Shown piece by piece: positions 1 to 39,049 of a stretch of 39,049 nt of DNA. A model generated the notes under the pieces. The model was not told the origin of the DNA and made no database searches. It saw only the letters and a list, made by a program, of their open reading frames with translations. The stretch comes from Cyanobium sp. N5-Cardenillas (GTDB taxonomy: Bacteria; Cyanobacteriota; Cyanobacteriia; PCC-6307; Cyanobiaceae): contig NZ_JAGQBG010000003.1 in the NCBI RefSeq assembly GCF_024345515.1, positions 1 to 39,049 on the forward strand, in the 5' to 3' direction. Within the stretch, counting starts at the first letter, position 1, and the number at the start of each line of letters is the position of its first letter. The translations under genes and the position numbers were made by a program.

Positions 1-698
1 GGCTCCAGCAGGCGCTGCAGCCTGTCCTCCATCTCCTCCACCGCGGCCAGCTGGTCGGCCAGGTTCTGCCCGGCGAGGCGCAGTTGATCGAAACGGTCGG
101 CGCCCGTCGTGATGGCCCCATTGCCTTCGCCCCAGCGCCGTTCGGCCCGGGCGAGCTCCTCTTCCAGGCGTTCCTGCAACCACAGCCGCAGGCCATCGAG
201 CTGCTGCAGGCTGCGCCGGGCCAGCTCCCTGCCCCTGGCCAGCTGTTCGGGGTCGAGTGCTGTGGCCAGGGTCTCGCTGAGGGACTGGCCCTGGCGCAGC
301 AGCACCCGTGCCCCGGTGAGCACGGCGGCCGGCACGAACTGGCCCAGGGCCAGGGCGCCGAGGCTGCCCGTGTGCAGCCAGTCCTCCACCTGGGCGCTGC
401 GGTGCCGACCGGTCTTGCACCAGTGGGCGAAGTGCTCGCAGTTGTTGAACAGCAGGTTGTAGCGCTGCTCGCCGATGCGGCCCATGGCCCGCCGCAGGGT
501 CACCCCCACCGGCGAGCAGGCACCCTCTGGGTAGCTCACGGCGCTGATGGGCTCCCCGCGGCTGAAGTCCTGCAGGGGGCTGCGCAGGATCTCCCTTCCC
601 TCCAGGTAGTGGGCCACCGTGCCATCCCCCAGGTCGATGCCGTGGTGCAGGAACAGGCCGTGCTGGCGGGGGGCCTGCAGGTGATCGGCGGCGGCCAA
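1..698 (-). CDS. LRAT-domain (NlpC/P60-like) protein, C-terminus beyond window
   Basis: The minus strand reads open from 698 to the window edge, about 232 residues, so the C-terminus is missing. The N-terminal half is an LRAT domain: a catalytic-His segment HHGIDLGDGTVAHYLEG near residues 16-31, then NCEHFAHWC with the nucleophile Cys. LRAT proteins are papain-like thiol acyltransferases/hydrolases; bacterial members mostly have unknown substrates. Beyond roughly residue 140 the protein becomes long Glu/Arg/Leu/Gln-rich helix, probably coiled coil. The start is inferred: a stop (TGA) lies eight codons upstream, and the only acceptable start between it and the domain is the TTG at 696-698, with no clear Shine-Dalgarno sequence. 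It follows clpX on the same strand, separated by a small hairpin. The domain call is firm; the function is not known. Confidence 0.8.
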   Translation of the reverse strand, partial: MAAADHLQAPRQHGLFLHHGIDLGDGTVAHYLEGREILRSPLQDFSRGEPISAVSYPEGACSPVGVTLRRAMGRIGEQRYNLLFNNCEHFAHWCKTGRHRSAQVEDWLHTGSLGALALGQFVPAAVLTGARVLLRQGQSLSETLATALDPEQLARGRELARRSLQQLDGLRLWLQERLEEELARAERRWGEGNGAITTGADRFDQLRLAGQNLADQLAAVEEMEDRLQRLLE

Positions 699-710
699 GG
701 CGTGGCAACA

Positions 711-727
711 AAAGAAGCTTCAGCTTC
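711..727 (-). terminator. possible weak intrinsic terminator after clpX
   Basis: Read on the minus strand, GAAGC-TGAA-GCTTC (plus positions 714-727) forms a 5-bp stem with a tetraloop, followed at once by TTTTG. It lies between the clpX stop at 802 and the LRAT gene start at 698. The short stem makes termination uncertain. Confidence 0.3.
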
Positions 728-801
728 GCGCCGTGGCGGTGCTGCTACGGGAAGGCGCCGGGTACGGATGGCCGCTCCGTGGCGCCTCTGCAGGGGGCAC
801 C

Positions 802-2175
802 TCAGGCCGTGGCCTGTTCACCTCTGTGGCCGTCGAGGTCGGCGGCGGCACTGATCGGCAGCACCTTGGCCTTGCTGCGCTGCTCCACCAGCTCCCTGGT
901 GATGGTGAACGTCTGCACATCGCGGCGGGAGGGCAGGTCGTACATGACGTCGAGCATCAGCTCCTCGACGATGCCCCGCAGGGCCCGGGCGCCGGTTTTG
1001 CGGCGATGGGCTTCGGCGGCGATGGCCTCGACGGCGCCCGGTTCGAACTCGAGCCGCACGTTGTCCATGCTGAGCAGCGTCTGGAACTGTTTGACCAGGG
1101 CGTCCCGCGGTTCGGTGAGGATCGCCTCCAGGGCGCTGGTGTCGAGGGGTTCGAGCACCGCGCTCACCGGCAGCCGGCCGATGAACTCGGGAATCAGGCC
1201 ATAGCGCACCAGATCCTCCGGTTCGAGGTGACGCATCACTTCGCTCGACTGCTTGTCCTTGCCGGATCGCACCCGGCTGCGGCCGTCGGCGGGCAGGAAG
1301 CCGATGGCGTTGCGGCCCATCCGCTTCTGGACCAGGTCGTCCAGACCCACGAAGGCGCCACCGCAGATGAACAGCACCTGGCTGGTGTCGATCTGGATGC
1401 AGTCCTGGTAGGGGTGCTTGCGGCCGCCCTGGGGGGGCACGTTGGCGACGGTGCCCTCCAGCATCTTGAGCAGGGCCTGCTGGACCCCTTCACCGGAGAC
1501 GTCACGGGTGATCGAGGGGTTTTCGCTCTTGCGGGCGATCTTGTCGATCTCGTCGATGTAGACGATGCCCCGCTGGGCCTGTTCGACGTCCAGGTCGGCC
1601 TTCTGGAGCAGGCGCAGCAGGATGTTCTCCACGTCCTCGCCCACATAGCCGGCTTCGGTGAGGGTGGTGGCATCGGCCACGGCGAAGGGCACGTCGAGCA
1701 TCTCCGCCAGGGACTGGGCCAGGAGCGTCTTGCCGCAGCCGGTGGGCCCGATCAGCAGGATGTTCGACTTGTGCAGCCGGGTGGCGGTCTGGTCCGTCTC
1801 CCCCTTGCCGTCCCCTTGCCAGGCCAGGCGTTTGTAGTGGTTGTAGACGGCCACGGCCAGCACCTTCTTGGCCTCCTCCTGGCCCACGACCTGCTGGTCG
1901 AGGAAGGTCTTGATCTCCTGGGGCCTGGGGATGGTGGCCAGGGTGGGGGCGGGTTTGGCCGATTTCTTCGCCGGGGTCTTGCGGCCGCCATCGGCGACGG
2001 GTCTGCCCTGGGGCCCGGGACCGTGGTGTTCAACGAGTTCCTCATCGAGGATCTCGTTGCAGAGATCAATGCATTCGTCGCAGATGTAGACGCCCGGCCC
2101 GGCGATCAGCTTGCGCACCTGTTCCTGGGACTTGCCGCAGAAAGAGCACTTCAGATGGGCGTCGAACTTGGCCAT
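802..2175 (-). CDS. clpX: ATP-dependent Clp protease ATP-binding subunit ClpX
   Basis: This is the AAA+ unfoldase that recognises and unfolds substrates and feeds them to ClpP in the cytoplasm. The 457 residues contain the N-terminal zinc-binding domain with C10, C13, C32 and C35, Walker A GPTGCGKT at 143-150, pore loop GYVG at 176-179, Walker B with IDEID near 207-211, the RKH loop (GGRKHP) and the IGF loop (AIGF) that docks into ClpP. A Pro/Lys-rich linker at about 50-85 joins the zinc domain to the AAA+ core. The length is slightly above the usual ~420-450. It is the third gene of tig-clpP-clpX, 145 bases after clpP. The ATG at 2175 gives the canonical start just before the zinc finger. 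Confidence 0.97.
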
Positions 2176-2320
2176 CGGCGAGGAAGCGGCGGGAGCGGCG
2201 GTGGTCGCCCAGGGGAGGGGTTGGTGGAAGCCCGGCCCCCAGGATCGACCCCAGCCGTCGTTTTGTCAGTCGTTCCTGAGGTTCGGACCGGTGGTGGAGG
2301 GGCGTTGGGGCTGCGACGAC

Positions 2321-3046
2321 CTAGGGGACGGCAGGGGCTGGGGCGTCATCGACCACCCGGTCGATGAGTCCGTATTCAACCGCTTCCGCCGGGGAAAGGA
2401 AGTAGTCGCGGTCGGTATCTTCAGCGATCTTGTCCAGCGGCTGGCCGGTGTGCTCGGACATCAGTCCGTTGAGCGTGTCCTTCAGGAACAGGATCTCGCG
2501 GGCCTGGATCTCGAGGTCGACGGCCTGGCCCTGGGCGCCCCCGAGGGGCTGGTGGATCATGATCCGGGCATTGGGCAGGGCCATCCGTTTGCCGGGGGCC
2601 CCTCCCGTGAGCAGGAAGGCCCCCATGCTGGCGGCAAGGCCGTAACAGATGGTCACCACATCCGGCGCCACCTGCTGCATGGTGTCGTAGATCGCCAGGC
2701 CGGAGGTCACCGAACCGCCCGGGGAGTTGATGTAGATCTGGATGTCCTTCTCGGGATCCTCGGCTTCCAGGAACAGCAGCTGGGCCACCAGGGAGTCGGC
2801 CACCTGATCGTCGATGCCGGTGCCGAGAAAGATGATCCGCTCCCGCAGCAGCCTGGAATAGATGTCGAAGGCCCGGTCGCCGCGGCCGGACTGCTCCACC
2901 ACCGTGGGCAGCACCCCGGGAGCGGCGGAGGGGCTTGGAGCGGCCACGCCGTTCCAGGGCAGCGGCCCCTGCCAGAGGTTGCTCACGGGGTGGGGCCGAG
3001 ATCCCGACAGCCAGTCGGGGATCAGGGGCGAGGGGGCGTCGATCAC
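2321..3046 (-). CDS. clpP: ATP-dependent Clp protease proteolytic subunit ClpP
   Basis: This serine peptidase forms the tetradecameric chamber of the Clp protease. The catalytic triad is intact: Ser140 in GLAASMGAF, His165 in MIHQP and Asp214, with the same spacings as the E. coli enzyme (25 and 49 residues apart). The mature-type sequence begins near [18 protein letters not shown] (residues 48-65). The ~47 residues before it form a Pro-rich leader that may be a propeptide; the start used is GTG at 3044-3046, and a shorter start cannot be excluded. It sits 36 bases after tig and 145 before clpX on the same strand, the usual order for genes whose products work in protein folding and turnover. 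Cyanobacteria carry several ClpP/ClpR paralogues; pairing with ClpX is inferred from adjacency. Confidence 0.95.
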
Positions 3047-3082
3047 GCGGATTCGCTGGCGGACGGGGGGAGTGGCTTCAAT

Positions 3083-4564
3083 CTATGGGTGGGTGCCTTC
3101 CTCCTGAGCCTTGCTGCCCCCGGCAGCGGCGGCGCCCTTCTTCGTTTTCGCGGCGGCCTTCGCGGCTTTGGGCCGCTTCTCCGTGGCGGATTCGCCGGAG
3201 GTGTCGCTGGGGTCTGGGGCCTCCTCAGCCGCCGGCGCCTTGTCGGTGATCGTGCTGTTGGCCTCCAGCCACTCCAGCAGCTGCTCCCTGAGCAGATCCT
3301 CGGCCACGGCCAGCCGCAGCCGCTCCTGGTCGATGGCGCCGCCGTCGCTCAGGCCCTGGCGGATCTCGCTCAGCTTGGCCTCCAGGTCGGCGGCGGCCAC
3401 CTCGATCTTCTCGGCGGCGGCCAGCGCCTTGAGCGCCAGGGTGCGGCGCAGCCGCTGCTCGGCCTCGGGCCGGGAGGTGTCCATGAGGCTGCGCACCAGA
3501 TCGGGGGTGAACAGCTTTTTCACATCCATGCCCTGCTGGGAGATCTGGCCGGCGGTCTGCTCGATCAGGTTGCGCACCTCCTGCTGGATGAGGGTCTCGG
3601 GCAGTTCCACCTCCAGCTGCTCCACCAGCACCGTCAGCAGGGCTTCGTGGCGGTTGGCCCGATGGCGGCGCTCGGCGTCCTCCCGCAGGCGCTGCTCCAG
3701 GTCGGCGCGCAGTTCGGCCAGGGTCGGCTTGTCGCTGGCCTGCTGGGCGAAGGCATCGTCGAGGGCGGGGAGTTCCCGGGTCTTGAGTTCCAGCAGGGTG
3801 ATGGCGAACAGGGCCTCCCGGCCTGCCGCCTGCTCCTGGGGGTAGCTGTCGGGGAAGCGGCAGCTCACGTCGCGGCTGTCGCCGACGGCCATGCCGATGA
3901 TGCCGGCCACGAAACCGGGGATCATGCGGCCCTCCTCCAGCTCCACTTCCATCCCGTCGCTGCTGCCGCCCTCGATGGCCTCGCCGTTGTCGACGAAGCT
4001 GCCGCTGAAGGCGATGTGGGCCACGTCACCCTCGGCGGCGGCCCGATCCTCCACCGGCACCAGGGTGGCCAGCTGGCGGCGCGACTGCTCGATCAGCTCG
4101 TCGACCCGGGCGGGGTCGAAGAGCACCGGCTCGGCTTCGGCCGTGAAGCCCTTGGTGCTGCGCAGGGTGGGGATGGGCTCCACGTCCATCTCCAGGGTGA
4201 TCGTGAGCTCCTCGCCCGGGTTGAAGCGCTGCAGGACCAGCTCGAAGGCCTCGTTCAGCTCGGGCCGGCCGATGGCCTCGATGGCCTCCTGCTGCATCGC
4301 CTCCCGCACGACCGCGTCCACCAGGTCCTCGAGGGCGGTGGCGCGGATGCGCAGCGGTCCGATCTGCTGCAGCAGCACTGGCCGGGGCACCCGTCCCTTG
4401 CGGAAACCGGGCAGTTTGACGCTGCGGCTCAGCTTCTCCAGGGCGGCGTCGTAGCTCTTCTGACTGCGCCTCGCAGGCACGGCGACCTCCACCGCCAGGC
4501 GGCTTCCGGGACGGGGGGAGGTGGTCACCCGGAGGTTGGCTTCGGTGCTGGCGGCAGGGCTCAT
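3083..4564 (-). CDS. tig: trigger factor, ribosome-associated chaperone and prolyl isomerase
   Basis: Trigger factor binds ribosomal protein L23 at the exit tunnel and shields nascent chains. The 493-residue product has the ribosome-docking signature [13 protein letters not shown] about 50 residues from the N-terminus, a central FKBP-type isomerase domain around [14 protein letters not shown], and a long helical C-terminal substrate-binding region. The extreme C-terminus is an Ala/Lys-rich tail ending EEGTHP, longer than in E. coli (432 residues). The frame is open upstream for 34 more codons, but ATG at 4564 gives the family-like N-terminus, so that start is used. It is first of the tig-clpP-clpX set and diverges from asd across 204 bases. 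Confidence 0.96.
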
Positions 4565-4680
4565 GAAACGGTTTCGCTCGGGGCAGCCCCCCATCCTAGA
4601 AACTGGCCGTTTCGGGCCTCTGCCACGTATTGTGCGATCGACGCAACGGCGCGCCCATATCCCCAACTGAACGCTGCTTT

Positions 4681-4701
4681 CCGGCCTCTGGCCGGCGGTT
4701 T
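4681..4701 (+). other. hairpin in the tig-asd divergent intergenic region
   Basis: CCGGCC-TCT-GGCCGG (4681-4695) is a perfect inverted repeat followed by CGGTTTTG. It lies 70 bases upstream of the asd start and could be a leader hairpin or attenuator for asd-dapA. The rest of the 204-base tig-asd gap must contain both divergent promoters; on the tig strand TAGGAT (plus 4593-4598) could be a -10 element, but no convincing -35 was seen. Confidence 0.3.
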
Positions 4702-4768
4702 TGTTTCAGGGTCCCGTCTCCGCAGTCCCCTACCCGACCCCGTCCCGCCACCTGTTCCTTTCCCCCCG

Positions 4769-5851
4769 TTGACCGTCTCAGCGACCCTGTCCTCCCCTCC
4801 CCGCCAGCTGCCTTCGAGGCCGCTGCGCATCGCCATCCTCGGCGCCACGGGAGCCGTGGGCCAGGAGCTCCTGGCCCTGCTGCAGGAACGGGGCTTCCCG
4901 GTGGCGGAGCTGGTGCCGCTGGCGTCCCCCCGCTCCGCCGGCCAGGCACTCGAGTGGCGGGGTGACCACCTCCAGGTGCGCCCCGTCGGCCCAGAAGCCT
5001 TCGAGGGCGTCGACCTGGTGCTGGCCTCGGCCGGGGGTTCGGTGTCCCGGCAGTGGGCCCCGGTGGCGGTGGCGGCCGGCGCTGTGGTGATCGACAACTC
5101 CAGTGCCTTCCGCATGGATCCGGCGGTGCCCCTGGTGGTGCCCGAGGTGAATCCCGAGGCCGCCTTCACCCACGGCGGGATCATCGCCAATCCCAACTGC
5201 ACCACGATCCTGCTGACCCTGGCCCTGGCCCCCCTGGCGGCCCGGCGCCCGATCCGCCGGGTGGTCGTCAGCACCTACCAGTCGGCCAGCGGCGCCGGCG
5301 CCCGCGCCATGGAGGAGCTGCGCCAGCTGAGCCGCACCGTGCTCGATGGCGGCGAGCCGGTGAGCGCCGTGCTGCCCCATTCGCTGGCCTTCAACCTCTT
5401 CCTGCACAACTCACCCCTGGAGCCCAGCGGCTACTGCGAGGAGGAGCTCAAGATGCTCCACGAAACCCGCAAGATCATGGGCCTGCCCGATCTGCGCCTC
5501 ACGGCCACCTGCGTGCGGGTGCCGGTCCTGCGGGCCCATTCCGAAGCCGTCAACATCGAATTCGAGGAGCCGTTTCCCGTGGAGGAGGCCCGCGCCCTGC
5601 TGGCGGCCGCCCCTGGCGTCGAGCTGATCGAGAACTTCGGGACCAACCGCTTCCCCATGCCCACCGACGTCACCGGCCGGGATCCGGTGGCCGTGGGCCG
5701 CATCCGCCAGGACCTCAGCGATCCCCGGGCCCTGGAGCTGTGGCTCTGCGGCGACCAGATCCGCAAGGGGGCGGCCCTCAATGCCATCCAGATCGCCGAA
5801 CTGCTGCGCGAACCGGCCACGGCGGCTGCGGGCCAGGGAGGTGCCGTTTGA
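4769..5851 (+). CDS. asd: aspartate-semialdehyde dehydrogenase
   Basis: This enzyme reduces aspartyl phosphate to aspartate semialdehyde with NADPH, the branch point to lysine/diaminopimelate, threonine and methionine. The NADP-binding GATGAVGQ is at 25-32 and the catalytic cysteine is C144 in NPNCTT. At 360 residues it is close to the family norm of ~340. The start chosen is TTG at 4769; the frame is open far upstream, but that stretch is antisense to tig and clpP, and no ATG or GTG occurs between the TTG and the Rossmann motif. The stop overlaps the dapA start as TTGA. Together with lysC (19180) the window holds the first three steps from aspartate to dihydrodipicolinate, though not in one operon. 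Confidence 0.94.
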
Positions 5852-6777
5852 GCACGGCCACCCTGCAGGCGCCGAGCACGGCCCCCTCCCCTGAGGCCCC
5901 CTTCGGCCGCCTGCTCACCGCCATGGTGACCCCCTTCCAACCGGACGGTGGCGTCGATCTCGAGCTGGCGGCCCGGCTGGCGGACCATCTGGTCAGCAAC
6001 GGATCCGATGGCCTGGTGCTGTGCGGCACCACCGGCGAATCCCCCACCCTCACCTGGCAGGAGCAGCACGAGCTGTTCGCCGCCGTGAAGGGCACCGTTG
6101 GCACGCGCGCCCGCCTGCTGGCGGGCAGCGGCAGCAACTGCACCGCCGAGGCGGTGGAGGCCACCGGTGAGGCGGCCGCCCTCGGCGCCGATGGCGCCCT
6201 GGTGGTGGTGCCCTACTACAACAAGCCGCCCCAGGAGGGCCTGGAAGCCCATTTCCGGGCCGTGGCCCAGGCCGCTCCTGAGCTGCCGCTCATGCTATAC
6301 AACATCCCGGGCCGCACCGGCTGCAGCCTGGCGCCGGACACCACCGCCCGCCTGCTGGATCAGGCCAACGTGGTGGCTTTCAAGGCCGCCAGCGGCACCA
6401 CCGAAGAGGTCAGCCGGCTGCGGGAACTCTGCGGCAACCGCCTGGCGATCTACAGCGGCGATGACGCCCTCACCCTGCCGATGCTGGCGGTGGGTGCCGT
6501 GGGTGTGGTGAGCGTGGCCAGCCACCTGGTGGGCCCCAGGATCCGGGCGATGCTCCTGGCCCACCTGAGCGGCGACGTCGCCGCCGCCCTGGACGCGCAC
6601 CAGCAGCTGCTGCCCCTGTGCCGGGCGTTGTTCTGCACCACCAATCCCATTCCCGTCAAAGCCGCCCTGGAGATCAGCGGCTGGCCGGTGGGTGCCCCCC
6701 GACTTCCCCTTCTTTCCGCCGATACCGACGTGCGACAGCGCCTTTCCTCGATCCTGGCCGCCCTGCGTCCCACCTGA
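5848..6777 (+). CDS. dapA: 4-hydroxy-tetrahydrodipicolinate synthase
   Basis: DapA condenses pyruvate with aspartate semialdehyde in the lysine/diaminopimelate pathway. The 309 residues carry the Schiff-base lysine K179, Y151 ([10 protein letters not shown]) and T62 ([10 protein letters not shown]), each exactly 18 residues later than E. coli K161, Y133 and T44, so the active site is complete behind an 18-residue longer N-terminus. The motif after the lysine reads KAASG rather than the common KEASG. The start is TTG at 5848, overlapping the asd stop by three bases and preceded by GGGAGG at good spacing, which argues for translational coupling with asd. Confidence 0.95.
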
Positions 6778-6847
6778 CGCCAAGGCTGATTTCCAGAGTC
6801 ACATCCGCTTCCCGTTCCTTCCCACTGCCAACCCTTTCCTTTCCTAC

Positions 6848-8860
6848 ATGTCCAGTCAGAACGTCAATCCCATCGTCCGCTCCGGCAACGGCGCCAAAGC
6901 CAAGCACCAGGGCCTGCGCGTCATTCCGCTGGGCGGCCTGCACGAGATCGGCAAGAACACCTGCGTCTTCGAATACGGCGATGAGCTGATGCTTGTCGAT
7001 GCCGGCCTCGCGTTCCCCAGCGACGGCATGCACGGCGTCAACGTGGTGATGCCCGACACCAGCTACCTGCGCGAGAACCAGAAGCGCATCCGCGGCATGG
7101 TGGTCACCCACGGCCACGAAGATCACATCGGCGGTATTCCCCACCACCTCAAGAACTTCAACATCCCGATCATCTACGGCCCGCGGCTGGCGATGTCGAT
7201 GCTTCAGGGAAAGATGGAGGAGGCGGGCGTCACCGACCGCACCACCATCCAGACGGTCGGTCCGCGTGATGTGGTGCACGTCGGCCAGCACTTCAAGGTG
7301 GAGTTCATCCGTAACACCCACTCGATGGCCGACAGCTTCACGCTGGCCATCACCACCCCCGTTGGTGTGATCATCTTCACCGGCGACTTCAAGTTCGACC
7401 ACACCCCCGTGGACGGCGAGGCCTTCGACCTGCAGCGCCTGGCCCACTACGGCGAACAGGGGGTGCTGTGCCTGTTCAGCGATTCCACCAACGCCGAGAT
7501 CCCCGGTTTCACCCCTCCCGAGCGGGCCGTGTTTCCGAACCTGGATCGCCACATCAGCCAGGCGGAAGGCCGGGTGATCATCACCACCTTCGCCAGCTCG
7601 ATTCATCGGGTGTCGATGATCCTGGAACTGGCGATGAAGAACGGCCGCAAGGTGGGGCTGCTGGGCCGCTCCATGCTCAACGTGATCGCCAAGGCCCGGG
7701 AGCTCGGCTACATGCGTGCCCCCGATGATCTGTTCGTTCCCATCAAGCAGATCCGCGACCTGCCCGACCGGGAAACCCTGCTGCTGATGACCGGCAGCCA
7801 GGGCGAACCGCTGGCGGCCCTCAGCCGCATCTCCCGCGGCGAGCATCCCCAGGTGCAGGTGAAGTCCACCGACACGATCATCTTTTCGGCCAGTCCGATC
7901 CCCGGCAACACCATCTCGGTGGTGAACACCATCGACCGGCTGATGATGATGGGAGCCAAGGTCGTCTACGGCAAGGGCGAGGGCATCCACGTCTCCGGCC
8001 ACGGTTGCCAGGAGGACCACAAGCTGATGCTGGCGCTGGCCAAGCCGAAATTCTTCGTGCCCGTGCACGGTGAGCACCGCATGCTCGTCTGCCATTCCAA
8101 GACGGCCCAGTCGATGGGTGTGCCGGCCGATCACATCCTGATCATCGACAACGGCGACGTGGTCGAACTCACTCCCGACACCATCAACAAGGGCGAACCG
8201 GTGAAGGCCGGCATCGAGCTGCTCGACGCCTCCCGCAACGGCATCGTCGATGCCCGGGTGCTCAAGGAACGCCAGCAGCTGGCCGAGGACGGTGTCATCA
8301 CCCTGCTGGCGGTGATCACCACCGACGGCGTGATGGCGGCGCCGCCGCGGGTGAATCTGCGTGGTGTGGTCACCGCCGCCGATGCCCGCAAGCTGTCCGT
8401 CTGGGCCGAGCGGGAGATCACCTGGGTGCTGGAGAACCGCTGGAACCAGCTGGCCCGCAACACGGGCGGCAAGGCCCCCGATGTCGACTGGGTGGGCGTG
8501 CAGCGGGAGGTGGAGGTGGGCCTGCAGCGCCGCCTGCGCCGCGAGCTGCAGGTGGACCCGCTGATCATCTGCCTGGTGCAGCCTGCCCCCGCCGGCACCC
8601 CGGCCTACAAGGGCCGGGCCGATGCTGAGCCCGATACCCGGCCGGCGCCCCGCGGCGGCCGCAGGGATGGGGGCGGACGCCAGGCGGCCGCCGCCGTGCC
8701 CCAGCGCCAGCTGGTGACGGCCGCCACCGCTGCGGTGCCGGCGGCCACCATCGCGGCGCCGGCCCCAGCGCCTGCAACGGTTGTCAGCAAGGCCCCCCCT
8801 GAGGAGCCGGAACCCACCGGTCGCGTTCGCCGCCGCCGCTCCGCCGCCTCCGCCGGCTGA
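6848..8860 (+). CDS. rnj: ribonuclease J
   Basis: RNase J is a metallo-beta-lactamase/beta-CASP ribonuclease with 5'-exo and endo activity that dominates RNA turnover in cyanobacteria alongside RNase E. The zinc-binding HGHEDH lies at residues 88-93, and the beta-CASP segment with its later His motifs follows. The ATG at 6848 gives 670 residues; the frame is open further upstream, but that part overlaps dapA. After the conserved core, roughly the last 90 residues are Ala/Pro/Arg-rich, ending in an Arg-rich RVRRRRSA segment, probably a disordered RNA- or partner-binding tail. It is 70 bases after dapA and may be cotranscribed. Confidence 0.95.
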   Translation: MSSQNVNPIVRSGNGAKAKHQGLRVIPLGGLHEIGKNTCVFEYGDELMLVDAGLAFPSDGMHGVNVVMPDTSYLRENQKRIRGMVVTHGHEDHIGGIPHHLKNFNIPIIYGPRLAMSMLQGKMEEAGVTDRTTIQTVGPRDVVHVGQHFKVEFIRNTHSMADSFTLAITTPVGVIIFTGDFKFDHTPVDGEAFDLQRLAHYGEQGVLCLFSDSTNAEIPGFTPPERAVFPNLDRHISQAEGRVIITTFASSIHRVSMILELAMKNGRKVGLLGRSMLNVIAKARELGYMRAPDDLFVPIKQIRDLPDRETLLLMTGSQGEPLAALSRISRGEHPQVQVKSTDTIIFSASPIPGNTISVVNTIDRLMMMGAKVVYGKGEGIHVSGHGCQEDHKLMLALAKPKFFVPVHGEHRMLVCHSKTAQSMGVPADHILIIDNGDVVELTPDTINKGEPVKAGIELLDASRNGIVDARVLKERQQLAEDGVITLLAVITTDGVMAAPPRVNLRGVVTAADARKLSVWAEREITWVLENRWNQLARNTGGKAPDVDWVGVQREVEVGLQRRLRRELQVDPLIICLVQPAPAGTPAYKGRADAEPDTRPAPRGGRRDGGGRQAAAAVPQRQLVTAATAAVPAATIAAPAPAPATVVSKAPPEEPEPTGRVRRRRSAASAG

Positions 8861-8878
8861 TCGCCGTACACCCTCCGC

Positions 8879-8901
8879 CCGGGGCCCGCCCGGGGCCCCG
8901 G
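8879..8901. terminator. GC-rich hairpin between convergent rnj and the 8921-9607 gene
   Basis: CCGGGGCCC (8879-8887) and GGGCCCCGG (8893-8901) form a 9-bp stem around a 5-base loop in the 60-base gap between convergent genes. No T-run follows on either strand, so it may be a bidirectional terminator or only an RNA-stabilising stem. Confidence 0.4.
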
Positions 8902-8920
8902 CTGCGGGGTTGCCTGGGCC

Positions 8921-9607
8921 TCAGCCGATGCTGACCAGCATCAGGCCACCGAGCAGGTCCTCATCGGCCTTGTCCTCGGACGCCGTGGCGCTGACGGGTT
9001 CCTTCCAGGCGAGCTCCACGTCCTCCGCCAGGGACGGATCGGACTGGTGCAGTTCGATCAGTTCGGGCTCCTCCACCACATCCGGAATCAACGAGGGCTC
9101 GCTCCAGGGGGCGGCTGGTGACGCAGCCGGAGCCTCCCCGCTCGGCTCCACCGCCTCCAGACCGCCGCTGGGGGCTGGGGTGGCCGGCGACTGGCCCAGC
9201 CATGGGGCCGCGGCGCCGGTCACCGCCTGGCCGGGTGAGGCGGAGGTGGGCGCAATCAGGGCTGTCGCGGCTGCCGCCGTGGCCGGCACGGCGGGCGTCT
9301 CTTCAATCGCGCACTGCTTCAAGCCCTGCTCGGCGATCCTGGTGAGGGCGGCTTCGCTGCTCTGGGCCGCCACCGCTCCGTAGTACCCAGCGGCAGCGGT
9401 CTTGTCGGAGTAGCCGTAGAGGTGGGTATGACCCAGCAGCAGCTGCAGCCGCATCTGCAGCCCGACGACCTGGGTGTTGTCCGATGACTGCAGCTGCTGC
9501 AGCAGCTCCTCCCCGTCCTGCAGAACGGTGGCCCATTGTTCCTTCGAGTAGGCCTGCTCGATCACCGCGTAGCGCTGGGCGGCTTCGTTGGCGGTGGTCT
9601 CAGCCAT
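8921..9607 (-). CDS. uncharacterised protein with helical N-terminus and Ala/Pro-rich linker
   Basis: I do not recognise a named family. The 228 residues divide into an N-terminal, probably all-helical part (about 1-105, starting near ANEAAQRYAVIEQAYSKEQW), a low-complexity Ala/Pro/Ser/Glu segment (about 106-205), and a short conserved-looking tail ending LLGGLMLVSIG. The N-terminal part is rich in evenly spaced Leu, Tyr and Gln and could be a TPR-like helical repeat; this is inference. No signal peptide is present. The ATG at 9607 overlaps the tilS stop by eight bases (ATGGCTGA), so it is probably expressed together with tilS. Confidence 0.75.
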   Translation of the reverse strand: MAETTANEAAQRYAVIEQAYSKEQWATVLQDGEELLQQLQSSDNTQVVGLQMRLQLLLGHTHLYGYSDKTAAAGYYGAVAAQSSEAALTRIAEQGLKQCAIEETPAVPATAAAATALIAPTSASPGQAVTGAAAPWLGQSPATPAPSGGLEAVEPSGEAPAASPAAPWSEPSLIPDVVEEPELIELHQSDPSLAEDVELAWKEPVSATASEDKADEDLLGGLMLVSIG

Positions 9608-10631
9608 GGAGCGCGTCCGGAGTTCGGACCCACAGTGTGCTGCGATCCCAGTGCAGTTGCCATCCTCCGGCCAGATCCAGGCGGCCAGGATCCCCCCCGC
9701 GGGCCAAACGGCTCACCAGGGTTTCGAGGTTCTTCGCACCCGGGGGGCTGCCCAGGTGGCGTTGCAGCCAGTGCTGCAGCAACCGGCGCTGGCTGGCCTG
9801 GGCCAGGCTGAGCAGCCGACCGCGCTGCAGCCGACCGGGAGTCCCGTCGGCCTCCAGGGCCCCCAGGGCCAGCTCCAGCAGGTCCGTTTCCGCTTCAAAC
9901 TGCTGCTCCAGCCGCTCCGCCTGGGCACTGATCCGCCGGCTGGCTCCCGGGTGGAGGGCCTCCAGCACCGGCATCACCTCGGCGCGCAGTCGGTTGCGGG
10001 CGAAGCGCAGGTCGGCGTTGCTGCTGTCCTCCAAGACGGGCAGATGGCGCTCCCGGCAGAGGCGGCCGGTGTCGGCGCGATCAAACACCAGCAGGGGGCG
10101 GGCCAGCCGCAGGGCACCGGCTTCCGGGCCCAGGGGCCGACTGGCCCGCAGGCTGGAGAGACCCCGCAGGTGGCTGCCCCTGGCCAGGTTGAGCAGCACC
10201 GTTTCGGCCCGGTCGCTGGCGGTGTGGCCCGTGACCACGTGCGTGCAGTGCCAGCGGAGCGCCGCCTCGGCCAGGCGCCCGTAGCGCCAGGCGCGGGCCT
10301 CGGCTTCGCTGAGCGGAACCGGATCGGCCCGATCGAGCTGCAGGTCCAGTCCCTGGCCACCGGCCCATTGCTGCAGTTCCCTGGCCTGGCGTGCGGCGTC
10401 GTGGCGCCAGCCGTGGTCGCCGTGCCACAGCTGCAGACGCCAGCCATGCAGAGGCTGCAGGTCGCGCAGGAGGGTGACCAGGGCCATCGAATCCTGCCCG
10501 CCGGACACGGCCAGCAGCAGGGACGCCCCCGCCGGCAGCAGGCCGGGGTGCCGCAGCAGGTGGCGGTGCAGGCGTGTCTGGTCGCTTCCCCAGGGCCGCC
10601 GCGGCTGACTTGGGTCGGGTGGGAGAATCAC
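9600..10631 (-). CDS. tilS: tRNA(Ile)-lysidine synthetase
   Basis: TilS ligates lysine to C34 of the CAU-anticodon tRNA-Ile so that it reads AUA. The PP-loop ATP-binding motif SGGQDS lies in LLLAVSGGQDSMALV, followed by the N-type ATP pyrophosphatase domain including HVVTGHTASDRAETVLLNL and the RNRLR-type motif FARNRLRAEV. I choose GTG at 10629-10631, giving 343 residues; the ATG at 10697 would overlap the divergent ycf23 coding region and adds residues not expected of the family. The C-terminal domain is compact, as is usual in cyanobacteria. Confidence 0.92.
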   Translation of the reverse strand: MILPPDPSQPRRPWGSDQTRLHRHLLRHPGLLPAGASLLLAVSGGQDSMALVTLLRDLQPLHGWRLQLWHGDHGWRHDAARQARELQQWAGGQGLDLQLDRADPVPLSEAEARAWRYGRLAEAALRWHCTHVVTGHTASDRAETVLLNLARGSHLRGLSSLRASRPLGPEAGALRLARPLLVFDRADTGRLCRERHLPVLEDSSNADLRFARNRLRAEVMPVLEALHPGASRRISAQAERLEQQFEAETDLLELALGALEADGTPGRLQRGRLLSLAQASQRRLLQHWLQRHLGSPPGAKNLETLVSRLARGGDPGRLDLAGGWQLHWDRSTLWVRTPDALHG

Positions 10632-10654
10632 GTCACGCTTCCGTCCGTCCGCCG

Positions 10655-11425
10655 ATGACCCGCCTCTCCAGCCTGCCCACCGCCCTGCAGCAGGCAATCC
10701 GCCAGGGGCGCACGCTGAAGGTCATCGCCGGACTGGATAACTTCGACGCGGCCAGGGTGCGGCAGGTGGTCAGGGCCGCGGCCGCCGGTGGCGCCGATCT
10801 GGTGGATCTGGCCTGTGAGCCCGCCCTGGTGCGTCTGGCCCATGGCCTGGCACCGCAGCTGCCGATCTGCGTCTCGGCGGTGGATCCGGCCCTGTTCCCC
10901 CCAGCCGTGGAGGCCGGAGCGGCCCTGGTGGAGATCGGCAACTACGACAGCTTCTATCCCCAGGGGCGCGTCTTCGGTGCCGACGAGGTGCTGGCGCTCA
11001 CCCGCCGCACCCGTGAGCTCCTGCCGGAGACGGTGCTGTCGGTCACCGTGCCCCACACCCTGCCCCTCGCTGCCCAGGAACGGCTGGCGGTGGAGCTGGT
11101 GGCCGCGGGCGCCGACCTGATTCAGACCGAGGGCGGAACCAGCTCCCGTCCCCTCAGTGCCGGCGCCCTGGGACTGATCGAAAAGGCCGCCCCGACCTTG
11201 GCGGCCGCCCATGCCATCAGCCGGGCGGTGGACGTGCCGGTGTTGTGTGCCTCCGGTCTGTCGGCCGTCACGGTGCCGATGGCCCTCGCCGCCGGTGCCG
11301 CCGGTGTCGGCGTGGGCTCCGCCGTCAACCGCCTCGACGATGAACTCGCCATGGTGGCGGTGGTGCGTGCCCTGCGGGAAGCGATGCCAGTGGCGGCTGT
11401 GGTTCACGGTGAACGGCCTCAGTAA
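10655..11425 (+). CDS. ycf23: Ycf23/DUF561 TIM-barrel protein
   Basis: This is a cyanobacterial and algal-plastid conserved protein of unknown biochemical function, predicted to be a TIM-barrel related to phosphate-binding enzymes. The 256 residues show the typical pattern: KVIAGLDNFD near the start, GADLVDLACEP, GADLIQTEGGTSS, and VPVLCASGLSAVT followed by a glycine-rich GAAGVGVGSAVN phosphate-binding-like end. The ATG at 10655 is used; the frame extends upstream but would enter the divergent tilS start. It lies 23 bases from the tilS start, divergently, so promoters must overlap the 5' ends. A holin-like membrane protein gene follows 27 bases downstream. Confidence 0.88.
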   Translation: MTRLSSLPTALQQAIRQGRTLKVIAGLDNFDAARVRQVVRAAAAGGADLVDLACEPALVRLAHGLAPQLPICVSAVDPALFPPAVEAGAALVEIGNYDSFYPQGRVFGADEVLALTRRTRELLPETVLSVTVPHTLPLAAQERLAVELVAAGADLIQTEGGTSSRPLSAGALGLIEKAAPTLAAAHAISRAVDVPVLCASGLSAVTVPMALAAGAAGVGVGSAVNRLDDELAMVAVVRALREAMPVAAVVHGERPQ

Positions 11426-11452
11426 ACTGATCGCGCTGCTGCATTTCCTTCC

Positions 11453-11875
11453 ATGGGCTCGCTTGTCTGGCTCCTGCAATGGCCGATCCGGGCCCTCATC
11501 CTGCTCCTGGTGGCGCGGTTGCCCCTCGGGGTGGAGATGGCGAGCTTCCCGGTCGCCCTCCTGTCGGCCGTCGTCATCGGTCTGCTGGGCACGCTGCTGA
11601 TCTGGCCGCTGAAGCTGATTCTCGGGCCGATCTGGGCTGTCACCTCCCTGGGGGGCATCATCAGCCCGGTGTCGTTCCTGTTCAACTGGCTCATCACCAT
11701 CATCCTGTTCGGCCTGGCCGCCTGGTTGATCAAGGGTTTCCGCCTGCAGAACGGCCTGATCAGCGCCATCCTCGGCGCGCTGGCCTACAGCGTGCTGAGC
11801 AGCCTGGTGCTGGGCTGGCTGGGTCTGGATGTGCCGCTCACCAGGGCGATGGCGGCGGCCTCCGGGGTGGGCTGA
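11453..11875 (+). CDS. small four-helix membrane protein, phage-holin-superfamily-like (PF04020 type)
   Basis: The 140 residues contain four hydrophobic segments at roughly 5-21, 30-60, 70-95 and 102-125, with short loops. The conserved Gly/Pro-containing loop near WPLKLILGPIWAVTSLGG and the FNWLITIILFGLAAWLIKGF segment match the family usually annotated as phage holin family protein/DUF360. Despite the name, these are widespread chromosomal inner-membrane proteins of unknown role, and nothing phage-like is nearby. The start is ATG at 11453. It lies between ycf23 and uvrB on the same strand, 27 and 51 bases away. Confidence 0.75.
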   Translation: MGSLVWLLQWPIRALILLLVARLPLGVEMASFPVALLSAVVIGLLGTLLIWPLKLILGPIWAVTSLGGIISPVSFLFNWLITIILFGLAAWLIKGFRLQNGLISAILGALAYSVLSSLVLGWLGLDVPLTRAMAAASGVG

Positions 11876-11926
11876 TCGGTTTTCCCCGCCGAGCCGTTCC
11901 CCGGGGGTGAACGCCAGAATGGCCCG

Positions 11927-13936
11927 ATGCCATTCCAGCTGCACGCCCCCTACGTCCCCAAGGGTGACCAACCCACCGCCATCGAAGCGATGGTGAAGGG
12001 CGTTGACGCCGGGGAACGCTTCCAGACCTTGCTGGGGGCCACCGGCACCGGCAAGACCTTTTCGATCGCCAACGTGATCGCCCGTACGGGGCGTCCCACC
12101 TTGGTGCTGGCCCACAACAAGACGCTGGCGGCCCAGCTCTGCAACGAGCTGCGGGAATTCTTCCCCAACAATGCCGTCGAATACTTCATCTCCTATTACG
12201 ACTACTACCAGCCCGAGGCCTACGTTCCCGTCTCGGACACCTACATCGCCAAGACCGCCTCGATCAACGAGGAGATCGACATGCTGCGGCACTCGGCCAC
12301 CCGCTCCCTGTTCGAGCGGCGTGATGTGATCGTGGTGGCCTCGATCAGCTGCATCTACGGCCTGGGCATCCCTTCGGAATACCTCAAGGCCGCCGTCAGG
12401 TTTGAGGTGGGCGACAAACTCGATCTGCGCGGTTCGCTCCGGGATCTGGTCAACAACCAGTACTCCCGCAACGACATCGAGATCAGCCGCGGCCGCTTCC
12501 GGGTGCGGGGCGATGTGCTCGAGATCGGACCCGCCTACGAAGACCGGCTGGTGCGGATCGAGCTGTTCGGCGATGAAGTGGAGGCGATCCGCTACGTGGA
12601 TCCCACCACCGGCGAAATCCTCCAGAGCCTGGAGACCATCAACATCTACCCGGCCAAGCACTTCGTGACGCCCAAGGAGCGGCTGCAGGGGGCGATCCAG
12701 GCGATCCGCTCCGAGCTGCGCGAACGCCTGGATGTGCTCAATGGCCAGGGTCGGCTGCTGGAGGCCCAGCGCCTGGAGCAGCGCACCACCTACGACCTGG
12801 AGATGCTGGAGCAGGTGGGCTACTGCAACGGGGTGGAGAACTACGCCCGGCACCTGGCGGGCCGGGAGGCCGGCACGCCGCCCGAGTGCCTGATCGATTA
12901 CTTCCCCGACGACTGGCTGCTGGTGGTGGATGAAAGCCATGTCACCTGCTCCCAGCTGCAGGCCATGTACAACGGCGACCAGAGCCGCAAGCAGGTGCTG
13001 ATTGAGCACGGCTTCCGCCTGCCCAGCGCTGCCGACAACCGACCCCTCAAGGGGGACGAGTTCTGGGAGAAGGCGCGGCAGACCATCTTCGTTTCGGCCA
13101 CCCCCGGCGCCTGGGAGCTGGCCCAGAGCCAGGGCCAGGTGGTGGAGCAGGTGATCCGCCCCACCGGTGTTCTCGACCCGATCGTGGAGGTGCGCCCCTC
13201 CGAGGGCCAGATCGATGATCTGCTCGGCGAGATCCGGGTGCGGGCCGAGCGTCAGGAGCGGGTGCTGGTCACCACCCTCACCAAGCGGATGGCGGAAGAT
13301 CTCACCGATTACCTGGCCGAGAACGGGGTGCGGGTGCGCTATCTGCACTCGGAGATCCATTCGATCGAACGGATCGAGATCATTCAGGACCTGCGCAACG
13401 GTGCCTACGACGTGCTCGTCGGGGTCAACCTGCTGAGGGAGGGCCTCGACCTGCCCGAGGTGTCCCTGGTGGCGATCCTCGACGCCGACAAGGAGGGCTT
13501 CCTGCGGGCGGAACGCTCCCTGATCCAGACGATCGGCCGGGCGGCGCGCCACATCGATGGGGTCGCCCTCCTCTATGCCGACAACCTCACCGACTCGATG
13601 GCCAAGGCGATCTCCGAGACGGAACGGCGCCGCGTGATCCAGCACGCCTACAACGAACGCCACGGCATCACCCCCACCCCCGCCGGCAAGCGGGCGGGCA
13701 ACGCGATCCTCAGCTTCCTCGAGCTCTCCCGCCGCCTCACCGACGACCAGCTGGAGGAGGCGGCCGACCAGGCCGAGCACAACGCGGTCTCGCTCGATGC
13801 GCTGCCCGAACTGATCAGGCAGCTGGAGGAGAAGATGAAGGTGGCGGCGAAGAGCCTGGAGTTCGAGGAGGCCGCCAACCTGCGCGATCGCATCAAGCAC
13901 CTGCGCCAGAAGCTGGTGGGCCGGCCGGCGGCCTAG
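11927..13936 (+). CDS. uvrB: excinuclease ABC subunit B
   Basis: UvrB is the damage-verifying helicase-like core of nucleotide excision repair, loaded by UvrA and then nicked with UvrC. The 669 residues show Walker A GATGTGKT at 37-44, the beta-hairpin region [13 protein letters not shown] used to clamp damaged DNA, helicase motifs including DESH and VSATPG, motif [12 protein letters not shown] and a C-terminal UVR domain ([21 protein letters not shown] written in part) that binds UvrC. The ATG at 11927 and the length match the family. The stop codon shares the four bases CTAG with the stop of convergent mscL. Confidence 0.97.
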
Positions 13937-14331
13937 AGCGCCCGCCGATCCAGGGCTTCGGCCAGGCGGTTGGCGGCGGCAGCCAGTTCGGCCTGGGGGT
14001 CGGGTCCGGCATCGGCGGCCTTGATCTCCTCCTGGCGTTTCATCGCTTCGATGGTCCGTACGATCAGGAACACCACGAAGGCGATCACCAGGAAGTTGAT
14101 CAGGGCCACGATCACCGCCCCGGCGGGCCAGGCGCTGATCGAATTCACCTGCGCTGCCTTCAGGGCCGGCTCCAGCAGGCTCGTCATCACCAGGCTGACG
14201 ATCGCATCGACCACCTTGCCGAAGGCACCGCCGATCACCACGGCCACCGCCAGATCGACCACATTGCCCTTGTTGATGAAGTCCTTGAAGTCGCTCAGAA
14301 AGGAGCTGGCGGCGCGCCGGGCCATGGACAT
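13933..14331 (-). CDS. mscL: large-conductance mechanosensitive channel
   Basis: MscL is the homopentameric emergency valve of the inner membrane opened by membrane tension in hypo-osmotic shock. The 132 residues contain the amphipathic N-terminal helix [12 protein letters not shown], the pore-lining TM1 [23 protein letters not shown], a periplasmic loop shorter than that of E. coli, TM2 (about 73-93) and a charged C-terminal helix that forms the cytoplasmic bundle. The start used is ATG at 14331; a second ATG two codons later (14325) is equally possible. It ends tail-to-tail with uvrB. Confidence 0.95.
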
Positions 14332-14373
14332 CGTTCGTGAAGGATGCCCTTTCCTACCGCATGGCCAGGGGGA

Positions 14374-15534
14374 CTAACGCGGTCCCAAGGGTTCCAGGCG
14401 GAGCAGCTGGCCATCGCCGGCCCCGTCCGTCAGGACATACAGGAATCCGTCCGGTCCCTGGCGCACGTCCCTCACCCGGTTGCCGATGGGAATCTGCTGC
14501 TGCGGTGTCACCGATCCGTTCGGATTGGGGCGCAGGCGATGCACCTGCTGCGACACCAGTCCGCCGGCGAAGAGATCGCCGTGCCAGCCCGGATAGCGAT
14601 CGCCGTCGTAGAGCGCCAGGCCGGAGGGCGCGATGGCGGGCGTCCAGACCAGCGCCGGATCGCGCAGGCCCGGGGCACTGCTGGCCGGTGCGATGGCGGG
14701 GCCGAAGTACTCGCGGCTGTGGGTCACCGTCGGCCAGCCGTAGTTCACCCCGGCCTCGATCCGGTTGAGTTCGTCGCCGCCCCTGGCGCCGTGTTCGCTG
14801 GCCCAGACCCGGCCATGGCGGCGATCGAGGGCCAGACCCTGGATGTTGCGGTGGCCGAGGCTCCACAGCCCCGGCAGGGCGTTGGGCCTGCCGGCGAAGG
14901 GGGTGCCCCCGGCGGGGCTGCCGTCGTCGTTGAGGCGCAGCACCTTGCCCAGGGCGCTGCCCGGGTTCTGGGCCTGGAGGCGGATCAGGGCCCCCTCCAG
15001 CTGGACCGGAGGATTGCCCCCATCACCGATGGCCAGCAGCAGGGTGCGATCGGGCAGCCAGAGCAGGCGGGAGCCGAAGTGCTGGCTGCCTGCCTTGCGC
15101 TGCGGCACGGCGAACAGCACCTGCAGGTCGGTGAGGGCTTGTCCGTCGAAGCGGGCCCGGGCCAGCCGGGTGTGGTTGGCGTCGGCGCTGCCGGCCGCAT
15201 AGGTGAGATAGATCCAGCGGTTGGTGGCGAAGTCGGGATGGACGGCCACGTCCAGCAGGCCCCCCTGGCCGGCGGCCAGCACCTCCGGCACACCTCGGAT
15301 CGGCTCCGGTTGCAGCACTCCGCCCCGCACCAGGCGCAGCCGGCCCGGCCGCTCCGTGATCAGCAGGTCGCCGTCCGGCAGCCAGGCCACCGCCCAGGGG
15401 TGCTCCAGTCCCCCCACCACCGGCACGCTGCGCACCGCGGCGGAGACGGCCGCCGGCTGGCAGCCCCCCAGGAGGGCGGGCACCAGCAGGAGCGCCGCCA
15501 GCCCGTTCAGGATCGGTGAACGGCGACGGGCCAT
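14374..15534 (-). CDS. lipoprotein PQQ-type aldose sugar dehydrogenase-like beta-propeller
   Basis: The 386 residues belong to the glucose/sorbosone dehydrogenase family (PF07995; compare E. coli YliI), periplasmic six-bladed propellers that in characterised members use PQQ to oxidise aldoses. Evidence: VVGGLEHPWAVAWLPDGDLLI at the first blade, HFGSRLLWLPD, LLLAIGDGG, SLGHRNIQGLALD and EHGARGGDELN. The N-terminus MARRRSPILNGLAALLLVPALLGGC is a signal with lipobox LLGGC (written here as its key end), so the protein should be membrane-anchored. The ATG at 15534 is chosen because it precedes that signal; the frame opens further upstream inside the next gene. It overlaps that gene by 28 bases. 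Whether PQQ is available in this organism cannot be told from the window. Confidence 0.87.
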   Translation of the reverse strand: MARRRSPILNGLAALLLVPALLGGCQPAAVSAAVRSVPVVGGLEHPWAVAWLPDGDLLITERPGRLRLVRGGVLQPEPIRGVPEVLAAGQGGLLDVAVHPDFATNRWIYLTYAAGSADANHTRLARARFDGQALTDLQVLFAVPQRKAGSQHFGSRLLWLPDRTLLLAIGDGGNPPVQLEGALIRLQAQNPGSALGKVLRLNDDGSPAGGTPFAGRPNALPGLWSLGHRNIQGLALDRRHGRVWASEHGARGGDELNRIEAGVNYGWPTVTHSREYFGPAIAPASSAPGLRDPALVWTPAIAPSGLALYDGDRYPGWHGDLFAGGLVSQQVHRLRPNPNGSVTPQQQIPIGNRVRDVRQGPDGFLYVLTDGAGDGQLLRLEPLGPR

Positions 15535-17318
15535 GGCGTGGGGGAGATCTCCAGCAGCACCAGGTCGCGCAGGTCGTGGAGCAGGGCCAGTTCGGTGCTG
15601 CTGAGCTGGCGCGGCCGGGTGTCGATCAGACACAGGGTGCCCAGGCAGGTGCCATCGTCGAGGATCAGGGGCGAGCCGGCGTAGAAGCGGATGCGCGGCT
15701 CCCCCAGCACCAGCGGGTTGTCCGCGAAGCGGTCATCGAGCCAGGTGTCCGCCACCAGCAGATCCGACCTCTGCGCGATCGCATGGGCGCAGAAGGCCAG
15801 ATCGCGGGAGGTCTGGCCGGTGGCCAGGCCGTGGCACGACTTGAACCACTGCCGCTCCGCATCGATCAGACTGATCAGGGCGATCGGCACGTCGAAGGCG
15901 GCGGCGGCGATCCGGGTGAGGCGGTCGAAGCGTTCCTCCCGCTCCGTGTCCAGCAGGCCGAGCTCATCCAGGCGTCGCAGGCGCCTCTCCTCGTCCCCCG
16001 GCGGCAGGGCCCGCTGCCAGCGGCAGGGGGTGCGCAGGCTCCAGGCCCGAAGCCTGGCGCGCAGGAAGCGTTCGGACATGGGCCGCACCAGCCACTCGCT
16101 GACCAGGGGGTCGTCCAGCCGGGCCAGGCTGTCTTCGGCGGCCAGCATCAGCACAGGAGTCTCGGCCACGCCGTTGCCCAGGGACTCCCGCAGCCGGCGG
16201 GTCAGACCGGGGCCGTCCGGATGGGCCACCGGTTCCAGCAGCAGCACCGAGGCCCCCTGCTGCTCAAGGGCCTCGATCAGCTGCGCTTCATCGCCGGTCA
16301 CGCGGAAGGGCAGGCCCTCCAGGCGCAGGGCGGTGGTGAGGGCCGCCTCCAGGTCCCCGTCCGCCACCCACACCAGGGCCGGAGGGCCGCCGGGCGTCTC
16401 CGCCTGGCTTCCGCCTCCGCCAGCCTTCGCTTCGGCGCTGGGGCCTTCGCTGGGGGAGGTGCGCAGCACCAGCCCCTCCGAGGCCGCCATCACCTCCAGG
16501 GGGGAGCCCCGGTCGGCCAGATCGGCGTGCACCCGGGCCAGGATCAGGTCGATCGCCGCATCGTTGCGCAGGGGATCGTGGTGGGTGAGCACCAGCCGGG
16601 CCACACCGGCCTCCTCGCACAGGCGCACGGCGTACTCCACCGAGCTGTGGCCCCAGCCGAGCTTGGCGGGGAACTCCAGGGCCGTGTACTGGGCGTCGTG
16701 GATTACCAGGTCGGCCTCCTCGATGAACTCCGCGTAGTGCAGGTCGGGGCCGGACACCGGGCCGCGGCCGCTGGCCAGCTCGGCGGCGTGGGGTTCGTGG
16801 TCGCAGCAGTAGACGACCGTGGCCCCATCGGCCTGGAGCCGGTAGGCCAGGGTGAGGGCGGGATGGTTGAGGTGGTGGGTCGTCACCGTCACGTCGCCGA
16901 CGCGGAAGGTGCCGACGCCCAGATCGTGGTACCGGATCGTGGCCGCGAACTGGTCGAGGGTGACCGGGAAGTAGGCGTGCTGCATCTGGCCGGAGAGCAC
17001 GCTGCGCAGGCTGCCCGAGAGGCCGCTGGGCCCGTAGACGTCCCAGGCGTGGCCGGGGGCGAAGAAGGGGGCGAAGAAGGGAAAGCCCTGGATGTGGTCC
17101 CAGTGGGTGTGGCTGATCAGCAGGGACCCCTCCATGCCGTCGGGGCGCTCCTGCATCAGACCCTGGCCCAGGCCGTGGGCGCCGGTGCCGCAGTCGATCA
17201 CCAGCAGGGTGCCGGTGTCGGAGCGGACCTCCACACAGGAGGTGTTGCCGCCGAAGCGGAAGGTGTCGGGGCCGGGTTTGGCGATTGAACCGCGGGTTCC
17301 CCAGAACCGGACCAGCAT
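15507..17318 (-). CDS. metallo-beta-lactamase-fold hydrolase fused to pseudo-receiver and GAF domains
   Basis: The 603 residues contain three modules. Residues 1-290 are a metallo-beta-lactamase fold of the PhnP/cyclic-phosphodiesterase/tRNase-Z-like branch, with zinc-binding HTHWDH at 70-75, HHLNHP, VIHDAQY and LTHHDP. After an Ala/Gly linker, about 315-425 resemble a response-regulator receiver, but the phospho-acceptor position reads LLLEP instead of LLLD-, and the conserved Lys region reads LVRPMS. Residues about 440-590 are a GAF domain (LISLIDAERQWFKS, RDLAFCAHAI, FYAGSPL, LGTLCLID). The start is ATG at 17318, preceded by GGTGA; TTG/GTG codons up to eight codons upstream are alternatives. 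A signal-controlled phosphodiesterase is my inference; the substrate is unknown. It follows lysC by 26 bases. Confidence 0.85.
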   Translation of the reverse strand: MLVRFWGTRGSIAKPGPDTFRFGGNTSCVEVRSDTGTLLVIDCGTGAHGLGQGLMQERPDGMEGSLLISHTHWDHIQGFPFFAPFFAPGHAWDVYGPSGLSGSLRSVLSGQMQHAYFPVTLDQFAATIRYHDLGVGTFRVGDVTVTTHHLNHPALTLAYRLQADGATVVYCCDHEPHAAELASGRGPVSGPDLHYAEFIEEADLVIHDAQYTALEFPAKLGWGHSSVEYAVRLCEEAGVARLVLTHHDPLRNDAAIDLILARVHADLADRGSPLEVMAASEGLVLRTSPSEGPSAEAKAGGGGSQAETPGGPPALVWVADGDLEAALTTALRLEGLPFRVTGDEAQLIEALEQQGASVLLLEPVAHPDGPGLTRRLRESLGNGVAETPVLMLAAEDSLARLDDPLVSEWLVRPMSERFLRARLRAWSLRTPCRWQRALPPGDEERRLRRLDELGLLDTEREERFDRLTRIAAAAFDVPIALISLIDAERQWFKSCHGLATGQTSRDLAFCAHAIAQRSDLLVADTWLDDRFADNPLVLGEPRIRFYAGSPLILDDGTCLGTLCLIDTRPRQLSSTELALLHDLRDLVLLEISPTPWPVAVHRS

Positions 17319-17344
17319 GCCGTCACCCAGTCGCCGCACCAACC

Positions 17345-19180
17345 CTAGGAAGGGCAGGCGCTTTCAGCTGCGGGTGCTTCGGTTCCCTCGGCGGCGTGCC
17401 GGGCCGTGCCGCCGAGGCCGAAGGCCTGGTGCACCGCCTGAAGGGCCCGCACCCCATCCGCCTCCGCCACCACGCAGCTGGTGCGGATCTCGCTGGTGGC
17501 GATCAGGGAGATGTTGATGCCCGCATCGGCCAGGGAACGGAACATCCGCGCCGCCGTGCCGGCGGTGCAGGCCATCCCGGCGCCCACGGCGCTGACCCTG
17601 GCGATGGCGGGACCCTCCTCGAAGCAGGCGCCGTCCCACTGGCGCAGGATCGGGGCCAGGGCCCGCTCGGCCCCCGGCCGGTCGTCGCGCCGCAGGGTGA
17701 AGCTCATGTCCCGCCGCCGGTCCTGCGGGCCGCCGTGGGTGCGCTCCGACTGCACGATGGCGTCGAGGCTGATGCCGGCGTCGGCCAGGGCCCGGCAGAT
17801 GGCCGCGGCCGCCCCCGGCCGGTCGGGCACCCGCCGCACCGACACCTGCACCTGGTCGCGGTCGAGGGCCACGCCCCGCACCGCCGGATCGCCCAGGTGG
17901 CAGGGGGGTGGATCATGGCGCAGCTGCTGGTCGCTCAGCTCGAACGCCTCCCCGGCCGCCCGCAGGGCCCGGGCGCCCAGCTGGCCATCCACCACGCAAC
18001 TCACCTTCACCTCGCTGGTGGCGATCAGGCGCAGGTTGATGCCGAGGCGGGCCATGGTGTCGAACAGGCGGGCCGCCACGCCGGGGCGGCCCAGGATGCC
18101 GGCGCCGGCGATGCTCAGCTTGGCCATGCCCGCTTCGGCCGTCAGCAGGGCCCCATCGGCCCCCATGGCGGCCAGCACCTCCTGACAGACCCGGCGGGCC
18201 GCTTCCATTTCCGACGCCGCCAGGGTGAAGGCGATGTCGTTGCTGGCGCCCTCGTGGATCGCCTGCACGATCAGGTCCACGTTCAGGCCGGCGGCGCCGA
18301 GGGCCTCGAACAGGGTGGCGGCCACGCCGGGCTGATCGGGTACGTGGGAGAGGGCCAGCACGGCCTGGTCGGCCTCCAGTTCGGCCCCGTCCACGGGCCG
18401 GCCCAGCTCCAGCCCCTCACTGCCGATCGACCGGGCCGGACCGCTGGTGAGCCGGGTGCCGGGCGCCTGGCTCCAGCTGGAGCGCACCGTAAGGGGCACC
18501 CCGTAGTTGCGGGCGATCTCCACGGCCCGGGGGTGGAGCACGGCGGCCCCGAGGCTCGCCAGTTCCAGCATTTCGTCGCAGCTGACGCTCGCCATCAGCT
18601 GGGCGTCGCTCACCTTGCGGGGATCGGTGGTCAGCACCCCGGGCACATCGGTGTAGATCTCGCAGCCGTCGGCGCCGAGGGCGGCCGCCAGCGCCACCGC
18701 CGAGGTGTCGGAGCCGCCCCGCCCCAGGGTGGTGATCTCCGGGGTGCCGGCATGGCCACTGCTGGTGCCCTGGAATCCGGCCACCACCACCACGTAGCCG
18801 TCCTCCAGCAGGCGGCGTAGCCGTTCGGTGCGCACCTCCAGGATCCGGGCCCGGCCGTGGGCCGATTCGGTGATGATCCCGGCCTGGGTGCCGGTCATCG
18901 AGACGGCGGGCACCCCTTCGGCGTGCAGGGCCATCGACAGCAGGGCGATCGACACCTGCTCCCCCGTGGCCAGCAGCATGTCCATCTCCCGCCGTGGCGG
19001 GTCGCTGCAGAGGCTGGCGGCCATGCCGGTGAGCTGGTCGGTGGTGTGGCCCATGGCCGACACGACGATCACCAGTTCGTGGCCCTCCTCGCGGCTGGCG
19101 GCGATGCGGCGGGCCACCGCCCGGATCCGTTCGGTGTCGGCCACCGACGTTCCCCCGAACTTCTGTATCAGCAGGCCCAT
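17345..19180 (-). CDS. lysC: aspartate kinase with four ACT domains
   Basis: Aspartate kinase phosphorylates aspartate, the first step to lysine, threonine and methionine, and is normally feedback-controlled. The amino-acid kinase domain fills about 1-245, with KFGGTSVAD at 7-15 and GRGGSDTSA at 153-161. Four ACT-like regulatory segments follow in two pairs, visible as the repeated patterns VPDQPGVAATLFEALGAAGLNVDL, LGRPGVAARLFDTMARLGINLRLI (given in part), VPDRPGAAAAICRAL and ACTAGTAARMFRSLADAGINI. The 611 residues match the long cyanobacterial/plant-type form rather than the ~410-residue single-pair form. It lies between holA (28 bases upstream) and the beta-lactamase-fold gene (26 bases downstream) on the same strand. 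Confidence 0.95.
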   Translation of the reverse strand: MGLLIQKFGGTSVADTERIRAVARRIAASREEGHELVIVVSAMGHTTDQLTGMAASLCSDPPRREMDMLLATGEQVSIALLSMALHAEGVPAVSMTGTQAGIITESAHGRARILEVRTERLRRLLEDGYVVVVAGFQGTSSGHAGTPEITTLGRGGSDTSAVALAAALGADGCEIYTDVPGVLTTDPRKVSDAQLMASVSCDEMLELASLGAAVLHPRAVEIARNYGVPLTVRSSWSQAPGTRLTSGPARSIGSEGLELGRPVDGAELEADQAVLALSHVPDQPGVAATLFEALGAAGLNVDLIVQAIHEGASNDIAFTLAASEMEAARRVCQEVLAAMGADGALLTAEAGMAKLSIAGAGILGRPGVAARLFDTMARLGINLRLIATSEVKVSCVVDGQLGARALRAAGEAFELSDQQLRHDPPPCHLGDPAVRGVALDRDQVQVSVRRVPDRPGAAAAICRALADAGISLDAIVQSERTHGGPQDRRRDMSFTLRRDDRPGAERALAPILRQWDGACFEEGPAIARVSAVGAGMACTAGTAARMFRSLADAGINISLIATSEIRTSCVVAEADGVRALQAVHQAFGLGGTARHAAEGTEAPAAESACPS

Positions 19181-19208
19181 GGGCTCGTCGCCGGCGCGTC
19201 GGGCTCGA

Positions 19209-20219
19209 TTATCGACGCGGGGCGTGGCCGGGCTGGTCGTGCCAGCCCTGGGCGGCGGCGAGCAGGAAGCCGTCCCGGAAGGCGTCGCCGGGGTCGGCGC
19301 CGCGCTTGAGGGCGGCCTCCACGTCGAGCAGGCGGCGCAGCAGGGCCAGGAGCTGGTCGGGGGTGCGGCCGCGGATCTGCTTGCGCATCACATAGATCCG
19401 CTTGGGGTTGCCGATCCCTGCCGCCTTGGCGATCACGGCCACGTCCTGCTCGCCGCTGCGCTCCAGCAGGCACACCCACAGCCAGCCCCGGATCTGGCTG
19501 GCCAGGGCCGCCACGATGCGCAGGGCGGGTTCGTTGGCCTCCAGCAGGGCCTCCACCAGGGCGATCGCCTCGGCGGGGCGCTGGGCCAGCAGGGCATCGC
19601 CCACGGCCAGGCTGCTGGTGACCTGGCCGCCGATCAGGGCGGCCACCGCCTCGGCCGTGATGGGGCCCGCGGCGCTGCCGGCGTGGAGGGCCAGCTTCTC
19701 CAGCTCGCTGGCGAGCCGCAGGCCGTCGCTGCCGATCGCTTCGGCCAGGGCCTCGGCCGCCTCCGGTGCCAGGGCCAGCCCCCGCTCCCGGGCGGCGCAC
19801 TCCACCCGTTCGATCTGGCCGGCCCCGTCCCAGATCGGTGGCAAGGTGAAGGACCGCTCCTCCGCCACGGCCCGCAGCCGCTTGGTGGTGCGCAGCCGGG
19901 CGTCGGGCTTGCCCTCGCTGACCAGGAACAGGTGGCCATCGGCGGGGATCAACTCGAGGGCAGCCTCCAGCTGGGTGGCCAGCTCCGCTGGATGGGCCTG
20001 GCAGAAGGGACTGCGCTGCAGCACCACCACCCGGGCCCCGCCGCCGAAGGGGGGCGTGCGGGCCTCCTCAAGGGCTTGGGCCGCCTGGCCGGGATCGGCC
20101 CCGTCGAGGCGGCTGAGGTTGATCGAGGCCCAGGCCGGATCCACCAGGGCCTCGATCCGGGCCGCCAGGGCCCGCTGGCGGGCGGCTTCATCGTCGCCCC
20201 AGTAGAGGTGAATCGGCAT
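19209..20219 (-). CDS. holA: DNA polymerase III delta subunit (clamp-loader)
   Basis: HolA is the wrench subunit of the clamp loader that opens the beta sliding clamp. The 336 residues start with a degenerate AAA+ fold (MPIHLYWGDDEAARQRALAA), followed by the LFLVSEGKPDARLRTTKRL strand-helix region and the conserved C-terminal collar helices around NEPALRIVAALASQIRGWLW and RRLLDVEAALKRG, typical of the HolA family, which lacks a functional Walker A. The ATG overlaps the stop of the preceding toxin-antitoxin fusion as TGATG, implying translational coupling. lysC follows after 28 bases. Confidence 0.93.
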   Translation of the reverse strand: MPIHLYWGDDEAARQRALAARIEALVDPAWASINLSRLDGADPGQAAQALEEARTPPFGGGARVVVLQRSPFCQAHPAELATQLEAALELIPADGHLFLVSEGKPDARLRTTKRLRAVAEERSFTLPPIWDGAGQIERVECAARERGLALAPEAAEALAEAIGSDGLRLASELEKLALHAGSAAGPITAEAVAALIGGQVTSSLAVGDALLAQRPAEAIALVEALLEANEPALRIVAALASQIRGWLWVCLLERSGEQDVAVIAKAAGIGNPKRIYVMRKQIRGRTPDQLLALLRRLLDVEAALKRGADPGDAFRDGFLLAAAQGWHDQPGHAPRR

Positions 20220-20899
20220 CAGGGCAGGGGTGGCCGCGGCGGCAGGGGTAAGGCGGCGAGCAGGCGGGGGTCCCGGCTGATCATCGCCGTGGCGCCCCCC
20301 TGCAGGGCCGAGGCCAGCTCCAGGGCGACTTCGGGTGCCATGGCGGGTGCCATCGCGGCGTGGAGGCCTGGCCGTTGCAGGCGCGCCGCCGCCAGGGCGA
20401 CCTGGGGCGTGAGACTCACCAGGGTCCAGGCCGCGGGGTCGCTGAACACCGCTTCATAGCGGGCGGCCAGGGCTTCGTCCCCCAGGCGCAGGGGCCCTTC
20501 CATCAGCGTCATCAAAGTGGCCATGCTGAGCACGCCGCGCCAGTGGCCGGCGGCGATCGCGGCGATCAGGGGCTCCGAGTGGCGACTGGAGGCGTCGCCG
20601 CGCAGGTAAGGGATCAGCACCGTGGCGTCGACGGCCACAGCCGAGCCGAGGGTCAGGTGGGCGGCGCTGTCCAGGGGCTGGATCGGTCCGGGTTGGCTGG
20701 TTGTGTCCGGCCAGCAGGCGCGTCCGCTGCCCTTGAGGGCGATCAGGGCCTGCCGCTGGGGACGGTGGCGGCGCCAGAGCGGCACCAGGGCCGCCACCGG
20801 GTGACCGTGGCGCGCGATCAGGGTCTCTTCGCCCCCATGGGCCCGATCAAGCAGCTCGGCGAACCGCTTCCTGGCCTCCAGGACGCCGAGGGTGTCCAT
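20219..20899 (-). CDS. fused Phd/YefM-type antitoxin and PIN-domain toxin, single polypeptide
   Basis: Residues 1-42 (MDTLGVLEARKRFAELLDRA, then GEETLIARHGHPVAALVPL) are a Phd/YefM DNA-binding antitoxin domain. Residues about 43-85 resemble the flexible toxin-binding antitoxin tail (ALIALKGSGRACW). Residues 88-226 are a PIN nuclease domain beginning VAVDATVLIPYLRGD, with acidic D91, E134 and D210; the usual third Asp near position 192 is absent, with E190 or E194 close by. PIN toxins cleave RNA when freed from antitoxin. The ATG at 20899 is chosen because it begins the antitoxin domain and lies just downstream of a matching operator; the frame opens further upstream. The stop overlaps the holA start (TGATG). 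Whether the toxin is active cannot be told. Confidence 0.82.
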   Translation of the reverse strand: MDTLGVLEARKRFAELLDRAHGGEETLIARHGHPVAALVPLWRRHRPQRQALIALKGSGRACWPDTTSQPGPIQPLDSAAHLTLGSAVAVDATVLIPYLRGDASSRHSEPLIAAIAAGHWRGVLSMATLMTLMEGPLRLGDEALAARYEAVFSDPAAWTLVSLTPQVALAAARLQRPGLHAAMAPAMAPEVALELASALQGGATAMISRDPRLLAALPLPPRPPLP

Positions 20900-20923
20900 G
20901 GGGTGCTTGGCCGAAATCGAGTT

Positions 20924-20940
20924 CTGTACACAATGTACAG
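20924..20940. promoter_or_regulatory. double TGTACA operator upstream of the Phd-PIN fusion
   Basis: CTGTACA-CAA-TGTACAG is a perfect 7-bp inverted repeat with a 3-base spacer, 25 bases upstream of the ATG at 20899. It contains two TGTACA cores whose centres are 9 bases apart. TGTACA is the core recognised by Phd/YefM antitoxins in published work on yefM-yoeB (cores there 12 bases apart, from memory). The site suggests autorepression of the fusion and, through coupling, an effect on holA. Confidence 0.7.
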
Positions 20941-20963
20941 CTTTTGATTTTCTCGGCAGAGGC

Positions 20964-20990
20964 CCCTGCCCACCTGGAGCACGGGCAGGG
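20964..20990. other. inverted repeat in the cobH leader
   Basis: CCCTGCCC (20964-20971) and GGGCAGGG (20983-20990) form an 8-bp stem with an 11-base loop, about 77 bases before the cobH start and on the outer side of the TGTACA operator. It could be a leader hairpin of cobH or a terminator-like element. No cobalamin-riboswitch B12 box was seen. Confidence 0.35.
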
Positions 20991-21066
20991 TGCATCCCGT
21001 AGCCTCGCCCTTTCCGCCCCGGTGGCCATCACCGAGCCGGCGGGGCAGCGCGGAGCGCCGCAGGCG

Positions 21067-21759
21067 ATGGACAGCCAGGCGATCAAGCCATTTCAGGCCT
21101 CGCTCGATCACCCGATCTTCCAGGAGAGCGTGCGACGCATCCGCGCCTGGCTGGGGCCCACCGGCCTGGTGGGGGTGGAGCAGGAGGTTCTGGAGCGCCT
21201 GGTGCACAGCAGCGGCGACCTGGCCCTGGCGCCGGATCTGCGCCTCGGTCCGGGGGCCTGCGCCGCCGGCATGGAGGCCCTGGCGGCCGGCGCGCCGATC
21301 CTCACCGACACGGCGATGGCCGCGGCGGCCGTGGCCCCCATGGCCCGGCGCACCTTCGCCAATCCGGTCCATTCGGTGCTGGCCTGGGCGCCGGCTGTCG
21401 CTCCGGCTGGTGGGACCCGGGCGGCGGCGGGTATGGAGCGGGCGCTGCTGGAGCACCCGGGGGCGGTGGTGCTGGTGGGCAGCGCCCCCACGGCCCTGGA
21501 GCGGCTGCTGGAGCTGGTCGAGGCCGGAACCATCGTTGCCCCGGCCCTGGTGATCGGCATGCCGGTGGGGTTCGTGGGGGTGGCCGAGAGCAAGCGCCAC
21601 CTGGCGGCCAGCGCCCTGGTGCAGATCCGCCTGGAGGGCAGCAAGGGCGGGGCCGGCCTGGTGGGTGCCGCCGCCAATGCCCTGCTGCGCCGGGCCTGGC
21701 TGGATCAGGCGGCTCAAGATGAGGCAGCCCAGGATCAGGCGGCCCTGGATCCCGCCTGA
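21067..21759 (+). CDS. cobH: precorrin-8X methylmutase
   Basis: CobH/CbiC moves the C-11 methyl group to C-12 to give hydrogenobyrinate (or cobyrinate) in corrin synthesis. The 230 residues carry the catalytic-His segment ERLVHSSGD (H47) and the family core [41 protein letters not shown] and [15 protein letters not shown]. The ATG at 21067 is used; a GTG at about 21022 is possible and neither has a clear ribosome site. The C-terminus ends in an Asp/Ala/Gln repeat ([17 protein letters not shown]) encoded partly by the 25 bases shared with the 3' end of convergent mutS, so this tail is probably drift beyond the folded domain. It is the only cobalamin gene in the window. Confidence 0.92.
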
Positions 21760-24578
21760 AGGCCCACCGCCACATGGCTGTTGGCCTCGATGCGGCCCAG
21801 CACCTGGCGGGCCCGCAGCACCACCGAGGCGGGCACCCCGGCCAGCCGGGCCGCCTCGATGCCGTAGCTGCGGCTGGCGCCCCCCCGGCAGACCCTGTGT
21901 AAGAACACCAGGTCGTTGCCGGTCTCCTCCACCAGCACCTGGGCGTTGCCCACATTCGGTAGCAGCTCGGCGAGCTCGTTGAGCTCGTGGTAGTGGGTGG
22001 CGAAGATGGTGCGGGCGCCGATGCCGTCGGCCAGGTGCTCGGCGACGGCCCAGGCGATCGAGAGTCCGTCGAAGGTGGCCGTGCCCCGGCCGATCTCGTC
22101 GAGCAGCACCAGGGAGCGGGGGCTGGCGTGGTGAAGGATGTTGGCGGTTTCGGCCATCTCCACCATGAAGGTGGACTGGCCGCTGGCCAGGTCGTCCACT
22201 GCCCCCACCCGGGTGAAGATGCGGTCGGCGATGCCGAGACGGGCGGAGTGGGCCGGGATCCAGCTGCCGATCTGGGCCATCAGCTGCAGCAGGCCGCTCT
22301 GGCGCAGATAGCAGCTCTTGCCGCTGGCATTGGGGCCCGTGAGCACGATCAGGTCCGGTGCCGGAGCCCCAAGCTGCAGGTCGTTGGCGGTGAAGGACGC
22401 GTCGACCAGCAGCTGCTCCACCACCGGATGGCGCCCCGCCTCGATCACCAGCTCGCGGCCCTCGCTGAGTTCGGGCCGGCAGTAGCCGCCGGTGGCCGCC
22501 ACCTCCGCCAGGGAGGCGAGGGCATCGAGTTCCGCCACCCGCCGGGCGGCCGCCCGCACGGGCCCGGCCGCTTCCCCCACGCTGCGGCGCAGCTCGCAGA
22601 AGAGGTCGTACTCCCGCTGGCAGGTGCGGGCGCGCAGCTGCAGGATCCGGCCTTCGCGGCCCTTGAGCTCCGGGGTGACGAAGCGTTCCTCGTTGGCCAG
22701 GGTCTGGCGGCGAATCCAATGCTCTGGCACCGCGGCGGCCCGGGCCCGGCTGACGGCCAGGAAGTAGCCGAAGCTGCGGTGGTACTGCAGGCGCAGGTTG
22801 GGGTTGCCGCTGGCCCGCCGTTCGATCGCCTCCTGACGGGAGAGCCAGGCCTCCTGGTCGTCGAGCTGGTTGCGCAGGCCGTCGAGCACCGGATCGACAC
22901 CGTCATGGAGCAGCCCCCCCTCGCTCAGCGACAGGGGCGGCGTCTCCACCAGCTGGTGACGCACCTGTTCGGCCAGGGCGGCCAGCTCGGGCCAGGGACC
23001 CTTGAGGGCGGCCAGGGGGCCGCTGCGGCACTGGGCCACCAGGGCCGCCAGGCGGGGCAGGCGCTCGAGGCCATCGGCCAGGGCCACCAGGTCGCGGGCG
23101 GAGGCGCTGCCGGCGCCGGCCCGGCCCGCCAGGCGCTCCAGATCCCCCATGGGCCGCAGCAGCCGGCGCAGACCCAGCCGCAGGGGCCGCTGCTCCACCA
23201 GCTCGCTCACCGCCTCCTGCCGCTCCAGGATTGCGGCCCGGTCCACCAGGGGGGCCTCGATCCAGCGCCGCAGGCAGCGGCCGCCCATGGCGGTGGCTGT
23301 GCGGTCGAGGGCCCAGAGCAGGGAGCCCTGCAGGGCGCCGCCCAGCTGGGTGCGGGTGAGTTCCAGGTTGCGGCGGGTCTGGGCGTCGAGCACCAGCTGG
23401 TCGCCGGCATGCCAGAGCCGGGGCCTTTCCAGCGGGATGGCCGCGGCGCTCTCCGCCGCCGGGCCGGGTTCGGGCGCCGGCTGGGTGGTGTCCAGGTAGG
23501 CCAGCAGGCCCCCGGCGGCGCGCAGCGCCAGGGGGGCCTCCCCCAGCCCCAGGCCATCGAGGCTGGCCAGGCGGAAGCGGCGGCGCAGCAGGGCGGCGGC
23601 TTCGGTGGCGTCGAAGGGGGTGCGGGCCAGGGGGGTGAGCCGCAGACCCTCGGGGCACCAGGCCGGCGCCTCCGCCGGGCCGGGCCAGACCACTTCGGCG
23701 GGCTCCAGCTGCAGCAGCTCCTGGTGCAGGCTGCCGCTGCCGTCCCGTTCGGTCAGCCGGAACTCACCGGTGCTGACGTCGGCGACGGCCAGGCCCCAGC
23801 GGCCGGCGTGGCTGCCGTCCCCGTCGAGGACCACGGCGCAGAGCCAATTGTTGCGGCGGGCCGCCAGCATCCCCTCCTCCAGCACGGTGCCGGGCGTCAG
23901 CACCCTGGTGATGCCGCGGCGCAGCAGGGCCCCCTTGGCGGGGGTGGCCTCCAGCTGGTCGCAGAGCGCCACGCTGAGGCCGCGGCGCACCAGGTCGGCG
24001 CAGTAGCGCTCGGCGGCGTGGTGGGGGATGCCCGCCATCGGCACCCGGCCCAGGGCTTTGCCGGCGTCCTTGCCGGTGAGGGTGAGCTCCAGCAGGCGCG
24101 AGAGCAGGATCGCGTCCTCGAAGAAGAACTCGAAGAAGTCGCCGAGGCGGTAGAGCAGCACCCGGTCCGGATGGGCCGCCTTCAGCTCCACGTAGTGCCG
24201 CAGCACCGGCGTGAGGGCCGCCGGGTCCACCAGGGAATGGTGGTGCCAGCGGGGCAGGTCGTCCCCGGCTTCCGGGCCGGCGTCGCCTGGCGGCGTCGGG
24301 GAGCCGCTGGCGTCGCCACCGCCCGGGTCACCGGCCTGCTCGCCGTCGCCCTCTTTGCCGTCGGCCTCGTTGCCGGTGGCGGCCACGGCCGGTGGCCGCT
24401 GCCGGCGGGTGCGGGGCCGGGCGCTGGCATCGGCCAGCAGGGCCTGGTCGTCCGGGGCGCCCCCATCCGACGCCGAGTCCGGCGCCAGCGAGGTGGGCTC
24501 GGGTTCGCCCCCGAACAGGTCCCCTTGCAGGGCCGGATCGTCCGCGAGCGTGAGCTGCTGCTGGACTTCCCTGGCCAT
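21735..24578 (-). CDS. mutS: DNA mismatch repair protein MutS with long N-terminal extension
   Basis: MutS binds mispairs and signals repair. In the 947 residues the mismatch-reading Phe-X-Glu is FFE at 148-150 (GDFFEFF); E. coli has it at 36-38, so about 110 extra residues precede domain I, mostly low-complexity Asp/Gly/Pro/Ala. The rest is regular: connector, lever and clamp, then the ATPase with Walker A GPNASGKS, Walker [19 protein letters not shown] and the dimer-contact THYHEL. The ATG at 24578 gives [11 protein letters not shown]; an upstream ATG at 24665 would run antisense through the psbZ remnant and is less likely. The 3' end overlaps cobH by 25 bases. Whether this cyanobacterial MutS has a MutL partner is not visible here. 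Confidence 0.94.
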
Positions 24579-24621
24579 GGGTCTGCCGTCAGGAGCGTCC
24601 CGATCGTAAGGGGATCGGGTC

Positions 24622-24684
24622 GGGGGGCTGGCCTGGGTGGCCCTGCTGCTGCTCAACTGGGGCATGAGCTTTTTCGTGGTCTGA
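24622..24684 (+). pseudogene. psbZ: truncated 3' remnant of psbZ
   Basis: The 20 codons before the TGA at 24682 read [20 protein letters not shown], matching the C-terminus [20 protein letters not shown] of the intact psbZ at 26762-26950. Over the last 54 bases the two copies differ at 6 positions. A TAA at 24607-24609 closes the frame just upstream, and there is no start codon, so no PsbZ can be made. It ends 4 bases before the ribH start, the position an intact psbZ occupies in related picocyanobacteria as I remember it. Confidence 0.82.
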
Positions 24685-24688
24685 CCCC

Positions 24689-25174
24689 TTGACGGTTTTC
24701 GAAGGTCGCTTCACCGATGTCGCCGGTCTGCGGATCGGCCTGGTGATCGCCCGCTTCAACGATCTGGTGACCGGCAAGCTGCTCAGCGGCTGCCTCGATT
24801 CCCTCTCCCGCCACGGCATCGACGTCAGCCCCGAGAGCACCCAGCTCGACGTGGCCTGGGTGCCGGGCAGCTTCGAGATTCCCCTGGTGGCCCAGCGGCT
24901 GGCCGCCAGCGGCCGCTACCAGGTGGTCATCACCCTGGGGGCGGTGATCCGGGGCGACACCCCCCACTTCGATGTGGTGGTGGCCGAGGTGAGCAAAGGG
25001 GTGGCCGCCGTGGCCCGCGACACCGGCGTGCCGGTGATCTTCGGGGTGCTCACCACCGACACCCTGCAGCAGGCCCTCGAGCGGGCCGGCATCAAGAGCA
25101 ACCTGGGCTGGAGCTACGGCCTCCAGGCCCTGGAGATGGGCAGCCTGATGGCAGCCCTGCCCGCCCAGCCATGA
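24689..25174 (+). CDS. ribH: 6,7-dimethyl-8-ribityllumazine synthase
   Basis: RibH makes the riboflavin precursor lumazine from 5-amino-6-ribitylaminouracil and dihydroxybutanone phosphate. The 161 residues include [10 protein letters not shown] (substrate loop), [12 protein letters not shown], the catalytic-His region [15 protein letters not shown] and [19 protein letters not shown]. The start is TTG at 24689, which gives the family N-terminus ([13 protein letters not shown]); there is no good Shine-Dalgarno site, so translation may depend on what lies upstream, where an intact psbZ once stood. The stop overlaps the rfbA start as ATGA. Confidence 0.94.
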
Positions 25175-26079
25175 AGCGCAAGGGACTGATCCTGGCGGGG
25201 GGAAGCGGCACGCGCCTGGCCCCCCTCACCACCGCCGTCAGCAAGCAGCTGGTGCCGGTCTACGACAAGCCGATGATCTACTACCCGCTCAGCACCCTGA
25301 TGCTGGCGGGCATCCGCGAGGTGCTGGTGATCACCACCCCCACCGACCAGCCGGCCTTCGAGCGGTTGCTGGGGGATGGATCCGGCTGGGGCATGGAGAT
25401 CCGCTATGCGGTGCAGCCCAGCCCCGATGGGCTGGCCCAGGCGTTCCTGATCGGCGCCGAGTTCCTCGACGGCGCACCGGCGGCCCTGGTGCTGGGCGAC
25501 AACCTGTTCCATGGCCACGACCTGATCCCCCAGCTGCAGGGGGCCAACGGCGAGCGGCCCGGGGCCACGGTGTTCGCCTACCCGGTGAGCGATCCGGAGC
25601 GCTACGGGGTGGTGGAGTTCAGCGGCGATGGCCGGGTGCTGAGCATCGAGGAGAAGCCGCCCCAGCCGCGCAGCCGCTATGCGGTCACGGGCCTGTACTT
25701 CTACGACCACACCGTGGTGGAGCGGGCCCGCCAGGTGCGTCCCTCGCCGCGGGGCGAGCTGGAGATCACCGACCTCAACCAGCTCTACCTCGATGAGGGC
25801 CTGCTGCGGGTGGAGCTGATGGGCCGCGGCATGGCCTGGCTGGACACCGGCACCCCCGATTCCCTGCACGAGGCCGCCAGCTACATCCGCACCCTCGAGA
25901 AGCGCCAGGGCCTCAAGGTGGGCTGCCCCGAGGAGGTGGCCTGGCGCCTGGGCTGGATCGACCACGGCCAGCTGGAGCGGCTGGCCCTGCCCCTGAAGAA
26001 ATCCGGCTACGGCGACTACCTGCTGCGCCTGCTGCAGGAGGCCGCCAGCGACCACCAGGCCCTGGAGCCCCAACGATGA
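25171..26079 (+). CDS. rfbA: glucose-1-phosphate thymidylyltransferase
   Basis: RfbA/RmlA makes dTDP-glucose, the first step to dTDP-L-rhamnose and other dTDP-sugars. The 302 residues show the nucleotidyltransferase signature [15 protein letters not shown], the sugar-phosphate segment [19 protein letters not shown], the metal-site LGDNLFHG and SIEEKP. Length and motifs are standard. It is coupled by ATGA overlaps to ribH before and rfbC after. Composition is GC-rich like the core genome, unlike the polysaccharide island that starts 1.1 kb downstream. Confidence 0.95.
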
Positions 26080-26675
26080 ACGTTCAGTTCCTGGCCATCG
26101 ACGGCCCCCTGCTGCTCACCCCGGCGGTCTACGCCGATGAGCGGGGCTGGTTCAGCGAGAGCTGGAACCGGCGCCGCTTCGCCGAGGCCCTCGGACGGGA
26201 GGACGCCGATGCCCCCGAGTTCGTGCAGGACAACCACTCCCGCTCCGTGCAGGGGGTGCTGCGGGGCCTGCATTTCCAGCGGGCTCCGCACCCCCAGGGC
26301 AAGCTCGTGCGCTGCACCGTCGGGGAGGTGTTCGATGTGGCCGTCGACCTGCGCCGGGACTCCCCCACCCTGGGCCAGTGGGTGGGCGAGCGGCTCAGCG
26401 CCGAGAACCAGCGCCAGCTGTGGGTGCCGGTGGGCTTCGCCCACGGCTTCCTGACCCTGAGCGCCGTGGCCGAGGTGCAGTACAAGACCGCCGGCTACTG
26501 GAACCGGGATTGCGAGCGCTCCCTGGCCTGGAACGACCCGGCGATCGGCATCGACTGGCCCCTGCAGGAGCTGCCGGCGCCCCACCAGCCCCTGCTGGCC
26601 CCCAAGGACGCCGCCGCCCCCGGTCTGGGGGCCCTGGCGGCCGCCGGCGATCTGTTCGCGCCCGACAACGTGTGA
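26076..26675 (+). CDS. rfbC: dTDP-4-dehydrorhamnose 3,5-epimerase
   Basis: RfbC/RmlC epimerises dTDP-4-keto-6-deoxyglucose at C3 and C5 on the way to dTDP-L-rhamnose. The cupin-fold protein of 199 residues has the catalytic His in VLRGLHFQ (H66), the phosphate/nucleobase contacts [21 protein letters not shown], and the [13 protein letters not shown] and [11 protein letters not shown] segments with the expected aromatic residues. The ATG overlaps the rfbA stop. The pathway's second and fourth enzymes (RfbB, RfbD) are not in this window. Confidence 0.95.
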
Positions 26676-26761
26676 AGGATGGCTCCGGCGGCGGGCAGGG
26701 CCCCGCGCTGCATGGCAGGATCGCCCACGCTGCCTGATCCGGCCCCGAGCCTCCCTGCCCC

Positions 26762-26950
26762 ATGCAGATCCTCAATACCCTCACCGTTCTGGCCTTGGTG
26801 GTGATGTCCTTCGCCCTGATCGTGGCGGTGCCGGTGCTCTACGCGAGCACCGAGGACAGCGGCCGCTCCAACCGCCTGATCCTGATCGGCGGTGCCGCCT
26901 GGGTGGCCCTGGTGCTGGTCAACTGGGGCATGAGCCTGCTGGTGGTCTGA
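26762..26950 (+). CDS. psbZ: photosystem II reaction centre protein Z
   Basis: PsbZ (Ycf9) is a small two-helix thylakoid protein at the PSII periphery near CP43, involved in supercomplex stability. The 62 residues are full length: TM1 about 4-26 ([20 protein letters not shown]), a short loop [11 protein letters not shown], and TM2 about 40-60. No recognisable Shine-Dalgarno site precedes the ATG at 26762. The 86-base gap after rfbC contains GGGCAGGG (26693-26700) and CCCTGCCC (26753-26760), which could pair across the start region, but this is weak. It is the last gene in GC-rich core DNA before the island. Confidence 0.95.
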
Positions 26951-26965
26951 GCCTGCCCTTCAAGT

Positions 26966-26985
26966 TCTTGGAAGGTCTTCCAGGA
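26966..26985 (+). terminator. possible stem-loop after psbZ
   Basis: TCTTGGA-AGGTCT-TCCAGGA (26966-26985) can form a 7-bp stem with one G-U pair, 15 bases after the psbZ stop. No T-run follows, so an intrinsic terminator is not certain; an mRNA-stabilising stem is equally possible. Confidence 0.3.
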
Positions 26986-26990
26986 CATTG

Positions 26991-27014
26991 AGACCCACGG
27001 ATCAGACCCACGGA
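26991..27014. repeat. short tandem direct repeat at the island boundary
   Basis: AGACCCACGGA occurs twice, at 26991-27001 and 27004-27014, with 13-base periodicity. It lies in the 237-base gap between psbZ and the first island gene, where base composition begins to fall. Nothing else recognisable was seen in this gap; it should contain the promoter for the downstream genes. Confidence 0.6.
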
Positions 27015-27187
27015 ATGTCTTGGAGATTTCCTTGGCTGGTGCTTAGGCGATCAGCGGGTATCTCCCTCAGCGGCCATCTGGACTGTGTACGAGCCAAGGC
27101 TTCGATCCCCACGGAACCCATCGCCAGATTGACGGTGTCAGCACGCCCGGTGCATAAGGTGGAGTGTCTGCTGACAGAGAGGGTCAC

Positions 27188-28153
27188 GTGAACGGCATAG
27201 GGCGCAGAATTCCCCTGGCTCTGTTCACCTACAACCGACCGGCCCATACAGCGGCCACCTTGAAAGCTCTCTTTGCCTGCAAGGGGAGGGAGTCCTTCGA
27301 TTTCTTCTTTTTCTCCGATGCCCCCCGGCGCCCCGAGGATCGTGAGTCCGTCGAAGCAGTTCGTCGTCTGCTCAGGGAGCAGGCGCCACTGTTCGATGCG
27401 GAAGTTATCGAGCAATCCACAAATCAGGGACTGGCCCGCTCGATCGTCGGAGGCGTCGATCGACTCTGTGCTTCCCATGGCTGGGTTGTCGTTCTCGAGG
27501 ACGATCTACTCGTGGAGGTTTCATTCCTTGAGTTCATGGCTGTGGCCTTGGTCTATTATGAACATCGTTCTACCGTGATGCAGGTGGGCGCCACAACTCT
27601 TGCGCCGCCGCAGCGTCAAACGGGTGGTGCTTTTCTGCTGCCGGTGACGACTACCTGGGGTTGGGGAACCTGGCAGAGAGCCTGGAAGTCCTTCTCCTGG
27701 ACTCCGCAAGGGTGGCCACAATGCGCTGACGATGCCGACTGGTTGTCTGTATTTCAGCTGGGTGGAGCCTCTGATTATGTAGCAATGCTGGAGGATCGTC
27801 TTGCCGGCCGCAACGATTCCTGGGGCATCCTCTGGTGGTATGCGGTCTCCCGGGTGAGGGGAAAGGTGGTGTACCCCTCCCGCAGCCTTGTTCGCAACAT
27901 CGGCTTTGATGGAACGGGAGTTCACTGCGGCAAGGAGTCACTCTTCGAATTCCCCGAGCATTATGGGGCACACGATCGGGACTGGTCTCATGGAGGTGTG
28001 AACTTCCCCGAGGAGGATGATGTCTGTGCTGCTGATTACCAACTCCTTCAATCCGTTCTGAGCGGAAGGTCCACCACTGTTTCTTCCTGGAGGCTGCGTT
28101 GGAAGAACATCATTTCTATTCTCAAAGGACGAATCAACCGTGGCTTGGTTTGA
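27188..28153 (+). CDS. glycosyltransferase, GT2-like (GT-A fold)
   Basis: The N-terminus RIPLALFTYNRPAHTAATLKALF is the nucleotide-binding start of a GT-A glycosyltransferase, and VVVLEDDLLVEVSFLEFM carries the Asp-rich metal site (EDD). TTTWGWGTWQRAW in the middle resembles acceptor-loop signatures of this subfamily of hypothetical LPS glycosyltransferases. No membrane segment is present. The start is GTG at 27188 with GAGAGGG five bases upstream; a GTG at 27164 is in frame but has its Shine-Dalgarno-like bases too close. Length is then 321 residues. The donor and acceptor are unknown. It opens the island operon and overlaps the next gene by 14 bases. Confidence 0.82.
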   Translation: MNGIGRRIPLALFTYNRPAHTAATLKALFACKGRESFDFFFFSDAPRRPEDRESVEAVRRLLREQAPLFDAEVIEQSTNQGLARSIVGGVDRLCASHGWVVVLEDDLLVEVSFLEFMAVALVYYEHRSTVMQVGATTLAPPQRQTGGAFLLPVTTTWGWGTWQRAWKSFSWTPQGWPQCADDADWLSVFQLGGASDYVAMLEDRLAGRNDSWGILWWYAVSRVRGKVVYPSRSLVRNIGFDGTGVHCGKESLFEFPEHYGAHDRDWSHGGVNFPEEDDVCAADYQLLQSVLSGRSTTVSSWRLRWKNIISILKGRINRGLV

Positions 28154-28751
28154 CCCGCTGCGCCAGCACGTCCGAAGGGTGCTGACCCGGGCTCACTCGG
28201 ATGGGAGAGCGTCCAGCAATCGAATGGCAGATTTTGGTACTGATGCCTGCCTGGGTTCAGAAGGAGTGATCGAGAATTTTCGAGGTGATCCTGCCTGTAT
28301 CCGCCTGGGACAGCATTCCTACTGCCGTGGGCGTCTTTTAACCTATGGCCATGGTGGGCATATCAGCATTGGAGATTGGTGCTACATCGGAGTGCGCAGT
28401 GAGATCTGGTCCATGGAGTCCATTCAAGTTGGTAATCGAGTTCTGATCGCCCATGATGTGAACATCCATGATGGCACTGCCCATTCGCATGACCCCCTTG
28501 AGCGTCATCGTCATTTCCGCCAGATCATTGAGCGCGGCCATCCGCGCACGGCTGCCGAGTTGCCTGGAGTCAGCTCATCGCCCATCGTCATCGAAGATGA
28601 CGTCTGGATCAGCTTCGGTGTGACCATCCTCAAGGGGGTCCGCATTGGCGCTGGTAGTGTGATTGCGGCGAGATCCGTGGTCACCAAGGATGTGCCAGCA
28701 GGCATGTTGTACCGGAACCAGCTCTTTCCTATCCTTGAGCCATTGCCCTGA
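28140..28751 (+). CDS. left-handed beta-helix acyltransferase (WbbJ/maltose-acetyltransferase-like)
   Basis: The 203 residues form a hexapeptide-repeat protein: imperfect [LIV]-G-x4 repeats run through HISIGDWCYIGVRSEIW, IQVGNRVLIAHDVNIHDG, IVIEDDVWISFGVTILKGV and IGAGSVIAARSVVTKDVPAGM. The His in AHDVNIHDG/TAHSHD is at the usual catalytic position. Such enzymes O- or N-acetylate sugars using acetyl-CoA, as trimers. The start is GTG at 28140 (MAWFDPLRQHV) with AAGGACG upstream, inside the 3' end of the glycosyltransferase gene. O-acetylation of the surface glycan is the likely role by context. Confidence 0.85.
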   Translation: MAWFDPLRQHVRRVLTRAHSDGRASSNRMADFGTDACLGSEGVIENFRGDPACIRLGQHSYCRGRLLTYGHGGHISIGDWCYIGVRSEIWSMESIQVGNRVLIAHDVNIHDGTAHSHDPLERHRHFRQIIERGHPRTAAELPGVSSSPIVIEDDVWISFGVTILKGVRIGAGSVIAARSVVTKDVPAGMLYRNQLFPILEPLP

Positions 28752-28762
28752 CACCGCCGCCC

Positions 28763-29734
28763 ATGCGACTCTCCAAATCCTCATTGGCACGGTTGATCAG
28801 CGAGCCGGTACTCAATCAATTGCAGTCACTGCTTTCCGGCCAATTCATGTCCGTTGGAGCGCAGCTTGACCACCAACTGATGTTGCAGGGCCGTGCTCTT
28901 GCGGTGCAGAATGCGCAGCGATCCCCATTGAGCATGTTACAGGAAGCGGAATTCAAGGTTTTTTCTCAATACGGTGAGGATGGCATCCTTCAGTACCTTA
29001 TTCGAGAAGCTGGCATCACCCGAGACGAACAGATATTCATCGAGTTTGGCGTGCAGAACTATTTGGAGTCAAACACAAGGTTTCTTCTTCAGAACGATCA
29101 CTGGAAAGGCCTGATCATTGATGGTAGTACTGCCTACATGGAGTCAGTGAGGCGAAGTGAATTGTATTGGCGTCACGACATCACGGCCCTGGCCGCGTGG
29201 ATTGACAGGGACAACATCAATGACCTTTTTCTTCAGTCTGGCTTTCGTGGGCAGATAGGCATTCTGAGCATAGATATTGATGGTAATGACTATTGGGTCT
29301 GGGAAAGGATTGAGGCTGTCAATCCTGTGATTGTTGTAGTGGAATGGAACAGTGTGTTCGGACCCGATCATGCAGTTTCCATTCCCTATGATCCCGCTTT
29401 CGACAGGGCGTCAGCACATTATTCCTGTCTGTACTGGGGTGCTTCCATGGCGGCCTTTGAGTCTTTGGCGGATCGAAAAGGCTATGCACTGCTTGGTTCC
29501 AACAAGGTCGGCAATAATCTATTCTTTGTGCGGCGGGATCGTTTGGGCTCCTTGCAGCCCCAGACAACCAGATCGGCCTACGTTGAATCGCGCTTCAGAG
29601 ATTCAAGGGACAATCAGGGGCGTTTGAACTTCCTGAGTGGGCGCGCTCGATATGATCAGATCAAGGACTTACCGGTGATCGAAGTCATCACAAACGCGCT
29701 CACCACCTTGTCCAGCTTGGAACAATCGTGTTAG
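28763..29734 (+). CDS. uncharacterised FkbM-like protein in polysaccharide cluster
   Basis: The central part resembles the FkbM methyltransferase fold: FSQYGEDGILQYL, then FIEFGVQNYLESNTRFLL with GLIIDGS (in the place of motifs I-II) and ILSIDIDGNDYWVW with VVVEWNSVFG. The usual FkbM SAM-binding glycine motif is reduced to EFG, so methyl transfer is possible but unproven. The N-terminal ~60 residues are a Leu/Gln-rich helical region. Proteins of this kind recur in O-antigen clusters as hypothetical proteins. ATG at 28763, 11 bases after the acyltransferase; the last seven bases overlap the possible start of the next gene. Confidence 0.65.
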   Translation: MRLSKSSLARLISEPVLNQLQSLLSGQFMSVGAQLDHQLMLQGRALAVQNAQRSPLSMLQEAEFKVFSQYGEDGILQYLIREAGITRDEQIFIEFGVQNYLESNTRFLLQNDHWKGLIIDGSTAYMESVRRSELYWRHDITALAAWIDRDNINDLFLQSGFRGQIGILSIDIDGNDYWVWERIEAVNPVIVVVEWNSVFGPDHAVSIPYDPAFDRASAHYSCLYWGASMAAFESLADRKGYALLGSNKVGNNLFFVRRDRLGSLQPQTTRSAYVESRFRDSRDNQGRLNFLSGRARYDQIKDLPVIEVITNALTTLSSLEQSC

Positions 29735-30621
29735 GGTCCTTCAATGGAAAGTGTGACAGTCACCTGATGGGAGGTTTGACTTGGTCGCAAGCCGTGCAGA
29801 TGCTACGGGAGGATCCGGAGCAGCAAGCCCTCGTCAAAGCCTGTTATTACGACGATCCGCTGCAAGAGGCGGCCGACCGGTTCTGGCGAAGTCTGGAATG
29901 GAAGCTGATTTCTGAGTACCTGCCGAATGTTCCTGGAGATGCCCTGGACCTTGGTGCAGGTAGGGGCATCAGCAGCTATGCCCTGGCCCGTGATGGCTGG
30001 CGTGTAACGGCGCTTGAGCCGGATCCAAGCCCACTGGTTGGTGCCGAGGCCATTCGATCACTCGCTGGCGAGACCGGGTTACCGATCCAGGTTGTCAGTG
30101 ACTATTCCGAGACCCTTCCCTTTTTGGACGGCAGCTTTGATCTTGTCCACTGCCGGCAGGTCCTGCATCATGCACAGGACCTCCTGCAGACATGCAGGGA
30201 GATTGGTCGTGTGCTCAAGCCCGGCGGTATGATGATTGCCACCCGTGAGCATGTGATCAGTAAGCCTGAGGATCTGCAGACCTTCCTGGATCAGCATCCG
30301 CTCCACCATCTCTATGGAGGAGAAAATGCTTTCATGCTTCGGGACTATACGCATGCGATACGATCCGGAGGGCTCAGTATTATTCACACGCTGGCGCCAT
30401 TTGACTCGGCTATCAATTATTTTCCCGCAACAGATCAGCAGATTTACAATCTCTGCTTGGGGTACTTATCCCGGTTAACCGGAAAGCGCATTGCGACTCA
30501 CTTGGTAACGAACTCTCTTTTTGGGAATCGTGTGTTGGAACTTTGCAGAAAGGCATCCAACACCATCAATCAGTCGCCCGGGCGACTCTATTCTTTTGTG
30601 GCCATAAAGCCCCATGGCTGA
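29728..30621 (+). CDS. class I SAM-dependent methyltransferase
   Basis: The Rossmann-fold methyltransferase motif I is ALDLGAGRGISSYALA (about 70-85), motif II ends in ALEPDPS, motif IV is FDLVHCRQVLHHA and motif V is EIGRVLKPGGMMIATREH. This is the Methyltransf_11 type seen in many sugar and lipid methyltransferases. The GTG at 29728 overlaps the previous stop and gives 297 residues; ATG at 29767, 13 codons later, is an alternative. The stop overlaps the ABC permease start as ATGGCTGA. O-methylation of a surface sugar is the likely role by context. Confidence 0.8.
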   Translation: MLGSFNGKCDSHLMGGLTWSQAVQMLREDPEQQALVKACYYDDPLQEAADRFWRSLEWKLISEYLPNVPGDALDLGAGRGISSYALARDGWRVTALEPDPSPLVGAEAIRSLAGETGLPIQVVSDYSETLPFLDGSFDLVHCRQVLHHAQDLLQTCREIGRVLKPGGMMIATREHVISKPEDLQTFLDQHPLHHLYGGENAFMLRDYTHAIRSGGLSIIHTLAPFDSAINYFPATDQQIYNLCLGYLSRLTGKRIATHLVTNSLFGNRVLELCRKASNTINQSPGRLYSFVAIKPHG

Positions 30622-31468
30622 TCCTTCGTCCCTTGTTCGTAGTTATTCACCAAGACGAACGTTCCAGACTCCGATTCGCTCGATAGCGATGGCTTGGAGA
30701 GAAATCTATGTTTCTCGCCACGTGATATGGCAACTCTTCGCACGTGATTTTGTCGCCAATCTGCGGCAAAAAGTCTTGGGTTATCTTTGGGTGATCATCA
30801 CTCCTTTGCTTGCCATAGCAAGCTTTGTATTTTTGAATTATGCTGGAGTGCTGAATCCAGGTGAGATGAGTATCCCCTACCCGCTGTTTGTCTACATTGG
30901 CACAAGTCTTTGGGCGCTGCTGATGGCAACGATTACAACTGTCGCCAATGGCTTGATTGGCAATTCAGATCTAATAATCCGTACCAATATTCCAAAAATA
31001 GGCCTTTCTCTTACTGGCTTGGCCAACGTTCTCTATAATTATATTGTTGGAGTCGTGTTGCTGCTTGTTGTTTTTGCTTTTTTTAGGCTTTCACCGCACC
31101 CTGGCATCCTCCTATATCCCATTGTCAGTCTTCCCATCATTGCCTTGGGCGTGGGAGTCGGGCTTGTTCTTGCGGTGGTTGGCACCGTTGCCAGAGATGT
31201 GACCCCCATCGCCGTGAGCATTCTGGGATTGCTGATGTATGTCACGCCTGTCGTCTTCAACGCGGATCTCTCCAATCCTGTGCTTCGGCGCATCATCATT
31301 GCCAACCCCCTGACCTACCTGGTGGATACTCCAAGAAGCTTGGCGACGCTGGGAGTGATTCCCAGCCCCATAGGTTATTTCTTGGCCACCCTGCTTTCTT
31401 TGGTCATGCTATGGATTGGCATCCACGCGTTTTATCTTGTGCAAGACAAAGTGGCGGAGAGATTATGA
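30614..31468 (+). CDS. wzm: ABC-2 type polysaccharide export permease (Wzm-like)
   Basis: The 284-residue protein has about six transmembrane segments (roughly 60-80, 95-115, 135-165, 170-195, 200-220, 255-275) and the cytoplasmic N-terminal interface-helix pattern LIWQLFARDFVANLRQKVLGYLWVIITPL typical of Wzm/TagG (given in part here as ARDFVANLRQKVLG). These permeases export lipid-linked O-antigen or teichoic-acid chains completed in the cytoplasm. Wzt follows after one base. The AT-rich codon use (ATA, TTA, AAA) contrasts with the core genes. Confidence 0.9.
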   Translation: MADPSSLVRSYSPRRTFQTPIRSIAMAWREIYVSRHVIWQLFARDFVANLRQKVLGYLWVIITPLLAIASFVFLNYAGVLNPGEMSIPYPLFVYIGTSLWALLMATITTVANGLIGNSDLIIRTNIPKIGLSLTGLANVLYNYIVGVVLLLVVFAFFRLSPHPGILLYPIVSLPIIALGVGVGLVLAVVGTVARDVTPIAVSILGLLMYVTPVVFNADLSNPVLRRIIIANPLTYLVDTPRSLATLGVIPSPIGYFLATLLSLVMLWIGIHAFYLVQDKVAERL

Positions 31469-31469
31469 C

Positions 31470-32819
31470 ATGAGATCTGACCTTTCCCTCGTTGCTCATC
31501 ACGTATCCAAAAAATTTGGCTTGACCCTCAAGCAGTCACTTCGTTATGGCCTCAGGGATATGGCCAAGACTTTTCTTGGCGGTCGGGTTTCGACAGATCA
31601 GCTGCGCCAAGGTGAGTTTTGGGCAGTTCGTGATGTGAGTTTTCAGCTCGAAAGGGGTGAATCTCTCGGCATCATGGGAGTTAATGGTAGTGGCAAGAGC
31701 ACTCTGCTGAGAATGCTGAACGGAGTCTATGCCCCGGATGCAGGTCATATTCAGATTCGCGGACGTGTCGCTGCTTTGATTGCTGCTGGAGCGGGATTCG
31801 CTCCCATGCTTTCTGGAAGAGAAAACGTGTATATCAACGGTGCTCTATTGGGTCTGACCAAGAGGCAGGTAGACGCGCTAATTGATGAGATCATAGCTTT
31901 TTCTGAGCTGGAAGAGTTTATCGACTTGCCTGTTCGCAACTATTCTTCTGGCATGTTTGTGCGTTTGGGATTTGCCATTGCAGCATTAAGTCGACCGGAC
32001 GTCCTGTTAATGGATGAAGTGCTGGCCGTTGGCGATCTTAACTTTCAAAAGAAGTGTTTTGACTGCATTCTAAGTATGAAGAAGCAGGGCACTTCTATCA
32101 TCCTTGTTTCCCATTCCCCTGGTTCCATTTGGGCCGTTTGCGACCGAGGGCTGTTCATGGATCATGGACACGTCGTTGTCGCTGGCACAGCGGAGGATAT
32201 CGTTCGTGCCTATGACGACCAGAATTCTCGAAATGCGGTTGAATCAAACCTGCGGTTTTCAGCAGCGCATACAGCAACTACACATGCGGATATCACACTG
32301 ATGGAGAAGGAATCATTGCCTGCCCCATCCCGCGGCCAACTTCAAAGTGTAGACGGTGTTGTCTGCAGAGAGTTTCGCATCCTGTCAAGGCAGAATGGTG
32401 CTGAAGTCTGTGAAATTGACTTTCATGAACTGGTTGATCTTCAATTGGTGATTGACGTCTACCAAGTGACCAAGAATGTATCCGTTCGCGTGGTGATTGA
32501 TGCTTCACACTACAAGAACATATTGGTACTGGATAGCTATGAGCAGGGCCTCATGATTGATGAGCTTTTGCCGGGGCGCTACTCTTTTAAGATTTCTTTG
32601 CAAGCCAATTATCTCCGGCCTGGTGCTTATACATTCAATGTTACTGTTATCAGTAAGCACGTCGCAGCCCACCTTTCGCTGTGGCTCAAGTGTGCCACTA
32701 TAGTCATCAGAACACCGAGGGACCTGTTCCTTTATGCAGAGCCCTTGGCGGTAGTCCACCTTCCCGCTACATTTAGCTGCCAACCGCTGTTGGCCGACCA
32801 GAGGTCACTTCATGCTTGA
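31470..32819 (+). CDS. wzt: ABC transporter ATPase for polysaccharide export with C-terminal glycan-binding domain (Wzt-like)
   Basis: The 449 residues contain an ABC ATPase (about 1-245): Walker A GVNGSGKST at 70-78, signature NYSSGMFVRLGFA, Walker B VLLMDE at 178-183 and switch His in LVSHS. The loop FWAVRDVSFQLERGESLGIMG and the insertion before it fit the polysaccharide subfamily. Residues about 290-449 are a beta-rich domain of the Wzt C-terminal type (LQLVIDVYQV, ISLQANYLRPGAYTFNVTV), which in E. coli O9a binds the chemically capped end of the chain. The ATG at 31470 is one base after the permease stop; the frame opens further upstream inside the permease. Stop overlaps the radical SAM start (ATGCTTGA). 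Confidence 0.92.
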   Translation: MRSDLSLVAHHVSKKFGLTLKQSLRYGLRDMAKTFLGGRVSTDQLRQGEFWAVRDVSFQLERGESLGIMGVNGSGKSTLLRMLNGVYAPDAGHIQIRGRVAALIAAGAGFAPMLSGRENVYINGALLGLTKRQVDALIDEIIAFSELEEFIDLPVRNYSSGMFVRLGFAIAALSRPDVLLMDEVLAVGDLNFQKKCFDCILSMKKQGTSIILVSHSPGSIWAVCDRGLFMDHGHVVVAGTAEDIVRAYDDQNSRNAVESNLRFSAAHTATTHADITLMEKESLPAPSRGQLQSVDGVVCREFRILSRQNGAEVCEIDFHELVDLQLVIDVYQVTKNVSVRVVIDASHYKNILVLDSYEQGLMIDELLPGRYSFKISLQANYLRPGAYTFNVTVISKHVAAHLSLWLKCATIVIRTPRDLFLYAEPLAVVHLPATFSCQPLLADQRSLHA

Positions 32820-33846
32820 TGTCCAGACAAATCATTTTCAAGCACTTTCTTCCTATGAAGACTGTGCAATGTTGTTCTCAGAATCCGTCACTAATGTCAT
32901 TATTGAGATCTCCAAGCACTGCAATCGGTCTTGTGACTATTGCCCTGTAGCGGCTTCGGATCGTGCATCCAGTGCAGAAGTGTTTCGCGAAAACCTGTAT
33001 GAATCAATAATCCGAGACTTGGCCAAGATCAATTACAGTCAGAGTATTTGCCTTAATCTCTACAATGAGCCTTCCGCAGACAGAGCTCTTTTGCTGAAGC
33101 GCATTCAGTTTTGTCGAGAAGTATTGCCTGATGCGAGGATATATTTTAGCAGCAATGGCGATTATCTGACGGAAGATTATATCCATGCAATGGTTCAGGC
33201 GGGACTATCGGAACTCTATGTCACGCTTCATTTGGCCAAAAGTGAGCCCTATTCGGACGCCAGCGCAATCTCCCGCTTTACTGAATTCTCTGCACGATTA
33301 GGAAAGCCTGTAAAGATCCATACAGCATCACCGAATCACACTATACAGGGAAATCTCAGATTGCACGGACTTCCAATCACGGTGTTTTCCACCAACTACA
33401 TGTCGTATGGATCTGACCGGGCTGGTTCCGTTGCATCCATTACGAATTCCGAGTTCAAGCGGACGTCTCCCTGTAATCGCCCCTATCAAGACTTCACGAT
33501 TTCTTACAACGGCATCGTGTTTCCCTGTTGTCAAATGTTTGCGGACAATCCAGAGCACACATCGAACTACGCTATTGGAAATATTTCTGAGTATGAGTCT
33601 ATCTTCCATGCCTATGCCTCATCTGCCATGGCCGGCTGGCGTCGTGATCTTCTACGGGAAAGTCCCAAGATGACGCCCTGTGAATCCTGTACAGAGGGTT
33701 GCTATGAAGTCTCCCAGGCTGAACGTGAACAGCGAGATGCTCTGTATAAGGAGTACGTTGGACCCATCTTGGATTCTCGTGTGATCAACCAATCGAGTCG
33801 ACTGCGAAACCGGATTCGCTCCCTTTTCAGTACGAAGCTTGTTTGA
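32812..33846 (+). CDS. radical SAM protein with SPASM-like C-terminal cysteines
   Basis: The [4Fe-4S]-SAM motif is C37-x3-C41-x2-C44 (HCNRSCDYC). The TIM-barrel core follows, with LNLYNEPSAD (GGE-like position) and IYFSSNGDYL. The C-terminal half carries C221, C239, C240, C290, C293 and C297, arranged like a SPASM/twitch auxiliary-cluster domain (PCNRPY, VFPCCQMF, PCESCTEGC). 344 residues. Radical SAM/SPASM enzymes modify peptides, sugars or other substrates by hydrogen abstraction; the substrate here is unknown. Both ends overlap neighbours by eight bases, so it is integral to the glycan operon. Confidence 0.88.
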   Translation: MLDVQTNHFQALSSYEDCAMLFSESVTNVIIEISKHCNRSCDYCPVAASDRASSAEVFRENLYESIIRDLAKINYSQSICLNLYNEPSADRALLLKRIQFCREVLPDARIYFSSNGDYLTEDYIHAMVQAGLSELYVTLHLAKSEPYSDASAISRFTEFSARLGKPVKIHTASPNHTIQGNLRLHGLPITVFSTNYMSYGSDRAGSVASITNSEFKRTSPCNRPYQDFTISYNGIVFPCCQMFADNPEHTSNYAIGNISEYESIFHAYASSAMAGWRRDLLRESPKMTPCESCTEGCYEVSQAEREQRDALYKEYVGPILDSRVINQSSRLRNRIRSLFSTKLV

Positions 33847-34729
33847 CGTGTTTGTCGATATCCGTCGCAATCTCTGCGCTCGTCTCCACTCCAGGCTTCG
33901 CCAGATTGGCAGGAAGATTATGTCAATGCCGCTCATTAATCGCTGGCATATCGCACCAAGAGACGGTTTTGATCTTATCCCTAGTGGCCAATATGATTAT
34001 GTACCAAAAGGTACCTATGTTTATGGCCTAGCCTCTCATTTCCTGATCGTCCCCAAGAATCGCTATCGTCTTAATCTGCTTCCTGGCATGGAGGTATCTG
34101 ATGAGAATGGAATAGGTTGGATCACTGAGGAGAATACCTCTAGTGGCTACGATCTCCTTTGGGGTAAGGAAACCAATCTAGAGCTCTTTCGAGAGGAGGG
34201 CGGGCATGTCCGAGATATGTTGACGGGGGAAATTGTTGATTACGTAGAAGGAAGTCTGCCGGTTGCTGGAAAGATCGTCGATATCGGATGTGGTGTCGGT
34301 GATCTTTTGGCGGAGGTACTTCAGCGTCGGCCTGATTCTGCACTCCACGGCCTGGATTTCTCAGAAAAGGCGATCGAGGGAGTTCGGGCAAGGTTTAACT
34401 CAGAACACTTCATGCGCCATGTGATTGAGCATGATCTACCTTATGCCTCCCATGAGTTTGATGTGGTTTTCTGTACTGACGTACTAGAACATCTTGAAAG
34501 ACCCAAGTTGATTGCTTCGGAACTTGTTCGTATATGTCGGCCTGGAGGCATGGTAGTTATCGTTGTTCCAGACGGCGACGTTGATCAGTTTCTTGGCCAC
34601 TACTGGTTTTGGAACCAAGAAAGCTTATCCTTATTGTTGGCTGAATGGGAGCCTCAGGTGATCCGCTTACCCGCGACACGGGAGTTCCTTGCTCGCATTC
34701 TGGTTCCTTATGGGAGAGAGGCCGAGTGA
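33839..34729 (+). CDS. class I SAM-dependent methyltransferase
   Basis: Motif I is KIVDIGCGVGDLLAEVL, followed by HGLDFSEKAIEGV, then DVVFCTDVLEHLERP and ICRPGGMVVIVVPDG. An N-terminal segment of about 100 residues before it (including HIAPRDGFDLIPSGQYDYVPKG) may be a separate substrate-binding portion. Length is 296 residues from TTG 33839, which overlaps the previous stop; GTG at 33848 or ATG at 33920 are alternatives and the true start is undecided. The stop overlaps the next gene as GTGA. Confidence 0.8.
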   Translation: MFDVFVDIRRNLCARLHSRLRQIGRKIMSMPLINRWHIAPRDGFDLIPSGQYDYVPKGTYVYGLASHFLIVPKNRYRLNLLPGMEVSDENGIGWITEENTSSGYDLLWGKETNLELFREEGGHVRDMLTGEIVDYVEGSLPVAGKIVDIGCGVGDLLAEVLQRRPDSALHGLDFSEKAIEGVRARFNSEHFMRHVIEHDLPYASHEFDVVFCTDVLEHLERPKLIASELVRICRPGGMVVIVVPDGDVDQFLGHYWFWNQESLSLLLAEWEPQVIRLPATREFLARILVPYGREAE

Positions 34730-35625
34730 TCAAGGCGAGACTTCAACCGCGCCAGCGACTAGACAGGGCTCTATTCAAGTTGTTGAAGCTGATGGTGGAC
34801 AGACTTGCTGTTTCACCCCTGCTCTCAAATACTGACAGTCTGGTGGATTTGGTTTGGACACTACATCCACTCATCATTAATGCAGCAAACGCCGGAAATG
34901 GGGAAATCAACCCCCAACTTCTCACAGCGCTGAGGTCTCTCCTCGCATCTGGGTTGCCAACGGATGCTCAATCCCTGATCCCCTCATTGGCGCGACGGGA
35001 AAGCCCAGTAGAAAGCACGTGGACGTACCAAAACCAGTCCATGCATTGGGACATCCAGTCCAGCGATCGGGTTCTCGACGTGGGTTGCGGAGGTTGGCCA
35101 TTTAAGCATGCGACTCATCTAGCTGATAAATATCCGGAAACCACTACGCATCGTACGGAAAGTCTGGCACGTGATCATCGACCATTTCATCAAGTCGATT
35201 TAGAACAGCTGCCATTCTCGGATAAGTCTTTCGACTTTGTGTTTTGCTCGCATGTCTTAGAGCATACTGACAATCCTGGTACAGCCATGCGCGAGCTTTG
35301 TCGGGTGGGCAAGCGCGGCTATGTAGAAGTGCCCACGAGGCTCTCTGACGTGATGTTTAACTTTACCCGCCTGGAAAACCATCACAAATGGCATGGACTT
35401 GTGGTTAAGGATACAGTGATTCTAATTGAATGGAGCGACTCGGAGCGTCGAGAGCTTGGCAATGAATTCTACAACGAACTGCATAGCACCTATGACAATA
35501 ACTTTCAACGCTTCTTTGCCAGAAACCGCGCTCTATTCTTTGCTTCTCTACATTGGAATGAAGAGCTCAACTTTCTCGTAATCGATAAGTATGGAAACAT
35601 CGTAGACGCGAAAGGGGCATCTTAA
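34726..35625 (+). CDS. class I SAM-dependent methyltransferase
   Basis: Motif I is RVLDVGCGGWPFKHATHLA, motif IV is FDFVFCSHVLEHTDNP, and the following VGKRGYVEVPTRLSDVMF with ENHHKWHG is typical of methyltransferases found in surface-glycan clusters. An N-terminal helical part of about 95 residues precedes the catalytic fold. GTG at 34726 gives 299 residues; it overlaps the previous stop as GTGA and has GAGAGG upstream. The frame opens further back but only into the previous gene. Confidence 0.82.
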   Translation: MIKARLQPRQRLDRALFKLLKLMVDRLAVSPLLSNTDSLVDLVWTLHPLIINAANAGNGEINPQLLTALRSLLASGLPTDAQSLIPSLARRESPVESTWTYQNQSMHWDIQSSDRVLDVGCGGWPFKHATHLADKYPETTTHRTESLARDHRPFHQVDLEQLPFSDKSFDFVFCSHVLEHTDNPGTAMRELCRVGKRGYVEVPTRLSDVMFNFTRLENHHKWHGLVVKDTVILIEWSDSERRELGNEFYNELHSTYDNNFQRFFARNRALFFASLHWNEELNFLVIDKYGNIVDAKGAS

Positions 35626-35630
35626 GTGCC

Positions 35631-38381
35631 ATGACACTCTACACAAATGACCTGCGCTGTGTCTCTTGCGATCGAGAGACTGTTCTGGCAGCTACTGATG
35701 CGGGACTTGTCTGTAGGTGCTGTGGTGCTGATTATGCCAATGTCTGGGGTGTTCCATTCATCGGGAGCTATGAAGCCGAGGATGTCCTTGGACTGATCGA
35801 GATTGCTGCCAACTCCCGTAACCGCGGCAACTTTGGCCTTTCGCCGGAAGTAGTTGAATCCTGGGAGAAGATGTTATCTGAGTATCATGACGCTTGTGAT
35901 AAGGAGGCTTACTGCAAAAGTCAAGACGACCAACATCGGCAGTGGCTGCAGCATCGGTATGGAGAATGGCTGGAAGTCAATCATCTTTCTAGCGATATTC
36001 AGCTAAAGGGCATGGATGTCTTGGATATTGGAGCGGGGTTAGGGTTTGACAGTCACCGTCTCGCCATGCGAGGTGCCAACGTCACGGCGCTGGAGTTCTC
36101 TCCTCTCCTCGCGGAGGCAGGTAAAGCACATTTCCCCCACATTAGATGGATTGGTGGTTTTTCCCATGTCCTCCCTTTTAAGTCAGGCAGTTTCGATGCA
36201 GTTTTCTGTAATGCTGCTTTGCATCACATGCGCGATATCCCAGCTGCATTATCTGAGGCTCTACGCGTCTTAAGGCCTGGGGGCTATTTGATCACGACTT
36301 GCGATTCGTTCTGTCCCAGCCACGCCAAGGAGGATGCCGAGCTATCTATATTTGATGCAGAGCCGTCTGTTCTTCTTGGTGTTAATGAGCGCGTTCCACG
36401 CTTTTCGGAATTTGTAGAGACTCTCGTTCGTCACTCAGAAGTTCTTGAAGTTCAGTTGTTCACCCATACGCTCTACAACGCACCATTCCATGGAACGCTC
36501 ACATCGTTAACACCATGGGACTTCACTAAAGATAGGACGATGCTGGAGACACGTAGTGGCTCTCTGGCGATGCGGATTCGCCTTAAATCCGCCTGGCAGG
36601 AGCAAGCTAATCGCCAGCATGGTTCCCTGCTGGCACCTCGTCAGTATGCTGATTGGCTTGCATCCGGGTCTTCTGCAGTTTCCCGCCTTGCACCTCTGAT
36701 TCCAACACACTACCTTGATCTTGCTTTCCCCGGTGAGGGTGGATCCAAGTTTGAAATGCTCAATGGCTGGCGCCTCCCCCGCCCATTTCAGTATGCACGT
36801 ACGGGGTATCGCCGTGGACGATGGTTCCTGCGCCGTCCTGCAGATGCGGATACGCTAGCGTTTGAGATTGGCCTTCCCCATGGCCTTGGTGGGGCGCCCA
36901 GTGGTTTTCAGGTCCTACTGGATGGCAAGACTATTGATGAGTTTGTTCTCGCACTTGATGCCTGGATGCCTGTCAACGTTGATGTGGCGCATATTAACCC
37001 GGGGCAGGCGTTCGCGATTGAAATAATAAAGTCTGAAGGCGACGATAGCCTTGACGGCGCTGCCTTTGTTGCTCGTGATCGCCGTTTCGTCCGAGCTTGT
37101 ACGTCTGATCCTCAGAGAACTGCTCCGACTGTCTACGCTGTGATCCCAGTATATAATCGCCTTCAATACACCCTTTCCTGTATAGCCTTTCTTCAAGCAC
37201 AGGACTATGTATCGTTGCACATCATCGTATCCGATGGCGGGTCGAATGATGGGACAGTAGATGTGGTGCGAAATGTTTTCCCAGATGTTACGGTTCTAAC
37301 CTCCAAACAGGAACTATGGTGGGCTGGCTCCATGGCAGCGGGTGTTATCCATGCTATTAGCGAGAGCACTCATGATGAAGACTGTCTTCTCATGATGAAC
37401 AATGATACCGAGATCCCGGTCAATTATGTCTCCACTCTCGTTTCGGCCTCGCAGCGCTTTAATGCAGCAGTAGGTTCACTCATCGTTGACCGTAATGACA
37501 CGACCCGTATTCTTGATGCCGGTGAGTATGTGTCTTGGCCGACTTATTCGTTCCCGGTGAAGAACTCTATCGAGCGATCAGAGCTGTTCCGCGATGACGT
37601 CGACTTTCTCCCAGGGCGTGGAACTTTAATCCCATTGTGGATGATACTTCAAGCGGGTAATGTGGATGCCATCAACTTTCCCCACTATCTCGCTGACTAC
37701 GAGTATTTCTACAGGTTGAAATCTGCGGGTTTTCGTCTTGGGGTCTGCTACGAGACCCGCTTATTGGCTTTGATTCAGGAGACAGGCATTGTTCCTGGAG
37801 CCGGAGTCACTGACTTCCGTTCAGTGCTTCGCGAACTCTTTGCCCGTGCTTCTATGGGTAACGTCATCGATCATTGGAGGTTTGTCTCAAGGCATGCTCC
37901 CACTCGATATCGAGTCCTTATCCATATCCGAATCATCTTTGGTGCATTAAAGCAGCTGCTGCTGCGGACTCAGTTGCGCCCAGCCTTCCTTCCTCTTTAC
38001 TACTGTGTTCACTTCATCAAAAATCAAATTCAGTCCTTTTATCGCCTACCCTCTAATCTTCGCGCCCATCGCATGCAGATTGTGTGCAACCCGCATCTCT
38101 TCCCCTCTCTAGTTCGGCTGCCGATATACATGATCTTTTGCCCTGGGCTTCTTCGAAGTAGAGACTTTGATCGGCTTAGGGTCTCTCCTGGTGATCTTGT
38201 GGCCAAGGGATTAGTTAAGGAGTGTTCTTTGCCAGGCTGGTATCAATTTGTAAGGATCAGCTGGGATGAACTCTCTAGTCAGCCTGTCCTGCGCGCCCTT
38301 TTTATTCGGGCCTGGAACCCCATCCTCAAACCGACCAGGCTGCTTCTCGTTTGGCGTATGCGTAACCGAACACAGCCGTAG
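35631..38381 (+). CDS. four-module protein: zinc ribbon, methyltransferase, beta-sandwich, GT2 glycosyltransferase
   Basis: The 916 residues read as: a zinc-ribbon-like start with C10, C13 and C28/C30/C31; a class I methyltransferase (motif I LDIGAGLGFD at 131-140, ALEFSP, FDAVFCNAALHHM, LRVLRPGGYLI); a beta-rich domain around 365-485 (FEIGLPHGLGGAPSGFQVLLD in part) that looks like a carbohydrate-binding sandwich; and a GT2 glycosyltransferase from about 500 to 760 (VYAVIPVYNRLQYTLSC, SDGGSNDGTVD, MMNNDTEIP, PGRGTLIP), with a hydrophobic/basic tail to 916. The GT part most resembles rhamnosyltransferases. ATG at 35631, five bases after the previous stop. A single enzyme that both transfers and methylates a sugar is my inference. 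Strands and helices in the middle are not certain. Confidence 0.82.
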   Translation: MTLYTNDLRCVSCDRETVLAATDAGLVCRCCGADYANVWGVPFIGSYEAEDVLGLIEIAANSRNRGNFGLSPEVVESWEKMLSEYHDACDKEAYCKSQDDQHRQWLQHRYGEWLEVNHLSSDIQLKGMDVLDIGAGLGFDSHRLAMRGANVTALEFSPLLAEAGKAHFPHIRWIGGFSHVLPFKSGSFDAVFCNAALHHMRDIPAALSEALRVLRPGGYLITTCDSFCPSHAKEDAELSIFDAEPSVLLGVNERVPRFSEFVETLVRHSEVLEVQLFTHTLYNAPFHGTLTSLTPWDFTKDRTMLETRSGSLAMRIRLKSAWQEQANRQHGSLLAPRQYADWLASGSSAVSRLAPLIPTHYLDLAFPGEGGSKFEMLNGWRLPRPFQYARTGYRRGRWFLRRPADADTLAFEIGLPHGLGGAPSGFQVLLDGKTIDEFVLALDAWMPVNVDVAHINPGQAFAIEIIKSEGDDSLDGAAFVARDRRFVRACTSDPQRTAPTVYAVIPVYNRLQYTLSCIAFLQAQDYVSLHIIVSDGGSNDGTVDVVRNVFPDVTVLTSKQELWWAGSMAAGVIHAISESTHDEDCLLMMNNDTEIPVNYVSTLVSASQRFNAAVGSLIVDRNDTTRILDAGEYVSWPTYSFPVKNSIERSELFRDDVDFLPGRGTLIPLWMILQAGNVDAINFPHYLADYEYFYRLKSAGFRLGVCYETRLLALIQETGIVPGAGVTDFRSVLRELFARASMGNVIDHWRFVSRHAPTRYRVLIHIRIIFGALKQLLLRTQLRPAFLPLYYCVHFIKNQIQSFYRLPSNLRAHRMQIVCNPHLFPSLVRLPIYMIFCPGLLRSRDFDRLRVSPGDLVAKGLVKECSLPGWYQFVRISWDELSSQPVLRALFIRAWNPILKPTRLLLVWRMRNRTQP

Positions 38382-38416
38382 TCGCTTTCCATGACCTCAA
38401 GGATCAACTACTCCGC

Positions 38417-39049
38417 ATGATGCGCCAAACGACAGACCTAACTATCGGGATAGAACTCATCAATGACAAGACGTGGATGGGCGGCACCATCTATCTTTCA
38501 AACCTGGCTCAATGTGTTTTCAAGCTTCCTCTCCAGGAGCGTCCCAAGGTTCGACTTCTTGGTGATCCGGAGATGGTGAGTGCTGTCCAAAAGGCTATCG
38601 CGCTGCAGCCAGGCAGGATTCCTCAAGAACTGTCTGCATTCCCTCATAGGCGTCTGCGTGATATCTCTTTCATGGGCCTGATCCCTGGTTTGCTTACGCG
38701 TCTCTTCCGACGATCTATCGAACCTGTAGATATCCTTTACCCTGGTTTCGGCTTGACTATTCCCGGGGCCAAAACAATAAGATGGATTCCCGACTTCCAG
38801 CATCGATATCTTCCGAATCTCTTCTCTGCAGATGAGATTCATGCTCGCGATGAATCCATAGGTAAAGTGGCTTCAGGGCAAGGCATTGTTATTCTCAGCA
38901 GCCAGGTGGCTCTTGATGACTTTCGACGCTTCTTCCCTGATTCAGTTGCAACTCCTCGTGTTTGGTCCTTCCATTCACTAATCAACTTGTCCCAAGGAGT
39001 TCCAGCCGATGAGTCTTCTTTCACTCTTGAGCTGCCCTCAAAGTATCTC
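38417..39049 (+). CDS. glycosyltransferase, GT4-like N-terminal domain, 3' end beyond window
   Basis: The reading frame from ATG 38417 stays open to the window edge, 211 residues. It begins MMRQTTDLTIGIELINDKTW with MGGTIYLSNLAQ, the glycine-rich N-terminal loop of GT-B fold glycosyltransferases, followed later by DILYPGFGLTIPGAKTIRWIPDFQHRYLP, where IPDFQH..LP is the usual motif of GT4 family members. The catalytic C-terminal domain with the EX7E motif lies outside. ATG at 38420 is an equally good start. It follows the four-module gene by 35 bases on the same strand. Confidence 0.78.
   Translation, partial: MMRQTTDLTIGIELINDKTWMGGTIYLSNLAQCVFKLPLQERPKVRLLGDPEMVSAVQKAIALQPGRIPQELSAFPHRRLRDISFMGLIPGLLTRLFRRSIEPVDILYPGFGLTIPGAKTIRWIPDFQHRYLPNLFSADEIHARDESIGKVASGQGIVILSSQVALDDFRRFFPDSVATPRVWSFHSLINLSQGVPADESSFTLELPSKYL

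Follow-up and report, generated by a model that had tools for sequence, protein, structure and literature searches.

A methyltransferase–glycosyltransferase fusion in a horizontally acquired Wzm/Wzt O-polysaccharide cassette of Cyanobium sp. N5-Cardenillas

The window analysed here is the whole stretch of 39,049 nucleotides of contig NZ_JAGQBG010000003.1 from the picocyanobacterium Cyanobium sp. N5-Cardenillas. From position 27164 to the contig end, eleven genes on the same strand make up a polysaccharide cassette (Table 1). One of them, g10, joins a methyltransferase (MT) to a family 2 glycosyltransferase (GT2). An earlier note on this DNA had read it as one protein of 916 residues, and the frame indeed runs through its 916 codons without interruption. 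Within the cassette, we also notice a radical SAM/SPASM protein, g7. The contig ends inside g11; the genes of the cassette that follow, among which there may be a terminator, lie beyond it.

Table 1. Genes of the cassette and parts of the g10 protein, with their positions in the window.
Feature	Position	Strand	Evidence or remark
g1, distant GT2-like protein	27164..28153	+	45% to B11
g2, hexapeptide acyltransferase	28140..28751	+	69% to B11
g3, no Pfam or NCBIfam family	28763..29734	+	63% to B11
g4, class I methyltransferase	29728..30621	+	Pfam
g5, Wzm-type ABC permease	30614..31468	+	54% to B11
g6, Wzt ATPase with C-terminal glycan-binding domain	31416..32819	+	60% to B11; C-part 42%
g7, radical SAM/SPASM protein	32812..33846	+	Pfam
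g8, class I methyltransferase	33839..34729	+	Pfam
g9, class I methyltransferase	34645..35625	+	its B11 homologue immediately precedes the stand-alone GT2
g10, zinc-ribbon(?)-methyltransferase-middle domain-GT2-C-extension protein, 916 aa	35631..38381	+
g10 Cys4 zinc-ribbon-like motif (C10, C13, C28, C31)	35658..35723	+	motif positions; no family above cut-off
g10 class I SAM methyltransferase core, residues 126-222, motif I LDIGAGLGFD	36006..36296	+	Pfam, AlphaFold, Foldseek
g10 middle domain, residues about 330-490	36618..37100	+	33% identical remnant in Sinorhizobium sp. B11
g10 GT2 (GT-A) core, residues 499-710, NND and HYxAD motifs	37125..37760	+	Pfam, homologue alignment, AlphaFold, Foldseek
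g10 C-terminal extension, residues 711-916	37761..38378	+	the GT2 of Sinorhizobium sp. B11 is the only other protein in which it was seen
g11, glycosyltransferase, cut by contig end	38417..39049	+	B11 homologue is GT group 1

The cassette carries a Wzm/Wzt pair with a C-terminal Wzt domain, which marks it as an O-polysaccharide set of the ABC-transporter type. In g6, the Wzt_C family scores 20.9 bits, below its cut-off of 30.4. The glycan-binding domain that the earlier note had assigned to Wzt is nevertheless supported through the homologue in Sinorhizobium sp. B11, which scores 35.3 bits, above the cut-off, and is 42% identical in that part.

The third-position GC content (GC3) is 0.93–0.95 in mutS, rfbA and rfbC of the same contig versus 0.47–0.61 in the cassette run. 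MutS of the contig is 93–97% identical in many genus-mates, and photosystem reaction-centre genes are present in the genome. On such sequence grounds, the contig can firmly be taken to belong truly to this picocyanobacterial genus. In three genus-mates, the nucleotide identity is 94.6–95.8% up to position 26951, the end of a gene which we take from its sequence to be psbZ, and a different Wzm/Wzt cassette follows. Since the identity stops there and different Wzm/Wzt cassettes lie beyond, the site behind psbZ is a cassette-exchange site. The cassette is a foreign, horizontally acquired Wzm/Wzt O-polysaccharide set directly behind this gene.

A counterpart lies in another phylum, on plasmid p1 (CP091033.1) of Sinorhizobium sp. 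B11. Ten genes are collinear between 27164–39049 in Cyanobium and L041 2966–14024 in B11, with 45–69% protein identity. The B11 cluster retains the transporter, the C-terminal Wzt domain and three other methyltransferases, of which the g8 copy is truncated. It is damaged: the C-terminal half of the radical SAM protein and the N-terminal part of g8 are missing. The counterpart of g10, LVY75_00065, is a stand-alone GT2 of 446 aa that is 48% identical over g10 residues 499–903 and has the same gene neighbours. In contrast to g10, it begins directly where the g9 homologue ends, with neither a methyltransferase nor a middle domain joined to it. Because the cluster is damaged, it may once have had the MT module and lost it, in which case its present form would not be the ancestral one; we tentatively favour a gain in Cyanobium over a loss in B11. 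The cassette swap and the synteny with Sinorhizobium are more informative than the fusion itself. A foreign cassette behind psbZ bears on how the surface of picocyanobacteria may be varied in defence against phages and grazers.

The two enzymatic parts of g10 that the earlier note had named are both confirmed, and the motifs LDIGAGLGFD (131), VIPVYNR (504) and SDGGSNDGT (534) lie where it had placed them. In the N-terminal half, Pfam Methyltransf_11 matches residues 131–221 (E 8e-20), and motif I is intact. AlphaFold, on a shallow alignment, gave a class I core with pLDDT 77–90 around residues 120–220, for which Foldseek lists TleD, RebM and AtmM as the nearest PDB folds. The modelled core thus looks like that of O-methyltransferases acting on small molecules and sugars, for example AtmM and RebM. 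Its closest relative within the genome is g4 (43% over 128 residues). Compared with g4 of Cyanobium and of B11, the g10 methyltransferase is 28% and 26% identical, and being equally distant from both, it forms a separate subfamily. Upstream, the cysteine pattern CVSC (10–13) and CRCC (28–31) fits the zinc ribbon claimed earlier, but no zinc-ribbon family passes its cut-off at the N-terminus (best A2L_zn_ribbon, E 0.026).

In the C-terminal half, the sole Pfam GT2 match is Glycos_transf_2 on residues 503–633 (E 8e-16). AlphaFold and Foldseek place the GT-A core near WrtF, SpsA and other GT2 structures. Further motifs are MMNNDTEI (588) and FPHYLADYEY (683); N590, D592, H685 and D689 are invariant among 14 homologues. 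The fold, the DXD-like motif and the catalytic motifs together identify a GT-A glycosyltransferase. Residues 711–916, which the earlier module order had overlooked, form an extension shared with the B11 GT2, for which no family match was found.

The remaining part of that module order, a beta-sandwich in the middle, is not borne out. No Pfam family matches residues about 330–490, no PDB sequence match exists for this part, and its pLDDT is about 25–49 in both AlphaFold models, including the region 360–490, the models being built on shallow alignments that left out the B11 sequences. On these three grounds, the beta-sandwich is not established. The middle domain could bind glycan or do something else. 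About 21 kb from its cluster, Sinorhizobium sp. B11 has a 95-aa remnant that is 33% identical to g10 residues 334–402. This remnant (L055 7338–7625) is truncated and stand-alone, is ended by a stop and adjoins a transposase-like frame. Five other picocyanobacterial genomes gave weak matches to the middle domain. These were taken as chance, with their context examined in three of the genomes; they sit on or beside unrelated conserved genes, and the best one (genome G143) fell in no assigned gene. A match in Azospirillum thermophilum that spans the middle domain into the GT2 is an over-extended GT2 alignment.

The MT–GT fusion is genuine and has to date been seen in Cyanobium sp. N5-Cardenillas alone. 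No full-length relative was found in the sampled genomes (399 of the order, 42 of the genus and 358–386 of the phylum), in plasmid and phage records or among viral contigs, and a peptide-pattern scan of genome contigs for relatives returned distant GT2s only. Such a singleton raises the question whether assembly or metagenome binning has artificially joined two genes: the genome is a draft of 210 contigs, 85% complete, and there is no independent copy of the junction. We consider this very improbable: the flanking g9 and g11 match the gene order of B11, GC3 is similar (0.46–0.52) in each of the four segments of g10, and the contig's place in this genus is firm.

On the other hand, the two halves might act independently in one pathway, the fusion being an accident of gene order, a read-through of adjacent genes with no coupling between them. 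The separate GT2 in B11 fits this reading, as does the restriction of the fusion to one genome, which leaves the coupling of the two activities unsupported by conservation. However, the junction is in frame without a stop, and no start codon lies close upstream of the GT2 core, the nearest candidates being GTG at residue 452 and ATG at 446. We therefore regard independent halves as distinctly unlikely.

With somewhat better than even confidence, we take g10 for a fusion specific to its lineage, by which a sugar is added and the glycan O-methylated while the repeats are being assembled. In this reading, g10 would be a cytoplasmic bifunctional enzyme of polysaccharide assembly in the acquired cassette, whose GT2 half may extend the polyprenol-linked chain by one sugar. 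The first 490 or so residues, comprising the zinc-ribbon-like start, the class I O-methyltransferase and the middle domain, would have been fused in frame between g9 and the GT2 as one module, and this module most likely O-methylates the just-added sugar or a neighbouring one. Sugar addition and decoration would thereby be coupled. The substrate, the coupling and the role of the middle domain are our reading of the domains and their neighbourhood, with which the earlier suggestion of one enzyme for both adding and methylating a sugar appears to be consistent; the alternative offered beside it, chain capping, fared less well.

Comparison with known systems bears on this second suggestion. Few MT–GT fusions are known from glycan pathways that depend on ABC transporters, and those characterised also act as terminators; no ruler, as far as we know, has been reported for one of them, WsaE. 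WsaE of Geobacillus stearothermophilus, in a Wzm/Wzt-dependent glycan cluster, joins an N-terminal methyltransferase to two GT domains and is assigned a terminal 2-O-methyl cap that Wzt recognises (PMC2943079). Compared by description, g10 likewise has its methyltransferase N-terminal to the glycosyltransferase in one chain of a Wzm/Wzt glycan cluster, but possesses one GT2 instead of two GT domains, together with the zinc-ribbon-like start, the middle domain and the C-terminal extension. ORF6 of Klebsiella pneumoniae O7 consists of a methyltransferase, a kinase, an Ig-like CBM, a long coiled coil and two GT2 modules, and cyanobacterial orthologues have been reported (PMC11231755). It shares with g10 the order of N-terminal methyltransferase, extra domain and GT2 in one chain; it differs in the kinase and coiled coil between these parts, for neither of which g10 has a match, although the middle domain could hide an atypical fold. 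MT–GT fusions are thus already known, and it is the domain set of g10 that differs.

A coiled-coil ruler is present in the terminators of the ABC-transporter pathway that have been characterised from Klebsiella and E. coli (PMC11231755). In g10, no coiled coil was detected (maximum score 1.03, P 0.003) by a COILS-type calculation that had GCN4 (P 1.0) as its one positive control; nor was one detected elsewhere in the Cyanobium cassette or in the B11 cluster. At E<0.1, Pfam gave no kinase match for g10. WbdD of E. coli O8/O9a (PMC3482155) contains a coiled coil and no glycosyltransferase; its O9a form has a kinase as well, which the O8 form lacks. It resembles g10 in its N-terminal class I SAM methyltransferase, its ABC-transporter O-antigen system and the glycan-binding domain of Wzt, whereas g10 has a GT2 and neither a detected coiled coil nor a kinase. 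The 60 PDB sequence matches listed for the g10 methyltransferase do not include WbdD. Lacking a detected coiled-coil ruler, g10 falls outside the WbdD type.

A WsaE-like terminator is nevertheless conceivable, in which the GT2 half elongates the chain, the fused methyltransferase caps the non-reducing end by O-methylation, and the C-terminal domain of Wzt recognises the cap and exports the chain. Besides the two known fusions, the C-terminal domain of the Cyanobium Wzt and the middle-domain remnant near the damaged B11 cluster are in its favour. The undetected ruler and kinase argue against it, as does the absence of the MT module from the syntenic B11 cluster, which has kept the Wzt C-domain and the three other methyltransferases, one of them truncated. 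Judged from their shared presence in both gene sets, these three would be better candidates for a conserved cap. Since the B11 cluster is damaged and WsaE is a terminator for which we know of no ruler, we hold a WsaE-like role of g10 to be unlikely rather than remote. We regard as quite improbable a variant without a coiled coil, in which the middle domain would grip the glycan, present the chain end to the fused methyltransferase for capping and in this way set the length. On balance, the evidence favours a routine part in building and decorating the glycan over a chain-stopping switch.

Set side by side, g10 and its natural, un-fused B11 counterpart would allow a clean comparison of how the glycan is altered by the fusion and by the extra methyltransferase. 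As a separate observation on the cassette, relatives of g3 occur in 16 of 373 cyanobacterial genomes, Cyanobium sp. N5-Cardenillas included, and also on Azospirillum and Spirosoma plasmids, some of them beside Wzm/Wzt.
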